From positions 123,337-187,336 of the forward strand of contig NZ_BLAF01000006.1 of NCBI RefSeq assembly GCF_009687885.1: DNA of 64,000 nt, given 5' to 3'. Shown piece by piece: positions 1-64,000 of this stretch (position 1 is the stretch's first letter; every line of letters begins with the position of its first letter). The notes below the pieces were generated by a model that did no database searches, was not told the DNA's origin, and worked only from the letters and a program-made list of their open reading frames with translations. The position numbers and the translations under genes were made by a program. Origin of the DNA: Acrocarpospora pleiomorpha. GTDB lineage: Bacteria; Actinomycetota; Actinomycetes; Streptosporangiales; Streptosporangiaceae.

Positions 1-563
1 TCCCCCGCCCCGCCCTCACCACTGTGATCACCCGCCCCGCCGGCCTCTGGGCGTACGACGCTCTCCGCATCGAAGCCCACCGTCCCCGCCTGGGCTTCGA
101 CACCGACCACAAGACCATTCCCCACGAGGTCGGCTGGATCGAATCCGCCGTCCACCTCAGCAAAGGCTGCTACCGAGGCCAGGAAACCGTCGCCCGCGTC
201 CACAACCTCGGCCACCCACCCCGCCGCCTCGTCTTCCTCCACCTCGACGGCAGCGTCGACACCCTCCCCCCACACGGCACTCCCGTCACCCTCGGCGTCA
301 GCACCCCCGCCGAAGGCGACCCCACCCGCTCCATCGAAGGCGCGACCGAAGGCACCGCCACCCCCGGCCAGATCGGCTTCATCGGCTCCTCAGCCCGTCA
401 CCACGAACTAGGCCCTATCGCCCTGGCCGTAGTGAAACGAACCGTCCCGGTAGACATCCCCCTCCTCGCCGGAAACGTCGCCGCCACCCAAGAGGTCATC
501 GTCCCCCCTGACGCGGGCCGCAACGTCACCATCGACCCAGCCCTCCGTCGCCGCCTCCGCTAA
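1..563 (+). CDS. ygfZ: YgfZ/GcvT-family folate-binding protein, 3' part
   Basis: The reading frame is open to the window edge, so the N-terminus lies upstream. It carries the YgfZ signature KGCYRGQE at about 165-188, followed by TVARVHNLGHPPRRLV. Members of this folate-binding family (COG0354) support repair or synthesis of Fe-S enzymes and, in E. coli, tRNA modification. The Cys of the signature is kept. The last 90 bases are found again as a diverged fragment near 6.9 kb. The family call is secure; the real start is not visible. Confidence 0.85.
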   Translation, partial: PRPALTTVITRPAGLWAYDALRIEAHRPRLGFDTDHKTIPHEVGWIESAVHLSKGCYRGQETVARVHNLGHPPRRLVFLHLDGSVDTLPPHGTPVTLGVSTPAEGDPTRSIEGATEGTATPGQIGFIGSSARHHELGPIALAVVKRTVPVDIPLLAGNVAATQEVIVPPDAGRNVTIDPALRRRLR

Positions 564-657
564 CCCCACCCAAAACGACGAGAACGACCAACTCGCCCGC
601 CGTTGAGCAACGCGCGGGCGTGCCCGATCTGCTCGGGTGCCATCGCCGAGAGACGTC

Positions 658-978
658 TCACCTGGTGGTGAAAAGGTGGTCCAGCCAGCCTTTCCAGGCG
701 TCTTGCGTCATCCCAGCCGTAGTTGAGCGCAGGCGGACGTGGGCGAGTTCGTGCGCGAGCGTCTTCACCTGCGCGGCCGGGTCCATGTTCGTGCGCACCG
801 CGACCGTGCGGGCGGAGCAGTCGGTCAGACCGTTCGCGCCGTGGATCATGCCCTCGTGCTCGACCCGCAGCACCGCGTAGTCCTCGGCCCCGACCAGCTC
901 GGCCAGGCCGTCCCACAGCCCCTCGGGCGGCTTCACCCTCCAACAGCCTCGGCGTCGGACGCTACGTGTGATGCGCAC
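658..978 (-). pseudogene. Remnant of ArdC-like zinc metallopeptidase (ImmA/IrrE-type)
   Basis: This 106-codon frame contains PPEGLWDGLAELV, GANGLTD and VKTLAHELAHVRL. That is the order of motifs around the HExxH zinc site of actinobacterial ArdC-like ssDNA-binding metallopeptidases, which are usually about 300 residues and sit on mobile DNA. The N-terminal DNA-binding part is missing, and after HELAHVRL the sequence departs from the family. I therefore read it as an internal fragment left by a mobile element. The family match is from memory of motifs, not from an alignment. Confidence 0.55.
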
Positions 979-993
979 GGGCTGGCCTGAGGG

Positions 994-1037
994 GTGTCGA
1001 CTCGCGGTTGCCTGATGGCTGCACCGCGAGTTGACAC
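994..1037 (-). terminator. Hairpin downstream of the efflux operon
   Basis: Arms at 994-1008 and 1023-1037 (GTGTCGACTCGCGGT against ACCGCGAGTTGACAC) pair over 15 positions with one G-T mismatch around a 14-base loop. It lies 14 bases past the stop of the minus-strand permease gene, so it is the likely end of that operon. There is no clear U-tract, as is common in actinomycetes. Confidence 0.5.
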
Positions 1038-1050
1038 GTTTTCAGGATTT

Positions 1051-2280
1051 TCAGGAATTGAGTGCTGCGGTCGGTGGGGTTCGTGCTGCGCGGATTGCCG
1101 GGTAGAGGCCGGCGATTGCTCCGATGATCAGTGTCGCTCCGACCGCGACTCCAATAGCGAGCGGTGGCAGCGCAAAAGGCCAGCCGTTGATCAGCGCCAT
1201 GATCCCGGTCGCCGCCGTTCCCAGCACGCTGCCGAACACGCCGCCAAGAGCGGAGAGAAGGAGCGCCTCGGCCAGGAACTGGGCGAGGATGTGTCGACGT
1301 GTCGCGCCGAGAGCACGCCTCAGGCCGATCTCGCGGCGACGCTCCAGCACGGAGATGATCATCGTGTTCGCCACTCCGATCCCTCCAACGAGCAAGGCGA
1401 TCGAGCCCAACCCGAGGAGCAGCCCAGTGAAGGCGTCGTTGGCCGCGCTCTGCGCGGCGAGCGCATCTGACGGTCGTGAGACGTCGACCTCGCCCGGCGC
1501 TTGCGGGGAGATCGTGGGCGCGAGGAGTGAGCGGACGTCTGCCACCGCATCGTCTGCGGAGCGCTCGTAGATTGTCGTGGGTGAGCCGTCATACCCGAAG
1601 AGATCCTCGGCGACGCCTGCACCGATCAGGGCTGCGGTGTCTAGTTCCGGGGCGAGCGCGGAAGGGTCCAGGATGCCGATGACGGTGAAGTATTGTCCGC
1701 CGAGCCAGATCTGTGTGCCTGGGGAGACGATACCCAGCCGCGAGGCGGCGGTGTTGCCCAGGACGACGCTCGGGAGATCAGCGGTTGCTGGGTTCAACCA
1801 CGTACCGGAGCGAACGGTTGTCGAGGTCACGTTCAGCAGGTCGTGATCGGCGACCATCGTGGTGATCCCGCCGGTTGCGTCCGGGTCGGACAGTGAGCTG
1901 CGGTACACGCTCACCGGGAGCGCCGCGGTGCTGCTGGCGGACTCGACCCCATCGATCAAAGAAACCTTTCCGAGCGCATCGGGGAGCAGGCTTGCCTGTT
2001 GGCCCGTGATGCTTGTGCCGGCGCTCGCCGTGAGCAGGTTGGTGCCCAGTTTCGACAGCTCGTCGTTCAGCCGAGCTTGACTGGATGAGGAGATACCGAC
2101 GACGGCGATCATCGCCGCGATGCCGATTGCGATCCCGAGGGCTGAGAGCACGGCACGGGTGGGCCGGGCGCGCAGTCCCGCCGTGCCCAGTCGCAGAATG
2201 TCGCGGCCGAGCAGGCGTGAGCGGTGCGGGGAGCGGCTGGTCGCGGAGGGGAGCTTCGCGTGTTCGATGAGCGTGGTCAT
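1051..2280 (-). CDS. MacB/FtsX-type ABC transporter permease
   Basis: This is a 409-aa membrane protein with the MacB layout: one membrane segment near residues 41-63, a large extracytoplasmic MacB-PCD-like domain of about 210 residues, and three C-terminal FtsX segments (about 285-308, 335-360, 370-398). The ERRREIGLRRALGATRRHI coupling-helix motif, typical of FtsX permeases, lies between them. It follows the ATPase gene with a 4-base ATGA overlap, and the adaptor and lipoprotein genes lie upstream in the same operon. MacB-type pumps work by mechanotransmission on extracytoplasmic substrates rather than classical transport. The substrate (peptide, antibiotic or lipoprotein) cannot be read from sequence. 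Confidence 0.9.
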   Translation of the reverse strand: MTTLIEHAKLPSATSRSPHRSRLLGRDILRLGTAGLRARPTRAVLSALGIAIGIAAMIAVVGISSSSQARLNDELSKLGTNLLTASAGTSITGQQASLLPDALGKVSLIDGVESASSTAALPVSVYRSSLSDPDATGGITTMVADHDLLNVTSTTVRSGTWLNPATADLPSVVLGNTAASRLGIVSPGTQIWLGGQYFTVIGILDPSALAPELDTAALIGAGVAEDLFGYDGSPTTIYERSADDAVADVRSLLAPTISPQAPGEVDVSRPSDALAAQSAANDAFTGLLLGLGSIALLVGGIGVANTMIISVLERRREIGLRRALGATRRHILAQFLAEALLLSALGGVFGSVLGTAATGIMALINGWPFALPPLAIGVAVGATLIIGAIAGLYPAIRAARTPPTAALNS

Positions 2281-2966
2281 GCGCCCATCTCCTGGGCGGA
2301 GTCGCTCACAACTCGTCCGTCGCGGATCGCGATGCGGCGGGGTAGCCTCGCGGCGAGGTCGTTGTCGTGGGTTATGACCACCACGGTGGCGCCTTGGGCG
2401 TTCAGTTCGTGCAGCAGTTCGACGATCGCAGCCCCTGCGGTGCTGTCGAGGTTCCCGGTTGGTTCATCGGCAAGTAGGAGCGGTGGGTTGCCAACCACTG
2501 CGCGTGCGATCGCGACGCGCTGGCGTTCCCCGCCGGAGAGCTGGTTGGGGCGATGGTCCAATCGGTGGCCGAGCCCGACTCGTTTCAGCGCGGTCACGGC
2601 CTGGCGGCGTCGTTCGCTGAGCGGTGTCCCGGTGTAGAGCAGCCCGTCCGCGACGTTGTCGATCGTGGTGACGCCCTCGGCGAGGTGGAACTGCTGGAAT
2701 ACGAAGCCGATCCGGTAGGCGCGTAGCGCCGAGAGGGACCGGTCGTCGAGGTCGTCGACGTTCAGGCCGTCGATGTGGGCGCTGCCCGCCGTGGGGCGAT
2801 CGAGCGTACCGATGAGGTTGAGCAGCGTGGACTTGCCCGATCCGCTCGGGCCGACGATAGCCACGAACTCTCCGGGATAGACCTGGAACGACACCCCCGC
2901 GCAGGCGAGAACCGGGGGGTCGCCGTACGCGCGTTGGACGTTGTCGAGGGAGATGACAGGGTTCAT
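2277..2966 (-). CDS. MacB/LolD-like ABC transporter ATP-binding protein
   Basis: This 229-aa ATPase has Walker A GPSGSGKST, the Q-loop segment FVFQQFHL, signature LSGGERQRV, Walker B LLLADEPTGNLD and the switch histidine in VITHD. The FQQFHL and DEPTGNLD segments are characteristic of the MacB/LolD branch. The gene overlaps the adaptor upstream and the permease downstream by 4 bases each, so the products are translationally coupled. It powers the adjacent FtsX permease. Confidence 0.93.
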   Translation of the reverse strand: MNPVISLDNVQRAYGDPPVLACAGVSFQVYPGEFVAIVGPSGSGKSTLLNLIGTLDRPTAGSAHIDGLNVDDLDDRSLSALRAYRIGFVFQQFHLAEGVTTIDNVADGLLYTGTPLSERRRQAVTALKRVGLGHRLDHRPNQLSGGERQRVAIARAVVGNPPLLLADEPTGNLDSTAGAAIVELLHELNAQGATVVVITHDNDLAARLPRRIAIRDGRVVSDSAQEMGA

Positions 2967-4114
2967 CGTGTCGGCACCACCACTCGCATGCCTTCCGCCA
3001 CGTCTGGGCCGGAGATCTCTACGCGTCCACCAGCGAACAGCCCCGTCTCGACGGGAACCTGACGGGTGGTGCCGTCGGCGTCCACCACTTCGACCCCGAA
3101 CTGATCGGGTGTGATGGCCAGCAGTGCGCTGACCGGGACCGAGAGCACGTCCTCGCGACGCTCACTCGGTATGTCGACTGTGACGGCCGCTTCTTGGAAC
3201 GCCGACGCGCTGTCGGGATCATCCAGCGCGATCACGAGAGGGATCACGGTCTGCTTCTGACCGGTGGCGCCCTCGGTCTCGGTCGGTGTCCCGACAGAGA
3301 CGATCTTCCCGGTCGTCTCCCCGCCCCCGGGAAGGCGCACCACAACAGCTGCGTCCAAGACGGCGAGCTGCTGGTCGGAGAGATTCAGGTTCACGTCCAC
3401 GATCTGGGTCGTGAACGAGGTGAGGAACAGTTCGGTCCCCGCACCAACCTGGTCACCTATGCTCGCGGTCACGGTCCCGACACGCAGGTCGCCCCGTGCG
3501 AAGACGATGGAGCCGAAGGGCAACTTGCCGGTGCGGGTGTGCCCCTGAGACTCCTGCCAGTCCATGATCGCCTCGACGGTCGCCCAACGGAACTGTTCGT
3601 CGGGCTCACCGGTGAACATGCCGAGTTCGCTCAGGGCCCGCTCCAGCTGTTTCACGTCCGGCCCGTCAGCCATCCCGCTGGCGAAGTCCCGCCAGGCGGG
3701 CATGGCGCCGCGGAGCAGGAAAACGGGAGAATCGTCGATCGCGTAAAGACGATCCTCGGGGGACACCGTGGCGCCTGAACTGGGTAGCGCGGTCACCGTT
3801 CCCGACGTTCCGGCCTGGACTCCGCGAGAACCGTTGTACCGAAGGGTGCCAGAAGCGGTGGTGTCTCCTTCCAGGTCTCCTCGGACCACGGGTTCGGTGG
3901 CGATCTGCGGTTGTTCCGCTTCCTGTGCTCCGGCACCTAATGTTCCGCTGGCGACGAGCCAGATCCCCACTCCGCCGCCGCCCGCGAGGATCATCCCCGC
4001 GACGAGCCCGATGAGGAGCCGACGCCGGGAACGCTTCCGCGGAACTCGAGGCTGTGTCGTGTCGGCAGACGCCGGATCTGTAACTGAGCTGATCGGCTGT
4101 TCTGCGGTGGTCAC
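2963..4114 (-). CDS. HlyD-like adaptor with peptidoglycan-binding domain
   Basis: This 383-aa protein has a basic N-terminus, one membrane anchor (about residues 30-55), a beta-barrel/lipoyl-like section (VVRGDLEGDTTASGTL), and then a PG_binding_1-like helical segment (DVKQLERALSELGMF through ATVEAIMDWQESQG) where Gram-negative adaptors carry a coiled-coil hairpin. A second barrel half follows. The GTG start at 4114 overlaps the stop of the lipoprotein gene as GTGA and is preferred to longer readings. Such adaptors accompany MacB-type ATPase/permease pairs in Gram-positives and probably hold the pump to the wall. I see no outer-membrane partner. Confidence 0.85.
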   Translation of the reverse strand: MTTAEQPISSVTDPASADTTQPRVPRKRSRRRLLIGLVAGMILAGGGGVGIWLVASGTLGAGAQEAEQPQIATEPVVRGDLEGDTTASGTLRYNGSRGVQAGTSGTVTALPSSGATVSPEDRLYAIDDSPVFLLRGAMPAWRDFASGMADGPDVKQLERALSELGMFTGEPDEQFRWATVEAIMDWQESQGHTRTGKLPFGSIVFARGDLRVGTVTASIGDQVGAGTELFLTSFTTQIVDVNLNLSDQQLAVLDAAVVVRLPGGGETTGKIVSVGTPTETEGATGQKQTVIPLVIALDDPDSASAFQEAAVTVDIPSERREDVLSVPVSALLAITPDQFGVEVVDADGTTRQVPVETGLFAGGRVEISGPDVAEGMRVVVPTR

Positions 4115-4587
4115 CGGGTGTCTCCCGCTCCGGCTGTCGCGCACTTCTCGAACAGCTCCTGCGGCGCGTCCAACGGGACGCTCAGCGACTCGCCGGGCGC
4201 GGGGTCCGGGACGTCGAGGCCGTTGTCGCGGAAGCACTGCGCCATCTGTAGGAAGATCTCGCGCTGTTCTGCGTCCGATGGGCGACCTCCACCGTCCTGA
4301 CCGGACGGCGGCGCTCCCAACTTCGCCTGGCAAGTCTCGGCGGCTTCGAGGAACCCATCCCCGGAACCGGCCGCAACCTGCCCGCCGTCCTCGGGGTCGG
4401 GCATGTCGATCCCTTCCCCTCTCATACATTCGGCGAACGCGAGCTGGTACTCCTCGTTGCTGGAGAACGAGGGCGTCTGGTCAGGAACTGCGTCGGTGCT
4501 CGTGTCCGTGCCGCAACCGGCCAAAGCCGCGCCTGCGAAAGCAAGAGCTGCCAGTGTGGCGGCGATCTTGAAAGTTCGGCGTTTCAT
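4111..4587 (-). CDS. Lipoprotein with duplicated cysteine motif, efflux operon
   Basis: This is a 158-aa protein with a lipoprotein signal peptide (KRRTF start, lipobox LAGC at about residue 24). The mature part holds two related segments, FAECMRGEGIDMPDP and MAQCFRDNGLDVPDP, each with a Cys, Arg, Gly-x-Asp and PDP. This looks like an internal duplication. The same motif occurs in secreted actinobacterial proteins encoded beside efflux systems. The ATG at 4587 has GGAGAC upstream. It is first in the minus-strand operon and divergent from the response regulator, so it may be the sensor-side or substrate-capture component. Function is unknown. Confidence 0.75.
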   Translation of the reverse strand: MKRRTFKIAATLAALAFAGAALAGCGTDTSTDAVPDQTPSFSSNEEYQLAFAECMRGEGIDMPDPEDGGQVAAGSGDGFLEAAETCQAKLGAPPSGQDGGGRPSDAEQREIFLQMAQCFRDNGLDVPDPAPGESLSVPLDAPQELFEKCATAGAGDTR

Positions 4588-4740
4588 CAGGTCTCCATAC
4601 GATGGGGCCGCGGCCTCTCCAGCGGCGCCTGACCAGTCGAACAGGAGGCACGTTCTCAGGGCGTTCAGGTTTTCCTTTACGTCTTCGCAACGCCTGGTGT
4701 GCTTCGCTATCGCAGTCCGCGACCACGGAGGAGGTGTGAT

Positions 4741-5406
4741 GTGCGGGTCTTGATAGCCGAGGACGATCCGTACCTCGCCGATGCCATCCGGGCCGGCTTG
4801 CGTCGTGAGACGATCGCCGCTGACGTGGTCCATGACGGCGCCGCCGCCCTGGAGGCCGTCGTCGACGAGACCTACGAGGTCGTGCTGCTCGACCGTGATC
4901 TGCCCGGTGTGCACGGCGACGAGGTCTGCGCGCGACTGGCCCGTGAGCACCCGCATGTTCGTGTGCTGATGCTTACCGCTGCCCGCACGTTGGATGATCG
5001 GGTGACTGGCTTCGAACTCGGCGCCGACGACTACCTTCCCAAGCCGTTCGAGTTTCCCGAGCTGGTCGCGCGCCTACGCGCATTGGAGCGCCGCAGCCAG
5101 CCGGCCAGCCCGCCGGTGCTCGATGCGGATGGCATCCGGCTGGACCCGTTCCGCCGTGAGGTCTACCGCAACGGTCGCCTTGTGCGTCTCAGCCCGAAAG
5201 AGTTCGCCGTCCTTCACACCCTCATGAAGGCCGACGGCGGAGTCCTCGGGGCTCAAACCCTGTTGGAACAGGCGTGGGACGCCAACGCTGACCCCTTCAG
5301 CAACACCGTCCGCGTGACGGTCTCCAACCTCCGCAAACGCCTCGGGGAACCCTGGGCGATCCAGACAGTGCCCGGCATCGGGTACCGATTCGGCACCGCA
5401 GGATGA
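4741..5406 (+). CDS. OmpR/PhoB-family response regulator
   Basis: This 221-aa regulator has receiver acidic residues EDD at 7-9, the phosphoacceptor Asp51 (LLDRDLPG), Lys101 (PKPFEF), and a C-terminal winged-helix DNA-binding domain (RLSPKEFAVLHTL, VRVTVSNLRKRL, TVPGIGYRF). The GTG start at 4741 has GGAGGAGG six bases upstream. It overlaps the kinase gene as ATGA, forming a two-gene unit divergent from the efflux operon across a 153-base spacer. It is the probable activator of that operon. Confidence 0.93.
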   Translation: MRVLIAEDDPYLADAIRAGLRRETIAADVVHDGAAALEAVVDETYEVVLLDRDLPGVHGDEVCARLAREHPHVRVLMLTAARTLDDRVTGFELGADDYLPKPFEFPELVARLRALERRSQPASPPVLDADGIRLDPFRREVYRNGRLVRLSPKEFAVLHTLMKADGGVLGAQTLLEQAWDANADPFSNTVRVTVSNLRKRLGEPWAIQTVPGIGYRFGTAG

Positions 5407-6584
5407 CCCCGGAAGTGCGGCGACGGAGTCCGCGCAGGCACGTGCTGACGATCCGAGCACGCCTCTGCCTCAGCTACGCCGCTCTCGTCGCCGGATGCGG
5501 CGCCGTCCTCATCACACTGGTGTACCTCTACATGCGGTACGTGCCGAGCTACGAACTGCCGACCGCGCCCGCCACCGAGCTGGACCCCACCGATCTTGGC
5601 CTTGACCAGGTACAACCAGCCCACGCTCTCGAGATCAGAACTGTCGATGACTTCTTCGAGAACCTGGTGATCGCGTCACTGATCGCGCTGGGCATACTCA
5701 TTATTCTCGGCGGCATCGTCGGGTGGGTCATGGCCGGACGCATCATCAGGCCACTCGCCGCGATCAACGCCGGGGCCAACCGCGCAGCCTCCGGTGACCT
5801 CGACCACCGCATCGGCCTGGAAGGCCCACACGACGAGATCCGAGACCTGTCCGCGACCTTCGATCGCATGCTCGCGTCGCTGGAGCACGCGTTCGAGTCG
5901 CAGCAACGGTTCGCCGCCAACGCCTCCCACGAGCTTCGCAGTCCCTTGACCACGGTCAAGACGATGATCGACGTCACGCTGTCCGACCCTGACGTCGATC
6001 CTGGCGAACTCCGCGCCCTCGCTGAACGCATACGCGACGTCAACCAGTCCAACATCGACACAGTGGAGGCCCTCCTCGACCTTGCCAGCGCGAGCAACGC
6101 CCGACTCGTACCGGAGCGCATCGACGTCACGGCACTCATCGACGAGGTCGCGGCAGAACTTACCGCCGAGCTGGAGGCGAGTGAGCTCACCCTGACGACC
6201 CGGACGGCCGAGGCGTGGGCGTTCGGCAGCCCGATCCTGCTCCGCCAAGCTCTCTCGAATCTGCTCCGCAACGCCAGCAGGCACAACCACCTCGGTGGAC
6301 ACATCATTGTCCGCACATTGATGAGTCCGACCGCGACCCATGTCACCGTGAGCAACACCGGCGCCACCATCTCGCAGGAGACCGTCGCGCAGCTCACCGA
6401 GCCCTTCGCCCGCGCGCATGGCCGCACATTGACCCGAGGAAGCGGACACGGGCTCGGCCTGGCAATCGTCGCCGCAATCGCCCGCGCACACGAGGGAGCA
6501 CTGACCTTAACGCCCAATTCGGACGGCGGCTTGACCGCCCACCTCGACCTCCCAATCAGTCAAACGGATCCAGTCAGCCGGTGA
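5403..6584 (+). CDS. Sensor histidine kinase (HAMP, HisKA, HATPase)
   Basis: This 393-aa kinase has two membrane segments (about 21-44 and 88-111) flanking a short extracytoplasmic loop, a HAMP linker (RIIRPLAAINAGANRAASGDL), the phosphoacceptor His176 in ASHELRSPL, an N-box LSNLLRNASRHN and a G-box GSGHGLGLAIV. The small outer loop suggests a membrane or small-molecule signal of the kind sensed by cell-envelope kinases. It is coupled to the response regulator upstream, and no further gene follows in the unit. Confidence 0.93.
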   Translation: MTPEVRRRSPRRHVLTIRARLCLSYAALVAGCGAVLITLVYLYMRYVPSYELPTAPATELDPTDLGLDQVQPAHALEIRTVDDFFENLVIASLIALGILIILGGIVGWVMAGRIIRPLAAINAGANRAASGDLDHRIGLEGPHDEIRDLSATFDRMLASLEHAFESQQRFAANASHELRSPLTTVKTMIDVTLSDPDVDPGELRALAERIRDVNQSNIDTVEALLDLASASNARLVPERIDVTALIDEVAAELTAELEASELTLTTRTAEAWAFGSPILLRQALSNLLRNASRHNHLGGHIIVRTLMSPTATHVTVSNTGATISQETVAQLTEPFARAHGRTLTRGSGHGLGLAIVAAIARAHEGALTLTPNSDGGLTAHLDLPISQTDPVSR

Positions 6585-6677
6585 GTCCAGACCCGCTACA
6601 GCAGACGCGACTTTGGCGATCAAGCGACCACACGAGAACGTACCGGGCCAGCAGGCGCGGTGCCCGCCTAGCGGGGT

Positions 6678-6886
6678 GAGGATTTCAGGCGAGGCAGCGG
6701 GCCAGTTCGTCGGCGTTGTGGCGCATCATCGGGATATATCCGGGGTCGTCGGGGTTGAAGGTGTCGCCGTACAGCATGCACACCTGAACGCTCAGATCGG
6801 CGGCCACCTGCCGGAGCACGGACGCGCGGCGGGCGAGGTTGGGTTCGACGAAGACGGCGGGCACCTTCAGGTCCCGGATCGTCTCG
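6678..6886 (-). pseudogene. znuA 3'-end fragment (duplicate of 12664-12872)
   Basis: These 209 bases match 12664-12872, the 3' end of the intact substrate-binding protein gene, with only three mismatches by eye. The copy encodes the last 67 or so residues, up to DELARCL, but has no start of its own. It ends abruptly at CGGATCGTCTCG, where the next bases belong to a ygfZ-like fragment. The near identity means a recent duplication or ongoing gene conversion. Confidence 0.9.
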
Positions 6887-6895
6887 GTGATGGTA

Positions 6896-6987
6896 GCCGG
6901 AAACGTCGCCGCCACCCAGGAAGTGATCGTCCCCCCCGACGTGGGTCGCAACGTGACCATCGACCCCTCCGCCGCCGCCTCCGCTAG
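6896..6987 (+). pseudogene. ygfZ 3'-end fragment
   Basis: The sequence from GCCGGAAACGTCGCCGCCAC onward matches the last 96 bases of the ygfZ gene at 468-563. It has several substitutions and a small gap of about 5 bases near the end, and it terminates in TAG rather than TAA. It is more diverged than the abutting znuA fragment, so the two pieces probably joined in different events or came from another strain. Confidence 0.8.
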
Positions 6988-7153
6988 ACCCGTCTGATCG
7001 TCCTGATCGCAGCTGAACGGCGAACACCGCAAGGGGCTGGCCACGCGAGGGAGAACCGTTGGCCGTAGACCAACCTGAACGTCGGCAGTCAGAAGGCTGG
7101 GCCACGCGAGGGAGGGCCGTGCGGGTCCGGCCCACCGATCACGGATCATTCTG

Positions 7154-7262
7154 GCGACGGGCGACGGGCGACGGGCGACGGGCGACGGGCGACGGGCGAC
7201 GGGCGACGGGCGACGGGCGACGGGCGACGGGCGACGGGCGACGGGCGACGGGCGACGGGCGT
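7154..7262. repeat. Tandem 7-bp repeat, about 15 copies of GCGACGG
   Basis: A perfect head-to-tail array of the heptamer GCGACGG fills this stretch and ends in a degenerate copy (GCGTCGT). It lies 60 bases past the stop of the methyltransferase gene. Any reading frame through it just yields low-complexity RRATGDG or SPVARRP. Just upstream, a 13-base segment CCACGCGAGGGAG occurs twice (near 7040 and 7101). The 6585-6677 and 6988-7153 stretches show no gene. Confidence 0.95.
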
Positions 7263-7321
7263 CGTGCGCCGGTGCCAGCACGCCCGAGCGGCGCAGTCGT
7301 GACTACAGTGGACACGCGCGC

Positions 7322-8131
7322 TCATTCATCGCGCGCTCCGACGCCGACCAAGGACGTGCAGTCGAGGCTGGAAGGGCCGCGCTCGTCCAGCAGACGGGCG
7401 AGGACACGCCGGACCCGCTGGACGGCTTCGGTGTCCAGTTCGCGGAGCATGGCACGAAATCCGCTCCCTAGGACGATTTTCCAGGCCATGGTTTCGTTCA
7501 GGGCAAGGGCAAGCGGCACACGGGTCACACTCACCTTGTTCAAGCCGAGGGCCGACAGCCATCCGGCGAGCTTCTTCTCCGTGTCGATCCTGGTCACCGG
7601 GTGCCTGGTTTTCGGAGGTTCGGGCGTGGTCTCGCGTTCAGTCGCGACGGCTTCGCTGAAGAGACGTCCCAAATCCTCCACTGCCCCTTTCGCCCAGGTG
7701 GTGACGACCAGTCGTCCGCCTGGCCGTAGGATGGTGATCAGGCGGGCGACGGCGGTGTCCATATCAGGCAGGAAAAACACCCCGTGGACACACTGGATCA
7801 CGTCGTACGGCCGGCTCTCGATTCCAGTCCAGAGCAGCGCGTCGGCTTGGGTGAACCGTACATTGCCCAGCCCTTCCGTAGTCGCCTTCGCACGGCCAAG
7901 GCCGATCAGCTTCCCGGCGAGGTCGATGGCGTCCACCTGGCCAGCCGGGCCAACGGCACGCGCGGCCGGTATGGCGGAGGCGCCGGTGCCGCAGCAGACA
8001 TCCAGCACGCGCTCGCCTGGCCGGAACCTGGCCGTCTCGACGGTGGCGGTTCCGATCGGATCCCACAGGTGGGGAGAGAGTTCGCTGAACTCCTTGGCAG
8101 TCTCGTCGAATACGTCACCGATACCGGTCAC
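7322..8131 (-). CDS. SAM-dependent methyltransferase (class I)
   Basis: This 269-aa enzyme has motif I VLDVCCGTGASAIPAA, an acidic motif-II residue in DAIDLA, motif III FTQADALLW and post-motif LRPGGRLVVTTWA, all features of ubiquinone/menaquinone-type small-molecule methyltransferases. The GTG start at 8131 has GGGAG six bases upstream and is preferred to an upstream ATG. It is divergent from the ABC transporter pair, and the shared spacer holds a Zur-type box. It may therefore be co-regulated by zinc and could modify a metallophore, which is inference. Confidence 0.85.
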   Translation of the reverse strand: MTGIGDVFDETAKEFSELSPHLWDPIGTATVETARFRPGERVLDVCCGTGASAIPAARAVGPAGQVDAIDLAGKLIGLGRAKATTEGLGNVRFTQADALLWTGIESRPYDVIQCVHGVFFLPDMDTAVARLITILRPGGRLVVTTWAKGAVEDLGRLFSEAVATERETTPEPPKTRHPVTRIDTEKKLAGWLSALGLNKVSVTRVPLALALNETMAWKIVLGSGFRAMLRELDTEAVQRVRRVLARLLDERGPSSLDCTSLVGVGARDE

Positions 8132-8251
8132 GGCTATCTCCCAAGATCGATTTGTCTGGATTGCGTTGCTCTGGACGTCGGGCGATGGACCTGTGGCCTC
8201 CGCTGATAACGCTGTACGCATAACAGGGCATGAGACCAAGCCTAAACAACA

Positions 8252-8266
8252 TGATAATCGTTGTCT
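8252..8266. promoter_or_regulatory. Predicted Zur box between methyltransferase and ABC genes
   Basis: TGATAATCGTTGTCT is the same 15-base sequence as the box at 17526-17540 apart from the last base. The form TGAnAAtnnTTnTCA is typical of Fur-family zinc regulator operators in actinomycetes. It lies in the 228-base divergent spacer, about 94 bases before the transporter ATG and 121 before the methyltransferase GTG. Confidence 0.75.
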
Positions 8267-8359
8267 AAATCGCTCTTAGTAGCAATAATGCTAGATAGCG
8301 TTTGCGAAGGCCCGGCAAGATCTGTGCGTATGGCGTACGCACAGAGCTAGGGAGATCCC

Positions 8360-10195
8360 ATGACCACCGCATCCCTCAAGGAACCCCAGCCGCCACGGAG
8401 CGATCCTGAGGACGCTCCCGGCCGGGCACTCCTGCGCGTGCTCGACCCGGTGCGCGGTCGGCTGATCACCTCCATCGGTGTGGCGGCTCTGGCGGCGCTG
8501 GTGGGCGTGGCCGGGTTCGTGCTGTTAGCCCTGGCCCTGGGAGAGCTGCTGGCTCCCGCTCCGGATCGGAACCTGACGTTCCTGCTGCTCGGCGGTGCGC
8601 TCGCCGGGCTGCTCGCCAGGTTCGGGCTCAGGGCGCTGTCGTTCCACCTCTCCCATCTGACTTCCTTCGAGCTGGAAGTCATCCTGCGCGGGCAGCTGGC
8701 CGAGCATTTGGGCCGCGTTCCGCTCGGGGAGGCCCAGCGGCTCGGATCGGGGACGATCAAGAAGGTGGTGCAGGACGACGTCCGCTCCCTGCACATCGCC
8801 ATCGCCGACTCGGTGCCGCTGGTCGGGTTCAGCGTGGCCCAGCCCGTGGCCGCGCTCGTCGCGCTCGGGGTGCTGGACTGGCGGCTCCTGCTCGCTGTGC
8901 TGGCCGTCGTCCCGATCGTGATGATCGGCATGCGGCTGGCCATGCGGGACTACGCCGAGAACCGGCGCCGCTACGACGAGGCCAACGAGGCCATCAACGC
9001 CGCGGTGGTGGAGTTCGTGCAGGGTATGCCGGTGGTGCGCACCTTCGACGACGGCACGTCGTCATTCCGCCGCTTCGCGCGGCGCGTCCAGGAGTTCACG
9101 GTCGCCACGGCGGCTTGGCAGGACACCAGCAGAGCATCGATGATCTTCTCCCGGGCCTTCATGGCGCCGCTTCCGACGCTGGTGGTCGTGCTCGCCACCG
9201 GAATCTGGCTCACCGCCTCCGGCGCGATGTCGCCCGCGACGCTGCTCGCCGCCCTGATCCTCGCCACCCTGCCGATCGAATCGATCATGCCGCTGATGTA
9301 CCTGTCCCATCACATCAACGAGTCCAAGGCCGGGGCCTTCAGGATCGCGACGCTGCTGGACATCGCGGCCCTGCCCGAGCCATCCCAGCCCAGACACCCC
9401 GTCGGCGGTTCGATCGAGTTCCGGGGCGTGCGTTTCTCCTACCGGACGGAGCAGGAGGACGGGGACGAACGGACCGCGCTGGACAACGTCGATCTGACCA
9501 TCCCGGCCGGTACGGTCTGCGCGCTCGTCGGCCCGTCCGGCTCGGGCAAGTCGACCGTCGCCCGATTGATCCCCCGCTTCTGGGATGTCCAGGACGGACA
9601 GGTCCTGGTCGGCGGGGTCGACGTCCGCCAGATCCCGTCCGAGGTTCTACTCCGACACGTGGCGCTGGTCTTCCAGGACCCGTTCCTGCTGGAGGACACG
9701 GTCGCCGAGAACATCCGCCTGGCCCGCCCCGATGCCGACGACCACGAGGTGGAGGCCGCGGCTCGCGCCGCGCGGGCGCACGATTTCATCGTCTCCGAGC
9801 TTCCTGAGGGCTATCTCACCCAGGTGGGCGAGCGAGGCACCCGGCTGTCCGGCGGCCAGCGCCAGCGGATCACGATCGCCCGGGCGCTGCTGTCGGACGC
9901 GCCGATCGTCATCCTGGACGAGGCGACGGCCTTCGCCGACCCCGAGAACGAGGCGGCGATCCAGGACGCGGTCGCCGAGCTGACCAGGGGCCGGACCGTG
10001 GTGGTGATCGCGCACCGGCTGTCCACGATCGTCGACGCCGACCAGATCGTCGTCCTGGACGAAGGCCGGGTCGCCGAACAGGGAACACACGAAGAACTAC
10101 TCGCCGGTGGCGGGCGGTACGCGCGGCTGTGGCGACATCATCTGCAGGCCCGCTCCTGGGGGCTCGGTTCGAACACGAAGGCGGCCCGGCGATGA
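8360..10195 (+). CDS. ABC transporter, TMD-NBD fusion, YbtQ/IrtB-like half
   Basis: This 611-aa half-transporter has an N-terminal six-helix membrane domain and a C-terminal ATPase: Walker A GPSGSGKST, VFQDPFL, LSGGQRQRI and Walker B IVILDEATAFADPENE. The AFADPENE extension and the HLGRVPLG / VVQDDVRSLH segments are typical of heterodimeric exporters-by-fold that import siderophores (YbtPQ, IrtAB). ATG 8360 has GGGAGA upstream. It overlaps the partner gene as ATGA. The Zur-type box ahead of it points to zinc rather than iron control. The substrate is not proven. Confidence 0.85.
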   Translation: MTTASLKEPQPPRSDPEDAPGRALLRVLDPVRGRLITSIGVAALAALVGVAGFVLLALALGELLAPAPDRNLTFLLLGGALAGLLARFGLRALSFHLSHLTSFELEVILRGQLAEHLGRVPLGEAQRLGSGTIKKVVQDDVRSLHIAIADSVPLVGFSVAQPVAALVALGVLDWRLLLAVLAVVPIVMIGMRLAMRDYAENRRRYDEANEAINAAVVEFVQGMPVVRTFDDGTSSFRRFARRVQEFTVATAAWQDTSRASMIFSRAFMAPLPTLVVVLATGIWLTASGAMSPATLLAALILATLPIESIMPLMYLSHHINESKAGAFRIATLLDIAALPEPSQPRHPVGGSIEFRGVRFSYRTEQEDGDERTALDNVDLTIPAGTVCALVGPSGSGKSTVARLIPRFWDVQDGQVLVGGVDVRQIPSEVLLRHVALVFQDPFLLEDTVAENIRLARPDADDHEVEAAARAARAHDFIVSELPEGYLTQVGERGTRLSGGQRQRITIARALLSDAPIVILDEATAFADPENEAAIQDAVAELTRGRTVVVIAHRLSTIVDADQIVVLDEGRVAEQGTHEELLAGGGRYARLWRHHLQARSWGLGSNTKAARR

Positions 10196-11940
10196 GAAGA
10201 ATCCTGCGGCTCATGCTGCTCTCGGCCGGCGGCTACCGTCGGGAATACCTGCGCTGCCTGCAGTCCTCGGCGGCCGCATCCATCGCTCAGGCCGCGGCTT
10301 ACGCCACCCTGATTCCGCTGCTGTACGAACTCACCCAGCCCACGGTCGACGCCGGCGCCGCCTGGCGGTGGTTCGGCGTCTTCGTGGCCTGCTACCTCGT
10401 CGAAACCGCGTTCCGCCTGTACGAGCTGCGCTTTCAATACACGCAGTGGGCCAACGTGCTCGCCGACGTCCGGTTGCGCCTGGGCGAGAAGTTGCGCACC
10501 ATCCCCCAGCGGGATCTGGAGCAGCGCGCCGCCGGTGACCTGACCACCGTGGTGGGAGGCAATACGGCGAACGCCACCATGGGCGCGTCCACCATCGGCC
10601 TGCTCTTCGCGCAGCTGATCGCCGTGCCGATCGTTCTCGGCGTGATCATCCTGGTCGTGGACTGGCGGCTCGGGCTGGTCCTGGCGCTCGCGGTGCCGTT
10701 CGCGGTCTTCTTCGTCCGGCGGATCCAGCAGGCTTCGGGAAGCGGGTTCCGCCGTGTCGACGCGGCCGACGCACGGGCCGCCAACCGGATCGTCGAGTAC
10801 GTGCAGGGGCTCCCCGTACTCAAGGCGAGCGGTCAGGCGGGTGCGCGGTCCCGCCGCCTGACCGATGCGCTGGCCGCGCAGGGCGAGACCCTCACCGGCA
10901 CACAAAAGCGCATGGTCTGGCCAGGACTGCTGGCCTCCAGCATCGTGCAGTTGGCGCTGGTCGCCATGGCGGCGGCCGGTTCCGCTCTCGTTCTGGACGT
11001 GCGGCTGTCCGCGCCGCTGCTGCTGGCGATCATGGCGGGTGCGGTCCGGTTCGCCGAGCCGCTGGCCACCGCCTCGTCCATGACAGCGGTCTTCGAGTTG
11101 ACCGACGCCGCGCTCGAACGCGTTGGAGAGGTGCTGGAGGCGCCAGCCCTTCCGGTCGGCGACCCGGGCGCCCGAATCGAACGCTTCGACCTGTCCCTGG
11201 AGGACGTCACCTTCGGTTACGGAGCCGAGCCTGTGCTGCGCGGGGTGTCCTTCACCGCCGCCGAGCGTAGCCTGACCGCGCTCGTCGGCCCGTCCGGCTC
11301 GGGCAAGACGACGATCGCCAAGCTGCTCACCCGCTACGCCGACCCGGCACAGGGCACCGTCCGTATCGGGGGGAGGGACCTGCGCGTGCTGGACCCGGCC
11401 GAGATCTATCGGCACATCTCCGTGGTGTTCCAGGACGTTTATCTCTTCGACGACACCATCCGCTCCAACATCGCCATGGCCAAACCGGACGCCACAGATG
11501 AGGAGATCGAGGCCGCGGCGCGCGCGGCCAACGTGCACACCTTCGTCTCCCGGCTGCCCCGCGGCTACGACACCCGGGTCGGCGAGATCGGGGGCTCGCT
11601 GTCCGGCGGCGAGCGGCAGCGCATCTCCATCGCCAGGGCCATACTCAAGAACGCCCCGATCGTGCTCCTGGACGAGCCGACCGCGGCCCTGGACACCGAG
11701 AGCGAGACCGCGGTGCAGGCGGCTGTCGACGCGCTGGTGGCCGACAGGACCGTCCTGGTCATCGCGCACCGCCTGTCCACCGTGGTCGCCGCGGATCAGA
11801 TCCTCGTCCTGGAGGACGGCCGGATCACCGAGCGGGGAACCCACGGCGACCTGATCGAGGCGGGCGGCCGCTACACCGCGATGTGGGCGGCGCAGACCCG
11901 CGCACGCGGCTGGCGGGTGCGCTCCTCCAGCACACCCTGA
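10192..11940 (+). CDS. ABC transporter, TMD-NBD fusion, partner half
   Basis: This 582-aa protein has the same architecture as its upstream neighbour: membrane domain to about residue 310, then Walker A GPSGSGKTT, VFQDVYLFDD, LSGGERQRI and Walker B IVLLDEPTAALDTESE. Both ATP sites look intact. The ATG at 10192 overlaps the previous stop, so the two halves should be made in equal amounts and form a heterodimer. The VFQDVYLFDDTI loop is common in YbtP/IrtA-type proteins. A TetR gene follows after two bases. Confidence 0.85.
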   Translation: MRRILRLMLLSAGGYRREYLRCLQSSAAASIAQAAAYATLIPLLYELTQPTVDAGAAWRWFGVFVACYLVETAFRLYELRFQYTQWANVLADVRLRLGEKLRTIPQRDLEQRAAGDLTTVVGGNTANATMGASTIGLLFAQLIAVPIVLGVIILVVDWRLGLVLALAVPFAVFFVRRIQQASGSGFRRVDAADARAANRIVEYVQGLPVLKASGQAGARSRRLTDALAAQGETLTGTQKRMVWPGLLASSIVQLALVAMAAAGSALVLDVRLSAPLLLAIMAGAVRFAEPLATASSMTAVFELTDAALERVGEVLEAPALPVGDPGARIERFDLSLEDVTFGYGAEPVLRGVSFTAAERSLTALVGPSGSGKTTIAKLLTRYADPAQGTVRIGGRDLRVLDPAEIYRHISVVFQDVYLFDDTIRSNIAMAKPDATDEEIEAAARAANVHTFVSRLPRGYDTRVGEIGGSLSGGERQRISIARAILKNAPIVLLDEPTAALDTESETAVQAAVDALVADRTVLVIAHRLSTVVAADQILVLEDGRITERGTHGDLIEAGGRYTAMWAAQTRARGWRVRSSSTP

Positions 11941-11942
11941 AC

Positions 11943-12659
11943 ATGAGGGACAATGGTGCCGCCGTTCCGCCGCGGCGGTACCAACCTTCCCGTGACAAGG
12001 AGATCTTTCCCATCAGCAGGTCGTCGACCCCGTCACACCCGCGCCGCCGGCTGGGAACACCGGCGATCATCGCCGAAGCCCTGCGCCTGGTCCGCGAGGA
12101 TGGCCTCGCCGCCGTCACCATGCGGCGGCTGGCCGACGAGCTCGGCACCGCGCCGATGTCGCTCTACCGTCACGTCGCCGACCGGCAGGCACTGCTGATC
12201 CTCATGCTGGACGAGGTCGCCGCCGGTATCCGCCTGCCGCCGCCGGTGGGCGACCCGCGCTCGGAGATCACCGTTGTCCTGACCGCTATCCATGACGCGT
12301 TGCGGTGTGACAGTTGGGCCGTGCGGCTCATCGTCACGGACAAGCTCGCCGGGCCTTCGATCGTGCCCGTGCTGGAGCGCCTCTTCTCGGCCCTACGCCG
12401 AGCGGGCCTGGCTCCGCGGGACTGCATGGTGGCCTACGCCCTGCTCTGGCACTACATCGCCGGAGAACTGCTGGACGCTCACCCCGGGGCTGCCAACGAC
12501 GCCTTCTCCCGCGAGCTGGTCCGGGCAGCCGACCCCTTGACCTACCCGGCCCTCGCCGAAGCGGTGGCCGCGTTCCCACCCGGGCCACCGGGCGACTGGT
12601 TCACCGAGAATCTGCAACGACTGCTGGACGGTCTTCTGCCGCCGACCGTCGCGCGCTGA
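11943..12659 (+). CDS. TetR-family transcriptional regulator
   Basis: The product is about 238 aa if started at ATG 11943, two bases past the ABC gene. It has an N-terminal TetR helix-turn-helix (IIAEALRLVREDGLAAVTMRRLADELG then MSLYRHVADR) and a TetR_C-like C-terminus. The start is uncertain: the best Shine-Dalgarno (AAGGAG, 11997-12002) stands nine bases before an in-frame ATC at 12012, not before ATG or GTG. Its position suggests it senses a ligand of the transporter pair. It converges on the importer gene, with only 11 bases between stops. Confidence 0.85.
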   Translation: MRDNGAAVPPRRYQPSRDKEIFPISRSSTPSHPRRRLGTPAIIAEALRLVREDGLAAVTMRRLADELGTAPMSLYRHVADRQALLILMLDEVAAGIRLPPPVGDPRSEITVVLTAIHDALRCDSWAVRLIVTDKLAGPSIVPVLERLFSALRRAGLAPRDCMVAYALLWHYIAGELLDAHPGAANDAFSRELVRAADPLTYPALAEAVAAFPPGPPGDWFTENLQRLLDGLLPPTVAR

Positions 12660-12670
12660 ACGCGAGGATT

Positions 12671-14170
12671 TCAGGTTAGGCAGCGGGCCAGTTCGTCGGC
12701 GTTGTGGCGCATCATCGGGATATATCCGGGGTCGTCGGGGTTGAAGGTGTCGCCGTACAGCATGCACACCTGAACGCTCAGATCGGCGGCCACCTGCCGG
12801 AGCACGGACGCGCGGCGGGCGAGGTTGGGTTCGACGAAGACGGCGGGCACCTTCAGATCCCGGATCGTCTCGCTGAGCTTGGTGATCTGGGCGGCGCTCG
12901 GCTCCATGCCCGGGTTGGGGACCACGAACCCGGCGATCTTCATATTGTGGGCCTGGGCCAGGTAGCCGAAGGCGTCGTGGGTGGTGATCAGGTTGCGGTT
13001 CGGGGCGGGGATCGTGGCCAGCTTGGCGGTGACGTACTGGCGTAGGTCGTCCAGCGCGGTCAGATAGCGTTCGGCATTCTTCGCGTAGACGGCGGCGCCG
13101 TCCGGGTCGGAGCGGGTGAGTTCCTCGGCGACGACGCGGGCGTAGGCCAGGCCGTTGATCGGGTTTTCCCACAGGTGCGGGTCCTCCTCACCGTGGACGT
13201 GCTTGCCGAGCACCGCCTGGGGGAGCTGCCAGATCTTTCCGCCCTTGGGGCCGAGAAAGGTGTAGCGGGGGTCGTCGGGGATGTGGGTCCAGGCGAGGTC
13301 GGGTGCGACCAGGACGGAGCCCTCGGCGGCGACATGTGGCTCGTCATCCCGTTTTATGTAGAGGTCTGGGTTGTCCGTGTCCACCGCGAGATCGGTGTGG
13401 CCCAGGTCGAAGGCCCGGCCAGGCCCAGGTTTCTTGCCGACGGCGAAGGTGTAGTCGGCCTCGCCCAGCGGAGCGATGCTGCCGTCCTTGTTCACCCGGG
13501 TGGCGGCCAGCGTGAGCGTGTAGTCGCCGCGTTCGGTGAACGCCCAGTTCACGTGGGTATGAGCACCCGGTGGCAGGGTCACCGTGTCCTTGGTGTCGAA
13601 CCCGTCGGAGGAGTCGAAGTACATCGTGGGCTCGCCGAAGGTGTCGGCGAGGTAGACGAACAGGTCACCGGGGCCCTTCAGCGCGGTGGCCGCGAGTTGT
13701 ATCTCACCCTCGAAGCGCTTGCCGGTGACGGCCAGGCCGAGCCAGAGGACGTCCAGACCGAGATCTTCCGTCAGCGGCATCACCAGGCCACCGTGCTTGC
13801 TGGCCAACTCGGCCACCGCGACCTTCCTGGCTCCCTCGGGGAGGTTGCTGTCGATCATCTTGATGATGGACTGCTCTTCCAGGAGCAGACCGTTGGTCAG
13901 GGCCAGATCCGCGTCGACGACCTTCTTCGCGTCGCCCGGGCTGGGTTCGTAGGAGTGAACGTCGCCGTTCTCCGGGACGATCGTGGTGACGTCCACGCGG
14001 TCTCCGCCGATCTGGCGAGTCATGTCGGCGATGATCCCGATCGTGGTGACGACCTTGATTCCGTCGCCCTTGTCCGCGTCGGCCGAATCGGTACAGCCGC
14101 TGATCAGCATGACGGCCGCGAGGATGGCGGCCGTCGCCAATGGTCCGCTGCCTCGGAGCCTGTCTGACAT
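12671..14170 (-). CDS. Zn-type ABC substrate-binding lipoprotein, anchored-repeat type
   Basis: This 499-aa protein has lipobox LISGC (Cys26) and two lobes of a ZnuA/AdcA-like cluster-9 binding protein. Candidate metal ligands are His72 (DVHSYEP), His332 (DPHLWENP), His398 (TTHDAFGY) and Asp474 (YGDTFNP). Between the lobes, about residues 135-320, lies material related to the choice-of-anchor M (actinobacterial surface-anchored) domain, with the two halves in reversed order: HTHVNWAFTERGDY comes before YTFLGPKGGKIWQLPQ. This matches the 'anchored repeat' ABC transporter binding-protein family. The ATPase and permease genes are 5 kb upstream on the same strand. The 3' 209 bases are duplicated at 6.7 kb. 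Confidence 0.9.
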   Translation of the reverse strand: MSDRLRGSGPLATAAILAAVMLISGCTDSADADKGDGIKVVTTIGIIADMTRQIGGDRVDVTTIVPENGDVHSYEPSPGDAKKVVDADLALTNGLLLEEQSIIKMIDSNLPEGARKVAVAELASKHGGLVMPLTEDLGLDVLWLGLAVTGKRFEGEIQLAATALKGPGDLFVYLADTFGEPTMYFDSSDGFDTKDTVTLPPGAHTHVNWAFTERGDYTLTLAATRVNKDGSIAPLGEADYTFAVGKKPGPGRAFDLGHTDLAVDTDNPDLYIKRDDEPHVAAEGSVLVAPDLAWTHIPDDPRYTFLGPKGGKIWQLPQAVLGKHVHGEEDPHLWENPINGLAYARVVAEELTRSDPDGAAVYAKNAERYLTALDDLRQYVTAKLATIPAPNRNLITTHDAFGYLAQAHNMKIAGFVVPNPGMEPSAAQITKLSETIRDLKVPAVFVEPNLARRASVLRQVAADLSVQVCMLYGDTFNPDDPGYIPMMRHNADELARCLT

Positions 14171-14270
14171 TCGCCTTACCTCACTGTTGTCTTTGGTGGG
14201 AACGGGTCGTGGTGGCCAGAACCTGCCTGGCCACCACGACCCGTGGGTGTGGCGAGCGGTGCTCACTGGA

Positions 14271-16085
14271 CTACCGGGCTCGCCACGGGTGCTTGGTGGG
14301 GGTGGGCTTGGGCGCCACGGGCTTGCACCACCAGGAAGTCGGTCCGTAGTCGTAGCGGGAGGACTGGGAGTACGGGCTGTATCGATGGTCTGGCTTGCAG
14401 CCCAGCCACGGGAACCACGGCCACTGCGGCGGGAGGGTCACCGTGGGTTTGGGGGTCGGCTTCGGGGAGGCGGTGGGCCTCGGTGAACTGGTCGGGCTTG
14501 GGGAGAACGTCGGGGTGGGGGAGGCGGTCGGGGTCGCGGTCACGGTGACGGTGGCCGTGGCGGTGACAGTCGCCGTGGCGGTGACGGTCGCGGTGACGGT
14601 GGCCGTGGCCGTGACGGTGGCGGTGGCGGTGACGGTCACCGTGGGAACGCTGGTCGGGCTTTCTGAAGGTGTGGGGGAAGGTGTGGGTGTCGGGCTGTCG
14701 CTGGGTGTAGGGGAGGGAGTAGTGGTGGGAGTCCCGCAGGTGCCGTCACCCGGCTTGACCGTCGCCGGGTCCGCGGCGCCGACCGAGAAGGCGACCGTCT
14801 TGGTGGTCTCCACCGGCGTGCCGTCCGCCAGCTCGCCGGTCAGGGCGAAGGTCGCCCGGTAGACGCCCTCCTTGGTGAACGCCCAGCTTCCGTGTACGTG
14901 TGAGCGCACCGCGAGTTCGTGGCTGTCCGGCAGGCCGTCCGCCGTGTTGAACCAGATCTCACCCACTCCGCCGAACTCGCCCGGGAGCCAGAGGAACAGC
15001 TGTCCGGGACCTTCCGCCTTGACGAGAGTCCAGGTGAGCCTGCCGTCCAGGGCCGTCTCCGGGATGCGCTCGGTACTCCAGCCGGGCCATAGCACTCCCG
15101 GCTTCTGCACCGTTGGCAGCAGCCAGAACGGCGTGCCCGGTTGGCCGAGGAAGGAGTACGCGGGGTCGCTGGGGACGGCGGCCTTGGAGTTCTCGTTGGC
15201 CACCAGGACGACGGCCTCGGGGTCCAGGTACCGGCGCGGGCTGACGGTGTCGTCGCCGATCTCGAACACGAGCTTGCCGTCATCGAGCTTCGGCGAGAGG
15301 TCCACGTGCACCCTGTCGAGGACCGTCGTGTCCGGGCACTCGGTCCCGGTGGGCGTGGGGGTGGGCGTGAGGGGCGGCGACGGGCTGCTGGTGGGCTCGC
15401 CCGCGCCTGGGATGACCGTGCTGGGGTCGATATCGCCGACCGCGACGGCGATGGTCTCGGTGTCGCTGACCGTCTGCCCGCCGGTGAGCTTCGCCGACAT
15501 CGTGAAGTTGATCCGGTAGACGCCCTCGGCGCTGAAGGACCAGTTGGCGTGCGCGTGCGTGGCAGGAGGGATGGTCAGCGTGTCGGGGAGACCGTCGGCG
15601 GTGGTGACGTAGATCGGGACGTCGCCCGGCTGGTTGTAGTTCCAGATCGCGAATTCGCCCGGTCCGGTCACGGTATTGATCGTCCAGTCGACACCGCCGT
15701 CGACCTCGCCGGGAAGCCGCTGGGTGCTCCAGCCCGGCCAGAGCTGGCCCTCCTCCTGCACCTGCGGGAAGAGCCAGACGGGGTCGCCGGGGTCGCCCAG
15801 GAAGGCCAGGTCGGGGTCGTCGGGGATCTCAAGGACCGATTCCGGCTTGAGGTACAGGACCACCTGGGCCGGGTCGAGGTGGCGGCGCGGCTGGACGGAG
15901 TCGTCGCCGATCTCGATGACGAGCTGCCCCCCTTCCAGCTTCGGGGAGATGTCGATGTGATGCTCGGCCAGGACGATGGTCTCCGCGGCCGCGGCGGCGC
16001 GCGGAAGGGTGACGACGGCCGCCCACGCCGTCAGGGATAACCCGGTGACGAGGACGGCGGCTGCTGTCCGGGTACGGACTGACAT
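14271..16085 (-). CDS. Secreted protein with two choice-of-anchor M domains and VTA repeats
   Basis: This 604-aa protein has a signal peptide (about 1-35, ending RAAAAAET) and two copies of the actinobacterial surface domain (about 38-232 and 265-455). Each begins HIDISPKL/HVDLSPKL, continues FLGxPGxPxWLxP and WPGWSTxRxP, and ends in HxHxxWxFxxEGVYR and a VGxxD segment. A Pro/Thr/Ser linker, then about 40 residues of Val-Thr-Ala repeats and a tail rich in Trp, Pro, Tyr and two Cys follow (WPWFPWLGCKPDHR). No LPxTG-like signal is present, so attachment must be by other means. It is probably a partner of the zinc importer. Confidence 0.88.
   Translation of the reverse strand: MSVRTRTAAAVLVTGLSLTAWAAVVTLPRAAAAAETIVLAEHHIDISPKLEGGQLVIEIGDDSVQPRRHLDPAQVVLYLKPESVLEIPDDPDLAFLGDPGDPVWLFPQVQEEGQLWPGWSTQRLPGEVDGGVDWTINTVTGPGEFAIWNYNQPGDVPIYVTTADGLPDTLTIPPATHAHANWSFSAEGVYRINFTMSAKLTGGQTVSDTETIAVAVGDIDPSTVIPGAGEPTSSPSPPLTPTPTPTGTECPDTTVLDRVHVDLSPKLDDGKLVFEIGDDTVSPRRYLDPEAVVLVANENSKAAVPSDPAYSFLGQPGTPFWLLPTVQKPGVLWPGWSTERIPETALDGRLTWTLVKAEGPGQLFLWLPGEFGGVGEIWFNTADGLPDSHELAVRSHVHGSWAFTKEGVYRATFALTGELADGTPVETTKTVAFSVGAADPATVKPGDGTCGTPTTTPSPTPSDSPTPTPSPTPSESPTSVPTVTVTATATVTATATVTATVTATATVTATATVTVTATPTASPTPTFSPSPTSSPRPTASPKPTPKPTVTLPPQWPWFPWLGCKPDHRYSPYSQSSRYDYGPTSWWCKPVAPKPTPTKHPWRAR
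14533..14646. repeat. Short repeats encoding the Val-Thr-Ala tract
   Basis: Variants of GTGACGGTGGCCGTGGCG recur with 12- and 18-base spacing and encode TVTATATVTATATV-type sequence in the 604-aa surface protein. The tract is likely to vary in length between strains by slippage. Confidence 0.8.
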
Positions 16086-16176
16086 TTCGGTTCCTTCGTG
16101 CAGGTGGCGCGGGTGCGTACGGAGGAGCGGGCGGGGAGCCGTGGCACGCTCCCCGCCCGCTTGCGTTCCGGGTCGG

Positions 16177-16818
16177 TCAGCCGACGTGGAAGGCGTAGTT
16201 GAACGGGCCGGCGCTGACGACCGTGCTGGTTCCGGCCAGGGTGCCGCGGACGGTGACGGCGATGACGTAGTCGCCGTCGTCCTCGAACACCCAGTTGGCG
16301 TGGACGTGCTTGTCCACGCCGACCGTGACGACGTCGGGGTTGGCATCCCCGGTGTCGACCAGCTTGCTGACCGCGCCGAGCGGGCTGACGGAGTAGATGT
16401 TGAAGTCCCCAGAGCCGCTGACCTTCGCGAACTCAAGGGTGATCTTGTTGTTCGCGAAGACCCCCGTGGTCAGTTCCTCGGTGTTCCAGCCGGGCCAGAG
16501 CTTGGTGGCGTCGCTGGTCTGCGGAAGCCGCCAGACTGTGCCGCCGGCGGGGCCGAGGAAGTCGTACGCGGAACCGGCCGGGCGGGTCTGCGCTGTCAGG
16601 TTGGTGGCGTGGAGCACCACGTCGGACGGATCGCGGAGGACGGGGGGCGCTGGGGCGGCGGTGTCGTCGTTGACCTTCACGACGAAGGCGCCGGACTGGT
16701 AGTCCACCCAGACCACGTCCACGTGGCCGGCGGTCAGATCGGTGGTGGCGTGGGCGACTCCGGTGGAGGTGATGCTAACGAGTCCCGCCAGCAGCGCCAC
16801 CAGGAACGTGCGCTTCAT
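16177..16818 (-). CDS. Secreted single choice-of-anchor M domain protein
   Basis: This 213-aa protein has a signal peptide (KRRTF-like KRTFLVALLAGLV, cleavage after VAHA) and one domain: GHVDVVWVDYQSG, FLGPAGGTVWRLPQ, LWPGWNTEEL, GDFNIYSVS, KHVHANWVFEDDGDY, ending NYAFHVG. There is no linker and no sorting signal, so it is predicted to be free or bound to another surface component. It lies 18 bases below its paralogue and in the same orientation as the importer genes. The conserved His-x-His may bind metal, which is inference. Confidence 0.85.
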   Translation of the reverse strand: MKRTFLVALLAGLVSITSTGVAHATTDLTAGHVDVVWVDYQSGAFVVKVNDDTAAPAPPVLRDPSDVVLHATNLTAQTRPAGSAYDFLGPAGGTVWRLPQTSDATKLWPGWNTEELTTGVFANNKITLEFAKVSGSGDFNIYSVSPLGAVSKLVDTGDANPDVVTVGVDKHVHANWVFEDDGDYVIAVTVRGTLAGTSTVVSAGPFNYAFHVG

Positions 16819-16836
16819 GGAATTCCCTCTGGTTGG

Positions 16837-17478
16837 TTAGCCGACCTTGAACGTGTAGGTGACCAGGCCGGAGCTGACCGTCTGGTTGTCGGCGGCGAGC
16901 TTGCCGGTCACCTTGAAGACCAGGACGTGCCAACCGGCCTTGTTGAAGGCCCAGTTGGCGTGCAGGTGACCACCGGCGGACAGCTCGAGCTCGTTGGGGG
17001 CGGGATCGTCGGAGTCCATGACGACGTTGGGCGTCTCGTCGTTGGTGAACAGGGCGAAGTCGCCGGGGCCGAAGGCGGCGACGAACTTGACCTTGACCTT
17101 GTCGTCCTTGAACACACCGCCCGGCAGCTCCTCAGCGCCGAAGCCGGCGAAGAGCAGTCCTTCCTGCTCAACCTCGGGAAGGATCCAGACGGGCTGGCCC
17201 GCCGTGCCGAGGAAGGAGTACTCGGGGGCGCTGGGGATGGTCGCCTGGGCTTCGGGCTTGACTTTCAGGATGACCTGGTGGGGCTGGTACTCGGCTTCGT
17301 TCTCCTCGTCGTGGACGTGGACGTGCAGGTCTCCGTCCTCGTACGCGACGCCGACCACGTCTACGTGGCCCTCGGACAGGACAGTGAGAGTGGAGGCGCC
17401 GGCGGACAGAGGGACGGTGAGAGACAGCGCTGTGAGAACAGCGGCAACCGGCAGGGAACGGCGAAGGGACAGCGACAT
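16837..17478 (-). CDS. Secreted single choice-of-anchor M domain protein, first gene after Zur box
   Basis: This 213-aa paralogue of the next gene has a signal peptide ending SAGAS, then GHVDVVGVAYEDG, an extra HVHVHDEENE stretch near residue 52, YSFLGTAGQPVWILPE, AGFGAEELPGGVF, GPGDFALFT, GHLHANWAFNKAGWHV and the terminal YTFKVG. The acidic/histidine stretch is absent from the sister protein and could hold zinc. A Zur-type box lies 48 bases upstream of the ATG, so this gene probably heads the zinc-regulated unit that continues to the binding protein. Confidence 0.85.
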   Translation of the reverse strand: MSLSLRRSLPVAAVLTALSLTVPLSAGASTLTVLSEGHVDVVGVAYEDGDLHVHVHDEENEAEYQPHQVILKVKPEAQATIPSAPEYSFLGTAGQPVWILPEVEQEGLLFAGFGAEELPGGVFKDDKVKVKFVAAFGPGDFALFTNDETPNVVMDSDDPAPNELELSAGGHLHANWAFNKAGWHVLVFKVTGKLAADNQTVSSGLVTYTFKVG

Positions 17479-17525
17479 GTCGTGATTTCTCCAAATCTGT
17501 GGAGGGATTCAGAGCTTAGCGGAAA

Positions 17526-17540
17526 TGATAATCGTTGTCA
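17526..17540. promoter_or_regulatory. Predicted Zur box upstream of surface-domain genes
   Basis: TGATAATCGTTGTCA, within the longer imperfect palindrome AATGATAATCGTTGTCATT, lies between the 55-aa gene and the 213-aa protein gene. Of the three boxes in this region it is the most symmetric. On the minus strand its TATCAT could double as the -10, so binding would block the promoter. Confidence 0.8.
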
Positions 17541-17571
17541 TTGCCAATCTTTGGATCTTCCTACCTGTTCG

Positions 17572-17739
17572 CTAAGGAGTCGGGAGCAGCGGGTCGCCTG
17601 TCGGCAGGAGCGGTTCGAGCCACGGAAAGATCACGAACCACAGCAGGGCCACCGAGGTGGCCGCCAGCAGCAGCGCCAGCACGATCCTCAGCGGGCGCCG
17701 ACCAGGCAGGCGGCGCCAGAGTGCTCCGTACAAACTCAC
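17572..17739 (-). CDS. 55-aa single-pass membrane protein behind sortase
   Basis: GTG at 17739 overlaps the sortase stop as GTGA and has AAGGAG just upstream. The protein has a basic start (LWRRLPGRRPLR), one hydrophobic helix (about 19-40) and the tail VIFPWLEPLLPTGDP. I recall small proteins with a similar Trp-Arg-x-LPG start and FPW(V/L)EPLLP tail next to class E sortases in other actinomycetes. It is the last gene of the minus-strand unit ATPase-permease-sortase and may assist the sortase. The frame is unbroken over 56 codons. Function is unknown. Confidence 0.75.
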   Translation of the reverse strand: MSLYGALWRRLPGRRPLRIVLALLLAATSVALLWFVIFPWLEPLLPTGDPLLPTP

Positions 17740-18554
17740 TCCTTGAGTTCTCGCGGCCGTCCCGCTTCCTTGGGCGTCGCGCGGTCCAGTTCCGCGTGCA
17801 CGATCAGGCGCTCGTAGTTGTTCAGCAGGGGATGGCAGGTGGTCAGGGTGAGGAGGCGCCGGGTCGCCGGGGCGCCCGGTTCGAAGGGGTCGTCGGCCAG
17901 TACGCCGTGATGGTCAGGCCGGACGATCCGGGTGCCGAGGACCCGGTAGACGTACCAGCGGCTCCGGGTCTCGACCACCACCGAATCGCCGGGGCGCAGC
18001 ACGTCCAGGTCCCAGAAGATTGACGGGATGCGGTGCCCGGCCACGGCGAAGTTGCCCAGCTCGCCGGGTGCCGCCGAGGTGGGGTAGTGGCCGGGGCCCT
18101 TGCGCAGCGCGCGCTGCGAGACGCCCTCCACCACCACCCAACGCGCTTCCATGGCGGGAATGTGCAGGCGTGAGGCCGGTTGCCCGTCGGTGACCGCCGG
18201 CTCCGGTTGGGGTGCTGCCGGCTCGCCGGTTGGAGCGGGGATCGCGGCCCACTGGTGGTCCAGGGTCTCGCTGAGATGTGCTTGGGCTCGGCTGATCTCC
18301 ATTGGCTTGCCGTACACCATGTAGGCGGCGAGCAGCATCGCGAGCAGGCCGAAGGTCAGGGACAGCTCGCCGAGCGCCAACACGCAGGACCGCCTGCGGC
18401 CAGGCCCGGCCCCGGCCGGGGGCAGCGCGGGGACCCACCGCTGCGGCGGTGGCGGGGCGTACACCGGCACCATCTGGTACGGAAGGTAGACCAGCATGGG
18501 CCCGTCCTCGGTGTGGGTGAGGACGGGTAGCAGAACCACCGGTGACTCGGTCAT
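17736..18554 (-). CDS. Class E sortase
   Basis: This 272-aa sortase has a proline-rich cytoplasmic N-terminus, one membrane helix (about 58-80), and a catalytic domain from about residue 128. His174 (VAGHR), Cys240 (TLTTCHP) and Arg249 (NNYERLIVHA) form the active site. TLTTC(H/N)P is typical of class E, which prefers LAxTG signals. The product of the fourth gene upstream ends in exactly such a signal, LAKTG. The gene overlaps the permease upstream by 4 bases, so surface anchoring and import are encoded together. Confidence 0.93.
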   Translation of the reverse strand: MTESPVVLLPVLTHTEDGPMLVYLPYQMVPVYAPPPPQRWVPALPPAGAGPGRRRSCVLALGELSLTFGLLAMLLAAYMVYGKPMEISRAQAHLSETLDHQWAAIPAPTGEPAAPQPEPAVTDGQPASRLHIPAMEARWVVVEGVSQRALRKGPGHYPTSAAPGELGNFAVAGHRIPSIFWDLDVLRPGDSVVVETRSRWYVYRVLGTRIVRPDHHGVLADDPFEPGAPATRRLLTLTTCHPLLNNYERLIVHAELDRATPKEAGRPRELKE

Positions 18555-19408
18555 GCGCGGGCGGCCCGCAAGCGTTTGAGGACCAGGCCGTGCCGGGGGG
18601 CCAGCAGGTAGGCCGCTACGAAGAACAGTGTGAGCACGACGACGATCAGCCCGCCGGCTGCCAGGTCGAGGAGGTAGGAGAAGTACAGACCGACCAGCGC
18701 CCCGGTTGCCCCGATCCCCGACGCCGCGGCGATCATCGTTCCCAGCCGGTCGGTGAACAACCGGGCGGCCGCGGCGGGTGTGATGAGCATCCCCAGGACC
18801 AGGATGTTGCCGATGGCCTGGAGGGAGAACACGATGGCGGCCGTGACCATCACGTACAGGGCCAGATCCAGCCGGAACACGGGCAGTCCCGCGGCGGCGG
18901 CGGTCTCGCGGTCCAGGCTCACCGCCACCAGTTCCTTACGCAGGGCCAGGGCGACGGCCACCACCACCGCGCTCGCGATCGCCACCGTGACCACGTCGGT
19001 GTCGGAGACGGCGAGGATCTGCCCGAATAGGAACGAGGCCAGATCGCCGGTGTAGCCACTCTGGGTGCTGACGATCACGATGCCCAGCCCGAAGGCACAG
19101 GTGAAGAAGACGCCGATGACGGTGTCCTCCTTCAGTCTGCGATTCTGCGAGAACGCGGCGATGACGATCGTCGTGGCGACCCCGGCGACCGCCCCGCCCA
19201 GGATCAGGTCGGCGCCGAGCGCGTAGCTCACTGCCACGCCGGGGAAGACCGAGTGCGCCACCGCCTCACCGATGAACGCCATGCCACGCAGCACGATGAA
19301 GCTGCCGATCACCCCGCAGAGCACACCGCAGGTGATTCCGATCAGGAACGCGCGGCGCATGAACGGCAGCGACCACGGTTCCAGCAGGAGATCCCAGATG
19401 GCGGTCAC
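18551..19408 (-). CDS. ZnuB-like ABC-3 permease, anchored-repeat type
   Basis: This 285-aa integral membrane protein of the ABC-3 (zinc/manganese) family has about eight hydrophobic segments, with MRRAFLIGITCGVLCGVIGSF at the start and the family segment GNILVLGMLITPAAAARL near residue 210. A basic C-terminus (LAPRHGLVLKRLRAARA) follows. It overlaps the ATPase gene upstream and the sortase downstream by 4 bases each. It forms the membrane channel of the zinc importer with the ATPase and the ZnuA-like lipoprotein. Confidence 0.92.
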   Translation of the reverse strand: MTAIWDLLLEPWSLPFMRRAFLIGITCGVLCGVIGSFIVLRGMAFIGEAVAHSVFPGVAVSYALGADLILGGAVAGVATTIVIAAFSQNRRLKEDTVIGVFFTCAFGLGIVIVSTQSGYTGDLASFLFGQILAVSDTDVVTVAIASAVVVAVALALRKELVAVSLDRETAAAAGLPVFRLDLALYVMVTAAIVFSLQAIGNILVLGMLITPAAAARLFTDRLGTMIAAASGIGATGALVGLYFSYLLDLAAGGLIVVVLTLFFVAAYLLAPRHGLVLKRLRAARA

Positions 19409-20148
19409 CGGCCGTCTCCCGCCGCGGCGCGCAGCCCGCTGGACGCCCGTACGCCGAACGCGCGCAGCAGCACTTCCGGGTCGGCGAAGCTCTCGGGCGG
19501 CCCGTCCGCGACGATGGTCCGGTTCAGCACCACGATGCGCGAGCAGACGGCGGCGGCATGGGCCAGGTCGTGGGTGGTCATCAGCAGGGTCTTTCCTTCG
19601 CCCGCGAGATCGCGGAAAAGTTCGGTGAGTAGTTCCTGGGTGGGGACGTCCACTCCGGTGAAGGGTTCGTCCAGCAGGAGCAGGCGCGGCTCGGCGGCGA
19701 GCGTCCTGGCCACCAGGACCCGCTGGCGCTGGCCTCCGGACAGTTCGCCCACCGGCCGCCCACGCAGCTCACCGAGCCCGGCGCGGTCGATGGCCTCAGC
19801 CACCAGCTGACGGTCGGTCCGGCCGGGGCGGCGAAGCCAGCCGATCTTCTTGGTCCGCCCGGACAGCACCGCTCCGTGGACGGTGACGGGGAAGTCCCAG
19901 GCGAACTCGTGCCGCTGAGGCACGTACCCCACGAGGTCATGGGCCTGGTCGGGGGGACGCCCGGCCACCCTGACCGTGCCGGCGGCGAGCGGCTGCAGCC
20001 CGAGGACCGACCGCAGGAAGGTGGTCTTGCCCGCTCCGTTGGGGCCGATCAGAGCGGTGAACTCGCCTTCTGCCAAGGTCAGCGACGCCTCCGACAGGAC
20101 GGGACGGCCGCCCAGGCTGACGGTGAGTCCTTCTGCGCGGAGCATCAC
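19405..20148 (-). CDS. ZnuC-like ABC ATP-binding protein, anchored-repeat type
   Basis: This 247-aa ATPase has Walker A GPNGAGKTT, VPQRHEFAWDFPV, signature LSGGQRQRV, Walker B LLLDEPFTGVD and the switch motif TTHDLAHA. This pattern is shared with ZnuC/MntB-type metal importers. A second ATG two codons in is an equal start candidate. It overlaps the surface protein gene upstream (4 bases) and the permease downstream. It energises the predicted zinc importer. Confidence 0.93.
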   Translation of the reverse strand: MMLRAEGLTVSLGGRPVLSEASLTLAEGEFTALIGPNGAGKTTFLRSVLGLQPLAAGTVRVAGRPPDQAHDLVGYVPQRHEFAWDFPVTVHGAVLSGRTKKIGWLRRPGRTDRQLVAEAIDRAGLGELRGRPVGELSGGQRQRVLVARTLAAEPRLLLLDEPFTGVDVPTQELLTELFRDLAGEGKTLLMTTHDLAHAAAVCSRIVVLNRTIVADGPPESFADPEVLLRAFGVRASSGLRAAAGDGR

Positions 20149-21146
20149 AGGGCCTGCCTTCTCGCGCGCACCCGCACGATGAGGATGACTCCCGCGCAGG
20201 CCAGCAGGAGCCCTCCCAAGAGCAGCGGCACCACCAGGCCGTCCCCCGTCTTGGCGAGCTCGCGCCCACCAGAGGCGAGCGGCGGATCGGTGGGTGAGGT
20301 CGTGGATGCGGAGGTCGTCGACGGAGTGGGGCTGGAAGTCGGGGACGGCGTGGAGGTGGGGGTCGGCGATGCGCTGGGGGACGTCTCGGGCGTCGGGGTG
20401 GGTGAGGCGGTGGGAGAGACGCTCGCGCTGGGAGTCGCAGTGGGCGAAGGGCTGGTCGAAGTCGTGCCCTTGCCCGGTACGACCGTCGAGGTGTCCACGT
20501 CGCCGACGGCGAAGGCGATGGTCTCCGTATCCGAGACCTGCCCGCCTCCGGCCAGGGTTCCCTTCATCTCGAAGGTGACCCGGTAGACGCCTTCAGCCGA
20601 GAAGGCCCAGTTACCGTGCACATGGGACCGGTCGGCCATGGCGTGCGTGTCGGGCAGTCCGTCCTTGCTGTTGAACCACATCTCCCCGACCCCGCCGAAG
20701 TCGCCGCTCAACCAGACCCACAGGTCGCCGGGTCCGGTCACATCGGTGATGGTCCAGCTCAGCTGTCCGGTCAGCGTTCCGGTGGGGATACGTTCCGTAC
20801 TCCACCCGGGCCATAGCACGTTGGCGTCCTGAACCATGGGGAGGAGCCAGAAGGGGCTGCCCGCGCTGCCGAGGAAGTTGTAGGCGGGATCGGCTGGAAC
20901 GGACTTCTTGGACTGCGGGTTGGCGACCATGACGACCGTGGCCGGGTCCAGGAAGCGACGGGGGCTGGTGGTGTCATCACCGACCTCGATGACCAGCCGG
21001 CCGTTTTCGATCTTCGGTGATATGTCGACATGAACCTTGTCCAGCACGACGGTAGCCGTCTGGGCATAGGCGGGAAGGGCGGCGGCGGGGGTGGCCGCCG
21101 AACCGAGCAGGGCCGCGAGGAGGGCCGTGGCGGGGGCGATGCGCAT
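20145..21146 (-). CDS. Sortase-anchored surface protein, one choice-of-anchor M domain, LAKTG
   Basis: This 333-aa protein has a signal peptide (1-30), one surface domain (HVDISPKIENG, YNFLGSAGSPFWLLP, LWPGWSTERIP, GGVGEMWFN, SHVHGNWAFSAEGVYR), a Ser/Thr/Pro linker of about 60 residues, then LAKTG near residue 297, a hydrophobic helix and a basic tail (RVRARRQAL). This is a complete class E sorting signal. The ATG at 21146 is chosen over 21152 because AAGGA then has proper spacing. It heads the operon with the importer and sortase, behind a Zur-type box. Confidence 0.92.
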   Translation of the reverse strand: MRIAPATALLAALLGSAATPAAALPAYAQTATVVLDKVHVDISPKIENGRLVIEVGDDTTSPRRFLDPATVVMVANPQSKKSVPADPAYNFLGSAGSPFWLLPMVQDANVLWPGWSTERIPTGTLTGQLSWTITDVTGPGDLWVWLSGDFGGVGEMWFNSKDGLPDTHAMADRSHVHGNWAFSAEGVYRVTFEMKGTLAGGGQVSDTETIAFAVGDVDTSTVVPGKGTTSTSPSPTATPSASVSPTASPTPTPETSPSASPTPTSTPSPTSSPTPSTTSASTTSPTDPPLASGGRELAKTGDGLVVPLLLGGLLLACAGVILIVRVRARRQAL

Positions 21147-21270
21147 AAACATTCCTTCAGGTCTGCCAGGGGCGTCGGCCGCAGGGGAGGTACGGCGGAT
21201 CGGAAGCCGCGAATCCCCGTTGCGATGGACCTTTCGGGGGACCGGCGTTCTTGGTAACCCTGTAGGAAAA

Positions 21271-21285
21271 TGAAAACCATTGTCA
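21271..21285. promoter_or_regulatory. Predicted Zur box, divergent spacer
   Basis: TGAAAACCATTGTCA fits the same TGAnAA/TTnTCA pattern as the two other boxes. It lies 125 bases from the anchored surface protein ATG on the left and 136 bases from the histidine-rich gene on the right, so it can control both directions. Confidence 0.72.
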
Positions 21286-21421
21286 AGGCATAGTGCTCAT
21301 GGGGGATGGGCAAAGCTCGGACCCCATAACGGAACGTAGTTCGCCATGTTCGGACTGTGTAGTTGAGATGTTCCGAAATCCGGAGTTAGCGTCCGTAGAT
21401 ACACCACCTTCAGGGGGAAAG

Positions 21422-21724
21422 ATGAGCGTCCATACCGAGCACCGCCCGCACGCAGTCCACGACCACACACACGGAGAGGGCTGTGGTCACGTCGCCGTCC
21501 CACATGGCGACCACGTCGACTACGTTCACGACGGACACCTCCACCGCCCGCACGAGGACCACGTCGATGAATGCGCCTTGGCCACTCATGTCGTGCATGA
21601 GGGCCACGTCCACCAGCATCGGGAGGGTTGCGGTCACGTCGCCATCCCGCATGATGACCACGTCGACTACATTCACGACGGACACCGTCATGCCTCGCAC
21701 GACGGACACTGGGACGATCACTGA
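21422..21724 (+). CDS. Histidine-rich protein (28 His in 100 residues)
   Basis: This 100-aa protein starts at ATG 21422 behind GGGGGAAAG. Two copies of the pattern GCGHVA(V/I)PHxDHVDY(V/I)HDGH occupy the halves (from about 19 and 69), joined by a His/Asp linker with a Cys. Shorter one-copy proteins of this type occur near zinc transporters in actinomycetes and are often mislabelled as permeases. There is no signal peptide or membrane helix, so it is likely a cytoplasmic zinc buffer or metallochaperone. A Zur-type box lies upstream. The role is inference; the composition is plain. Confidence 0.8.
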   Translation: MSVHTEHRPHAVHDHTHGEGCGHVAVPHGDHVDYVHDGHLHRPHEDHVDECALATHVVHEGHVHQHREGCGHVAIPHDDHVDYIHDGHRHASHDGHWDDH

Positions 21725-21840
21725 GAGTCCCGTGGATAACCGACCAACAGGGCCAGGGTTGTCACAGGCAGTGATGGTCTCGCCGTAGAACACCCCGCTG
21801 GCACTGTCCGACCATCTATTAATTAGAAAGTCGTGATCTG

Positions 21841-21886
21841 GACAGCCGCAGCGGTGAATGGCCTGGTCGGTGGCTATGCGGCTGTC
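21841..21886. terminator. Inverted repeat between His-rich gene and dtd
   Basis: Arms GACAGCCGCA (21841-21850) and TGCGGCTGTC (21877-21886) pair perfectly over ten bases around a 26-base loop. It sits between two converging genes and could stop either transcript. The long loop makes it a weak candidate. The rest of 21725-21934 shows nothing else. Confidence 0.4.
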
Positions 21887-21934
21887 TATGGGACGGGTTT
21901 CTGGTTAATACACGCCGAGGTCTTTCGGATCAGC

Positions 21935-22360
21935 CTAGACGTCGATGATCAGGGTGATTGGGCCGTCGTTTACGAGGGAGACCTTCATGTCGGCGCCGAA
22001 TTTGCCGGTTTCTACGTGGGCGCCGAGGGTGCGGAGGGTGGTGATGACGGTTTCGACCAGGGGTTCGGCGGTGGGGCCGGGGGCGGCGGCCTGCCAGGTG
22101 GGGCGGCGGCCTTTGTTGGTGTCGGCGTAGAGGGTGAACTGGCTGATGACGAGGAGGGGGGCGGCGGTGTCGGAGCAGGACTTTTCGCCGTCGAGGATGC
22201 GCAGGTGCCAGAGTTTGGTGGCGAGTTTGGCGGCCTGGGCGGGGGTGTCGGTGTGGGTGACGCCGACCAGGACGAGGAGGCCGGGTTCGTGGATGGCTCC
22301 GATGACGACACCGTCCACGGTTACCGAGGCTGAGCTGACTCGTTGGACCACCGCGCGCAT
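21935..22360 (-). CDS. dtd: D-aminoacyl-tRNA deacylase
   Basis: This 141-aa enzyme has the DTD signature residues: [17 protein letters not shown] at the start, [12 protein letters not shown] (the SQxT site) and GPITLIIDV-like terminal GPxT segment ([11 protein letters not shown]). It removes D-amino acids mischarged on tRNA in the cytoplasm. Length is normal for the family (about 145). It is divergent from the asparaginase gene across 45 bases. Confidence 0.95.
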
Positions 22361-22405
22361 GGGGTGGATTCTGCCATGAGGCGGGGAGGTCCATAGACTC
22401 GCGGC

Positions 22406-23320
22406 ATGTCCGAATTGATCGTCGAGGTGGTTCGATCCGGGTTCGTCGAGTCGACGCACCGGGCCCGGATGATCGCCGTGGATGGCGATGGCAAGCCTGT
22501 CCGGGTGCACGGTGAAGTGCAGACCCCGGCGTCCCCTCGTTCCTCTATGAAACCCCTTCAGGCGCTTGGCATGCTCACCGCCGGGCTTGCCCTGGATCAT
22601 GAACTGCTCGCGCTGGCCTGCGGGAGCCATGCCGGTGAGGCCTTCCACGTTGAGGGCGTGCGAGCCATCCTGGCGGGCGCGGGCCTGGACGAGAGCGTCC
22701 TGCGCTGCCCGGAGGACTTCCCCGCCGACCGGTCGGTTCAGCAGCGTGCCCGCGTCTACATGAACTGCTCCGGCAAGCACGCCGCCATGCTCGCGACCTG
22801 CGCGGCCAACGACTGGCCGCTGGACGACTACCGCGACCCGTCCCATCCACTCCAGAAGACGATCCGCTCCACCGTCGAGGAGTTCACCTCGGAGCGGGTG
22901 CCCGCCACGGGCGTGGACGGCTGTGGCGCGCCGCTGTTCTTCTGCTCGATGACCGGCCTGGTACGGGCATTCCGCCGCATCGTCCAAGCCACCCCCGGCA
23001 GCCTGGAACGCCGGGTCGCGGACGCGATGCGCGCCCACCCGGAGTTCACCAGCGGCACCCACTACCCGGAGGCGAAGCTGATGCGCGCCATCCCCGGCCT
23101 CATGCTCAAAGCCGGCGCCGAGGCGTTCGACGCGTTCGCACACGACGACGGCCGGGCCGCGGTCATCAAGATCGTGGACGGAAGCCAGCGGGCCCGGGTG
23201 CCGGTCACGATCGCCGCGCTGCGCGCGCTCGGATTCGACGCGCCGGAGCTGGACGAACTGGCCGTCCCGGTGCTCGGCGGCGGTCGGCCGGTGGGGGAGA
23301 TCCGAGTCAGAACGTCCTGA
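22406..23320 (+). CDS. L-asparaginase II (thermolabile, Rhizobium type)
   Basis: This 304-aa member of the asparaginase II family (Pfam Asparaginase_II) is unrelated to the E. coli enzymes. Conserved segments seen are [10 protein letters not shown] with the nucleophile region Ser-Ser-x-Lys, [20 protein letters not shown] and GVDGCGAP. It hydrolyses asparagine to aspartate and ammonia. The last 14 bases overlap the 3' end of the converging DUF2207 gene, so neither transcript can end in a classical terminator before the other gene. Confidence 0.9.
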
Positions 23321-24893
23321 ACTGGCGGGAAGAGGAGATCGCTCCGGAGGTGGTCATCGTAAAGGTGCGCATCGAGTCGGCGAACTTGGACAGGTCCCAT
23401 TCGGCGGGGCCGTGGTACCAGTACAGGTTGTCGCCCTCGCCCTTGATCGAGGCCACCACCCGGGCCCAGCGATCCACGCTGTCGAAGATCACCGCGTACG
23501 GCAGGTAGCGCGAGAACAGCTCGGCCCGTTGCCCGGCCGGAATGTCGCTGATATCGCCCGTGGCAAGGTATTCCCGGAAGCCGAGCGTGTGCGCCAGCGC
23601 CGTGGCCCCGCTGGCGGTCTTCGCCGGCATGAACTGCCCGCCCACGGTGACCGCCGCCCCCAAAATGATCACTGCGAGCCCCACCAGCCCGTACGTCGTG
23701 AACATCGCCAGCGCCACCGTCCCCGCCACCCCGAGCACGGTCACGACGATCCCGAGAACCGTCCACAGCGACCGCACCGAATCGGGCCGCCGGGTGAACC
23801 ACCCCTGCTTGACGACATCACGGTAGAGCGCATCCCGTACCCGCCCAAGACCGGTCGTGAACCCCCCGTGCAGCTGCGACAGCAGCACTTCGTCCCGTAA
23901 ATCGAAGATCGAGTCATACAGCGCCCGCTCGTACGGCAGCAGGCTCGCGACCGGCGCCTTCGGCAGTTTCACCAGCAGCCAGTCCGGCGCGTCATACGTC
24001 TCCCGGGGCTGCTCGTCGATCCGCATATATCCCCGCACGGCCAGATCCACGATCGTCGCGGTCACATCGATCACGTCGGCCTGCTCGTCGATGAGCGTCC
24101 CGATCTGCCCGGGACGCACCCCGTCCGGCGGCGCGAACTGCCCGTTCTCATGCCCCCCACGCACCCCGGACTCGGCCCCGATCACCCGCGCGTCCCGCCC
24201 CCGCGTCCAGTAGACCAGCCAGAACCCCCCGAGCAGCAGCACCAGCAGCAACGCCAGCGACCCCCCGGTGATCGCGTTCACCGTGAACGCGGCACCCAGG
24301 CTGAACCGATGTTCCAGCGTCGGCCCGGCCCCGGTGGTCCCGGCCGGATACCCGACCACGACGGTCAGCACCTGCCCAGCCGCGAGCCCTTGCTGCTCGA
24401 ATTCAGCGGTTTCACCGGTCTCGTCCATGGCGGCGGTCGTGCACCCGAGCGCGGCCCCCACATCCCCGGCGAAACACGCCAGATTCTGCACCTGCCCCGG
24501 CCCGACCACCTTCACCGTGACCTGCTCCAAGGGTCCGGAAGCCGCGAACCACCGCAACTCCTCGCCGCCCGCGATGGGCGACACCGCGCCGATCACGTCG
24601 TACTCCACGGTCCCGCTGGCGGAGATCGTCAGCTCGGCCCCGTCGAAGGCGGCGCCCTTCACGTTGGCGATCCGGTAGACGCGATCGCTGGCGTCATCGT
24701 GACGCGTCCTGAGCACCGGTGCCCTCGTCACCGGTCCCCCGCTGAGGACGATCTCCTCCTTGACGTGCAGCACACCGTCCTTGCGCAACTCCATGGTGAG
24801 CGCGCTCTGATCGGCGTACGCGGGGGAGACGAAGACGAGGAGCGTCACCACAGCGGCGACCATCGGCCCGAGCCGACGAACGAGACTCACCAT
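23307..24893 (-). CDS. DUF2207 membrane protein
   Basis: This 528-aa protein has a signal peptide (1-26, SPAYA), an extracytoplasmic DUF2207 beta domain ([28 protein letters not shown]), a membrane segment near 230-255 ([17 protein letters not shown]), a cytoplasmic winged-helix-like part ([21 protein letters not shown]) and two more helices near 395-445. The C-terminus is Ser/Thr rich. This order is typical of the family; the function is unknown. ATG 24893 is preferred because it directly precedes the signal peptide. It is divergent from corA. Confidence 0.88.
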
Positions 24894-24948
24894 GAGCCGC
24901 CACGATAGCGGTCCGACTTGTCCTGTGCGCCCGGAGTACGCTGGTGCG

Positions 24949-25935
24949 ATGGCCCAGCCCACCCCGGCGAACACACGCCTTTACCGGCACGGAAAGCTCG
25001 TCTCCGAAGGCTTTCCCATCGCCGACGTCTCCGATCACCTGGGCGAGGACGACGCGGTCATCTGGTTCGACCTGTGCACTCCGTCCGAGGAGGAGCTGGC
25101 CACCATCAGCGAGGAGCTCGGCCTGCACGAGCTCGCGATCCGGAGCGTGCTCACCCCCAACCAGCGCCCCAAGCTGGACATGTTCGACTCGCACATGTTC
25201 CTCAATGTCTTCACCGCGCACTACGACGGCGACACCGGCCGGCTCGACCTGACCGAGGCCTCGGCCTTCATCACCAGCAACGCCCTGGTCACCGTCCGCA
25301 CCTCGGACCGTTTCGACCTCCAGGAGATCACCAGCCGCTGGGACTCCTCCTCCGGCCTGGCCGAGCACGGCGTTGCGTTCCTGCTGCACGGCGTGCTCGA
25401 CTACGTGGTGGACACCCACTTCGAGGTCGTGCAGGCCATGGACGAGCAGATCGAGACCCTGGAGGACCGCCTGTTCGGCGAGGAGATCCCCGACCGCGCC
25501 GAGCAGCGCCGCACCTTCGAACTCCGGCAGAGCCTGGTCACCTTCCGCCGCGCAGTCTCCCCGATGCGGGACATCGTCAACGCCCTGTTCCGCCGCAACG
25601 ACGTGATCAGGGACAGCTCCATAACCCCTTATTTCCAGGACGTGTACGACCACGTGCTCCGCGCGGCCGAATGGACGGATTCGCTCCGCGACCTGGTGGG
25701 CAACATTCGCGAAGCGCACATGACCATGGAGAGCAACCGGATGAACCTGATCATGAAGCGGGTGACCAGCTGGGCCGCCATCATCGCGGTCCCGACGGCG
25801 ATCACCGGCTTCTACGGCCAGAACGTGCCCTACCCGGGATCCCAGCAGATGTGGGGATTCTGGACGTCCACCGCGATCTGGGCGATCGCCGCCCTAGTCC
25901 TCTACTGGCAGTTCCGCATACGTGACTGGCTGTAA
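24949..25935 (+). CDS. CorA-family divalent cation transporter, GQN variant
   Basis: This 328-aa protein has the large cytoplasmic N-terminal domain of CorA (WFDLCTPSEEEL, long helices around 180-265) and two C-terminal membrane helices. The pore signature GMN after the first helix reads FYGQN here, followed by the short loop VPYPGSQQMWGFW. Variants of this kind occur in actinobacterial and ZntB-like members, and the change may affect selectivity between magnesium, nickel and zinc. It sits next to the zinc region only by distance. No Zur-type box was seen upstream. Confidence 0.9.
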   Translation: MAQPTPANTRLYRHGKLVSEGFPIADVSDHLGEDDAVIWFDLCTPSEEELATISEELGLHELAIRSVLTPNQRPKLDMFDSHMFLNVFTAHYDGDTGRLDLTEASAFITSNALVTVRTSDRFDLQEITSRWDSSSGLAEHGVAFLLHGVLDYVVDTHFEVVQAMDEQIETLEDRLFGEEIPDRAEQRRTFELRQSLVTFRRAVSPMRDIVNALFRRNDVIRDSSITPYFQDVYDHVLRAAEWTDSLRDLVGNIREAHMTMESNRMNLIMKRVTSWAAIIAVPTAITGFYGQNVPYPGSQQMWGFWTSTAIWAIAALVLYWQFRIRDWL

Positions 25936-25973
25936 TCGATAGACTTCCCGCCTGCGCTTGGAGAGACCGGGGG

Positions 25974-26684
25974 GTGGGCATGCGCGCGCCATTGCTGGTG
26001 TTGTCGATCTGCGGGCTGATCACCGGATGCGCGAGCGCCGCAGGGGAGGCCGGCAGCACTCCGTCGCCGATCGTTCCGCTCCGCGCCCCCGTGGTGATGT
26101 TCATCGGCGACAGTTTCGCCGTGGGCTCGGGCCCGGTGCCCGCCTGGGAGAGTTACGCCGCGGAGACGGCCCGCCTGCTCGGCTGGCAGCTGATCACCGC
26201 GGGCGGCCGGGGCGCCGGATTCGTCGCGACGGGCAAGATCCACCGCACCTTCGGCCAGTCGTTCACGCGGGAGCTGTCCTGGCGGCCCGAGCCCGACCTG
26301 GTCGTGCTCGCGGGCGGCCACAACGACCACAAGGCGGCCAAGGAAGTCCAGCGCGCCGCGGTCACGCTGATCGGCCGGGTCAAACAACGCTGGCCGAGGG
26401 CCAAGGTGGTGCTGGTCGGCCCGATCTGGGTGAAATCACCGCCGAAGGCCGCCTACAAGGTCAGGGACGCGGTCGCGAAAGCCGCCTGGCTCACCGGGGT
26501 GCCGTTCGCCGACCCGCTCCCGCAGAAGTGGCGCAAAGGCGACGCGCTACCCGACGGCACCCACCCCACCCTGGCCGGTCACGACCGGCTGGCCCGCTGG
26601 CTGGTCGCGACCCTGCGATCGCGCGGCGTCGCCCCGGAACAGGGCGGGCCGAGGCCGCTGAGCGGCCCTTACCAGGGGCCGTAG
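25974..26684 (+). CDS. SGNH/GDSL hydrolase lipoprotein
   Basis: This 236-aa protein has a lipobox LITGC (Cys about 19). Block I is GDSFAVGSG (catalytic Ser), block II glycine lies in GGRGAGF, block III is GGHNDHK, and block V is DGTHPTLAGHDRLA (catalytic Asp and His). It is a cell-surface esterase or deacetylase whose substrate, for example acetylated polysaccharide, cannot be told. GTG 25974 with GGAGAG eight bases upstream is preferred to the ATG two codons later. The 3' end overlaps the next, converging gene by 16 bases. Confidence 0.88.
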   Translation: MGMRAPLLVLSICGLITGCASAAGEAGSTPSPIVPLRAPVVMFIGDSFAVGSGPVPAWESYAAETARLLGWQLITAGGRGAGFVATGKIHRTFGQSFTRELSWRPEPDLVVLAGGHNDHKAAKEVQRAAVTLIGRVKQRWPRAKVVLVGPIWVKSPPKAAYKVRDAVAKAAWLTGVPFADPLPQKWRKGDALPDGTHPTLAGHDRLARWLVATLRSRGVAPEQGGPRPLSGPYQGP

Positions 26685-27004
26685 GGACCCTGGCTGCTGC
26701 CGCCGCCGCGATACTCGTTGACGGCCGGCTTCACATCGGCCAGGTAGATCCCGGCGGCGATGACCGAGGCGATGGTGAAGATGTTCAGCATCGCGAAGCC
26801 GACGCCCAGGTAGCCGCTGGCCGAGGCCAGCGTGAAGATCGTGGCCAGGCCGGTGAAGACGAGCCAGAGGTTCTTGGACAGCTTGCCCGCGGCTGGAAAC
26901 GCTTTGGCCGGTGTCTTGATCGCGTGGACCAGGGCCCACACGGACATGCCGAACGCCGCGATGGCGAGGCCCCAGAAGATGTAGTCCAGCAGGCCGTAGA
27001 GCAT
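26669..27004 (-). CDS. DUF2516 membrane protein
   Basis: This 111-aa protein has three hydrophobic segments (about 4-24, 46-64, 66-88) and a Gly/Pro/Tyr-rich tail (GGGSSQGPYGPW). The order LDYIFWGLAIAAF, KTPAKAFPAAGKLSKNLWL and YLADVKPAV matches DUF2516, a conserved small actinobacterial membrane family of unknown role. ATG 27004 has GGAG five bases upstream; a GTG two codons earlier overlaps that site. Confidence 0.88.
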   Translation of the reverse strand: MLYGLLDYIFWGLAIAAFGMSVWALVHAIKTPAKAFPAAGKLSKNLWLVFTGLATIFTLASASGYLGVGFAMLNIFTIASVIAAGIYLADVKPAVNEYRGGGSSQGPYGPW

Positions 27005-27072
27005 CGTCACTCCAGCGTGGTCTAGAACGGACGTCCTCCAGCCTAATGCGTGAGCGGGAGCCGTACAGAAGC

Positions 27073-27107
27073 AGAAAGCGGCCCACTGTGAACGTGGGCC
27101 GCTTTCT
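27073..27107 (-). terminator. Strong hairpin terminator after HbhA-like gene
   Basis: AGAAAGCGGCCCA (27073-27085) and TGGGCCGCTTTCT (27095-27107) form a perfect 13-bp stem with a nine-base loop. It lies six bases past the stop of the minus-strand HbhA-like gene. Confidence 0.9.
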
Positions 27108-27112
27108 GGTGA

Positions 27113-27511
27113 TTAGGCCTTGGTCTTGGCGCGCGGCGTGACCGGCTTCTTGGCCGGGGCACGGCGGGCGCCCGCGGACTCGGCGACCTCTTCCAGCTCG
27201 ACGGCGGCGCCGCCGCTGACCTTGCGCACGACCTTGCGGCCGCGCTTGGCGAGGTCGTCGTAGAGCTCGTTCAGCCGCGAGCTGATCGTCTCCGCATACT
27301 CCCTGGTCTTGCCGGGGAGCTCGCGGGCGTAGCTCCCGGCCCGGTCCTGGACGCGCTCGGCGTATTTCTTCGCGTCGTCCTGGCGGTCCTGCAGTTTGGC
27401 CAGCTGCTCAGGCAGCTCGCGGAGCTTCTCCATCGCGAAGTCGCCGGCGCCGGTGATGGCGTAGAACGGCTTCGACTCGGTGAGCTTCTTCACCTCGGTG
27501 GCGAGGGTCAT
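27113..27511 (-). CDS. HbhA-like coiled-coil protein
   Basis: This 132-aa protein has an almost wholly helical, charged central part (about 25-100: MEKLRELPEQLAKLQDRQDDAKKYAERVQ and on) and a Lys/Ala/Pro tail (RRAPAKKPVTPRAKTKA). This is the layout of mycobacterial heparin-binding hemagglutinin, though shorter (about 199 in M. tuberculosis). Relatives are surface or membrane-associated. No signal peptide is seen, as in HbhA. It lies eight bases past the XRE regulator and shares its direction. Confidence 0.75.
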   Translation of the reverse strand: MTLATEVKKLTESKPFYAITGAGDFAMEKLRELPEQLAKLQDRQDDAKKYAERVQDRAGSYARELPGKTREYAETISSRLNELYDDLAKRGRKVVRKVSGGAAVELEEVAESAGARRAPAKKPVTPRAKTKA

Positions 27512-27519
27512 GATTGGCG

Positions 27520-27942
27520 TTACCCTTCTGGTGTGGCGTGACCGTTTTGCGAGTTGACCGCCCCCAGAGGCTCAGCCGGTGTCGTCGGCTGGGCCTCGTC
27601 GGTTGATGCCGCACGGTTCTCGCGCCGGAACGACTCGTAGATGTCGATCAGCACTTGACGCTGCCTTCCGCTGATCGTCACATCGGCCCGGATCGCGGTC
27701 AGGACGTCGCTGTCCGGCTCGCGCTCCTCGATCAGACCGGCCTGCACGTAGAGCGCCTGAGCGGAGATCTGCAGACCTTTGGCGATCTGGTTGAGGATCT
27801 CCGCGCTGGGCTTGCGCACCCCGCGCTCCACTTGGCTCAGGTAGGGGAAGGACACCCCCGCCTGAGCGGCGAGCTGGCGCAGGGAGATCTTCGCCTGCTG
27901 CCGCTGCTCGCGGATGTACGAGCCGATCTTGGGCAGTTCCAT
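27520..27942 (-). CDS. XRE-family transcriptional regulator
   Basis: This 140-aa protein has an N-terminal Cro/CI-type helix-turn-helix (SYIREQRQQAKISLRQLAAQ, VSFPYLSQVERGVRKPS), then a linker and a C-terminal helix (VLIDIYESFRRENRA). It lies directly upstream of the HbhA-like gene with the same polarity. This pairing recurs in actinomycetes, so it may regulate that gene. A Ser/Thr/Pro-rich tail ends the protein. Confidence 0.85.
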   Translation of the reverse strand: MELPKIGSYIREQRQQAKISLRQLAAQAGVSFPYLSQVERGVRKPSAEILNQIAKGLQISAQALYVQAGLIEEREPDSDVLTAIRADVTISGRQRQVLIDIYESFRRENRAASTDEAQPTTPAEPLGAVNSQNGHATPEG

Positions 27943-28001
27943 ACCCCCAGTCTGCCAAAGGGTGTATGCAATTGCAAACGGGGTGGATAACGGCGGCTAA
28001 C

Positions 28002-28904
28002 TCAGTTGGGAAGCAACCAGAGCATAGGGGCGGACGCGGTAAGAATCACCGATCCGGCCACGATAGCGAAGCGCACGTGGGCCGGGAGCTCGGCACGTGG
28101 CTTGACCAGGCGATTCACCCGCGCCATTACATTCTCACCCGTGGTCGCGCCGAGGGCGCCATGGGGGGTGGCGAAAGCGGCCGCCGTACCGAACCGGAGC
28201 AGGGCGGTGGCCAGGCGCTTGGGCGAGCACTGGCGGCGGGCGCGGTCGTCGGCGGCCATCTCGATCAGCAGGGCCACCGAAGCGTGCGCGTCATGCACAG
28301 TTTTGCACCAGGGCAGCACCCAGCGCAGCGCCGCGAACGGCAGCAGTACCAGATCGTGCCGCTCCCGGACATGAGCGGTCTCATGCGCCAGTACGGCCGT
28401 CAGCTCGTCGGGGCTGAGCAGGCGGAGCGTGCCCGCGCTGACCACCACCTGGGAACGCAGGCCGGGCAGGCAGTAGGCCGCGGCCCCCGGGTGATCGACG
28501 ACCCGCACGCCCGGCACCCTGGGCTCGTCCCGCGCGATCAGCGCCAGCAGCAGCCGATGCCGCCGCCGCGCGCTCAACGTCTGCGCGCCCGCGGCCAGCA
28601 GGACCATCGACAGCACCGAGAACAGCGCCAGACCGGCCATCAGCGCGCCGATCCGCAGGAAGTCATGCGGTTCCCGCAAATGCAGCCCGATGTACGCCAG
28701 GCCGTGCACGACCCCGCGCCCGAACGGCTCCAGCGCGTACGCCAGCAGGGCGCCCGTGCTGGCCAGGCCCCACGTCACGCCGAGGGACTGCCACAGCAGG
28801 ATGGCCGCGCGTGGGGCGCGCCAGGGCCAGCGCGCCGAGGTGAGCCGCCAGGCGCCGACGGCACAGACGGTGGCAAGCGCCGCGAGGGTCGCTGCCGCGA
28901 TCAT
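28002..28904 (-). CDS. M56-family membrane metallopeptidase (BlaR1-like)
   Basis: This 300-aa integral membrane protein has helices near 1-20, 33-58, 86-110 and a last one near 280. The zinc site is HETAHVRERHD (HExxH) in a cytoplasmic or loop segment after ELTAVLA. There is no penicillin-binding sensor domain, which is usual for actinobacterial M56 proteins. ATG 28904 overlaps the stop of the BlaI gene by one base. In BlaR1/MecR1 systems such a protease inactivates the repressor upon a signal. The signal here is unknown. Confidence 0.88.
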   Translation of the reverse strand: MIAAATLAALATVCAVGAWRLTSARWPWRAPRAAILLWQSLGVTWGLASTGALLAYALEPFGRGVVHGLAYIGLHLREPHDFLRIGALMAGLALFSVLSMVLLAAGAQTLSARRRHRLLLALIARDEPRVPGVRVVDHPGAAAYCLPGLRSQVVVSAGTLRLLSPDELTAVLAHETAHVRERHDLVLLPFAALRWVLPWCKTVHDAHASVALLIEMAADDRARRQCSPKRLATALLRFGTAAAFATPHGALGATTGENVMARVNRLVKPRAELPAHVRFAIVAGSVILTASAPMLWLLPN

Positions 28905-29257
28905 TACTCCTCCAGCTCGGTGAGCGCGCGGCGGAGTATCTCGGCTTCGGAGCCGGACACCGCCTGGGCGAAGCGTTGCAGGGCGGCGCTGCGGTCGCCG
29001 GTCATCTCCAGGGCTTCGAGCATGAGCTCGGCCACATAGGCGTCGCGGCTGGCGGCGGGCTCGTAGCGCCAGGCGCGGCCGTCACGGACGCGGGTCAGGA
29101 AACCCTTGCGGGTGAGCCGGTCCAGGACGGTCATGACCGTGGTGGGGGCCAGATCGCGGTCCGCGATCAACCGGCCCACCTCGCGCGCGGTCATCGAACC
29201 GCGCTCCGCCCAGAGAATGTCCATGATGCTGCGTTCAAGCTCGCCAAGACCCTTCAC
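28904..29257 (-). CDS. BlaI/MecI/CopY-family repressor
   Basis: This 117-aa protein has the family winged helix (LGELERSIMDILWAERGSMTAREVGRLI, TTVMTVLDRLTRKGFLTRVRDGRAWRYEP) and a short dimerisation helix bundle. It represses its own operon with the M56 protease and is relieved by proteolysis in the classical system. A 28-base dyad immediately upstream is a good operator candidate. Confidence 0.93.
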   Translation of the reverse strand: MKGLGELERSIMDILWAERGSMTAREVGRLIADRDLAPTTVMTVLDRLTRKGFLTRVRDGRAWRYEPAASRDAYVAELMLEALEMTGDRSAALQRFAQAVSGSEAEILRRALTELEE

Positions 29258-29266
29258 GACATCAGC

Positions 29267-29294
29267 CTACCTGGCGTAGTACTACGTCTTGTAG
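29267..29294. promoter_or_regulatory. Predicted BlaI operator dyad
   Basis: CTAC-(4)-CGTAGTACTACG-(4)-GTAG reads as a 28-base dyad with a perfect 12-base centre (29275-29286) and matching outer CTAC/GTAG. BlaI-type repressors bind TAC/GTA-containing dyads of this kind. It sits 10 bases before the repressor start codon. Confidence 0.7.
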
Positions 29295-29332
29295 AGAGGT
29301 ACCCAGCCCATACGCCAGGCCAGCACTTCAGC

Positions 29333-30118
29333 TTAGGCCACGGCTGACCAAGGGAGGGTAAGTTCGCCCAGCCGCCATCGGGTTGGTCCGCCGAAGGGGG
29401 GTGTGGTGTGGACTGGCCAGGTCTGGGAGAGCAGGTGGGCGGTGCGGATCCAGCGCTGGCGGATGCCGTACGCGGCGAAGGGGGCGCAGGTCGCCCAGGC
29501 GCGGTCCCAGTCGGCGAAGAGACGATTTATCGGGTGGCCGGGGATATTTCGGTGGATGAGGGTTTTTGGGAGGCGGGGGGCGAGGTCGGAGGGGCGGTCG
29601 AGGCCGCCGAACCGCGCGGCGAAGGTGATGATTTTTGGTGATTTTTCGTCCAATGTTGCCCAGACTGCGCGGTGGCCGGCTTCGGAGCAGGTGCCTTCGA
29701 CGAGGATGCCCCTGGGGTGGAGGCTCTGGCGCAACATTTCCCAGTATCGCCAGGCCTCTGGCTCGCCGTATTGGCGCAGGACGTTGAAGGCCCGCACCAG
29801 CATCGGCGGGCGGGTGACGGGTAGCTCGAAACCGCCTCTGATAAAGGTCAGGCCGGGCCGTTCGAAGGGCTTCGCGGCGGCGACCCGGGCCGGGTCGATC
29901 TCCACGCCGACCACCTGAACGTCCCCGGCGACACGTCTCAGCCTGGTGAAAAGCTCATATGTCGTGATGTGGGAGGCGCCGTAGCCGAGATCCACCACGA
30001 GCGGTTCCGCCACCGAGCGCAACAACCCCCCATATCCGGCGGCGATCCAGCGGTCGGTGCGGCGCAGCCGGTTGTGGCCTGTGGTGCCGCGGGTGATCTC
30101 CCCGACCGGCCGCCTCAC
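29333..30118 (-). CDS. Class I SAM-dependent methyltransferase-like protein
   Basis: This 261-aa protein has LVVDLGYGASHITT (motif I, with Tyr in place of the usual Cys/Ala), VVGVEIDPARVAAAKP (motif II acidic Glu) and SLHPRGILVEGTCSE. The C-terminal part has several Trp/Pro segments. GTG 30118 overlaps the SDR stop as GTGA. The fold call is supported by the motifs; no substrate is suggested. Confidence 0.75.
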   Translation of the reverse strand: MRRPVGEITRGTTGHNRLRRTDRWIAAGYGGLLRSVAEPLVVDLGYGASHITTYELFTRLRRVAGDVQVVGVEIDPARVAAAKPFERPGLTFIRGGFELPVTRPPMLVRAFNVLRQYGEPEAWRYWEMLRQSLHPRGILVEGTCSEAGHRAVWATLDEKSPKIITFAARFGGLDRPSDLAPRLPKTLIHRNIPGHPINRLFADWDRAWATCAPFAAYGIRQRWIRTAHLLSQTWPVHTTPPFGGPTRWRLGELTLPWSAVA

Positions 30119-30861
30119 ACCCGATGGACCTTGTGCTGCGCCGCCTGCGCCCGAGGCCGGATGACCAGCCGATCGATGTTCACATGCGCCGGCCGCGTCA
30201 CCGCGAACGCGATCACGTCCGCCACGTCATCGGCGGTCAGCGGATCCGGCACCCCTTCATACACTTTCGCCGCCGCGCTCTCATTCCCCCGGAACCGGGT
30301 CAGCGAGAACCCCTCGGTTCGCACCATCCCGGGCGCGATCTCGATGATCCGCACCGGCTCGCCGCACAGTTCCAGCCGCAACGTCTCGGTCATGGACGTC
30401 TGCGCGTGCTTGGCGGCGCAGTAACCCCCGCCCCCCTCGTACGAGACGAGCCCCGCCACCGACGTCAACATCAGCAGCACCCCGTCCCCGGATTCGATGA
30501 GTTTGGGGAGCAGCGCCCGGGTCATCCGCAGCGAGCCGAGCACGTTCACCTCGTACATGCGCTGCCAGTCCTCGACCCGCCCGGCCGCCACCGGCTCAAG
30601 CCCGATCGCGCCGCCCGCGTTGTTGACCAGCACGTCACAGCGGTCGAGCGAGGCGGCCAGCGCGTCCACCGACTCCGCCGACGTCACGTCCAGCGTGGCC
30701 GGGCGGATCGACGGAACCTCGGCCGCCAGCCGGTCCAGCCGGTCCCGCCGCCGGGCCGCCGCGACCACGTCGTATCCTTCGGCCGCGAGCCGCCGCGCGG
30801 TGGCCTCGCCGATCCCGCTGCTCGCCCCTGTCACCACTGCTGTCCTCGCCATGGGGGTCAT
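30115..30861 (-). CDS. Short-chain dehydrogenase/reductase
   Basis: This 248-aa classical SDR has the cofactor motif TGASSGIGEA, the NNAGG motif, catalytic Ser in LTSVAG, YxxxK-type site YCAAKHA (Tyr-Cys-Ala-Ala-Lys) and a C-terminal PDPLTADDVADVIAF segment, typical of the YdfG-like subgroup that uses NADPH. The acceptor is unknown. An ATG three codons in is an alternative start; neither has a clear ribosome site. It is divergent from mshA. Confidence 0.9.
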   Translation of the reverse strand: MTPMARTAVVTGASSGIGEATARRLAAEGYDVVAAARRRDRLDRLAAEVPSIRPATLDVTSAESVDALAASLDRCDVLVNNAGGAIGLEPVAAGRVEDWQRMYEVNVLGSLRMTRALLPKLIESGDGVLLMLTSVAGLVSYEGGGGYCAAKHAQTSMTETLRLELCGEPVRIIEIAPGMVRTEGFSLTRFRGNESAAAKVYEGVPDPLTADDVADVIAFAVTRPAHVNIDRLVIRPRAQAAQHKVHRV

Positions 30862-30921
30862 CTTAGGGGCGGGAATCTGTCGTAGTTATTCGTGGTTAAT
30901 ACCCGCTTGGAGGTGGTGTGG

Positions 30922-32205
30922 GTGACGCTCGGACGGCGCCGACTGAACCGGGTCGCGACGATCAGCATGCATACGTCCCCGTTGGATCAGCCGGGCACCG
31001 GCGACGCGGGCGGCATGAACGTCTACATCGTGGAGGTGGCCAAACGACTGGCCGAGCTCGGGGTCGAGGTGGAGATCTTCACCAGGCAGACCGCGCGCGA
31101 TCTGCCTCCCGTGGCGGAGATCGTTCCGGGCGTGTCGGTGCGGCACGTGACCGCGGGGCCGTACGAGGAACTGGATCGGGGCGACCTCCCCGGCCAGATG
31201 TGCGCCTTCCTGTCGGGAGTGCTGCGCACGGAGGCCATGTACGACCCCGGCAGGTATGACGTCATCCACTCGCATTACTGGCTTTCCGGGCAGGTCGGCT
31301 GGCTGGCCAAGGAACGCTGGGGACTGCCGCTGATCCACACCATGCACACCATGGCCAAGGTCAAGAACCTGCTGCTGGCCGACGGCGACCGCCCGGAACC
31401 CCCCGTCCGGGTGATGGGCGAGGAGCAGGTCGTGGACATCGCCGACCGCCTGGTCGCCAACACCGTCGCCGAAGCGGATGAGCTCATGTCGCTCTATTCC
31501 GCACCGCCGGAGAAGGTCTCGGTGGTCAACCCCGGCGTGAACCTGACCGTCTTCCAACCGGCCTCCCAAGGCGCGGCCCGGCACCGGCTCGGCCTTCCCC
31601 AGCACGCGGTCGTGCTGCTCTTCGTCGGCCGGATCCAGCCCCTCAAAGCCCCCGACATCCTGCTCAAAGCCGCGGCCCGGATGATCGCCGCCGACCCCTC
31701 GCTCCGCGACCGCCTCGTCATCGCCTGCGTCGGCGGCCCCAGCGGCAACGGCCTGGCCCGCCCTTCCCTGCTCACCGACCTCGCCAGCGAACTCGGCATC
31801 ACCGACGTGGTACGGCTCGCGCCTCCCGCTCCCCAGCACGAGCTGGCCGACTGGTATCGCGCCGCCGACCTGACCGTCGTGCCCTCCCACAACGAATCCT
31901 TCGGCCTCGTCGCCCTGGAGTCCCAGGCTTGTGGCACGCCCGTCGTCGCCGCCTCGGTCGGTGGCCTCAGAACCGCCGTCAAGGATGGTGTCTCCGGCGT
32001 GCTCGTCGACGGACACGACCCCCAGAACTGGGCGAACGCCCTGTCCAGCCTGATCAGGCAGCCCGCCTGGCGGGACTTACTGGCCGCCGGGGCACCCCGG
32101 CACGCGACCGCTTTCGGGTGGTCCGCCACGGCCGCGCGGCTGGTGGAGGTGTATACCGGAGCTATGGCCAAACTGCATCGTGTGCCCGTGGCGGTCAACC
32201 TGTGA
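30922..32205 (+). CDS. mshA: D-inositol-3-phosphate glycosyltransferase (mycothiol step 1)
   Basis: This 427-aa GT4-family enzyme has the N-terminal [22 protein letters not shown] motif region, [30 protein letters not shown] and the C-terminal [21 protein letters not shown] motif (Glu-x7-Glu). MshA transfers GlcNAc from UDP-GlcNAc to inositol-3-phosphate, the first step to mycothiol. GTG 30922, eight bases after GGAGG, is preferred to several upstream GTGs. It is coupled by GTGA to the YbjN gene, a common actinobacterial arrangement. Confidence 0.95.
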
Positions 32206-32690
32206 TCGCCGCGGTCGAGGAGGCTTTGAAGGCCGGGGATCTGTCGTACGAGCAGCCCCGGCCGGGCGCTTTTCTCGTCAAACTGCCCGGCCAGCGCAAG
32301 CTCGCCACCATGACCTGGCTGATCGTCGGCGACCAGGCGCTGCACGTGGAGGCGTTCTTCTGCCGCCGCCCCGACGAGAACCACGGCGACTTCTACCGCT
32401 GGCTCCTCACCAAGAACGGCTCGATGTACGGCGTGCACTTCGCCCTCGACCCGATCGGCGACGTCTACCTGGTGGGCCGCGTCCCGCTGCAGGCCATCTC
32501 CGAGGAGGAGATCGACCGCATCCTCGGCTGCGTCCTGACCTATGCCGACGAGTGGTTCGATCGCGCGCTGGAGCTGGGTTTCGCGTCGTCGATACGGCGC
32601 GAGTGGGAGTGGCGTCTCAAACGCGGCGAATCCACGGCGAACCTCGCCGCGTTCGCGCGTTTCGCGGATCCCGGACGGGAATCCGCATAG
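32202..32690 (+). CDS. YbjN domain-containing protein
   Basis: This 162-aa protein has a YbjN/type III secretion chaperone-like fold ([34 protein letters not shown] by pieces, [24 protein letters not shown]). The GTG start at 32202 overlaps the mshA stop. In many actinomycetes this gene follows mshA, but its role in mycothiol synthesis has not been established as far as I know. Confidence 0.85.
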
Positions 32691-32783
32691 CGGCTACGTC
32701 CCGCAGGATTTCGCGGAGCGTTCGCCAGCGGTTCGCGGACCGGGCGGAAGTCGGCGGAGCCGTACCCCGTTAGGATTGCGGCC

Positions 32784-33521
32784 ATGGCGACTTTGGTGCT
32801 GCTGCGGCACGGCGAGAGCGAATGGAACATCAAGGGCCTGTTCACCGGATGGGTGGATGTCACCCTCTCGGCGACCGGTGAGGCCGAGGCCCGCCGCGGC
32901 GGGCACCTGCTCATCGAGGCCGGAGTGCGCCCCGACGTGGTGCATACGTCCCTGCTGACCCGGGCGATTCGCACCGCCAACCTCACCCTCGAAGCGGCCG
33001 ACCTGCTCTGGCTGCCGGTCCAGCGGTCCTGGCGGCTGAACGAGCGGCACTACGGCGCGTTGCAGGGCAAGGACAAGGCGCAGACGCGGGCCGAGTTCGG
33101 CGACGAGCAGTTCATGTTGTGGCGCCGTTCCTACGACACGCCGCCACCGCCCATCGCGGACGACGACGAGTTCTCCCAGGCGGGCGACGCACGCTACGGG
33201 CTGCTTCCGCCGGAGCTGCTGCCCAGGACCGAGTGCCTGAAGGACGTCGTCGACCGCATGTTGCCGTACTGGTATGACGCGATCGTCCCCGACCTGGCCG
33301 CGGGCAAGACCGTCCTCGTGGTCGCCCACGGCAACTCGCTCCGCGCCCTGGTCAAGCATCTGGACGGCATCAGCGACGCCGACATCGCCGCGCTGAACAT
33401 CCCCACCGGCATCCCGCTCCGCTACGAGCTGGACGCCGACTACAAGCCGATCAGCTCCGGCTACCTGGACCCCGAAGCCGCCAAGGCCGCCATCGAAGCT
33501 GTGGCGAACCAGGGCAAGTAG
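32784..33521 (+). CDS. gpmA: 2,3-bisphosphoglycerate-dependent phosphoglycerate mutase
   Basis: This 245-aa enzyme has [10 protein letters not shown] (catalytic His), [34 protein letters not shown] (Glu and His nearby) and [17 protein letters not shown] (second His). It interconverts 3- and 2-phosphoglycerate in glycolysis. Length and motifs are normal. A 93-base spacer separates it from the mshA-ybjN unit, so it may have its own promoter. Confidence 0.95.
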
Positions 33522-33760
33522 GGATTTATCCCGCGAGATAGTCCTGTAATTCTCGGTGCCGGAACTGGTAGGCGATGCCGGAGATCCGCAGGAGCCGGCT
33601 TCATAACACCAGTGCAGGAATCCTCCTAGCCGCCAGGGCAGCAGCCCGCGCGCGGCCAGGAGGAACCCGAGATATCGCAAGCCCGCGGCCCCTCCCGTGT
33701 ACAGCCCGCACGTCAATGAGTCCTAATCGCAGCCAAACCGGCCTTACGGCGGTGGCTTTC
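33522..33760. other. Gene-free spacer after gpmA
   Basis: Short open frames here have no ribosome site and no family resemblance. I see nothing functional before the hairpin at 33761. Confidence 0.5.
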
Positions 33761-33799
33761 GCGTAGCCCCCCGACCCCCCGAGGACCGGGGGGTTACGC
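33761..33799. terminator. Hairpin between converging gpmA and phoU
   Basis: GCGTAGCCCCCCG (33761-33773) pairs with CGGGGGGTTACGC (33787-33799) with one G-T pair and a 13-base loop. It can serve both converging genes. Confidence 0.85.
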
Positions 33800-33808
33800 G
33801 TGTTCGGG

Positions 33809-34456
33809 TCAGCTCTCCTGGCGGGAGCCGGTCACCAGGTAGACGACGTCGTGGGCGACGCGGACCGCGTGGTCGGCGTAGCGCTCGTAGTAGCGGCCCG
33901 CGAGGGTGATGTCGATGGCGGCCTCGACGCCGTACTTCCAGTCGGGGGAGAGCAGGACGCGGAAGAGGCGGCGGTGGAGCTTGTCCATCGCGTCGTCGTC
34001 GGACTCCAGCTCCTTGGAGAGCTCGACGTCCCTGGTGGCGATGCAGGTGCCGGTCTTGGTGATCAAGCGTTCGGCGATCTGGCCCATTTCGACGATCGTG
34101 TCCCGGAGCGAGGGCGGGATCGCCGAGTCGGGGTGGCGCAGTCTGGCGATCTTGGCGATGTGTTCGGCCAGGTCGCCCATGCGCTCCAGGTCCGCGGCCA
34201 TCCGCAAGGCGCTGATCACGGTGCGCAGGTCGACCGCGACCGGCTGCTGGGTGGCCATGACCTCGTAGATGGAGGTCTCCACCTCCGCGTACAGCCGGTT
34301 GACCTCCTCGTCCTGGGAGATCACGCTCTCCGCCAGGTGCAGGTCGGAGTCGAGGAGGGCAGTGGTCGCCCGCGACATGGCGGACCTGACCAGGCGGGTC
34401 ATCTCGACCAGCCGGTCGGTGAGGGTATCCAGCTCTTCGTGATAAGCGTCGCGCAT
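33809..34456 (-). CDS. phoU: Phosphate-signalling regulator PhoU
   Basis: This 215-aa all-helical protein has two PhoU repeats with acidic metal-site motifs (ESVISQDEEVNRLYAEVE; RYYERYADHAVRVAHDVV). It links the Pst phosphate transporter to the PhoR/PhoP two-component system and is normally an inhibitor of it. It is divergent from the kinase gene, the standard actinobacterial order. Candidate 11-base PHO-box repeats lie just upstream. Confidence 0.95.
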   Translation of the reverse strand: MRDAYHEELDTLTDRLVEMTRLVRSAMSRATTALLDSDLHLAESVISQDEEVNRLYAEVETSIYEVMATQQPVAVDLRTVISALRMAADLERMGDLAEHIAKIARLRHPDSAIPPSLRDTIVEMGQIAERLITKTGTCIATRDVELSKELESDDDAMDKLHRRLFRVLLSPDWKYGVEAAIDITLAGRYYERYADHAVRVAHDVVYLVTGSRQES

Positions 34457-34478
34457 GCCGTTACCGTATGCGCGCGAC

Positions 34479-34507
34479 TATGAACGAACCTCGACCGGCG
34501 AGTGAAC
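34479..34507 (-). promoter_or_regulatory. Candidate PHO box upstream of phoU
   Basis: On the minus strand GTTCACT, GGTCGAG and GTTCATA start exactly 11 bases apart. The actinobacterial PHO box is built from 11-base direct repeats beginning GTTCACC. The outer two units fit (6 and 5 of 7), the middle one poorly. Confidence 0.45.
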
Positions 34508-34580
34508 TCTTTCGGAAAGGCCATGGTCATGCCCTATCAGGCAGTCGGGCGCACGGAGATTCCCACCTAGCATCTAAATC

Positions 34581-35753
34581 GTGAACGAGTTGCTGGCGAG
34601 TTTCGCGGCGATGGGTGGCTTCCTGGTGGGCACCCTCGTCATGATGGCGATCCGGCGGCAGTCGGAGCCGGTGCGGGAACCGGAACCCGTCGACGACAGC
34701 CTGTCTCCCGGGGTGGCGTCGGTGCTGGCCGTGCTGCCGTCCTCGGCGGTGGTGCTCGACCGGGAGGACCGCGTGTTGCGGGCCAGCTCGGCCGCGAGGG
34801 CGTACGGGCTGGTCCGGGGGGACGCCCTGATGGCGGCGGAGCTGCTCGCGCTGGCGCGCAAGGTGCGGCGGGACGGCGAGATCAGGGAAGGCGAGATCGA
34901 GGTGCCGGGCCGCAAGTTCGGCCAGGAGTCCACCACGTTCGCGGTCCGGGTGGCGCCGCTCGGCTCCACCGGCCAGGTGCTGGTCCTCGCCGAGGACCAG
35001 ACCGAGCGGCTCAGGGTCGAGGCGGTACGGCGGGATTTCGTGGCCAATGTCAGCCACGAGCTGAAGACGCCCGTCGGCGCGCTCAGCCTGCTGGCCGAGA
35101 CCATCCAGGACGCGGCCGAGGACCCCGAGGCCGTCAACCGGTTCGCCGGACGCATGCAGCATGAGGCGGCCCGGCTCACCTACCTGGTGCAGGATCTGAT
35201 CACTTTGTCCAGGATTCAGGGGGCTGAGGCGATTCCCACCCCCGGGCCCGTGCCGGTGGACGAAGCCGTGCACGAGGCCATCGACCGGTGCAACACCAAG
35301 GCGGCGTCCAAGGACATCACCCTGGTCGCCGGGGGCACCGAAGGTTTGAACGTCTGGGGCGACGACGAGCTCCTCGTCACCGCGCTGCGCAATCTGATCG
35401 ACAACGCGGTGGCGTACAGTCCCGAGCACACCAGGGTCGTGGTGAGCGCGCGCCCGGCTGGGGAAGCGGTCGAGGTCAGCGTCAGCGATCAGGGGATCGG
35501 CATCCCCGAAGGCGCGCAGGAGCGCATCTTCGAACGATTCTTCCGGGTCGACGCGGCCCGGTCGAGGGCGACAGGCGGCACCGGACTCGGGCTCGCCATC
35601 GTCAAGCACGTCGCCGTCGCGCATGGCGGCGAGGTCACGGTGTGGAGCAAAGAAGGCTCCGGATCGACCTTCACCCTCCGTCTCCCCGCCTTCGGCGGCG
35701 TGGCGGTGGCAGTACCACGCACCACGTCAACCCCCCTGGAGGCGGCCACATGA
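34581..35753 (+). CDS. phoR: Phosphate-sensing histidine kinase (SenX3/PhoR)
   Basis: This 390-aa kinase has a single N-terminal membrane segment (about 5-24), a degenerate PAS domain (VLPSSAVVLDREDRVLRAS), phosphoacceptor His159 in FVANVSHELKTP, N-box LRNLIDNAVAYSP, and G-boxes DQGIGIP and GGTGLGLAIVKH. It is the SenX3 (mycobacteria) / PhoR (Streptomyces) orthologue by layout and by its position opposite phoU. ATGA overlap couples it to the response regulator. Confidence 0.93.
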   Translation: MNELLASFAAMGGFLVGTLVMMAIRRQSEPVREPEPVDDSLSPGVASVLAVLPSSAVVLDREDRVLRASSAARAYGLVRGDALMAAELLALARKVRRDGEIREGEIEVPGRKFGQESTTFAVRVAPLGSTGQVLVLAEDQTERLRVEAVRRDFVANVSHELKTPVGALSLLAETIQDAAEDPEAVNRFAGRMQHEAARLTYLVQDLITLSRIQGAEAIPTPGPVPVDEAVHEAIDRCNTKAASKDITLVAGGTEGLNVWGDDELLVTALRNLIDNAVAYSPEHTRVVVSARPAGEAVEVSVSDQGIGIPEGAQERIFERFFRVDAARSRATGGTGLGLAIVKHVAVAHGGEVTVWSKEGSGSTFTLRLPAFGGVAVAVPRTTSTPLEAAT

Positions 35754-36442
35754 CCCGGGTACTCGTCGTGGAGGACGAGGAGTCGTTCTCCGACGCCCTG
35801 TCCTACATGCTTCGCAAGGAAGGCTTCGAGGTTGCCGTCGCGGCCACCGGGCCCGAGGCGCTGGAGACCTTCGACCGTAACGGCGCCGACCTGGTGCTGC
35901 TCGACCTGATGTTGCCCGGGTTGCCTGGCACGGAGGTGTGCCGCTCGCTGCGGCAGCGCTCCAAGGTTCCGGTGATCATGCTGACCGCCAAGGACAGCGA
36001 GATAGACAAGGTGGTCGGGCTGGAGCTGGGCGCCGACGACTATGTCACCAAGCCGTTCTCCTCGCGGGAGCTGGTGGCCCGGATTCGTGCGGTGCTGCGC
36101 CGGCAGGGGGATGTCGAGGAGCTGGAGTCCGCCATACTCGCGGCGGGGCCGGTGCGGATGGACGTGGACCGGCACATCGTCGCGGTGCGCGGGCAGCAGG
36201 TTCAGCTGCCGCTCAAGGAGTTCGAGCTGCTGGAAGTACTGCTTCGCAACGCCGGCCGGGTTCTTACCCGAGGCCAGCTGATCGACCGGGTCTGGGGCGC
36301 CGACTATGTGGGCGACACGAAAACCCTCGATGTCCACGTCAAGCGCCTTCGCGCCAAGGTCGAATCCGACCCCGCCAATCCGCGCTGCATCCTCACGGTT
36401 CGCGGGCTCGGCTACAAGTTCGATCCCGTCGCGGAGGACTGA
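35750..36442 (+). CDS. phoP: Phosphate response regulator (RegX3/PhoP)
   Basis: This 230-aa OmpR/PhoB-type regulator has acidic pocket VVEDEE, phosphoacceptor Asp52 (LLDLMLPG), Lys101 (VTKPFSS) and winged helix (LPLKEFELLEVLLRNAG, DVHVKRLRAKVE, TVRGLGYKF). It activates phosphate-starvation genes by binding PHO boxes. It ends nine bases before a strong terminator. Confidence 0.94.
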   Translation: MTRVLVVEDEESFSDALSYMLRKEGFEVAVAATGPEALETFDRNGADLVLLDLMLPGLPGTEVCRSLRQRSKVPVIMLTAKDSEIDKVVGLELGADDYVTKPFSSRELVARIRAVLRRQGDVEELESAILAAGPVRMDVDRHIVAVRGQQVQLPLKEFELLEVLLRNAGRVLTRGQLIDRVWGADYVGDTKTLDVHVKRLRAKVESDPANPRCILTVRGLGYKFDPVAED

Positions 36443-36450
36443 GCCTGATT

Positions 36451-36493
36451 CACGAAGACCCCTGTTCCAGCGTTCGGAACAGGGGTCTTCGTG
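36451..36493. terminator. Strong bidirectional terminator after phoP
   Basis: CACGAAGACCCCTGTTCC (36451-36468) and its perfect complement (36476-36493) form an 18-bp stem with a seven-base loop. It separates phoP from the converging lipoprotein gene. The stretch 36494-36618 shows no further gene. Confidence 0.95.
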
Positions 36494-36618
36494 CGTTCGG
36501 GACTTACCGGTCGATGGCGAGGCCGCGTAGTTGCGGTTGCCCCAGGTGTATGTAGCGGAAACCTTCGGCCTTGAGCCTCCGGCGCTGTTCGTGGCAGCGC
36601 CGGCACCGGTGTCGTGCG

Positions 36619-37221
36619 TCAGTGGCCGGTCGTCGCGGCGGGAGAGGCGGAGGCGACGGGGCTGGGGGCCGGGAGGGCGCCGGGGACCGGGGGCAGCGTG
36701 GCGTATTCGCGGCTGCGGGTGATCACGGGGACGTCCATGGTGATGTCGCCCGCGGTCTGGAACTTCAGGGTGAGCCGCAGGGTCTCGCCGCCGCGCAGAG
36801 CGTTCTTGAGGCCTTCGACGGCGAGCTGCGGCGACGGCTGGCCGGTGTTCACCAACGTGTTCGGGGGGACCTGGACGGGTGCGGTGACCTTCACCGAGGT
36901 GGCCTGGTCGGGGAGCGGGGTCACGCTGACCAGGCTGTCGGGGGCCGGGTTCTGGTTGGTGAGGACCAGGTAGAGCGGGGCCGCGCCGCCGGCGGGGATC
37001 TGGCCGCCGGAGTCGGGGCCGAGGACGAACGCCTGGCTGACCCGCATGCCACGCTCGCCGTACACACTGTCGCTGCTGTGGCTGATGAGGACCTGGGCGT
37101 CGGTCGGCGCGTAAGGCTGGTTGGTGTTGGCGTTGTCGCCGGCGCCGCACGCGGCCAGAACAGGGGCGGCGGCGAGGAGCGCGGCAACGGCGATCACCCT
37201 GCGGCGGCTGGTGCTGGTCAC
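36619..37221 (-). CDS. Lipoprotein of the PCuAC/DUF461 copper chaperone-like type
   Basis: This 200-aa protein has a lipobox LAAC at about residue 24. The mature domain resembles DUF461/PCuAC: PLYLVLTNQNPAPDSLVSVTP, then QVPPNTLVNTGQPSPQLAVEGLKNALRGGETLRLTLKFQTAGDI by pieces, the expected beta-sandwich strands. The His/Met copper ligands of true PCuAC are not evident: at the usual positions I see Ser and Gln, so copper binding is doubtful. A Pro/Ala/Ser tail follows. It is divergent from carD, as in other actinomycetes. Confidence 0.7.
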   Translation of the reverse strand: MTSTSRRRVIAVAALLAAAPVLAACGAGDNANTNQPYAPTDAQVLISHSSDSVYGERGMRVSQAFVLGPDSGGQIPAGGAAPLYLVLTNQNPAPDSLVSVTPLPDQATSVKVTAPVQVPPNTLVNTGQPSPQLAVEGLKNALRGGETLRLTLKFQTAGDITMDVPVITRSREYATLPPVPGALPAPSPVASASPAATTGH

Positions 37222-37474
37222 GGCTCGGGTCTCCTTGTTACGCGGCTAGATAGAGCTGGGGATCACCCTATCGATGGAGGGCACCACTCCCCGCACCGGG
37301 CTGGATTCCCCTGATTTGGCAGGTCACCCGGTATGCCGGAGTTGCTCATTCACAGAGTCGACTGCTTGTCAAGTCCCAAAATGAGGCTTTGACCTGCAGT
37401 TATGGTGATTTCACTGTTCCGGGAGGCTGTTGGCGCGTGGTACCCTGGAGTACAGCGGAAGGGGTACTTGTCAC

Positions 37475-37957
37475 ATGACTTTCCAGGTCGGCGACACGGT
37501 CGTCTACCCCCATCACGGGGCTGCTCGGATCGAAGCCATCACCACTCGGACCATAAAGGGTGAGGAAAAGACCTACCTGGTGCTCAAGGTCGACAAGGGC
37601 GACCTTACCGTCCAGGTGCCAGCGGAAAACGCCGAACTTGTCGGTGTGCGCGATGTTGTCGGCCAGGAAGGCCTTGAGCGCGTCTTCGACGTGCTCCGCA
37701 TGCCGCACACCGAAGAACCAACCAACTGGTCCCGCCGCTACAAGGCCAACCTTGAGAAACTGGCGTCCGGTGACGTCAACAAGGTGGCCGAGGTCGTTCG
37801 TGACCTCTGGCGACGTGACCGGGAGCGCGGTCTCTCGGCGGGTGAGAAGCGGATGCTCGCCAAGGCTCGGCAGATTCTGGTCAGTGAGCTCGCTCTGGCG
37901 GAGAAGACCAACGAGGACAAGGCAGAAGCACTGCTCGACGAGGTGCTGAACTCCTGA
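37475..37957 (+). CDS. carD: CarD-family RNA polymerase-binding regulator
   Basis: This 160-aa protein has the N-terminal Tudor-like RNA polymerase interaction domain ([28 protein letters not shown]) and the helical DNA-binding domain with the conserved Trp ([35 protein letters not shown]). CarD stabilises open promoter complexes and is essential in mycobacteria. The 253-base upstream region has no gene and presumably holds its promoter. It is followed 17 bases later by ispF. Confidence 0.96.
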
Positions 37958-37974
37958 ACACGTTTTTTCCAAGG

Positions 37975-38457
37975 GTGGGCGTCGGAGTCGACGTCCACCC
38001 TTTTGCTACCGGCCGGGAGCTTCATCTGGCGGGCCTGCACTGGCCAGACCAAACCGGTCTGGCTGGGCATTCCGATGGTGACGCCGCCGCGCACGCGTGC
38101 TGCGACGCCTTACTTTCGGCCGCCGGTCTGGGTGACCTCGGCGGCCTGTTCGGCACCGCCGACCCGCGCTGGGCGGGCGCGTCCGGCACGACTCTGCTCG
38201 CAGAAACCGCCAGACGGGTACGCGAGGCGGGCTTCGAAATCGGTAACGTGGCTGTTCAGATCATTGGTAACCGGCCGAAGCTGGCGCCACGCCGTACCGA
38301 AGCGGAGAAGGTGCTGAGCGCGGCGATCGACGCGCCGGTGAGCGTGAGCGCGACCACCACCGACGGCCTGGGCCTTACCGGGCGCGGCGAAGGCGTCGCG
38401 GCGATGGCCACCGCGTTGGTCGTTGGCCCGTTCCAACGGAACACTTCGCCAACCTGA
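37975..38457 (+). CDS. ispF: 2-C-methyl-D-erythritol 2,4-cyclodiphosphate synthase
   Basis: This 160-aa MEP-pathway enzyme has the metal ligands in VGVDVHPF (Asp and His) and [19 protein letters not shown] (His), plus [11 protein letters not shown] and the terminal [19 protein letters not shown]. It makes the cyclic diphosphate intermediate of isoprenoid synthesis. The usual ispD gene between carD and ispF is missing here, and ispF begins directly with GTG 37975. A terminator follows. Confidence 0.95.
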
Positions 38458-38486
38458 GCGCCCGGCGGCGCGTCTCATATGCAGGC

Positions 38487-38526
38487 GGCGGCAATCTGTG
38501 ACCAGGCGCGGTAACAGATTGCCGCC
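38487..38526 (+). terminator. Hairpin terminator after ispF
   Basis: GGCGGCAATCTGT (38487-38499) pairs perfectly with ACAGATTGCCGCC (38514-38526) around a 14-base loop. It closes the carD-ispF unit. Confidence 0.88.
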
Positions 38527-38587
38527 TTCCGTGTTTATGGCGACAACTGTCCGTATGATCCGATTACGGGTTGCAACGATGTGTATG

Positions 38588-38593
38588 GGGTAT
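38588..38593 (+). promoter_or_regulatory. SigB-like -10 element before first GlsB gene
   Basis: GGGTAT within GGGGTATTT resembles the -10 of stress sigma factors (GGGTA(T/C)). The same nine bases stand before the second GlsB gene. No convincing GTTT -35 at the usual spacing was found. Confidence 0.35.
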
Positions 38594-38617
38594 TTCTCCC
38601 GTTAAGGGGGGAATATC

Positions 38618-38881
38618 ATGATCGGATCCATCATCAGCGCCGTGATTATCGGGGCGATCATCGGGGGGTTGGCGCGGTTGATTCTGCCGGGGCGGCAGAA
38701 CATCAGCTGGGGCCTGACGGTCATCGTCGGTATCGTCGCAGCTCTGATCGGGACGCTGATCGCGTACTGGTTGGGCTTCGCCAACACGCGCGGTATCGAC
38801 TGGTGGGAGCACATCCTGCAACTCGTCCTCGCCATCATCGGCGTGGGGGCCGTCGCGTCCAGGCGCCCAAGCAGCCAATGA
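38618..38881 (+). CDS. GlsB/YeaQ/YmgE-family stress membrane protein, copy 1
   Basis: This 87-aa protein has three membrane helices with glycine-rich faces (IISAVIIGAIIGGLARLILPGRQ, WGLTVIVGIVAALIGTLIAYWLG, ILQLVLAIIGVGAVAS). This is the transglycosylase-associated family induced by stress in many bacteria. RBS GGGGGGAA precedes ATG 38618. A paralogue follows 92 bases later. Confidence 0.9.
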   Translation: MIGSIISAVIIGAIIGGLARLILPGRQNISWGLTVIVGIVAALIGTLIAYWLGFANTRGIDWWEHILQLVLAIIGVGAVASRRPSSQ

Positions 38882-38920
38882 CACGAAATTTCGGGTGCTG
38901 AGGACTAATTTTCCAGCACG

Positions 38921-38926
38921 GGGTAT
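38921..38926 (+). promoter_or_regulatory. SigB-like -10 element before second GlsB gene
   Basis: A second GGGTAT in the context GGGGTATTT, 47 bases before the ATG, matches the element ahead of copy 1. The shared motif suggests common stress control. Confidence 0.35.
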
Positions 38927-38973
38927 TTGCCGTCCCTTGAGGGTGCAAGTGACACCCTCAAGCGGAGGTCGAT

Positions 38974-39243
38974 ATGTCCATCGAGACCATTCTCGGCGCC
39001 ATCGTCATCGGTGCGGTCGTCGGCGCGCTCGGACGGCTGCTCCTGCCCGGTCGCCAGCCGATCGGCTGGATCCTGACCGTCGTCGTCGGCATCATCGCCG
39101 CCCTGATCGGTACGGCGATCGCCCAGGCCTTCAACGTCGCCACCACCCCCGGCATCGACTGGATCGAAATCGTCATGCAGGTCGTGCTGGCGGTGGTCGG
39201 TGTGGGTGCCGTCGCCGCGCTGCGTGGCCGAACGCGCGTATAG
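38974..39243 (+). CDS. GlsB/YeaQ/YmgE-family stress membrane protein, copy 2
   Basis: This 89-aa paralogue of the upstream gene has the same three-helix plan (ILGAIVIGAVVGALGRLLLPGRQ, GWILTVVVGIIAALIGTAIA, GIDWIEIVMQVVLAVVGVGAVAA) and LLLPGRQPIGW in place of LILPGRQNISW. The tandem pair arose by duplication. It converges on the fumarylacetoacetase-like gene, with only six bases between the stops. Confidence 0.9.
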   Translation: MSIETILGAIVIGAVVGALGRLLLPGRQPIGWILTVVVGIIAALIGTAIAQAFNVATTPGIDWIEIVMQVVLAVVGVGAVAALRGRTRV

Positions 39244-39249
39244 CAGGAT

Positions 39250-40425
39250 TCAGGGCGAGCGCACGGTTCCCGTGACCTCGCCAAGCCCGACTCCGAGGGC
39301 GGACTTCGCGGTGATCGTCACCGTGTCACCGTCCTCAAGGAAGACCCGCTCGGCATCCTTGGGAAGCCGCAGCGGGTTCTTCCCGTTCCAGGTCATCTCC
39401 AGGAGTGTGCCCGGATCCTCCGGGCCGGAAATCGGGCCTGATGTCAGCAGATCTCCCGTCCGTAGCTGGGCGCCGCTCACCGTCGTGTGGGTGAGCAGCT
39501 GCGGGCCGGTCCAGTAATGCAGGCCGTACGGCGGGCGGGAGATCACCTCGTCGTTCAGGCTCACTTCGAGCGCCAGATCCAGCCCCCAGGGTTCGGTCAC
39601 CGTGAGGTAGCCGGGCGGCGAGGGGTTTTGCGGCGGCTGGGTCGTCCTGGCGTGCTCCAAGGCGTCCAGCGGCACCACCCAGGGCGAGATCGTGGTCGCG
39701 AACGCGCGCCCGGTGAACGGCCCCATGTCCTGATATTCCCAGGCCAGCAGGTCCTGCGCCCGCCAGGTGTTCACCAGCACCACGCCGAACACGTGATCGC
39801 GGAAGGCCTTGGTCCCGACCGGATGGTTGGCCGGCACCCCGACGACATATCCAATCTCGGGGCCGATATCCAACTTCATCGACGGCCCCACATCCGCCTC
39901 ACCCCGCTGGCCGCTGGGCCGCACGATCGGCGTCCCCGACACGACGACACTCCCCGCCCGGCCATGATGCGCCACCGGCATCTGCCGCCAGTTCCGCCGG
40001 ACGGGATTCATCGTCGGCGGGCGGAACATGCGTCCCATATTCGTGGTGTGATCCAAGGATCCCTGGAAACATGCCAGGTCGGCCACCGCGAACGGCAGAT
40101 GGAGCAATATCTCGCTCATCGGTACGAGCGCGGGCATCACCGCCGGTCGATGTTGCTCATCACTCAGCAACTCGATCAGCCGTTCCCGAGTGGAACGCCA
40201 CGCCTCCGGCCCCGCCGCCAGAAACCAGTTCAGTGTCCCCGCCGCGAACCAAGCCGAATTGGGCAGTACGCCTGTCGCGCGCAGAAGGTCCAGATCTACC
40301 ACGTGATCGCCAATAGCGACCCCCACCCGAGGCAATTCCCCGCGCCTCGAAAACACCCCAAAGGGCAGGTTCCACCCAGGAAACCCGCTCCCACCAGGAA
40401 CCCAAACCCAGGACGTGATCGCCAT
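39250..40425 (-). CDS. Fumarylacetoacetase homologue with altered active site
   Basis: This 391-aa protein is colinear with fumarylacetoacetase (FAH), with SVVVSGTP, GPFTGRAFATTISPWVVPLDALE, YGLHYWTGPQLLTHTTVSGAQLRTGDLLTSGPISGP by pieces and TLLEMTWNG. Compared with human FAH, three of four metal ligands are changed: Asp126 to Cys119, Glu199 to Gly188, Asp233 to Thr220; only Glu201 (Glu190) remains. Tyr159, Arg237, Gln240 and Lys253 read His153, Gln224, Leu227 and Arg240. His133 and Glu364 are kept. It probably does not hydrolyse fumarylacetoacetate. No other tyrosine-degradation gene is near. Confidence 0.85.
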   Translation of the reverse strand: MAITSWVWVPGGSGFPGWNLPFGVFSRRGELPRVGVAIGDHVVDLDLLRATGVLPNSAWFAAGTLNWFLAAGPEAWRSTRERLIELLSDEQHRPAVMPALVPMSEILLHLPFAVADLACFQGSLDHTTNMGRMFRPPTMNPVRRNWRQMPVAHHGRAGSVVVSGTPIVRPSGQRGEADVGPSMKLDIGPEIGYVVGVPANHPVGTKAFRDHVFGVVLVNTWRAQDLLAWEYQDMGPFTGRAFATTISPWVVPLDALEHARTTQPPQNPSPPGYLTVTEPWGLDLALEVSLNDEVISRPPYGLHYWTGPQLLTHTTVSGAQLRTGDLLTSGPISGPEDPGTLLEMTWNGKNPLRLPKDAERVFLEDGDTVTITAKSALGVGLGEVTGTVRSP

Positions 40426-40676
40426 GCCTCCCCTGTTCCCCCGTTCGAGTCAGGAGGCGGCACGCCCGTGGTCATTTTTCTCAACGGTGCAGGTCAGCGA
40501 AGGGTTTAAGGGGTGGGCGGGCCGCCCGAGGTGGTGGGTAGTCGTCGGGTTGTGTGGAGAACCACGGTGATATGACCGTCGCTTGCTTCAGGCAGCTGCG
40601 GTGCTGGCGGGGGCGGGCGGAGCCCGAGGGGAACAAACGGGCTGGGTGGGTGGGAAACCCCCACGGCAATGCGATT

Positions 40677-42200
40677 TCAGGTGGGTGGGAGGGGTGTGCT
40701 TCGCATTCTTCCTGAAGGGGGGGCTGGGGGTTCTTCGCCGGACGGGAGGCGGCGGGCGGTGGTGTTCAGTTCTTCGGGGTCGGCGGCGTCGATGCCGTGC
40801 TCGGGGTCGGGGGAGTCGTGGAACTTGCGCATCGGCTGGGTGTCGATGCCTGACTCCTCGTTCTCGTCGAGTTCGCTCTGTGCCTGGCCGGAGTATCGTT
40901 CGGCGATCTGGGCGGCGGCTTGGTCGTAGCGACGGGAGAGAGCTTCGGATGCCGCGTCATCCGAGGCGACCAAGGGGACGATTGGCGGGATCGTCTGGGC
41001 GGAATTGTCGCCTTCGAGGGCCTCGGAGGTGTTGACCTTGTCTGATGCAGCGGGGCTCGGGGAGATCTCGTCCGTGGTTCCCGCCCAATAGGAGGCGTCC
41101 GGATCGTCCTGAGCCTGGGTTGACGCTTCGACGTTGTCAGCCCGGCTCGATGTCTCGATGCTCGGGGCTTGGTCAGACACATCCTCGGCCTGGTCTGACG
41201 TCTCGACGGTCTGTCCCGGCGTTTCCGACATGGGTTGGGTGTCGCTCTGGCCGGAATAGTCGGCGAAGGCCGGGTCGTCTGGAGTCGCCTCAGGGTCGTC
41301 GTCGAGTTCGGGGGTTGTACGCGATGGCTCGCCTGGGCGCGGATGGACGAGGACGTCGCCGACATTCGGGCGGATCAGGTCGCCCCAGCGGGTCGGGCGT
41401 TTCGGTCGTTCCGGGGCAGGGGCCGGTTCGTTGTCGCGGGGGAGCGGGGGCGCGAGTTCGGGTGGAGCGACGGTCTCGGTCACCGGGCTGACTGGGACTG
41501 GAGGCGTGTAGTCGGGTGGGGCCGCTGATTCGGCGGATTTATGGGGTTCCGGGAGCGCATGCCGTACCGACGGGAGAATGACCGGGTAGGGGTCGGTGGA
41601 CACGCCGGTCGGGTCGATGGTTCTGGGCGCGGCCGAAACAGGGCGGGAATGTTCCTCGTCGAAGGGAACGAGTTCTTCCACATCATTGTCGCCGTTCAGG
41701 TCGGCGCGCTTGCTCTGAGTGTGTTTGACCAGGACCAACAGGAGCCAAAGACCGATCACCAGCATGACCCACGGAACCAGCGCGACCGTGATCGCGGCCC
41801 CCCGTGGCTCGAAGGTGGCACCGGTAGCGGTGGCCACAGCGGCGGCGGCCGCGGCGGCCAGGAGCAGCGCGAGAATGAGACCCACCTGCAGGCGCACCAA
41901 TAATCGCCCCGACCGCAACAGCGGCACGCCGATCAGCGCGACGATCAGAAGCGCGTCGAACCCGGCCGGGTAGAGATACGCCAGACGCGGTTCGACCTGA
42001 CCTTGAACGGCGAGTCCACGCAGGTCGTCGAAGGAGAGTACGCAGGCGGCACCCGCGAGGATGGCAAGCGCGAGCCCGGCCAGGCCAATGGCCAGCCGGC
42101 GCAGCACCAGCGGAATTCCGGCCGGGCGGGAAGCCGGGGCGGTACGGATGGCTGACGGGCGGGAGGTCGGACCTGCCGCCGCGGGGGGAGTCGCGTCCAT
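40677..42200 (-). CDS. DUF2637-type membrane protein with long acidic tail
   Basis: This 507-aa protein has four membrane segments between about 30 and 155. ACVLSFDDLRGLAVQGQVEP and YLYPAGFDALLIVALIGVPLL match DUF2637, a family often found on Streptomyces plasmids (SpdB-like spread proteins). The remaining 340 residues are low complexity, rich in Pro, Glu, Asp, Ser and Thr, and likely disordered and cytoplasmic. Its presence among housekeeping genes could reflect an old integrated element. The 251 bases 40426-40676 contain nothing I can name. Confidence 0.7.
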   Translation of the reverse strand: MDATPPAAAGPTSRPSAIRTAPASRPAGIPLVLRRLAIGLAGLALAILAGAACVLSFDDLRGLAVQGQVEPRLAYLYPAGFDALLIVALIGVPLLRSGRLLVRLQVGLILALLLAAAAAAAVATATGATFEPRGAAITVALVPWVMLVIGLWLLLVLVKHTQSKRADLNGDNDVEELVPFDEEHSRPVSAAPRTIDPTGVSTDPYPVILPSVRHALPEPHKSAESAAPPDYTPPVPVSPVTETVAPPELAPPLPRDNEPAPAPERPKRPTRWGDLIRPNVGDVLVHPRPGEPSRTTPELDDDPEATPDDPAFADYSGQSDTQPMSETPGQTVETSDQAEDVSDQAPSIETSSRADNVEASTQAQDDPDASYWAGTTDEISPSPAASDKVNTSEALEGDNSAQTIPPIVPLVASDDAASEALSRRYDQAAAQIAERYSGQAQSELDENEESGIDTQPMRKFHDSPDPEHGIDAADPEELNTTARRLPSGEEPPAPPSGRMRSTPLPPT

Positions 42201-42271
42201 GGCATTTCGAGCCTACCGACTCACCCGCCGCACATTGATTTATGACACGGGCGAAATGGCATGATCGACAC

Positions 42272-42667
42272 ATGGGGAATACACCATTGCCGGAACGGGT
42301 CCGCGACCTGTTCGACGGCGTCAACTTCGCCACCGTCTCCAGCGTGAACCAGGATGGCAGCCCGCAGACGTCGGTCGTGTGGGTGCGCACCGACGGCGAC
42401 GACATCCTGTTCTCAACGGTCAAGGGCCGCCGCAAGCACCGCAACCTGGAACGCGACCCCCGCACCTCGATCTTGATCGTCGACCCGTCCGACCCCTATG
42501 TGTACGCCGAGATCCGCGGCCGGGTGACCCTCATCGACGACCCCACCGGCGCCCTGATCCAGGAACTTTCCCAGAAGTACTACAAAAGGCCCTTTGCCGA
42601 GGCAAACCCGGACAATGAACGAGTGATTGCCCGCATCACCCCGGAGAAGGTCTATCTCCGCGGTTAG
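42272..42667 (+). CDS. PPOX-class F420-dependent oxidoreductase
   Basis: This protein of about 131 aa is a split-barrel flavin/F420 protein: [33 protein letters not shown], then [34 protein letters not shown] by pieces, and [10 protein letters not shown] at the end. Arg and Lys in KGRRKHRN contact the cofactor in relatives. Neither ATG 42272 nor the in-frame ATG 42242 has a good ribosome site, so the start is uncertain. Confidence 0.85.
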
Positions 42668-42690
42668 TGTGGCGTGCACCACGATCGAAA

Positions 42691-42712
42691 TGGCGGGGTT
42701 CACGCCCCGCCA
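42691..42712 (+). terminator. Hairpin between PPOX gene and cysS
   Basis: TGGCGGGG (42691-42698) and CCCCGCCA (42705-42712) form a perfect eight-base stem with a six-base loop, 23 bases past the PPOX stop. No U-tract follows. Confidence 0.6.
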
Positions 42713-42753
42713 AGTCGGCCTGTGCTGGCGTGGAAGGCGTTAGCCTTGCTTTC

Positions 42754-44148
42754 GTGAGCCTGAACCTCTATGACACCAGCACGCGGACGGTCCGCGAATT
42801 CGTGCCGATCGAGCCCGGACGAGTCTCGATCTACCTGTGTGGTGCGACCGTTCAAGCTCCGCCCCATATCGGACATATCCGCTCAGGCGTGAACTTCGAC
42901 GTGCTCCGCCGCTGGCTGACCCGCCAGGGCTACGACGTCACGTTCTGCCGCAACGTCACCGACCTGGACGACAAGATCATCCGAGTCGCCGCCGACGAGG
43001 GCGTGCCCTGGTTCGTCGTCGCCGAGCGTAACCAGCGCGCCTTCACCTGGGCCTACGACCAGCTCGGCTGCCTCCCGCCCACGGTCGAACCGCGCGCGAT
43101 GGGCCACGTGCCCGAGATGACCGAACTGATGCACCGCCTGATCGACAAGGGCCACGCCTACGCCTCGGGCGGCGACGTCTACTTCGACGTCCGCTCCTAC
43201 GCCGACCATTACGGCAAGCTCTCCAACCAGAAACTGGAGAACATGCTCGCCGCGGGCGACACCGACATCGACTCCGCCAAACGCGACCCCCGCGACTTCG
43301 CCCTCTGGAAGGGCGAGAAGCCCGGCGAGCCCACCTGGCCGACCCCGTGGGGCCGCGGCCGCCCCGGCTGGCACCTGGAATGCTCCGCGATGGCCACCAA
43401 ATACCTCGGCGGCACCTTCGACATCCACGGCGGCGGCGTCGACCTGATCTTCCCGCACCACGAGAACGAGATCGCCCAATCCCAGGCGGCCGGCGATGGC
43501 TTCGCCCGCTACTGGATGCACAACGGCATGCTCCAGCTCGGCGGCACCAAGATGAGCAAGTCCCTCGGCAACTCGCTCCTCATCCCCGAAATGCTGCGCA
43601 AGGTCCGCCCCGTCGAGCTGCGCTACTACCTGATCGCCGCCCACTACCGCTCCTCGATCGACTACTCCGACGAGTCCCTGCAGGAATCGGCCGCCGGCTA
43701 CCGCCGCCTCGAAGGCTTCGTCTCCCGCGCCGCCGAGGTCATCCACGACGTCGACGCCACCGCCCCCCTGCCCCAGGCCTTCGTCGACGCCCTCAACGAT
43801 GACCTCAACGTCTCCCAGGCCCTCGCGGTCATCCACGAGGTCGTCCGGGAAGGCAATGTCGCTCTCGCCCAGGGCAACAAGGAGCAGGTCGCCCGCCACC
43901 TCGCCGAAACGCAGACCATGCTCGGCGTGCTCGGCCTCGACCCCCGCTCCGAGCAGTGGCGCAACACCGGCGACTCCGGCCTCCGCGAGGTCGTCGACGC
44001 CCTCATCGCCGTCGCCCTCGAACAACGCCAGGCCGCCCGCGCCCGCAAGGACTACGCCGCCGCCGACGCCATCCGCGACCAGCTCGCCGCGGCGGGCGTC
44101 GTGGTCGAGGACACCCCGCAGGGACCTCGCTGGGAGCTCGCCCGCTAG
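42754..44148 (+). CDS. cysS: Cysteinyl-tRNA synthetase
   Basis: This 464-aa class I synthetase has the zinc-site Cys in YLCGATVQ, the HIGH-type motif [38 protein letters not shown] by pieces, and KMSKSLGN. The C-terminal helical domain ends [25 protein letters not shown] 42754 is the first in-frame start with proper alignment to the family. It charges tRNA-Cys, and rlmB follows 73 bases later, as in other actinomycetes. Confidence 0.96.
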
Positions 44149-44221
44149 GAACACCGACCGGACGCCGTCGGCGTACCGCTATTGGGGAGAGCGCCTCGTT
44201 CATGCCGATAGGCTTGTCGTT

Positions 44222-45187
44222 ATGGGTGCTGGGGGACGGGCTTCGGGAAAGCCCGCAAAGAAGCAGGGCGCGACCAGAGGCACCGGCGGCAAGGTCCGGC
44301 GATCCCTTGAAGGCAGGGGCGCGACCCCGCCCGCCGAGATGCGCCACTGGTACAAGGACAAGGCACGCGCCGAACGACTCGCCCGCGAGGAGCGCGGCGG
44401 CACGTCCGGCCGCCGTCCCGCGCCCCGCCCCCGCAAGAGCGAGGACGCCCCCGAATACATCGGCGGCCGCAACCCCGTCGTCGAGGCCCTCCGCGCCGGC
44501 GTCCCCGCCTCCGCTCTGTACGTCGGCCAGCGCCTCGACAACGACGACCGCGTCAAAGAGGCCATCAAAATCGCTGCGGACAAGGGCATCGCCCTCCTCG
44601 AAGTCTCCCGCGAGAAACTGGACCGCCTCACCGACGGCGCCATCCACCAGGGCCTGGCCCTCCAGGTCCCGGCGTACGACTACCGTCACCCCAACGACCT
44701 GATCGGCTACGCCCAGGAAGCCGCCGAAGTCCCCCTCATCGTCGCCCTGGACAGCGTCACCGACCCCCGCAACCTCGGCGCCATCGCCCGCTCCGCCACC
44801 GCCTTCGGCGCCCACGGCCTCCTCATCCCATCCCGCCGCTCCGCGGGCGTCACCGCGGGCGCCTGGAAGACCTCCGCGGGCACCCTCGCCACCCTCCCGG
44901 TCGCCCGCGCCAGCAACCTCACCCAAACCCTCCAGGCGTACCGGGAATCCGGCCTGTTCATCATCGGCCTGGACGGCGACTCCCGCCAGGACATCGCCAC
45001 CACCACCCTCGCCTCCGACCCCCTGGTCATCGTGGTCGGCTCCGAAGGCAAAGGCCTCTCCCGCCTGGTCCGCGAATCCTGCGACGAAACCGTCCGCATC
45101 CCGATGACCACCGCCACCGAATCCCTCAACGCCGGCGTAGCCGCAGGCATCGCCCTCTACGAAATCTCCCGCCTCCGCCGTCAGTGA
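44222..45187 (+). CDS. rlmB: 23S rRNA 2'-O-methyltransferase of the RlmB type
   Basis: This 321-aa SpoU-family (SPOUT) enzyme has a basic, Arg/Lys/Gly-rich N-terminal extension (1-75), a substrate-binding domain (EYIGGRNPVVEALRAG) and the methyltransferase domain with motif 1 DSVTDPRNLGAIARSA, motif 2 VIVVGSEGKGLSRLV and motif 3 IPMTTATESLNAGVAAGIALYE. It methylates G2251 in the ribosomal P-loop in E. coli. It is the last chromosomal gene before the tRNA and prophage. Confidence 0.93.
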   Translation: MGAGGRASGKPAKKQGATRGTGGKVRRSLEGRGATPPAEMRHWYKDKARAERLAREERGGTSGRRPAPRPRKSEDAPEYIGGRNPVVEALRAGVPASALYVGQRLDNDDRVKEAIKIAADKGIALLEVSREKLDRLTDGAIHQGLALQVPAYDYRHPNDLIGYAQEAAEVPLIVALDSVTDPRNLGAIARSATAFGAHGLLIPSRRSAGVTAGAWKTSAGTLATLPVARASNLTQTLQAYRESGLFIIGLDGDSRQDIATTTLASDPLVIVVGSEGKGLSRLVRESCDETVRIPMTTATESLNAGVAAGIALYEISRLRRQ

Positions 45188-45213
45188 CGCCCCACCGCCA
45201 GGCCCGCTAGACT
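45184..45213 (+). promoter_or_regulatory. Likely promoter of tRNA-Thr
   Basis: GTGACG (45184-45189), an 18-base spacer and TAGACT (45208-45213) fit a housekeeping promoter 16 bases before the tRNA. The -35 overlaps the rlmB stop. Confidence 0.45.
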
Positions 45214-45228
45214 TGTCAGGCTTGACAA

Positions 45229-45301
45229 GCCGCCTTAGCTCAATCGGCAGAGCATCTGTCTTGTAAACAGAAGGTCTGGGGTTCGATTCCCCAAGGCGGC
45301 T
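45229..45301 (+). tRNA. tRNA-Thr (anticodon TGT)
   Basis: The 73-base sequence folds as a complete tRNA. Acceptor arms are GCCGCCT at 45229-45235 and AGGCGGC at 45294-45300 with discriminator T. The D-loop is AGCTCAATCGGCAGAGC. Anticodon stem TCTGT/ACAGA encloses CTTGTAA with anticodon TGT, and the T arm is GGGGTTCGATTCCCC. No CCA is encoded. Its 3' half is the probable phage attachment site. Confidence 0.97.
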
Positions 45302-45303
45302 CC
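45265..45303. other. Probable attL core in tRNA-Thr 3' half
   Basis: Integrases of this kind recombine within the anticodon or T arm to 3' end of a tRNA, restoring the gene. The integrase gene converges on this end and stops 13 bases beyond it. The matching attR copy lies outside the window, so the exact core length cannot be given. Confidence 0.6.
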
Positions 45304-45315
45304 CAGGTCAGGGCC

Positions 45316-46860
45316 CTATTCGGAGATCATCCGGATAGGGTCCGCTGCTTGTTTGGGAGGAAATTGGGAGATCGTTTTCTTGGCTCCCGACCGGAATGGT
45401 TCGAGCAGCCGGTCGAGAATCGGCACCCGTGAGCGCAGGGATATCCCAGCCCGCTGCGCGAGAGCCGTCTCCCAACGCGCCTGAAGCGCGCGCAGCAGCT
45501 CGGCCCGCATCGCCTCCGAGATGTGGGTGTAGACGCCGATCATCCCCCCCACGGCGTGGCCCATCCGGTTGGCCTGGAGGACCTCGGGGATGCCGTCCTC
45601 GGCCATCCATGTCTTGTGCCCGTGCCGCAGCCCGTGCGGCGTGAGGTCGGCCACCAAGGGCAGCCACGAGGAGACATGATGTTGGGCCGGATCGTAGGCC
45701 CACACTCCCTTCCCGCGGGGAACCACGAACTCCTGACCAACTGCGGCCATCGGCCACGCCGGCCGCGGCCGCCCGGGCCACAGCCCGTCTGCCACGTCGA
45801 CCAGCACCGGCCGGGCCGGTCGCCGGTCACCGTCACGCGGGTAGGCGCCTTCCACGGCAGGCGCCCACACCCGGCGCTGGTAGTTGCTCGCCCGCGGATG
45901 CCCGGTCACCAGGGTCCGCTTCTTGCCGACCCACCGCACGTGCCCCTCGCCGAGCCACACGTACGGCCGGCGGCCCTCGCACGGGAGCTCGCCGCCGTCG
46001 GCCGCCTCCCCGCCGGTGCACTCGCAGCGCTGGCCCGGGCGCTGCTGCACCCACCACGAGAACAAGGAGGACAGGAACGGCGGGATGTCCACCGTGCGGC
46101 GTGAGTCGTCCTTCGGTGGCAACCGGTAGAACCGGCCCTTGTCCTCGACGAGCTGCCAGTCGATCCGGACCGCCGACAACTTCAGGAAGCCGCGTTCCAG
46201 GCCGACGAGTTCGGCCCACCGCATCCCGGTCCAGCCCAGCGCAATCGGCGGTAGGAGGTCCTCCTCGCGGCCGGAGATGATCGCCCCCCGCTCGCCCAGT
46301 AGCAGCACCTGCAGCGGGCTGGCCCAGACCTTCTCGACGCCGCGACCGCCGACCGCCCGCTGACGGCCACGCTTGCGAGCCCTCAGCGCCGGGTTGACCT
46401 TGATGATCCCGTTGGTCTGCGCGTCACCCAAGATCGTGATCAGCCGGGCCCGGGCGCCCTTGGCCACGTTGACCGCGTAACCGACTGAGGTGATGTGCCG
46501 CTCCCACGAGTCGATCTCGACATTCACACCGGGCTGCTCGAACCAAGCCATCTTCCAATGCGCGAACTTCGGCAAGATGTGCTTCTTGATCGAATACGAG
46601 TAATTCCGGCGAGACTTGAGCGCCAGGTCCTGCGCCGGCCACCAGATGTCGACCCATTCCTGGAACGTCGCTTCCCCGACGGTGGGGTCCCGCCAGACGC
46701 CGCGGCGTCCGTCCACCTCCTGAGCCACTCCGAAGTTGTAGGCGGTGTCCTCATCGAAGAACGGCTGGCCGTTCTCGTCCCGGGACGCCTTTGTCCACGT
46801 CCCGTCCGGGCGCTTGAAGTGGACTCGAAACCGCTCACCGCGCGGTTCGGTGTAGACCAT
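45316..46860 (-). CDS. int: Tyrosine-type site-specific integrase
   Basis: This 514-aa recombinase has an N-terminal arm-binding and SAM-like core-binding region (FQEWVDIWWPAQDLALKSRRNYSYSIKKHILPKFAHW by pieces). Catalytic residues are Arg214 (TGMRWAEL), His409 and Arg412 (HGLRHGHKT), His435 (MGHAV) and nucleophile Tyr444 (VYTHIS). An insertion with CECTGGEAADGGELPCEG between about 279 and 296 carries three Cys and could bind zinc. It reads toward the tRNA, the usual arrangement for att-adjacent integrases. Confidence 0.95.
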   Translation of the reverse strand: MVYTEPRGERFRVHFKRPDGTWTKASRDENGQPFFDEDTAYNFGVAQEVDGRRGVWRDPTVGEATFQEWVDIWWPAQDLALKSRRNYSYSIKKHILPKFAHWKMAWFEQPGVNVEIDSWERHITSVGYAVNVAKGARARLITILGDAQTNGIIKVNPALRARKRGRQRAVGGRGVEKVWASPLQVLLLGERGAIISGREEDLLPPIALGWTGMRWAELVGLERGFLKLSAVRIDWQLVEDKGRFYRLPPKDDSRRTVDIPPFLSSLFSWWVQQRPGQRCECTGGEAADGGELPCEGRRPYVWLGEGHVRWVGKKRTLVTGHPRASNYQRRVWAPAVEGAYPRDGDRRPARPVLVDVADGLWPGRPRPAWPMAAVGQEFVVPRGKGVWAYDPAQHHVSSWLPLVADLTPHGLRHGHKTWMAEDGIPEVLQANRMGHAVGGMIGVYTHISEAMRAELLRALQARWETALAQRAGISLRSRVPILDRLLEPFRSGAKKTISQFPPKQAADPIRMISE

Positions 46861-46876
46861 GAAGAGACCTCCGCGC

Positions 46877-47251
46877 CTAGGCGGGCCGGAACCACCGCAG
46901 CTGCTCAGTAACGCACTCTGCGATATCGCGCGCCAGCTTCGGCGTGATCAACTTTTTAGGGACCGGGATATAGAAGCCGCTGTCGTCGAGAGTCCAGAAC
47001 ATCTCGTCAAGTCCAATGTCCTCGGGCACGAAGCGCAGCTCTCCGAATGGATCTTCGGTTGGCTCGTCGAGTCTGGTTAGTACTTCGATTGCGTCGGTGC
47101 CCAACTTGCCCAATGGATCAAGGAGGCGTTCCTTGACCTGAGTTCCGTCGAGGAGCCAGTCGATTCCGCCTGGGTGGTAGATCGCGATCGAATTGCCATC
47201 GGGTAATTGGGTGGGATGTACGGCGTGGTACTGCAGGTGCGGTCGTGCCAT
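46877..47251 (-). CDS. Hypothetical prophage protein beside integrase
   Basis: This 124-aa acidic protein starts MARPHLQYHAVHPTQLPDG and ends LARDIAECVTEQLRWFRPA. I recognise no family. It lies between the repressor and the integrase on the same strand, a lysogeny-module position. The 174 bases upstream (47252-47425) show no gene. Confidence 0.65.
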   Translation of the reverse strand: MARPHLQYHAVHPTQLPDGNSIAIYHPGGIDWLLDGTQVKERLLDPLGKLGTDAIEVLTRLDEPTEDPFGELRFVPEDIGLDEMFWTLDDSGFYIPVPKKLITPKLARDIAECVTEQLRWFRPA

Positions 47252-47425
47252 TGCGGTGGAGCCTTTCCCCGTTGGTGCAGATGCCCCATTGCATCCGTCA
47301 CCCCGTAAAGGTCGCCATCTTGCCAGGTTTCGGTCCTTCCGCGCATTGGGAAATCCCTGTAATCGGACAGATTGGAGCTCCTGGTAAGAAGGGCATCGCG
47401 TCCCCGCTGGCTATTCGATCATGGC

Positions 47426-47914
47426 TTAGTCGCCATCCTCGTCCGGGCCGTCGTTCTTTACGAACTCTTCAGCCAGCTTCTCGGCCCACCGCCGTATTCG
47501 TTCGCGATCGTCCATGGAGACCCCTTTGGGGACCAGGAAGAACACCCGGCCATCGTCAATCTCGGATGAGTCGGCCTCCAGCTCTTCGGGTGGGTGCACA
47601 GCCGAAATCATTTTCGTCAGCACTTCGGCAGCATCTTCGCGGTCAACTTGCTCAAGATCCGCTGGAGTCACGCCGATAGCAAATGCTGCATGCGCCAAGA
47701 TCTGCGCCGACGGCGCGAATTTGGTTGGGGGGCTTCCGTGGAGCCCAGGCTTGTAGCCGCGTTCCATGTGACCCCAGGTCTCCGCACTCATTGACGCCAG
47801 CTGGGCAGCGGCCGGGATGGTCAGCCGCGGCTTGATGCTCTGCCGTGTACGCCTGATAAGTGCGCCCTCTGGAGTCGACGGTAGGTCCCTCGCCATGGTC
47901 CTGTCGTCGCTCAC
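47426..47914 (-). CDS. Prophage repressor-like helix-turn-helix protein
   Basis: This 162-aa protein has an N-terminal Cro/CI-like fold (PEGALIRRTRQSIKPRLTIPAAAQLA, SMSAETWGHMERGYKPG) and a long acidic C-terminal part (VSMDDRERIRRWAEKLAEEFV) that may dimerise. The GTG start at 47914 has no ribosome site and lies seven bases after the hexamer TATACT on the minus strand, consistent with a leaderless transcript. It is divergent from the early genes and probably maintains lysogeny. Confidence 0.75.
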   Translation of the reverse strand: MSDDRTMARDLPSTPEGALIRRTRQSIKPRLTIPAAAQLASMSAETWGHMERGYKPGLHGSPPTKFAPSAQILAHAAFAIGVTPADLEQVDREDAAEVLTKMISAVHPPEELEADSSEIDDGRVFFLVPKGVSMDDRERIRRWAEKLAEEFVKNDGPDEDGD

Positions 47915-47920
47915 CTTCGG

Positions 47921-47952
47921 AGTATAGGAACAAGCAGTTAAGTACAGGAACA
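47921..47952. promoter_or_regulatory. Direct-repeat operator and leftward promoter
   Basis: AGTATAGGAACA (47921-47932) and AGTACAGGAACA (47941-47952) differ at one base and are spaced exactly 20 bases, about two helical turns. Read leftward, the first contains TATACT, a good -10 for the leaderless repressor gene. They are likely repressor binding sites. Confidence 0.6.
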
Positions 47953-48034
47953 GATTGGCCTAGTTGGGGTCGGCGGGCAACATCCATCTGGCCACGCCCA
48001 GCGATAAACATCAAGATGCATGAGACGACTTGTC

Positions 48035-48050
48035 TGTTCATGTCTGTAAC
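48035..48050 (+). promoter_or_regulatory. Third operator copy and early rightward -10
   Basis: TGTTCATGTCT (48035-48045) is an inverted, less perfect copy of the operator element. It abuts TGTAAC (48045-48050), a possible -10 ending nine bases before the early-gene ATG at 48060, which has no ribosome site. Confidence 0.4.
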
Positions 48051-48059
48051 TGTACGGTC

Positions 48060-48290
48060 ATGCTCATGCAGACGACGAAACCGCGTCAGCGGCCCCTCAT
48101 CCAGAACCCGGAGGCCGTCCGTCGGCGACGCTTGGCCGCTGGCCTTGGGCAGGTGGCACTTGGCGAGAAGGTCGGGATCACTCACGCCCACGTGTCCAAG
48201 ATCGAGAATGGCAAGAGCTCGGCTGGCGCTGGGGTGTTGTTCCGGCTGGCGGGTGCCCTCAACTGCACGGTTGAGGACCTGCTGGCATGA
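48060..48290 (+). CDS. Small Cro-like helix-turn-helix protein, first early gene
   Basis: This protein of about 76 aa has a full XRE helix-turn-helix (NPEAVRRRRLAAGLGQVALGEKVG, ITHAHVSKIENGKSSAG, LFRLAGALNCTVEDLLA). ATG 48060 or 48066 may start it; no Shine-Dalgarno is visible, suggesting leaderless translation. Position opposite the repressor suggests a Cro-type role. It overlaps the next gene as ATGA. Confidence 0.8.
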   Translation: MLMQTTKPRQRPLIQNPEAVRRRRLAAGLGQVALGEKVGITHAHVSKIENGKSSAGAGVLFRLAGALNCTVEDLLA

Positions 48291-48589
48291 CCACTCCCGA
48301 GTACCGCCTGTACACCAGCAAAGAGGGAGCGGCCCGCATCGGGGGCGGCATCTCCGAGCACACGCTGGACCGGCTGGCGGCCTCGGGCCAGGTCGTCGCC
48401 ACCTACATGGGCGGCAAGTTGTTGTGGACCGACGCTCAGCTCGCCGCCGCTGTCGACGCCCACGCGCGGCCAGCCAAGGCGAAGGCCGCGCAGCCAGAAC
48501 GCTCTGCGGACCTGAACCCCAAGACCAGGAACAACATCGCGCCGCTGCGCCCCGAACCTGGCCGCCGGTACAGCAAGGCCACCAGATGA
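48287..48589 (+). CDS. Helix-turn-helix, excisionase-like protein
   Basis: This 100-aa protein has an N-terminal MerR/excisionase-type fold (YTSKEGAARIGGGISEHTLDRLAASGQVVATYMGGKLLWTDAQLAAAVDAHA by pieces) and a basic, disordered tail. Such proteins act as recombination directionality factors or regulators. The early position and the overlap with the Cro-like gene support an Xis role, but the family is broad. Confidence 0.65.
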   Translation: MTTPEYRLYTSKEGAARIGGGISEHTLDRLAASGQVVATYMGGKLLWTDAQLAAAVDAHARPAKAKAAQPERSADLNPKTRNNIAPLRPEPGRRYSKATR

Positions 48590-48658
48590 CCACCCGGGCG
48601 GAAGACAGCCCATCAGGGCCATCGTCACCGCCCCCGAACGATCAACACGGAGATCATC

Positions 48659-49015
48659 GTGACCTTCCCCGCTACTTCCTCCGCGATCCTGGCCCGGGCT
48701 CGGGTCATCATCGAGGCCAACCCCTGGCCCGGACCGATGAGCCCGTTCTCGGACGTGGACTTCACCCTTCCCGCCGCGGTCTGGGCCGCCAGCGGTGAGA
48801 TCGCCCCCGTCCGCGAGATCGCCGTCGCCGCGGACGACGTGCTCCGAGCCCTGGCCCAGCACCTGCGGTACAGCCCCGCGACCGCCGCGCGAGACCTTAC
48901 GCGGTGGTCGCACATGCAGACCCGCGACGCGGCCCTGCAGGCGATCGACGCGGTGCTGGCCAAGACGACCTCGGCCGAGCCCGCAGCCGCCGCCCCCTGC
49001 GGAGCACCCGAATGA
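48659..49015 (+). CDS. Hypothetical early prophage protein
   Basis: This 118-aa protein starts at GTG 48659 behind GGAG. It is mostly helical (SSAILARARVIIEANPWPGP, EIAVAADDVLRALAQHLRYSPATAARDLTRW). The Trp-Pro-Gly-Pro segment stands out. No family is recognised. The ATGA overlap with the next gene shows it is part of the early operon. Confidence 0.65.
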   Translation: MTFPATSSAILARARVIIEANPWPGPMSPFSDVDFTLPAAVWAASGEIAPVREIAVAADDVLRALAQHLRYSPATAARDLTRWSHMQTRDAALQAIDAVLAKTTSAEPAAAAPCGAPE

Positions 49016-49347
49016 CCGGAATCCCCACACCTGACGCCCTCGCGGCCGAGACCCCGGCCGAGACGTCGGCCGAGGAGTGCGACTGCGAGGACGGCGAGGC
49101 CTGCTACATCTGCGTGCCCTGCGACGTCTGCCGCGACGGGGAGGAGGAGTGCGGCTGCGACGGCGAGTTCGGCGAGGACTGCAGCTCCTGCTACGGCAGC
49201 GGCTACCACATTCCCGAGCACTGCTGCGAGTGCGGCGGCTCCCCCTACTGCGTGAAGTGCCACACGTGCGGCCACCCGTGCGCGGGCGACTGCAAGTGCC
49301 CCGTGACCGTCCAGCTTGAGGGCGGCCGCACCCTCACCCTCGCCTAG
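49012..49347 (+). CDS. Cysteine-rich protein with zinc-knuckle motifs
   Basis: This 111-aa protein has 19 cysteines between residues 23 and 97, arranged as many CxxC and CxC pairs (ECDCEDGEACYICVPCDVC, ECGCDGEFGEDCSSCYGSG, HCCECGGSPYCVKCHTCGHPC). The segment CSSCYGSG matches the CxxCxGxG knuckle of DnaJ-type zinc domains. The protein is strongly acidic at the start. It should bind several zinc or other metal ions. The phage function is unknown. Confidence 0.7.
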   Translation: MTGIPTPDALAAETPAETSAEECDCEDGEACYICVPCDVCRDGEEECGCDGEFGEDCSSCYGSGYHIPEHCCECGGSPYCVKCHTCGHPCAGDCKCPVTVQLEGGRTLTLA

Positions 49348-49358
49348 GAGCCTCAGCC

Positions 49359-49676
49359 ATGTCGCTGCCCCCACCCCCTGACGCGGCCCCGGCCGACCCG
49401 CCGCGCTTCTACCAGCTGGTCCTGCCCTCCGGCGGCCGTGTCCAGGCCCGGTTCGTCGGCGAGGGCGACCCGGTCCAGATCCACCTCCCCGGCCTCGGCG
49501 ACGGGCCCGCTCTTGAGGTGACGCGCGAGACCGCGTGGGGCTTGTGGGTGGTCCTATCCGACGCGCTCCTGCCGGATACCGACGCGGTCCCCGACTGGTG
49601 CCACCAGCTCATCACCCCCACCGACCAGGACGGCACGCCGCTGCCCGACCCCATCGTTCCCCGCCGCTCCTACTGA
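49359..49676 (+). CDS. Hypothetical prophage protein
   Basis: This 105-aa protein has a Pro/Ala-rich start, a beta-rich middle (FYQLVLPSGGRVQARFVGEGDPVQIHLPG by pieces) and WGLWVVLSDALLPD. ATG 49359 has AGGAG upstream. No family is recognised. Confidence 0.6.
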   Translation: MSLPPPPDAAPADPPRFYQLVLPSGGRVQARFVGEGDPVQIHLPGLGDGPALEVTRETAWGLWVVLSDALLPDTDAVPDWCHQLITPTDQDGTPLPDPIVPRRSY

Positions 49677-49773
49677 CCGGCCACCCCCATACACCTCACC
49701 ACCGACAGCAAGCCGAAGGCCCTCGGCGGTGCGCGCCAAGGGCCCTCTCCTCAAGATTCAAGGGACGTACCAG

Positions 49774-50025
49774 ATGATGATCAATCGTAGTGGCCGCCGC
49801 CTCCGTGGCAGCCCGGCCGTGGAACGACCCGCTGTGGAACGGCCCGCTCTGCGCATGTGCGGCGGCCGCCCGGTCGCCTCGCTCCTGCTGCACGGCGAGG
49901 ACGACCAGGACGCCGAGCTCGGCGTCACCGACATGGACGAGGCCGACGCCCTGGTCTCCGCCGCGGTCGCCATGCGCGCCCAGCTCGCCGTCGCCCTGAA
50001 CGTCAACGCCCTGGCCGGTGACTGA
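49774..50025 (+). CDS. Hypothetical small prophage protein
   Basis: This 83-aa protein starts at ATG 49774 behind AAGGGA. It has a short duplicated segment VERPAVERPA near the start and an acidic region HGEDDQDAELGVTDMDEADALVSAAVAMRAQ by pieces. It overlaps the next start as TGATG. Function is unknown. Confidence 0.55.
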   Translation: MMINRSGRRLRGSPAVERPAVERPALRMCGGRPVASLLLHGEDDQDAELGVTDMDEADALVSAAVAMRAQLAVALNVNALAGD

Positions 50026-50321
50026 TGCCGATCTCCATGGCCCTCATCACGATCCGTGACCCGCGTGCCAAGGAGCTCGAGCTCTTCGTCGACGGCGAGC
50101 ACGGGGCGATCGAGCTGCGTCTGTTCCTGTCCGAGGACGGCGGCCAGGGCATCTACGTGGCGCTGCGCGGCCACCGGTCCGACCGCGCCGCCGAGGCGGC
50201 CGCGATGGACCGGCTCGCCGAGCTCGCCACCGAGGCCGCCGTTCACCTGCGCGGCGGTGCCACCGCCACCGCTCCCACCCGGCCCGGGCCGACGCACGGC
50301 CCGGCCGCGGAGGGGACATGA
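50025..50321 (+). CDS. Hypothetical small prophage protein
   Basis: This 98-aa protein has a beta-rich N-terminal half (MALITIRDPRAKELELFVDG, IELRLFLSEDGGQGIYVAL) followed by a helix and a Thr/Pro/Ala tail. It is coupled to both neighbours by short overlaps. No family is recognised. Confidence 0.6.
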   Translation: MPISMALITIRDPRAKELELFVDGEHGAIELRLFLSEDGGQGIYVALRGHRSDRAAEAAAMDRLAELATEAAVHLRGGATATAPTRPGPTHGPAAEGT

Positions 50322-50911
50322 GCACTCTCATCGACGACCGCGCGGTCCAATACATCCGGCGTGGAGCCGAACGGCTGCCCGCCGACGGTCCGCCGATCGT
50401 CGGCGACGCACGCCAGCGCGCGATGGACGCCGCCGAGACCGTCGCGGCCGCCGTCGCCGTCGACCCCACGCTGCCCGAGCACCAGAGGCGCAACCTGGAC
50501 CTGCTGGTCGAACTGATGCGCCAGCTGACGCCGCTCGCCCGCCAGGCCGGGCTCGCGCTGGAACGCGAGCGACTCGTCGCGGCCGGGGCGCCCGCGCAGG
50601 AGATCGCCCGCCTGGGGCTCATCAACCAGATCGCCCCCGAAGAACTGGACGCCCTGTCGCTGCGCTGTCCCGCGCTGGCCGTCGAGATCGCCGCGGCGGC
50701 GATGCCGGACTGGAACACCCCCCAGCGCATCCGCGAACGGTCCGAGCAGCGGCTGCCCGCCGACTGGGAGCTGCAGGAGATCGCCGACCAGCTGCGCCGT
50801 GCGGTCACGGCCTCCCTGGATTTGCCCTACCCCGCCGCCGAAGCCGTCCGCCTGGCGGCCCTCGCCGACCAGATCAGCCCCACCGCCTGCCCACCCCGGG
50901 AGGAAACATGA
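50318..50911 (+). CDS. Hypothetical helical prophage protein
   Basis: This 197-aa protein is predicted largely helical, with LLVELMRQLTPLARQAGLALERERLVAAGAP in pieces and the Glu-rich DWELQEIADQLRRAV. It is translationally coupled to both neighbours. Function is unknown. Confidence 0.6.
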   Translation: MSTLIDDRAVQYIRRGAERLPADGPPIVGDARQRAMDAAETVAAAVAVDPTLPEHQRRNLDLLVELMRQLTPLARQAGLALERERLVAAGAPAQEIARLGLINQIAPEELDALSLRCPALAVEIAAAAMPDWNTPQRIRERSEQRLPADWELQEIADQLRRAVTASLDLPYPAAEAVRLAALADQISPTACPPREET

Positions 50912-51333
50912 GCCACCTCACTGAACAGATCAGAACCACACTCGGTGCCCCCTCCTTGGACCCGGAGCCGTGGCTGCCTGACGGCGCACCGCCGCGGGTG
51001 GGGATCCTGCTCGACCGCCGCCGCCTGACGGCCTGGTACGACGACCCCTCCCATCTGATCGCGCTCATCACGGCCGCCCAGGACGGGCTTGAGCTCCTGC
51101 TGCGGGCCAGGGAGCTGCACCACCGCGACGCGATGTCGCAGGTGTCTCCCGGACCGGAGCAGACCCCGAGGCCGGCCATCCCGCCGCTGACGGCCGACCC
51201 GGCCGCGCCCACGCTGTATGAGGCCCTCGGCGGTGACGACCAGACGGCGGGGAAGCACGCCAGCCTGGCCCGCCCGTACATCCCGGTGCCGACGGCGGGC
51301 GAGCCCGACCCTTTCCCGTCGGCCCGGCCGTAG
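50908..51333 (+). CDS. Hypothetical prophage protein
   Basis: This 141-aa protein starts at ATG 50908 behind GGGAGGAAA, overlapping the previous stop. The N-terminal part (PRVGILLDRRRLTAWYDDPSHLIALI) looks folded; the C-terminal third is Pro/Ala-rich. No family is recognised. Confidence 0.6.
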   Translation: MSHLTEQIRTTLGAPSLDPEPWLPDGAPPRVGILLDRRRLTAWYDDPSHLIALITAAQDGLELLLRARELHHRDAMSQVSPGPEQTPRPAIPPLTADPAAPTLYEALGGDDQTAGKHASLARPYIPVPTAGEPDPFPSARP

Positions 51334-51631
51334 CGCCGGGCCGCCGTCGACGTCGTACACGAACCCCTGGCTGGGCGGCTCGGCTGGCTGCGCGCTGGCG
51401 CAAGGCGCACGCCGACGGCCCCCGACGCCAGGGCGCGTGGGGCTGACCCCCCTGATCGTCTCGGGCCCGCTGTGGGGCCGGCCCGGGACCGGCCCGCCGC
51501 GCGCGAGCGGCCGGCCATCGCGGGGCCCGCGCCCGACCGGGGAACTCCCGGGCGCGGGCCCCGCCCCCCACCCCGACGGGCCGCCACTGCGCGGCGGCCC
51601 GCAGCCACGCATATAGAGGAGCGAGTCAGAC
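51334..51631. other. Gene-free, very GC-rich prophage stretch
   Basis: Open frames exist on both strands because of the GC bias, but all are Arg/Pro/Ala low complexity and none has a ribosome site. I see no hairpin strong enough to name. Confidence 0.5.
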
Positions 51632-51874
51632 ATGACCACGCCGCAGAGCCGGAAGCGGGCCAGAGCCGCCCGCGAAACCCTGGCCACCGCCCCCGCCGAG
51701 CCGCCCGCCAGGAGTCTGCCCGTCGAGCTGCGCGTTGTGGGAACGCACGCCGAGCTGGACCAGGTGATCGCCCGCGTCGGCGAGGCGTTCTCCATCGCCA
51801 CCACCTCCCGCCGCTTCCCGCGGCGGGAGGAGCCCGGCCGGGTGAGCGTCCACCTCACGCTGGACCCGCTGTAG
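51632..51874 (+). CDS. Hypothetical small prophage protein
   Basis: This 80-aa protein starts at ATG 51632, with GAGGAGCG 15-20 bases upstream. It has a basic, Ala-rich start (SRKRARAARETLATA) and a conserved-looking core LRVVGTHAELDQVIARVGEAFSIA. Function is unknown. Confidence 0.55.
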   Translation: MTTPQSRKRARAARETLATAPAEPPARSLPVELRVVGTHAELDQVIARVGEAFSIATTSRRFPRREEPGRVSVHLTLDPL

Positions 51875-51881
51875 GCCCGGG

Positions 51882-52052
51882 ATGCTGCTCTACACCGCCT
51901 TCCTCGGGGGAACGGCCCTCGGCCTGGCCCTGGTGGGCCGCCCGCTGATGCGCCGCGGCCGCGCTGATATCGCCTTCGCGGCCGCCGTGGTCAGCGCCTT
52001 TTACGCGTTCTGGTTCTTCCGCACCGTCCTGCTGATCATGGCGGGCCGATGA
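51882..52052 (+). CDS. 56-aa membrane protein
   Basis: ATG 51882 opens 56 codons with two hydrophobic segments (YTAFLGGTALGLALVG; IAFAAAVVSAFYAFWFF and on) separated by RPLMRRGRAD. It lies eight bases past the previous gene, and codon use matches its neighbours. The ribosome site is weak. It could be a small holin-like or accessory membrane protein, but nothing lysis-related is adjacent. Confidence 0.55.
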   Translation: MLLYTAFLGGTALGLALVGRPLMRRGRADIAFAAAVVSAFYAFWFFRTVLLIMAGR

Positions 52053-52080
52053 ATCGCACCACCCGGGAGGTCTGATACTG

Positions 52081-53067
52081 ATGATCTTGACCGGGACCTT
52101 TGTCCTGTCCGTCGGCAGTTTCGACATCTGGCACGACGCCGTCCTGCATGTGCGTAACGCCGCGCTCAGCCTGCTGCAGAAGTACCTCACCCGACCGCCT
52201 CAGCCGGGCAGCGCCCGCGAGGACATCGCCGCAGAGTACGGCTTGTCCCGGTATGCGCTGCGGCGCGACAACCGCATGCTGGCCGCCGCCGGTCTGCTGA
52301 GGCAGCTGCGGCGGCAGGTCGGCAAAGGCCTGTGGCAACACCTGATCGTGGCCGTTGCGGAGCCCGCCCTGATGCCCGCCCCGCGTGAGGCGTGGGACCT
52401 GCTGGACGCATCACTGGCGTCCGGGCAGGCCGATGCCCGCCCGGACGCCGCCCCGGCTGCGTCTAGCGCCGAGCCCGAATCGTCGCAGGTCACAACACCT
52501 GGCGAAAAACGTCACATAGAACCAGTTAACAATCGTCCCCCCGGTCGCACGGATCACAAGCCCAGCGTGGTGCGGTCCGTCCCAGAGCTGATCGGCCTGT
52601 CCACCCTCCCGCCGTTACCGGCACCGACGGACATGGTCGAGCGGGGGGAGGACTGGCGGTGGCGGACCCCGGCACAGGTCCTGGGCCTGGCCCGGACGCA
52701 CGGGGCCGCCAACCTGGAGCGCGCCCTGGCCCTGCTGGCGCGCAACGATCTGCCGTTCTACCTGGCTGATCTGGTCGTCGCGCTGATGGGCGGGGCCGAC
52801 TACGGCACCGACGAGCTGCACCGGGTCCTGGCCGGCGTCCACGAAGCCGAGCACCCGTACGCCGTCGCCCGCTGGCGCCTGATGAAGCTCATCTGCATGC
52901 CGCGGTGGCAGGAGCGGCAGCGCGAACGGGAGCTGGCCGGCCGATGGCGGGCCCCCTCCACCACGTTCGTGAGCAAGGCCCCGCCCGATCCGGAGGCGAC
53001 CCGCGCCCGCGGCCTCGCCGCCGCCCGGGCAGCCCTCCGACGAGCCAAGGAAACGAAGGTCGCATGA
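52081..53067 (+). CDS. Winged-helix protein, possible replication initiator
   Basis: This 328-aa protein has an N-terminal winged helix (SLLQKYLTRPPQPGSAREDIAAEYGLSRYALRRDNRML by pieces, then GLWQHLIVAVAEP as the wing), a disordered linker, and a C-terminal helical domain (TPAQVLGLARTHGAANLERALALLARND) with a basic tail. Size, order and location suit a phage replisome organiser or an early regulator. There is no direct family match. Confidence 0.55.
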   Translation: MILTGTFVLSVGSFDIWHDAVLHVRNAALSLLQKYLTRPPQPGSAREDIAAEYGLSRYALRRDNRMLAAAGLLRQLRRQVGKGLWQHLIVAVAEPALMPAPREAWDLLDASLASGQADARPDAAPAASSAEPESSQVTTPGEKRHIEPVNNRPPGRTDHKPSVVRSVPELIGLSTLPPLPAPTDMVERGEDWRWRTPAQVLGLARTHGAANLERALALLARNDLPFYLADLVVALMGGADYGTDELHRVLAGVHEAEHPYAVARWRLMKLICMPRWQERQRERELAGRWRAPSTTFVSKAPPDPEATRARGLAAARAALRRAKETKVA

Positions 53068-53318
53068 GACTCCCGCACGTCCCGCGCTGGGTGCCGGTCG
53101 AGCAGATCGGGAGGGTGGTCACCGAGCGGTGCGACCACACCCGCGTGACCTTCACCGACCAGCCGCCGCCGGACCCGAGCGAGGTCGCCCAGCTGGGTAT
53201 CGCCACCGCGCTGGTCAAGGCCTGGCCCGGCCTGGCCGCCGACCCCGGCTACCTGGACGCGCTGGCCGGGATCGCACTTGACGCCATCACCGCCGAGCTC
53301 GGCGGCCTGGCGGGCTGA
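53064..53318 (+). CDS. Hypothetical small prophage protein
   Basis: This 84-aa protein starts at ATG 53064, overlapping the previous stop by 4 bases. It contains GRVVTERCDHTRVTFTDQPP and a helical end. Function is unknown. Confidence 0.55.
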   Translation: MRLPHVPRWVPVEQIGRVVTERCDHTRVTFTDQPPPDPSEVAQLGIATALVKAWPGLAADPGYLDALAGIALDAITAELGGLAG

Positions 53319-53319
53319 G

Positions 53320-53661
53320 GTGATCCCGCTCTTCGAGGTGACGATCCCGGCGCCGGATCCGCCGCCGGTCCGGCGCGGCCGCCGGTGGACCCGCCGGGAT
53401 GACGGGCGGCCGCGCTGCCGTAGGTGCAGGCATCCGGTGCGGACCGAGATCTCGCTGAGCTACCGGCTCGGCCCCAAGTGCGCCAAACGCCTGGGGGTGC
53501 GGCGGCTGCGGTTCGGCCGCCGTACGCGGGCGTTCGCGGTGCGCAAGGTCGGCCATGTCAAAGGCCAGCTCGGTCTGGAAATCGAACAGATTTCCGTGCA
53601 GAGCGGGCATGATGTTGGTGAAAGGACTTCACAGTGCATTGAGGGGAGGTCCCCGCCATGA
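53320..53661 (+). CDS. DUF6011-like zinc-binding protein
   Basis: This 113-aa basic protein has CRRCRHPVRTEISLSYRLGPKCAKRLG, i.e. CxxC then Gly-Pro-x-Cys, the pattern of the DUF6011 zinc-ribbon family common in actinophages. The rest is Arg-rich. GTG 53320 is assumed. It overlaps the next gene by 4 bases. The role is unknown, probably nucleic-acid binding. Confidence 0.6.
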   Translation: MIPLFEVTIPAPDPPPVRRGRRWTRRDDGRPRCRRCRHPVRTEISLSYRLGPKCAKRLGVRRLRFGRRTRAFAVRKVGHVKGQLGLEIEQISVQSGHDVGERTSQCIEGRSPP

Positions 53662-54008
53662 TCCCCGGCCGACACGACCTGACGCCCTGCCCCCAGGGAT
53701 GCGGCCGCCAGGTGCTGTGGACCAGGACCGAATACGGGGAGCGCATGGCCGTTGAGGCCCGCCCGGACCCCACCGGCAACCAAGCCGTCATGAAGGACGG
53801 CCTCGGCCGCTGGGTCTCCCGCAGCCTGGACGGCGCCGGCGCGCTCCCCAAGCACCCGGTCGAACACCTGTTCAGACCTCACCTGATCAAGACGGGGTGC
53901 CCGCGGCTGGCCGACGTCCAGCCCGAACTGCCCGGCCTGATCCCCTCCAACGTCGTCGCCCTCGGCACCGGCCGCGCCCGATCCGGGCGGCGCCGGGCCC
54001 GGCGCTGA
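53658..54008 (+). CDS. Hypothetical prophage protein with CxxxC start
   Basis: This 116-aa protein begins with LTPCPQGCGRQVLWTRTEYGERMAVE, a short zinc-knuckle-like start, and has HPVEHLFRPHLIKTGCP and an Arg-rich end. Many actinophages encode similar small proteins near DUF6011 genes. Function is unknown. Confidence 0.55.
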   Translation: MIPGRHDLTPCPQGCGRQVLWTRTEYGERMAVEARPDPTGNQAVMKDGLGRWVSRSLDGAGALPKHPVEHLFRPHLIKTGCPRLADVQPELPGLIPSNVVALGTGRARSGRRRARR

Positions 54009-54036
54009 CAAACGCATACAGAAACGGACGGAACCC

Positions 54037-54513
54037 GTGACCCCCGACGAGATCGCCGACATCGAAGCCAGCCTGCTGTTCGGCGGCGCCACCATCCTGT
54101 CGCGCGAGCAGGCGCTGGGCATCATCACCGCCTGGAAGCTGCTGCAGCGTGAGCACCGCCAGGCCACTACCGAGCTCGGCCACGCGCGCACGCTGGTGCT
54201 CAACATTCGGAGCATGGCCGGCTGGAGTTTTGACGCCGCTCCGGGGCTACCGCCGGAGTGGGCCACCCCGTGGCGCCTGCGTGCAGAACGGGCAGAGGTC
54301 CGCGCCGGGCAGGCGGACGAGCGCCTGGCCCTGATCGTCGCGGCCTGTAAGAAGGAATGGGACGCGCGGCGCCTGTACCACCAGGAACGCCACCGGCTGC
54401 GCGGCAACGAGTGGGACCACAGGGTGGCCACCGCGTACGCCCGCGCCATGGACGACTTGGACAAGGCCGTCGCCGCGCACCCGATCGAGGAGGCCTCGGG
54501 GGGCGGCGCATGA
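54037..54513 (+). CDS. Hypothetical helical prophage protein
   Basis: This 158-aa protein is mainly helical with GIITAWKLLQREHRQATTELGHA and CKKEWDARRLYHQERHRLRG, possibly coiled coil. GTG 54037 is the assumed start. No family is recognised. Confidence 0.55.
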   Translation: MTPDEIADIEASLLFGGATILSREQALGIITAWKLLQREHRQATTELGHARTLVLNIRSMAGWSFDAAPGLPPEWATPWRLRAERAEVRAGQADERLALIVAACKKEWDARRLYHQERHRLRGNEWDHRVATAYARAMDDLDKAVAAHPIEEASGGGA

Positions 54514-54752
54514 ACCTCCAGCCCTTCCGCGACGGGCTGCTCGCGTCCGTCCGCGCCCTGCGCTCCGGCCGACCGCCGTCGCTCGAGGTCGTACCACCGA
54601 GGCGCACCGTCTCACCCCCGGACCCGAAGCCCGACCCGGGACCCGACCCGGCGGCGACCTGGGCACGAATCCACGCGATCGACGCCGAGCTCGACGGCCT
54701 GGTCGACGAGCTCGGCCAGCTGCGCGTGCGCCACCCATGCCGGAGGCGGTGA
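54510..54752 (+). CDS. Hypothetical small prophage protein
   Basis: This 80-aa protein starts at ATG 54510, overlapping the previous stop. It has a Pro/Asp-rich middle (PPDPKPDPGPDP) and a short C-terminal helix pair. Function is unknown. Confidence 0.5.
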   Translation: MNLQPFRDGLLASVRALRSGRPPSLEVVPPRRTVSPPDPKPDPGPDPAATWARIHAIDAELDGLVDELGQLRVRHPCRRR

Positions 54753-54967
54753 TGGCGATCGAACGGCCGCTCCCGCCCCAGCCGACCGGCGGCCGGCTGT
54801 CCTGCAGCTACAGCGACGGCCGGACCGCCAAGGGCTGGCGCTGGGTCAAAGCCGCGCGGGAGTGGCTTCCCGTGTGCGACTCCCACACCGGCGGCAGCGT
54901 GGTCGCCGCAGCCGGAAACTACGTCCCCGACTTCGCGACCAGCATGGAACGAGCCACCAGTGACTGA
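54752..54967 (+). CDS. Hypothetical small prophage protein
   Basis: This 71-aa protein starts at ATG 54752, five bases after GGAGGCGG; the ATG at 54737 is less likely. It contains GRLSCSYSDGRTAKGWRWVKAAREWLPVCDSH, with two Cys and a His that might bind a metal. Function is unknown. Confidence 0.5.
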   Translation: MAIERPLPPQPTGGRLSCSYSDGRTAKGWRWVKAAREWLPVCDSHTGGSVVAAAGNYVPDFATSMERATSD

Positions 54968-55334
54968 CCAGCCGACATCGATCACGTGCCCCAGGTGCCG
55001 GCGCACCTCCTACAACCCGAACGACATCGCGGCCGGGTACTGCGGCGCCTGCCACGACTGGACCGGCCCCGGTACCGACACCGAGCAGCGGGTCACCCTG
55101 GTCCTCGGCGGATACCCGGAGGCGCTCAGCGTCCTGATCAACTCGGCCAAGGCGCTGGTGCAGGTCGCCGACTGGGTCGGCCTGGAGGCCATGAGCCACA
55201 CGCTCATCCGGGTGGGCGATCTGCCCGTCCCGGCCGATGTCCACCAGGTCGCGCTCAGCATGGCCGACCAGCGCGCCTTCCTGGATGCGACCATCGCATA
55301 CGTGGACAAGATCAAGTCTTTGGGCGGGGCCTGA
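54960..55334 (+). CDS. Zinc-ribbon prophage protein
   Basis: This 124-aa protein begins with a four-Cys ribbon: TCPRCRRTSYNPNDIAAGYCGACHDWTG (CxxC ... CxxC), followed by a helical domain (ALSVLINSAKALVQVADWVGLE). The ribbon start resembles many small phage nucleic-acid binding proteins. GTG 54960 lies inside the end of the previous gene. Confidence 0.65.
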   Translation: MTDQPTSITCPRCRRTSYNPNDIAAGYCGACHDWTGPGTDTEQRVTLVLGGYPEALSVLINSAKALVQVADWVGLEAMSHTLIRVGDLPVPADVHQVALSMADQRAFLDATIAYVDKIKSLGGA

Positions 55335-55967
55335 GTGACCCATGCCGCCGACATCGCCGCCCTGGTCGAGGAGGTCAAGGAGCTCTTGCAGCAGCTGCTG
55401 GCGCTGCTCCCCGAGCAGACCGGCGATGCCAGCCAGGGCACGACCACCCACCACAAGGTCTCCGGCAGCCCGGCCCCCTGGCACCCGGAGGCCGGCATGG
55501 TGCTGCTCACCATCCACGAGGAAGCTCGCCGCCTGGAGGCCTCGCTGCGCGGCCTGGTCGTCGGCCACCCCGGCCGCCGCCGCGGCGGTAGCGACGCCAA
55601 CACCGTGGAGGCGCTGAACGCGATCGCCAACCTGGTGCACGGCGTGCCGCCCGCGGCCGCGAACCGGGCCGCCCGGATCATCGAGCGGTGGCTGCGCGCG
55701 GGCCGACAGATCGGCGACATCGGCGAAGAAGAACCCTGGGTCCCCATCCCCGTGCCGTACGGGGCGCTGCCGCCGCTGTGCCCGTACTGCCAGACGTTCA
55801 GCCTGCGCATGCTGGTGCTGGCCCGGCAGGTCCGCTGCGTCAACCGGGCGTGCCGTGACCGCGACGGCCGCCCGCCAGAAGGCAGACTGGAAAACAGCCG
55901 CCTCAACGGGGACCCCCAGATCAGCTGGGCGGACGGGCGGGTGACCTACCGGAGGGACTGGGCGTGA
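55335..55967 (+). CDS. Hypothetical prophage protein with C-terminal zinc ribbon
   Basis: This 210-aa protein has an N-terminal helical region, DANTVEALNAIANLVHG with ERWLRAGRQIGD in the middle, and a four-Cys element CPYCQTFSLRMLVLARQVRCVNRAC near 155-180. It starts at GTG 55335 immediately after the previous stop. Proteins of this shape recur in actinophage early regions. Function is unknown. Confidence 0.6.
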   Translation: MTHAADIAALVEEVKELLQQLLALLPEQTGDASQGTTTHHKVSGSPAPWHPEAGMVLLTIHEEARRLEASLRGLVVGHPGRRRGGSDANTVEALNAIANLVHGVPPAAANRAARIIERWLRAGRQIGDIGEEEPWVPIPVPYGALPPLCPYCQTFSLRMLVLARQVRCVNRACRDRDGRPPEGRLENSRLNGDPQISWADGRVTYRRDWA

Positions 55968-56224
55968 TGAGCGGAGCGGCCGAGGTGGTGGGGTGGACGA
56001 TCGAGGAGGCCGCCGCCCTGCTCGACCCGCCCATGACCGCCGAGGAGATCCGCGCCCTGGTCCTCGTCTTCGCCCTGCACCCGACCGGACACCGCCGCGG
56101 CGGCCGCGGCCGCCCCGCCCCGACCTACGACCAGGCCGAGCTGCTGCGCGCGCACGCGGCCGCCGTCACCATCCGCGCCGGCCACCCGCTGGTACCCGCA
56201 CCCCGCATAGATCCGATCTCTTGA
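55964..56224 (+). CDS. Hypothetical helix-turn-helix-like prophage protein
   Basis: This 86-aa protein has WTIEEAAALLDPPMTAEEIRALVLVFALHPTGHRRGGRGRPAPTYDQAELLRAHA by pieces, suggestive of a small MerR-like DNA-binding fold. It is the last gene of the early string, before a terminator-promoter region. Confidence 0.55.
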   Translation: MMSGAAEVVGWTIEEAAALLDPPMTAEEIRALVLVFALHPTGHRRGGRGRPAPTYDQAELLRAHAAAVTIRAGHPLVPAPRIDPIS

Positions 56225-56249
56225 CGATCATTGAATTATCAGTTCTAAT
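56221..56249 (+). promoter_or_regulatory. Consensus-like promoter at end of early region
   Basis: TTGACG (56221-56226), a 17-base AT-rich spacer and TCTAAT (56244-56249) match a sigma-70-type promoter at 10 of 12 positions. It lies in a short AT-rich island that is unlike the surrounding DNA and precedes the structural genes. Confidence 0.55.
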
Positions 56250-56273
56250 TCCGTCCTGACAGAGCTATGCCCG

Positions 56274-56297
56274 AACCCGGCCGATGCGCCGGGTTTT
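56274..56297 (+). terminator. Rho-independent terminator
   Basis: AACCCGGC (56274-56281) and GCCGGGTT (56288-56295) form a perfect eight-base stem with a six-base loop, followed by TT to give four T in a row. It ends the early operon but lies downstream of the promoter at 56221. Confidence 0.75.
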
Positions 56298-56383
56298 CGC
56301 GTTTCCAGGCTCGATCGCCGACAGCTCTGGTCCTACCTGTGTGCCGCGTGTGCGGCTTTCTTCCGCATACCTGGAGGTGTGCC

Positions 56384-56860
56384 ATCGCCGACTTCTGGTT
56401 CAACGTGAGCAAGGGGAGAGCCGCCGAGTTCTACTGGCGGGTCAAGAACAACGACCCGTCGACGTCCGGTCTGGTCGTGGCAGTCCTGGCCACCGCCGGC
56501 CTGGAAAGCGACGCGACCCTGATCGACAAGGACACTTTCGCCGACGTCTTCTCGGGTGCCACCAACGAACCGACCAACTCGGGGTACGAGCGCAAGATCC
56601 TCACCGACGTCGACCTGGCGGCTTTCGCCGTTGACGACGTCAACGACAGGGTCGACATCGATCTCCCCGACCAGACCTGGCTAGACGTGCTGGCCGGCGA
56701 CGACTGGTCCAAGGCCATCCTCGGCTACGACCCCGACACCACGGGCGGCGCCGACAGTGCGATCATCCCGATGGTCGCCTGGGATTTCGTGGTCGAGCCC
56801 GACGGCACCGAGATCCAGCTGCGGTTCAACGGGGCCGGCGGCTTCCGGGCCCAGGGCTGA
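56384..56860 (+). CDS. Prophage minor structural protein, apparent ATC start
   Basis: This 158-aa protein begins (I)ADFWFNVSKGRAAEFYWRVKNNDPSTSG and continues GYERKILTDVDLAAFAVDDVNDRVDIDLPDQTW by pieces. I recall phage structural proteins starting MADF(W/V)FNVxxGR with the same order. The aligned first codon is ATC, with GGAGG six bases before it and no in-frame ATG or GTG nearby until residue 8. It probably belongs to a tail-fibre or appendage module. Confidence 0.65.
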   Translation: MADFWFNVSKGRAAEFYWRVKNNDPSTSGLVVAVLATAGLESDATLIDKDTFADVFSGATNEPTNSGYERKILTDVDLAAFAVDDVNDRVDIDLPDQTWLDVLAGDDWSKAILGYDPDTTGGADSAIIPMVAWDFVVEPDGTEIQLRFNGAGGFRAQG

Positions 56861-56870
56861 GGAGGCCGCT

Positions 56871-57329
56871 ATGTCCTCCCGCTACACCGTCGAGACCAAC
56901 GGCGACATCGCCCTGACAGCGGCGACGGCCAAAACGGTCCTGTCCTACATCGCCGGCAGCAACGCCCCTATGCGCGTCATCGAGATGGAGCTCGGCTTCG
57001 ACGGCGTCAACACCACCGGCGAGCCGGTCACCGTCGAGCTGTGCAAGTCGACCGAGGCCGGCGCCGGTACGGCGACCAGCCACACCATCCTCCAGTCGGG
57101 CGGCCCCACCCGTACCGCGCAGGGCACCGCGAAAAGGAACTTCACCGCGGAGCCGACCGTCCTGACGGTGATCAAACGCTGGCTGGTCCACCCGCAGACG
57201 GGCAGAACCTGGCAGTTCCCGCTCGGCCGCGAGCCGGAACAGAACACCGGTGCCCAGGCCCTGGTCCTGCGGTGCACCGCCCCGGCGAACGTGAACTGTC
57301 AGGGCTACATGGAAGTCGAGGAGGGCTAG
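56871..57329 (+). CDS. Prophage structural protein
   Basis: This 152-aa protein starts at ATG 56871 behind GAGGAGG. It is beta-rich (TVETNGDIALTAATAKTVLSYI, PVTVELCKSTEAGAG, QNTGAQALVLRCTAPANVNCQGYMEVEEG by pieces). The composition and neighbours fit a minor virion protein. Similar small proteins sit beside ETD-repeat genes in actinophages, as far as I recall. Confidence 0.55.
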   Translation: MSSRYTVETNGDIALTAATAKTVLSYIAGSNAPMRVIEMELGFDGVNTTGEPVTVELCKSTEAGAGTATSHTILQSGGPTRTAQGTAKRNFTAEPTVLTVIKRWLVHPQTGRTWQFPLGREPEQNTGAQALVLRCTAPANVNCQGYMEVEEG

Positions 57330-57566
57330 ATGGTCACCCTGCACTGGCGGTGGGCGGACTCCCCCCACCACACCGAACGCCGCGCCACCTACGCATCACT
57401 GGAGGACGCCCGCGCCCAGGCCGACCACGACCTGCAGCTCGCCCAGGCCTCCGGCGACTACACCTCAGCCCCCGTCCGGATCACCGAAGGCGCGGCCCAG
57501 GACGGCGCCGGCGAGGGTGCGATCCTGTGGACCGCGCCCGCGCCTGACGAGCCCGGCGCCGAGTAG
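57330..57566 (+). CDS. Hypothetical small structural-module protein
   Basis: This 78-aa protein starts right after the previous stop. It begins VTLHWRWADSPHHTERRATYASLEDARAQADHDLQ by pieces and has an acidic end. Function is unknown. Confidence 0.55.
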   Translation: MVTLHWRWADSPHHTERRATYASLEDARAQADHDLQLAQASGDYTSAPVRITEGAAQDGAGEGAILWTAPAPDEPGAE

Positions 57567-57570
57567 CCCC

Positions 57571-58287
57571 GTGATCGAGCTCGACGCGTCCAGCCCGGCG
57601 CTGGCCACATCCAGCTCCGACCCGATCACCAGCGACAGCTTCGCCCCGCCGGCGGGGACGCTGCTGGCGGCCTGCCTGAGCATCCGCGACTCCACCGACA
57701 CCGCCCAGTCCGTCACCGACTCGGCTGGGCTCACCTGGACCCAGCGCGTCACCCGCCTATCGGCCCAGGGTGGCCCAGCCGGACAGGTGGGGATCTGGAC
57801 GGCGCCCTGCCCCATCGGCGTCCCCGCCGGCATGACCGTCTCGGCCGCCGTTGCCTCCGTCGTGACCCCCATGGGGTTAAAGGTCTACGTGTGGCGCGGA
57901 GTCGACCTGGCCAACCCCGTCGGCGCGACCGGCGGCTCGGGAACCAACGTCAGCGAAAACAACAACTTCACCTTCCAGGCCTACCTCAACACCGTGCGCG
58001 GGAGCCGCGGTATCGCTGCCTGCCATGACTGGAACAACCTCGGCCTGCCGTCCAGCACCGATGAGGAGAGCGCGGCCGTCATCTCCGGCGCCCAGGCCGT
58101 CTGCCACATCATCAAGGCGAACAACACTGACGCCGACCCTGGCGCCCAGGTCACCTTCAACGTCGACGCCGCCGGCAGCGGCGCCCCCTTCACCAAGTTG
58201 TGCTGGGCCGAGCTCCTGCCGGCGATCGCGCGGCCGCCCTACGGCCGTACCCATCTGCAGGCCGCCCAGCGCGCCTCGGCCTGGTAG
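57571..58287 (+). CDS. Prophage minor structural protein, beta-rich
   Basis: This 238-aa protein has a jelly-roll-like strand pattern (SDPITSDSFAPPAGTLLAACLS, DSAGLTWTQRVTRLSAQ, VYVWRGVDLANPVGATGGSGTN). Secreted or virion proteins with 'SxxxxPPAGTLL...' starts are common as phage appendage domains. GTG 57571 follows the previous gene by four bases. Its role is probably in a tail appendage. Confidence 0.6.
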   Translation: MIELDASSPALATSSSDPITSDSFAPPAGTLLAACLSIRDSTDTAQSVTDSAGLTWTQRVTRLSAQGGPAGQVGIWTAPCPIGVPAGMTVSAAVASVVTPMGLKVYVWRGVDLANPVGATGGSGTNVSENNNFTFQAYLNTVRGSRGIAACHDWNNLGLPSSTDEESAAVISGAQAVCHIIKANNTDADPGAQVTFNVDAAGSGAPFTKLCWAELLPAIARPPYGRTHLQAAQRASAW

Positions 58288-58300
58288 GGAGGCAGATCGG

Positions 58301-58903
58301 ATGCGCCACGGCCGCGGCTTCCCCTCTCGCGTCATCACCGCCCGCCCGCCCCGCCCCGGCCACGCGGTCGAGGTCGGCCAGGCCGTCGAGACCGACCTGG
58401 TGCTGCCGGTCACCGCCCGCAAGATCGTCGAGGTCGGCCAGGCGGTAGAGACCGACCTCGCCCTCCCGGTCATCGGCCGCAAGAGCCGCACGGTCGGCCA
58501 GGCCGTCGAGACCGACCTCGCCCTCCCGGTCGACGCGCTGCTCGGCTCGGCCCTCGGAATAGCCATCGAGACCGACCTGGCGTTGCCGGTCACCGGCCGC
58601 AAGAGCCGCACGGTCGGCCAGGCCGTCGAGACCGACCTCGCCCTCCCGGTCACCGCCCGCAAGATCGTCGAGGTCGGCCAGGCGGTCGAGACCGACCTGG
58701 TGCTGCCGGTCACCGCCCGCAAGGTCGTCGAGGTCGGCCAGGCGGTAGAGACCGACACGGCTCTGTTCGTCTACAAGACCCGGGTCGGGCTGGCGCGCGA
58801 GACCGACATCGCGCTGCCCGTCACCGCGGTCAAGAGCCGCAGCCGGGCCACCCACGCAGGCCCGCTGTACGTCGACTGGGCCGCCAGCAGCCTCTACATC
58901 TGA
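58301..58903 (+). CDS. ETD tandem-repeat protein
   Basis: This 200-aa protein is built of eight repeats, mostly 20 residues: VGQAVETDLALPVTARKIVE and close variants. The invariant core is ETD, then two hydrophobics and PV (or FV). The last unit is shorter and is followed by a short tail ending YVDWAASSLYI. Repeats of this 'ETDTALPV' type occur in actinophage structural genes and may act as linkers or fibres. ATG 58301 has GGGAGG upstream. Confidence 0.75.
   Translation: MRHGRGFPSRVITARPPRPGHAVEVGQAVETDLVLPVTARKIVEVGQAVETDLALPVIGRKSRTVGQAVETDLALPVDALLGSALGIAIETDLALPVTGRKSRTVGQAVETDLALPVTARKIVEVGQAVETDLVLPVTARKVVEVGQAVETDTALFVYKTRVGLARETDIALPVTAVKSRSRATHAGPLYVDWAASSLYI
58367..58836. repeat. 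60-bp coding tandem repeats (ETD repeats)
   Basis: The DNA repeats with 60-base period, e.g. GTCGGCCAGGCCGTCGAGAC recurring from 58373 onward with few changes, so recent expansion or contraction is likely. It is in frame and has no unique spacers. Confidence 0.9.
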
Positions 58904-58914
58904 GGGAGGTCATC

Positions 58915-59211
58915 GTGACCCTGCGCGTCTCATCCCTGTCCCGCATCGACATCAAGTCCTTCATCAAGGGCGCCGACGGAACCGAGACCGTCGAGTGGGC
59001 CTTCCTGACCGACCTCGACGCCGAACCGGCAGAGGAAGACTGGACGGCCGGCGCCTGGGACGCACCGACCGCCAAAGGCGCACCCGCCCGCATCAAGATC
59101 GGCCCCGACACCACGGCGGAACTGACCAACGGCACCTACGGCGCCTGGGTGCGCGTCACCTCCACCCAGAGCCAGCCCGTGTTCGGCCCTCTCCTGCTCG
59201 ACATCCTCTAA
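58915..59211 (+). CDS. Hypothetical prophage structural-module protein
   Basis: This 98-aa protein has ETVEWAFLTDLDAEPAEEDWTAGAW and KIGPDTTAELTNGTYGAWVRVTS, a single beta-sandwich-like domain typical of small head or tail accessory proteins. It overlaps the HNH start by one base (TAATG). Confidence 0.6.
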   Translation: MTLRVSSLSRIDIKSFIKGADGTETVEWAFLTDLDAEPAEEDWTAGAWDAPTAKGAPARIKIGPDTTAELTNGTYGAWVRVTSTQSQPVFGPLLLDIL

Positions 59212-59573
59212 TGCCGAACCGAGCAGCGCGCCGATGTACGGCCGCGGGCTGCCCGTCCGACGCCGCATTCGGGGGCCGCTGCGCCAAGCACCGCCACCCT
59301 GCCCGCAAGCCCAAGGCCTCGGCGCCGCGGCCGAGCTCGCACGCGCAGGGCTACACACGCAAGTGGCGTGAGCTGTCCGAGCGCATCCGGGCGCAGCGAC
59401 CGTGGTGTGAGGTGCCCTCATGCGGCGCCCCGTCCGAGCACGTCGACCACATCGACGGGGACAAGACCAACTGGGCCGAGTCCAACCTGGCTGCGCTGTG
59501 TCACTCCCACCACAGCCAGAAAACGGCCAAACACGACGGTGGATTCGGCAATCCTCGCACCCCCCGGCCTTGA
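59211..59573 (+). CDS. HNH endonuclease
   Basis: This 120-aa nuclease has the zinc/catalytic set PWCEVPSCG, HVDHIDGDKTNWAESNLAALCHSHHSQKT, i.e. two CxxC-like pairs and the His-Asn-His signature (His before IDGD, Asn in ESNL, His in SHH). Small phage HNH enzymes next to terminase help cut cos ends. It lies 128 bases before the small subunit gene. Confidence 0.9.
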   Translation: MPNRAARRCTAAGCPSDAAFGGRCAKHRHPARKPKASAPRPSSHAQGYTRKWRELSERIRAQRPWCEVPSCGAPSEHVDHIDGDKTNWAESNLAALCHSHHSQKTAKHDGGFGNPRTPRP

Positions 59574-59701
59574 TCAGGTCGACCCGGGGAGGGGGGATCG
59601 GATCACCAGGGGGCCAACGGCGAACGCGCGGGGGGGAGACCGCGGGGAGCGTGACAGGTTTCGGGACACGTTTTCCCCACTGATGTAAGGGGGTGGTGGC
59701 G
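59574..59701. other. Spacer that may hold the cos site
   Basis: This 128-base stretch has G-runs and short symmetric pieces (GCGCGGGGGGGAGACCGCGG). In phages with an HNH gene beside terminase, cos usually lies here. No repeat-defined cos can be fixed from sequence alone. Confidence 0.35.
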
Positions 59702-60244
59702 GTGGGTAGTCGCGGTCCAGCGCCGAAACCGACGAATGTTCGGCTGCTGCACGGGGACCGGAAGGACCGGGTCAACGTCGACGAGCCGGTGCCGGCCGAC
59801 GTCGAGATCAAGCCGCCGGCCTGGCTGGCCGCCGCGGCCCGCTCGGTGTGGCGGCAGTACGCGCCGGACCTGCAGCGGACCGGCGTGCTCACCGGCTGGG
59901 ACGTCGAGGCGTTCGCGATCTTGTGCGACGCGGTGGTCCGCCGGCGGGCCGCGGTCAAGGCGCTGCGCGTCGAGGGCGAGATCCTGCGGGTGCCGCTGCT
60001 CACCAAGAGCGGCGAGTACGTGCGGCTGCCGCCGAGCGGCGACCCGGACGACGAACTGCAGAACGGGTTCGAGGGCGCGATCATCTGGCGCCGGTTCCGC
60101 AACCCGTGGCTGATGGTGCTGTCCGACGCCGACGCGCAGATCATGCGCTGGGGCGGCCGGTTCGGCATGACCCCCTCGGACCGCGCGCAGCTCAGCATCG
60201 GAAAGGGCGGAGGCCGTGACCCGGCGGAGGACCTCCTCAGCTGA
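59702..60244 (+). CDS. Terminase small subunit, P27 family
   Basis: This protein of about 180 aa has the family start GSRGPAPKPTNVRLLHGDRKDRV and the conserved middle PPAWLAAAARSVWRQYAPDLQRTGVL and AFAILCDAVVRRRAAVKAL. It recognises phage DNA for packaging. GTG 59702, eight bases after AAGGGGG, is preferred to GTGs at 59693 and 59696. It overlaps the large subunit by 29 bases. Confidence 0.9.
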   Translation: MGSRGPAPKPTNVRLLHGDRKDRVNVDEPVPADVEIKPPAWLAAAARSVWRQYAPDLQRTGVLTGWDVEAFAILCDAVVRRRAAVKALRVEGEILRVPLLTKSGEYVRLPPSGDPDDELQNGFEGAIIWRRFRNPWLMVLSDADAQIMRWGGRFGMTPSDRAQLSIGKGGGRDPAEDLLS

Positions 60245-62006
60245 GCGGCCGCCGCCCAACCACGACAAGCGGTGGCGGCCGGCGCTGCGCAAGGGCCCGG
60301 TGTGCGGGTTCACGCTGCGCGGCAAGACGTGCGAGAAGAAGGGCGCGCACTACTGCGAGCCCCGCGCCGACAAGTTCGTCCTGTTCTGCGCCGAGCTGCT
60401 CGTGCACACCAAAGGCCCCCACCGGCGTAAGCCGTTCCTGCTGCGCTGGTGGCAGGAGCACGAGATCGCCCGGCCGCTGTTCGGCGAGGTCATCTGGTCG
60501 GAGGAGTGGGAGCGGTACGTCCGCCGCTACCGCGTCGCCCACATCGTGGTCGCGCGCAAGAACGGGAAATCCGAGCTGGCCGCGGCCATCCAGCTGTACA
60601 TGCTCGTCGGCGACGACGAAGAGTTCGCCGAGGTCTACAGCGCGGCCAAGGACAAGGACCAGGCCGCGAAAGTGTTCGAACCCGCTGTTCGAATGGTCCA
60701 GCTCTCGCCGCTGCTGCGCGGCCGGCTGCGCCACCTGAAGGACGCCGGCCGCCTGGTCGACGAGAAGTCCCACAGCCACTACGGGACCATCACCGCCGAC
60801 GCCGAGGGCGAGCTGGGCCACAACCCGCACTCCTTCGGCTTGGACGAGGTCCTCTCGCAGCCGGATGGTTCGCTCTGGACGGCCATGACCACCGCGGCGG
60901 GTGCGCGCGAGCAGGAGCTCATGTTCAGCACGACCACCGAGACCAACGACAGCGCCAGTTTCGGCGCCGAGTTGATCGACGAGGCCGAGCGCGTCATGGA
61001 GGATCCCAAGCGCGCGCCGCACGTGTTCGCATTTGTTCGAAAGAGCCCGCGCACGCCGGAGGCGCTGGCCCGGGTGCGGCGCATCTTCGCCGGCCACCCG
61101 GACCTGCCGGTCAGCACCGACGCCTACGACGAGCGGAACTGGAAGTGGCCCAACCCGGCGCTGGACGACTTCAAGTCGCGCGAGGCCCTGCGCCGCCAGG
61201 CCCTGGAGGCGCGCGGGTCGAAGCTGAAGGAAAACGGGTTCCTTCAGTTCCAGATGAACGCCCGCGTTCAGCAGGTGACCCGGTACATCAACCTGGATCT
61301 GTGGGACGCCTGCGCCGGCGAGATCGCGCCGGGCCCGGACTGGGTGCTGCCGCTCATCGAGGGGCGCAAGTGCTGGGGCGGCCTGGACCTGTCCAGCAAA
61401 CTGGACATGACCTCGCTGTGCTACGTGTTCGACAACGGCTGGGCGTGGTGGCGGTTCTGGGCGCCGGAGTCCATCGCGCCGATCCTGGATGAGCACACCG
61501 GCGGCCAGTTCTCCCAGTGGGTCGCCGACGGGTGGGTCGAGCTGACCGACGGCGACACGATCGACTACGAGGCGATCTACGCCGCCGCGGTCCAGGACAA
61601 CGACCGGTTCCGGATCGCCGACATCACCTACGACAAGTGGTCGGGCGAGCCGGTGCGGCAGGAGATCGAGAAGCGCACCGGGCTGACGTTGCACGAGAGC
61701 AACACCACCTACGAGCGCATGACCGACCCGATGAAAGAGCTGGCCCGGATCCTGAAGGCGGCCGACGGCGAGCTGCTGCACGGCGGCAACCCGGTCGCGC
61801 GATGGATGGCCGACAACCTGGAGGCCAAAACCCCGGTCGACGATCCGGACCGCTGCCGGCCGGTCAAGCCCAACCGGGACAAGAGCGGCAAGCGCATCGA
61901 CGGCATGGTCACCCTGCTGTACGGGATCGACGGCCGGCGCCGTAAGCCGAGTGAATCCATCTACGAGACGCGCGGCCTGACCGTGCTCGGAGGCAGGGAG
62001 GCGTGA
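60216..62006 (+). CDS. Terminase large subunit
   Basis: This 596-aa packaging motor has Walker A-like ARKNGKSE (about 113-120), Walker B with DEV in HSFGLDEVLSQPDG, the coupling segment FSTTTETNDSASFG, and the nuclease domain with Asp in GLDLSSKLDMTSL and later KWSGEPVRQEIEKRTGL. An N-terminal Cys-rich part (VCGFTLRGKTCEKKGAHYCEPR) may bind zinc. It cuts and translocates phage DNA with the small subunit and portal. Confidence 0.94.
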   Translation: MTRRRTSSAERPPPNHDKRWRPALRKGPVCGFTLRGKTCEKKGAHYCEPRADKFVLFCAELLVHTKGPHRRKPFLLRWWQEHEIARPLFGEVIWSEEWERYVRRYRVAHIVVARKNGKSELAAAIQLYMLVGDDEEFAEVYSAAKDKDQAAKVFEPAVRMVQLSPLLRGRLRHLKDAGRLVDEKSHSHYGTITADAEGELGHNPHSFGLDEVLSQPDGSLWTAMTTAAGAREQELMFSTTTETNDSASFGAELIDEAERVMEDPKRAPHVFAFVRKSPRTPEALARVRRIFAGHPDLPVSTDAYDERNWKWPNPALDDFKSREALRRQALEARGSKLKENGFLQFQMNARVQQVTRYINLDLWDACAGEIAPGPDWVLPLIEGRKCWGGLDLSSKLDMTSLCYVFDNGWAWWRFWAPESIAPILDEHTGGQFSQWVADGWVELTDGDTIDYEAIYAAAVQDNDRFRIADITYDKWSGEPVRQEIEKRTGLTLHESNTTYERMTDPMKELARILKAADGELLHGGNPVARWMADNLEAKTPVDDPDRCRPVKPNRDKSGKRIDGMVTLLYGIDGRRRKPSESIYETRGLTVLGGREA

Positions 62007-62007
62007 C

Positions 62008-62331
62008 GTGGAGCTAGCAGCAGACCCGGCGATCGAGCCGGAAGAGACGCCGCCGCGGCGGTCGTGGCCGGTGCGCGCGGCCGCCGCGCTGGGCCGGTGG
62101 GTGGACGGTCTGGAACTGGACCGATGGGACGACATCTGTCTGCTCGGCGTGGTCATCCTCGGCGCCGGGCTGTGGGTGTGGTTCGGGCTCGGCCCGGCTC
62201 TGACCGTCACGGGCGTACTGGTGCTCGCGCTCGGCGCGGCCGGCGCGCGCAGCGTCGGCGCCCAGGTTCTCGACCCGGTCCGCGAGTTGGAACCGCTCGA
62301 CCCGCCGCGGCGGCCGCTGCGGGGGGCCTGA
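62008..62331 (+). CDS. Small membrane protein between terminase and portal
   Basis: This 107-aa protein has two hydrophobic segments (about 44-62 and 64-82: CLLGVVILGAGLWVWFGLG; LTVTGVLVLALGAAGA) and charged ends. GTG 62008 follows the terminase stop by one base. Such a gene at this place is seen in some actinophages; no function is known. Confidence 0.65.
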   Translation: MELAADPAIEPEETPPRRSWPVRAAAALGRWVDGLELDRWDDICLLGVVILGAGLWVWFGLGPALTVTGVLVLALGAAGARSVGAQVLDPVRELEPLDPPRRPLRGA

Positions 62332-62333
62332 CC

Positions 62334-64000
62334 GTGGGCCTGGTCCGCGCTGCCCTGGCGCCCGCCGCACGCGCGAGCGTGCTGCCTTCCTCCGACATCG
62401 CCACGCCCGAGAAGTGGATCGAGGACTGGTGGGCGGGCGGATCGGCCGCGGCCGGGGTGCACGTCTCGGAGGAGACCGCCCTCCACTACAGCCCGTTCTT
62501 CGCCGGCATCCGGGTGATCTCCGAGGACCTGGCCTCGCTGCCGCTCATCACCTACGAGCGGCTGCCGCGCGGCAAGCGGCGGGCGACCGAGCACGCCCTG
62601 TACGGGGTGCTGCACGACCAGCCCAACCCGTTCATGTCCAGCGTCGCGCTGCGGGAGACGCTGCAGGGGCACGCGATGACCTGGCGCGGCGGGTACGCCA
62701 ACATCGTCCGCAACGGCGCCGGCAACGTGGTCGAGCTGTGGCCGCTGAGGCCCGAGCGGACCAAGCCGGAGATCAAGCGCACCAGCTCGGGCAAGTTCAC
62801 CTTGATGTACCGCTACACCGACGACGTCAACGGCATCTACGCCATGCTGCACCCCGACGAGGTCCTGCACGTGCACGGCCTGGGCAGCAACGGCATCGAG
62901 GGCTACTCGCTGGTATCGCTCGCGCGGCAGTCCATCGGGCTGGGCCTGGCCACCGAGCGGTACGGCAGCGCCCTGTTCTCCAACGGCTCCCGCCCCTCCG
63001 GCGTGCTCAAGACGCCCAAGGTGCTCGGCCCGCCCGCCTCCAAGCGGCTGCGGGCCGACTGGGAGGAGATGCACCGCGGGCTCGACAACGCCCAGCGGAT
63101 CGCGATCCTGGAAGAGGGCATGGAGTGGGAGTCGATCGGGATGAACCCCGAGGACGCCCAGTTCCTGGAGACCCGCAAGTTCAGCGTCGCCGACATGGCC
63201 CGCTGGCTGCGCCTGCCCCCGCACAAGATCGGCGACCTGGAGCACGCGACCTACACCAACATCGAGCACCAGGCGCTCGACTACGTCACCAGCGCGCTGC
63301 GGATCTGGCTGGTCCGCTGGGAGCAGGCGATCTACACCCGGCTGCTGACCGCTGGCGAGCGGCCGCGGTTCTTCGCCGAGCACCTGGTCGACGGGCTGCT
63401 GCGGGGCGACACCAAGAGCCGATACGAGGCCTACCGGATCGGCCGCAACTGGGGCTGGCTGAGCGCGGACGACGTGGCCGAGATGGAGAACCGCAACCCG
63501 CTGCCGGACGGGCGCGGCGAGGTGTACCTGATCCCGCTCAACATGGTCCCCGCGCCCAGCCCGAAAGAGCTGGAGGATGCCAAGAAGGCGCCGCCCGCCC
63601 CGGCGCCGCCACCGCCGGCGCCGCTGCCGGACGACCCGGAGGAGGATCCGCGCGGGCTCGGGCTGCGCGGCCGCGGCCTGCCGGTGCGGGAGAAGATCGC
63701 CGACCGGTACGCGGCGCTGATCGAGGCCGCCGACGTCGGCCTGGCCGAGCTGGAACAGGAGCGCGTGACCGCCCTGGTCGAGGAGCACCTGACCGGCGGG
63801 GTGATCAGCGAGCAGGCGTTCCTGGACGCGCTGCAGGAGCTCTACCGCGGCACGATCATGCAGCGCACCAGCGAGGTCTGGACGCCGCTGTTCGGGGAGT
63901 TCGCCGCAGCGATCGCCGAGGACGCCGCGGCCGATGTCGCCTACGACGCCGCGGTGGACCTGCAGCAGTGGGTGGCCTCCTACGTCGCCAGCCACGTCGG
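62334..64000 (+). CDS. Portal protein, partial, with C-terminal extension
   Basis: The GTG at 62334 opens a frame that runs off the window after 555 codons. The HK97-type portal fold is visible: FFAGIRVISEDLASLPLITYERL, QPNPFMSSVALRETLQGHAM, IEGYSLVSLARQSIGLGLATERYGSALFSNGSRPSG by pieces and RWLRLPPHKIGDLEHATYTN. After a Pro-rich linker (about 415-435) a helical domain EKIADRYAALIEAADVGLAELEQERV follows, resembling the start of a fused MuF-type minor head protein. The end is not visible. Confidence 0.9.
   Translation, partial: MGLVRAALAPAARASVLPSSDIATPEKWIEDWWAGGSAAAGVHVSEETALHYSPFFAGIRVISEDLASLPLITYERLPRGKRRATEHALYGVLHDQPNPFMSSVALRETLQGHAMTWRGGYANIVRNGAGNVVELWPLRPERTKPEIKRTSSGKFTLMYRYTDDVNGIYAMLHPDEVLHVHGLGSNGIEGYSLVSLARQSIGLGLATERYGSALFSNGSRPSGVLKTPKVLGPPASKRLRADWEEMHRGLDNAQRIAILEEGMEWESIGMNPEDAQFLETRKFSVADMARWLRLPPHKIGDLEHATYTNIEHQALDYVTSALRIWLVRWEQAIYTRLLTAGERPRFFAEHLVDGLLRGDTKSRYEAYRIGRNWGWLSADDVAEMENRNPLPDGRGEVYLIPLNMVPAPSPKELEDAKKAPPAPAPPPPAPLPDDPEEDPRGLGLRGRGLPVREKIADRYAALIEAADVGLAELEQERVTALVEEHLTGGVISEQAFLDALQELYRGTIMQRTSEVWTPLFGEFAAAIAEDAAADVAYDAAVDLQQWVASYVASHV

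Follow-up and report, generated by a model that had tools for sequence, protein, structure and literature searches.

A fumarylacetoacetase homologue of Acrocarpospora that lacks three of four metal ligands is maintained by purifying selection

The roles of active-site residues in fumarylacetoacetase (FAH) are established from structures of the enzyme, and in human FAH, R237, Q240 and K253 belong to the oxyanion and leaving-group site. Its relative FAHD1 lacks the FAH N-terminal domain. We take FAHD1 K123 to be the counterpart of human K253 and FAHD1 R106 to be that of human R237, a residue that the branch described here has lost. Enzymes of the FAH superfamily bind a divalent cation through conserved carboxylates, FAHD1 is inactive after replacement of K123, and FAHD1 R106 hydrogen-bonds with the glutamate equivalent to human E201 (PMC7116474).

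We analyzed a 64,000-nt stretch of the Acrocarpospora pleiomorpha genome (the window), in which a preliminary description had noted an FAH homologue without its metal site. The gene, here called pseudo-FAH (P0001; 39250..40425, minus strand), starts with ATG, encodes 391 aa and was defined from its ORF, translation, Pfam and TIGR01266 matches and alignment. The protein matches FAA_hydrolase_N (PF09298, 1.9e-23) and FAA_hydrolase (PF01557, 3.6e-29); these N- and C-terminal FAH domains span its full length in Pfam and phmmer searches, and solved FAHs align to nearly all of it (phmmer; 9sqs at 2.6e-84, also 1hyo). By these matches, the ORF encodes a full-length FAH homologue. Its score against the TIGR01266 fumarylacetoacetase model (333 bits) is below the equivalog cut-off of 375.3, as are those of sister members from two other genera (354 and 315 bits), while three canonical FAHs exceed the cut-off with 419–469 bits. 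The gene is 99% identical to the A. macrocephala copy and 89–90% identical to the copies of A. phusangensis and A. corrugata. GC3 in the 5′ half of the window's gene is low (0.75, compared to 0.83–0.95 in most other members), a possible sign that this species' codon usage is drifting.

We compared active-site residues using a MAFFT alignment of the window protein, human FAH and about 60 bacterial FAHs, with human numbering. Three of the four metal ligands are replaced: D126 by C119 (codon 40069..40071), E199 by G188 (39862..39864) and D233 by T220 (39766..39768), all codons being on the minus strand. Only E201 is retained, as E190 (39856..39858, minus strand; all nine members described below), giving C, G, E and T at the four ligand positions. 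Elsewhere in the pocket, Y128 has become Q121, Y159 H153, T350 P331 and S235 R222 (39760..39762, minus strand; all nine members have Arg where canonical FAHs have Ser), and the oxyanion-site residues are also absent (R237 to Q224, Q240 to L227 and K253 to R240). The catalytic dyad H133–E364 is present as H126 (the catalytic base; 40048..40050, minus strand) and E343, and R142, T257 and G349 are kept as well, the first two as R135 and T244. These replacements at the ligands and at Tyr159, Arg237, Gln240 and Lys253 are those that had been read by hand from the single sequence. The claim of a lost metal site therefore stands for D126, E199 and D233; it does not extend to E201, which is retained alongside the dyad. 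A register shift of the ligands is ruled out, since flanking invariant residues fix the register in all members, so that the ligands are lost rather than displaced. An assembly error is likewise ruled out by the agreement of five Acrocarpospora species and four further genomes.

The altered pocket is sharply set apart from that of canonical FAHs. At human positions 126, 128, 133, 142, 159, 160, 199, 201, 233, 235, 237, 240, 244, 253, 257, 349, 350 and 364, the pocket string is DYHRYHEEDSRQYKTGTE in human FAH and CQHRHHGETRQLYRTGPE in the window, and the canonical FAHs examined carry DYHRYHEEDSRQYKTGTE with 0–2 changes, which makes the split from the altered branch bimodal. Among positions at least 95% conserved in canonical FAHs, the branch keeps only 3 of the 17 that lie in the pocket, compared to 81 of the 116 outside it (Fisher P = 5.7e-5). 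The loss of pocket residues exceeds chance.

We searched 345 genomes of the order with a profile, followed by residue inspection, and found nine members of the branch: five from Acrocarpospora, two from a second genus (G179 and G335; pocket strings RQHRQYSEGRWISQTGPE and RQHRQYSESRQISRTGPE) and two from a third (G246 and G276; LQHLQYSEARWMAQVGPD). They form a single clade with a long stem (support 100/100), which groups in turn with canonical FAHs from the same chromosomal slot (support 100/98 for the clade that unites them). In the alignment, the residues at the lost ligand positions differ among the three genera, and position 142 is Leu in one of them. Five replacements are fixed in all nine members (Y128Q, F204Y, S235R, A347T and T350P); H133 and E201 are kept in all nine, and E364 is kept or, in one genus, replaced by Asp. 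Between genera, pocket identity within the branch is 0.48, compared to 0.61 for the rest of the protein; the canonical FAHs of the slot show the reverse (0.97 and 0.71). Within Acrocarpospora, the pocket is invariant except at position 244. A class-wide sample of 394 genomes yielded no further member among the 30 best matches, and those outside the clade were all canonical; a search of viral contigs found no further relatives there.

We mapped the locus gene by gene in the window and eight other genomes. Pseudo-FAH lies between a gene for a DUF2637 membrane protein with a long C-terminal tail (40677..42200, minus strand; PF10935, 2.7e-8), located upstream on the same strand, and a convergent block of three genes on the plus strand. 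Six base pairs separate its stop codon from the first of these, which encodes a small Transgly_assoc-like membrane protein (38974..39243; a weak PF04226 match below cut-off), and the other two, IspF (YgbB; 37975..38457; PF02542) and a regulator that is presumably CarD (37475..37957), are conserved markers of the slot on the synteny map. In a sample of 120 genomes from the family, nearly all encode a homologue of the CarD-like protein, with 89–100% identity. The DUF2637 gene and pseudo-FAH are probably co-transcribed; the gap between them is 54–61 bp in six relatives and 251 bp in the window. The window's gap (40426-40676) could stem from an insertion or a shortened DUF2637 tail, and the gap in L061 is longer still.

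The same slot is occupied by a canonical FAH in related genera (g52, g67 and g37) and in a second family. In two such genomes (G100 and G087), a 290–310 aa protein of no known family precedes the slot FAH, and in G100 a distant homogentisate-dioxygenase-like (HGD-like) gene lies beside it (TIGR01015, 68 bits, far below the cut-off). In 20 other slots fetched from the family, one of which ended early at a contig end, there was no intact FAH, and two genomes (G009 and G047) hold short, decayed pieces of the gene in which residues typical of the altered branch, such as LLTS, can still be recognized. Given canonical FAHs in the same slot of relatives and decayed fragments elsewhere, pseudo-FAH is therefore an in-place descendant of a canonical, active FAH; a few species have kept it, and in others it is gone or decaying. 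Synteny and the tree rule out a transposed paralogue, and a DUF2637 protein acting as a dedicated partner is ruled out by the persistence of its gene in slots without FAH. The gene had also been said to stand alone, without tyrosine-degradation genes. Locally it does; nevertheless, the DUF2637 gene is a close neighbor in most relatives, and the slot holds a canonical FAH in related genera and, in one genome, an HGD-like gene too.

Elsewhere in the window, a tRNA-Thr(TGT) is directly followed by a convergent phage-type integrase gene (45228-46860), and many short ORFs with GC contents up to 75% extend from there to about 52 kb. The region resembles an integrative element that has the tRNA as its insertion site. 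In G179, another integrase gene (L057:2313-3524) lies beside the same RlmB locus.

We then quantified selection on the gene by pairwise Nei-Gojobori dN/dS, using only within-genus values because NG86 dS between genera is near saturation. dN/dS is 0.065–0.157 among the Acrocarpospora pseudo-FAHs and 0.22–0.27 overall within the other two genera (about 0.26 for G179 and G335, 0.22–0.23 for G246 and G276), and it falls within the range of neighboring genes. In neutral simulations with GC-biased mutation, dN/dS never fell below 0.73, and only 2–14% of ORFs were still open after 300 substitutions; in the three genera, all nine ORFs are intact. Purifying selection acts on the gene in Acrocarpospora as well as in the four genomes from the other two genera, and the protein is kept while the FAH pocket is not. 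These measurements support the earlier proposal of selection on the protein without FAH chemistry, as structural residues are retained and pocket residues are not. The proposal had left new chemistry as a second option; the pocket's variability between genera favors no conserved chemistry, and we return to this option below.

Besides pseudo-FAH, each of the nine host genomes encodes one or more FAHs whose active site is complete. In the window's genome, the 20 matches to PF01557 include four full-length FAH-type proteins, three of these with complete active sites. In this genome and in G179, one canonical FAH adjoins an HGD-like gene and a similar 300-aa protein of unknown family. We infer that a second canonical FAH made the slot copy redundant, and the order of events likewise; its presence elsewhere in every host genome could plausibly explain why the slot copy was released.

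The protein preceding canonical FAHs, of about 290–330 aa, recurs in several loci, often together with an HGD-like gene (L118:7145-8011, L119:9516-10451, L113:10490-11479 and L121:9499-10386). It had no Pfam match in the three cases tested and no NCBIfam match in two, and it is possibly an unrecognized member of actinobacterial homogentisate clusters. The HGD-like proteins near FAH score 48–68 bits, compared to an HmgA equivalog cut-off of 511 (L113:11452-12648, L121:10463-11632 and L118:4401-5594), suggesting a divergent type of HGD.

Taken together, we consider it rather likely that redundancy released pseudo-FAH from its original task and that it has been kept for a role other than that of an FAH, with binding or scaffolding the most likely one. 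The protein lacks residues required for the chemistry of its family, and its gene is maintained by purifying selection, both of which are features of a pseudoenzyme. In the proposed sequence of events, the slot copy of a canonical FAH would have become redundant to a second canonical FAH, in some genomes beside an HGD-like gene, and would then have lost three metal ligands and most of its substrate- and oxyanion-site residues. From what is known of the family, the protein would no longer cleave fumarylacetoacetate, because the superfamily binds its cation through the conserved carboxylates and FAHD1 does not tolerate the loss of K123. It would instead act without catalysis, as a dimer that binds or scaffolds; its partner could be the canonical FAH present in the same cell, or its remodeled pocket could bind another metabolite. 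More speculatively, the fixed R222 (human 235) may pair with the retained E190 (human E201) and fill the vacated metal site; as R106 of FAHD1 hydrogen-bonds with the equivalent glutamate, R222, two residues off, could take over the structural part. The fold appears to be preserved, judging from the sequence; AlphaFold2, run on only four near-identical sequences, gave a mean pLDDT of 36.

Three observations weigh against a binding or scaffold role. A purely non-catalytic protein need not retain H133, E364 (Asp in one genus) and E201; the five newly fixed residues lie near active-site motifs and may mark a new function there; and the pocket hardly varies within Acrocarpospora. The main rival reading is a metal-free enzyme acting on a different substrate, in which the His–Glu dyad is the general base and the arginine at human position 235 replaces the metal as electrophile. 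The dyad (Glu or Asp at 364) and E201 kept in all nine members, the five replacements fixed across three genera and the purifying selection would all fit such an enzyme. However, residues 126, 159, 199, 233, 237, 240 and 253 vary between genera, position 142 is Leu in one genus, and conservation is lower in the pocket than in the remainder of the protein, which is not the pattern expected of an active site in use. Moreover, beyond the general slot genes, no linked pathway gene is common to the nine loci. We therefore regard new chemistry as unlikely, although it keeps an appreciable chance. A related idea is that the divalent metal was traded for the fixed arginine paired with E201, the dyad serving in a reaction that needs no metal or in the sensing of a ligand. 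We consider this trade doubtful; if true, it would reveal a metal-independent lineage in a superfamily described as always metal-binding.

A third reading is that the gene is a slow relic, dead and en route to loss but not yet decayed. The decayed fragments of the branch in two genomes and the lack of an intact FAH in the 20 other family slots are what would be seen around such a gene, but a dN/dS of 0.065–0.157 in Acrocarpospora, when neutral simulations never fell below 0.73, together with ORFs intact in all five species and four other genomes when so few simulated ORFs stay open, makes a relic very unlikely. Least probable of all is a metal-dependent enzyme of the superfamily with shifted or different ligands, such as an Acrocarpospora site in which Cys119/His126/His153 would hold a softer metal. 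All five Acrocarpospora species do combine Cys at 126 with His at both 133 and 159, but in the other two genera position 126 is Arg or Leu and position 159 is Gln, so that no new site is shared, and the new acidic residues specific to the branch (E112 and E380) are outside the pocket set.

The branch offers a clear-cut setting in which to study how a pseudoenzyme arises from a metabolic enzyme that has become redundant. A single bacterial family shows different outcomes side by side: a site dropped in place, canonical orthologues in the same slot and decaying fragments. Such genes may be misnamed when they are called 'fumarylacetoacetase'. Our literature search, which covered few subscription journals, turned up no FAH-family pseudoenzyme.

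Compared to described FAHs (TIGR01266; PDB 1hyo, 1qcn, 4qku, 5ti1 and 9sqs), pseudo-FAH is alike in its full-length, two-domain homology, in H133, E201 and E364, in sharing the slot of the canonical FAH of related genera and in 84 of 133 family-conserved positions that are invariant in the branch. It differs in lacking three of four metal ligands, in the replacement of Y128, Y159, R237, Q240, K253 and T350 and in scoring below the equivalog cut-off. With FAHD1 and the short acylpyruvate hydrolases and decarboxylases of the superfamily it has the FAA_hydrolase domain family (PF01557) in common, but FAHD1 retains the Glu-Glu-Asp metal triad and the Arg, Gln and Lys residues (PMC7116474), which pseudo-FAH does not. 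It resembles pseudoenzymes in general, such as the RNase II pseudonucleases (PMC8097288), in that catalytic residues are lost and the gene is kept.
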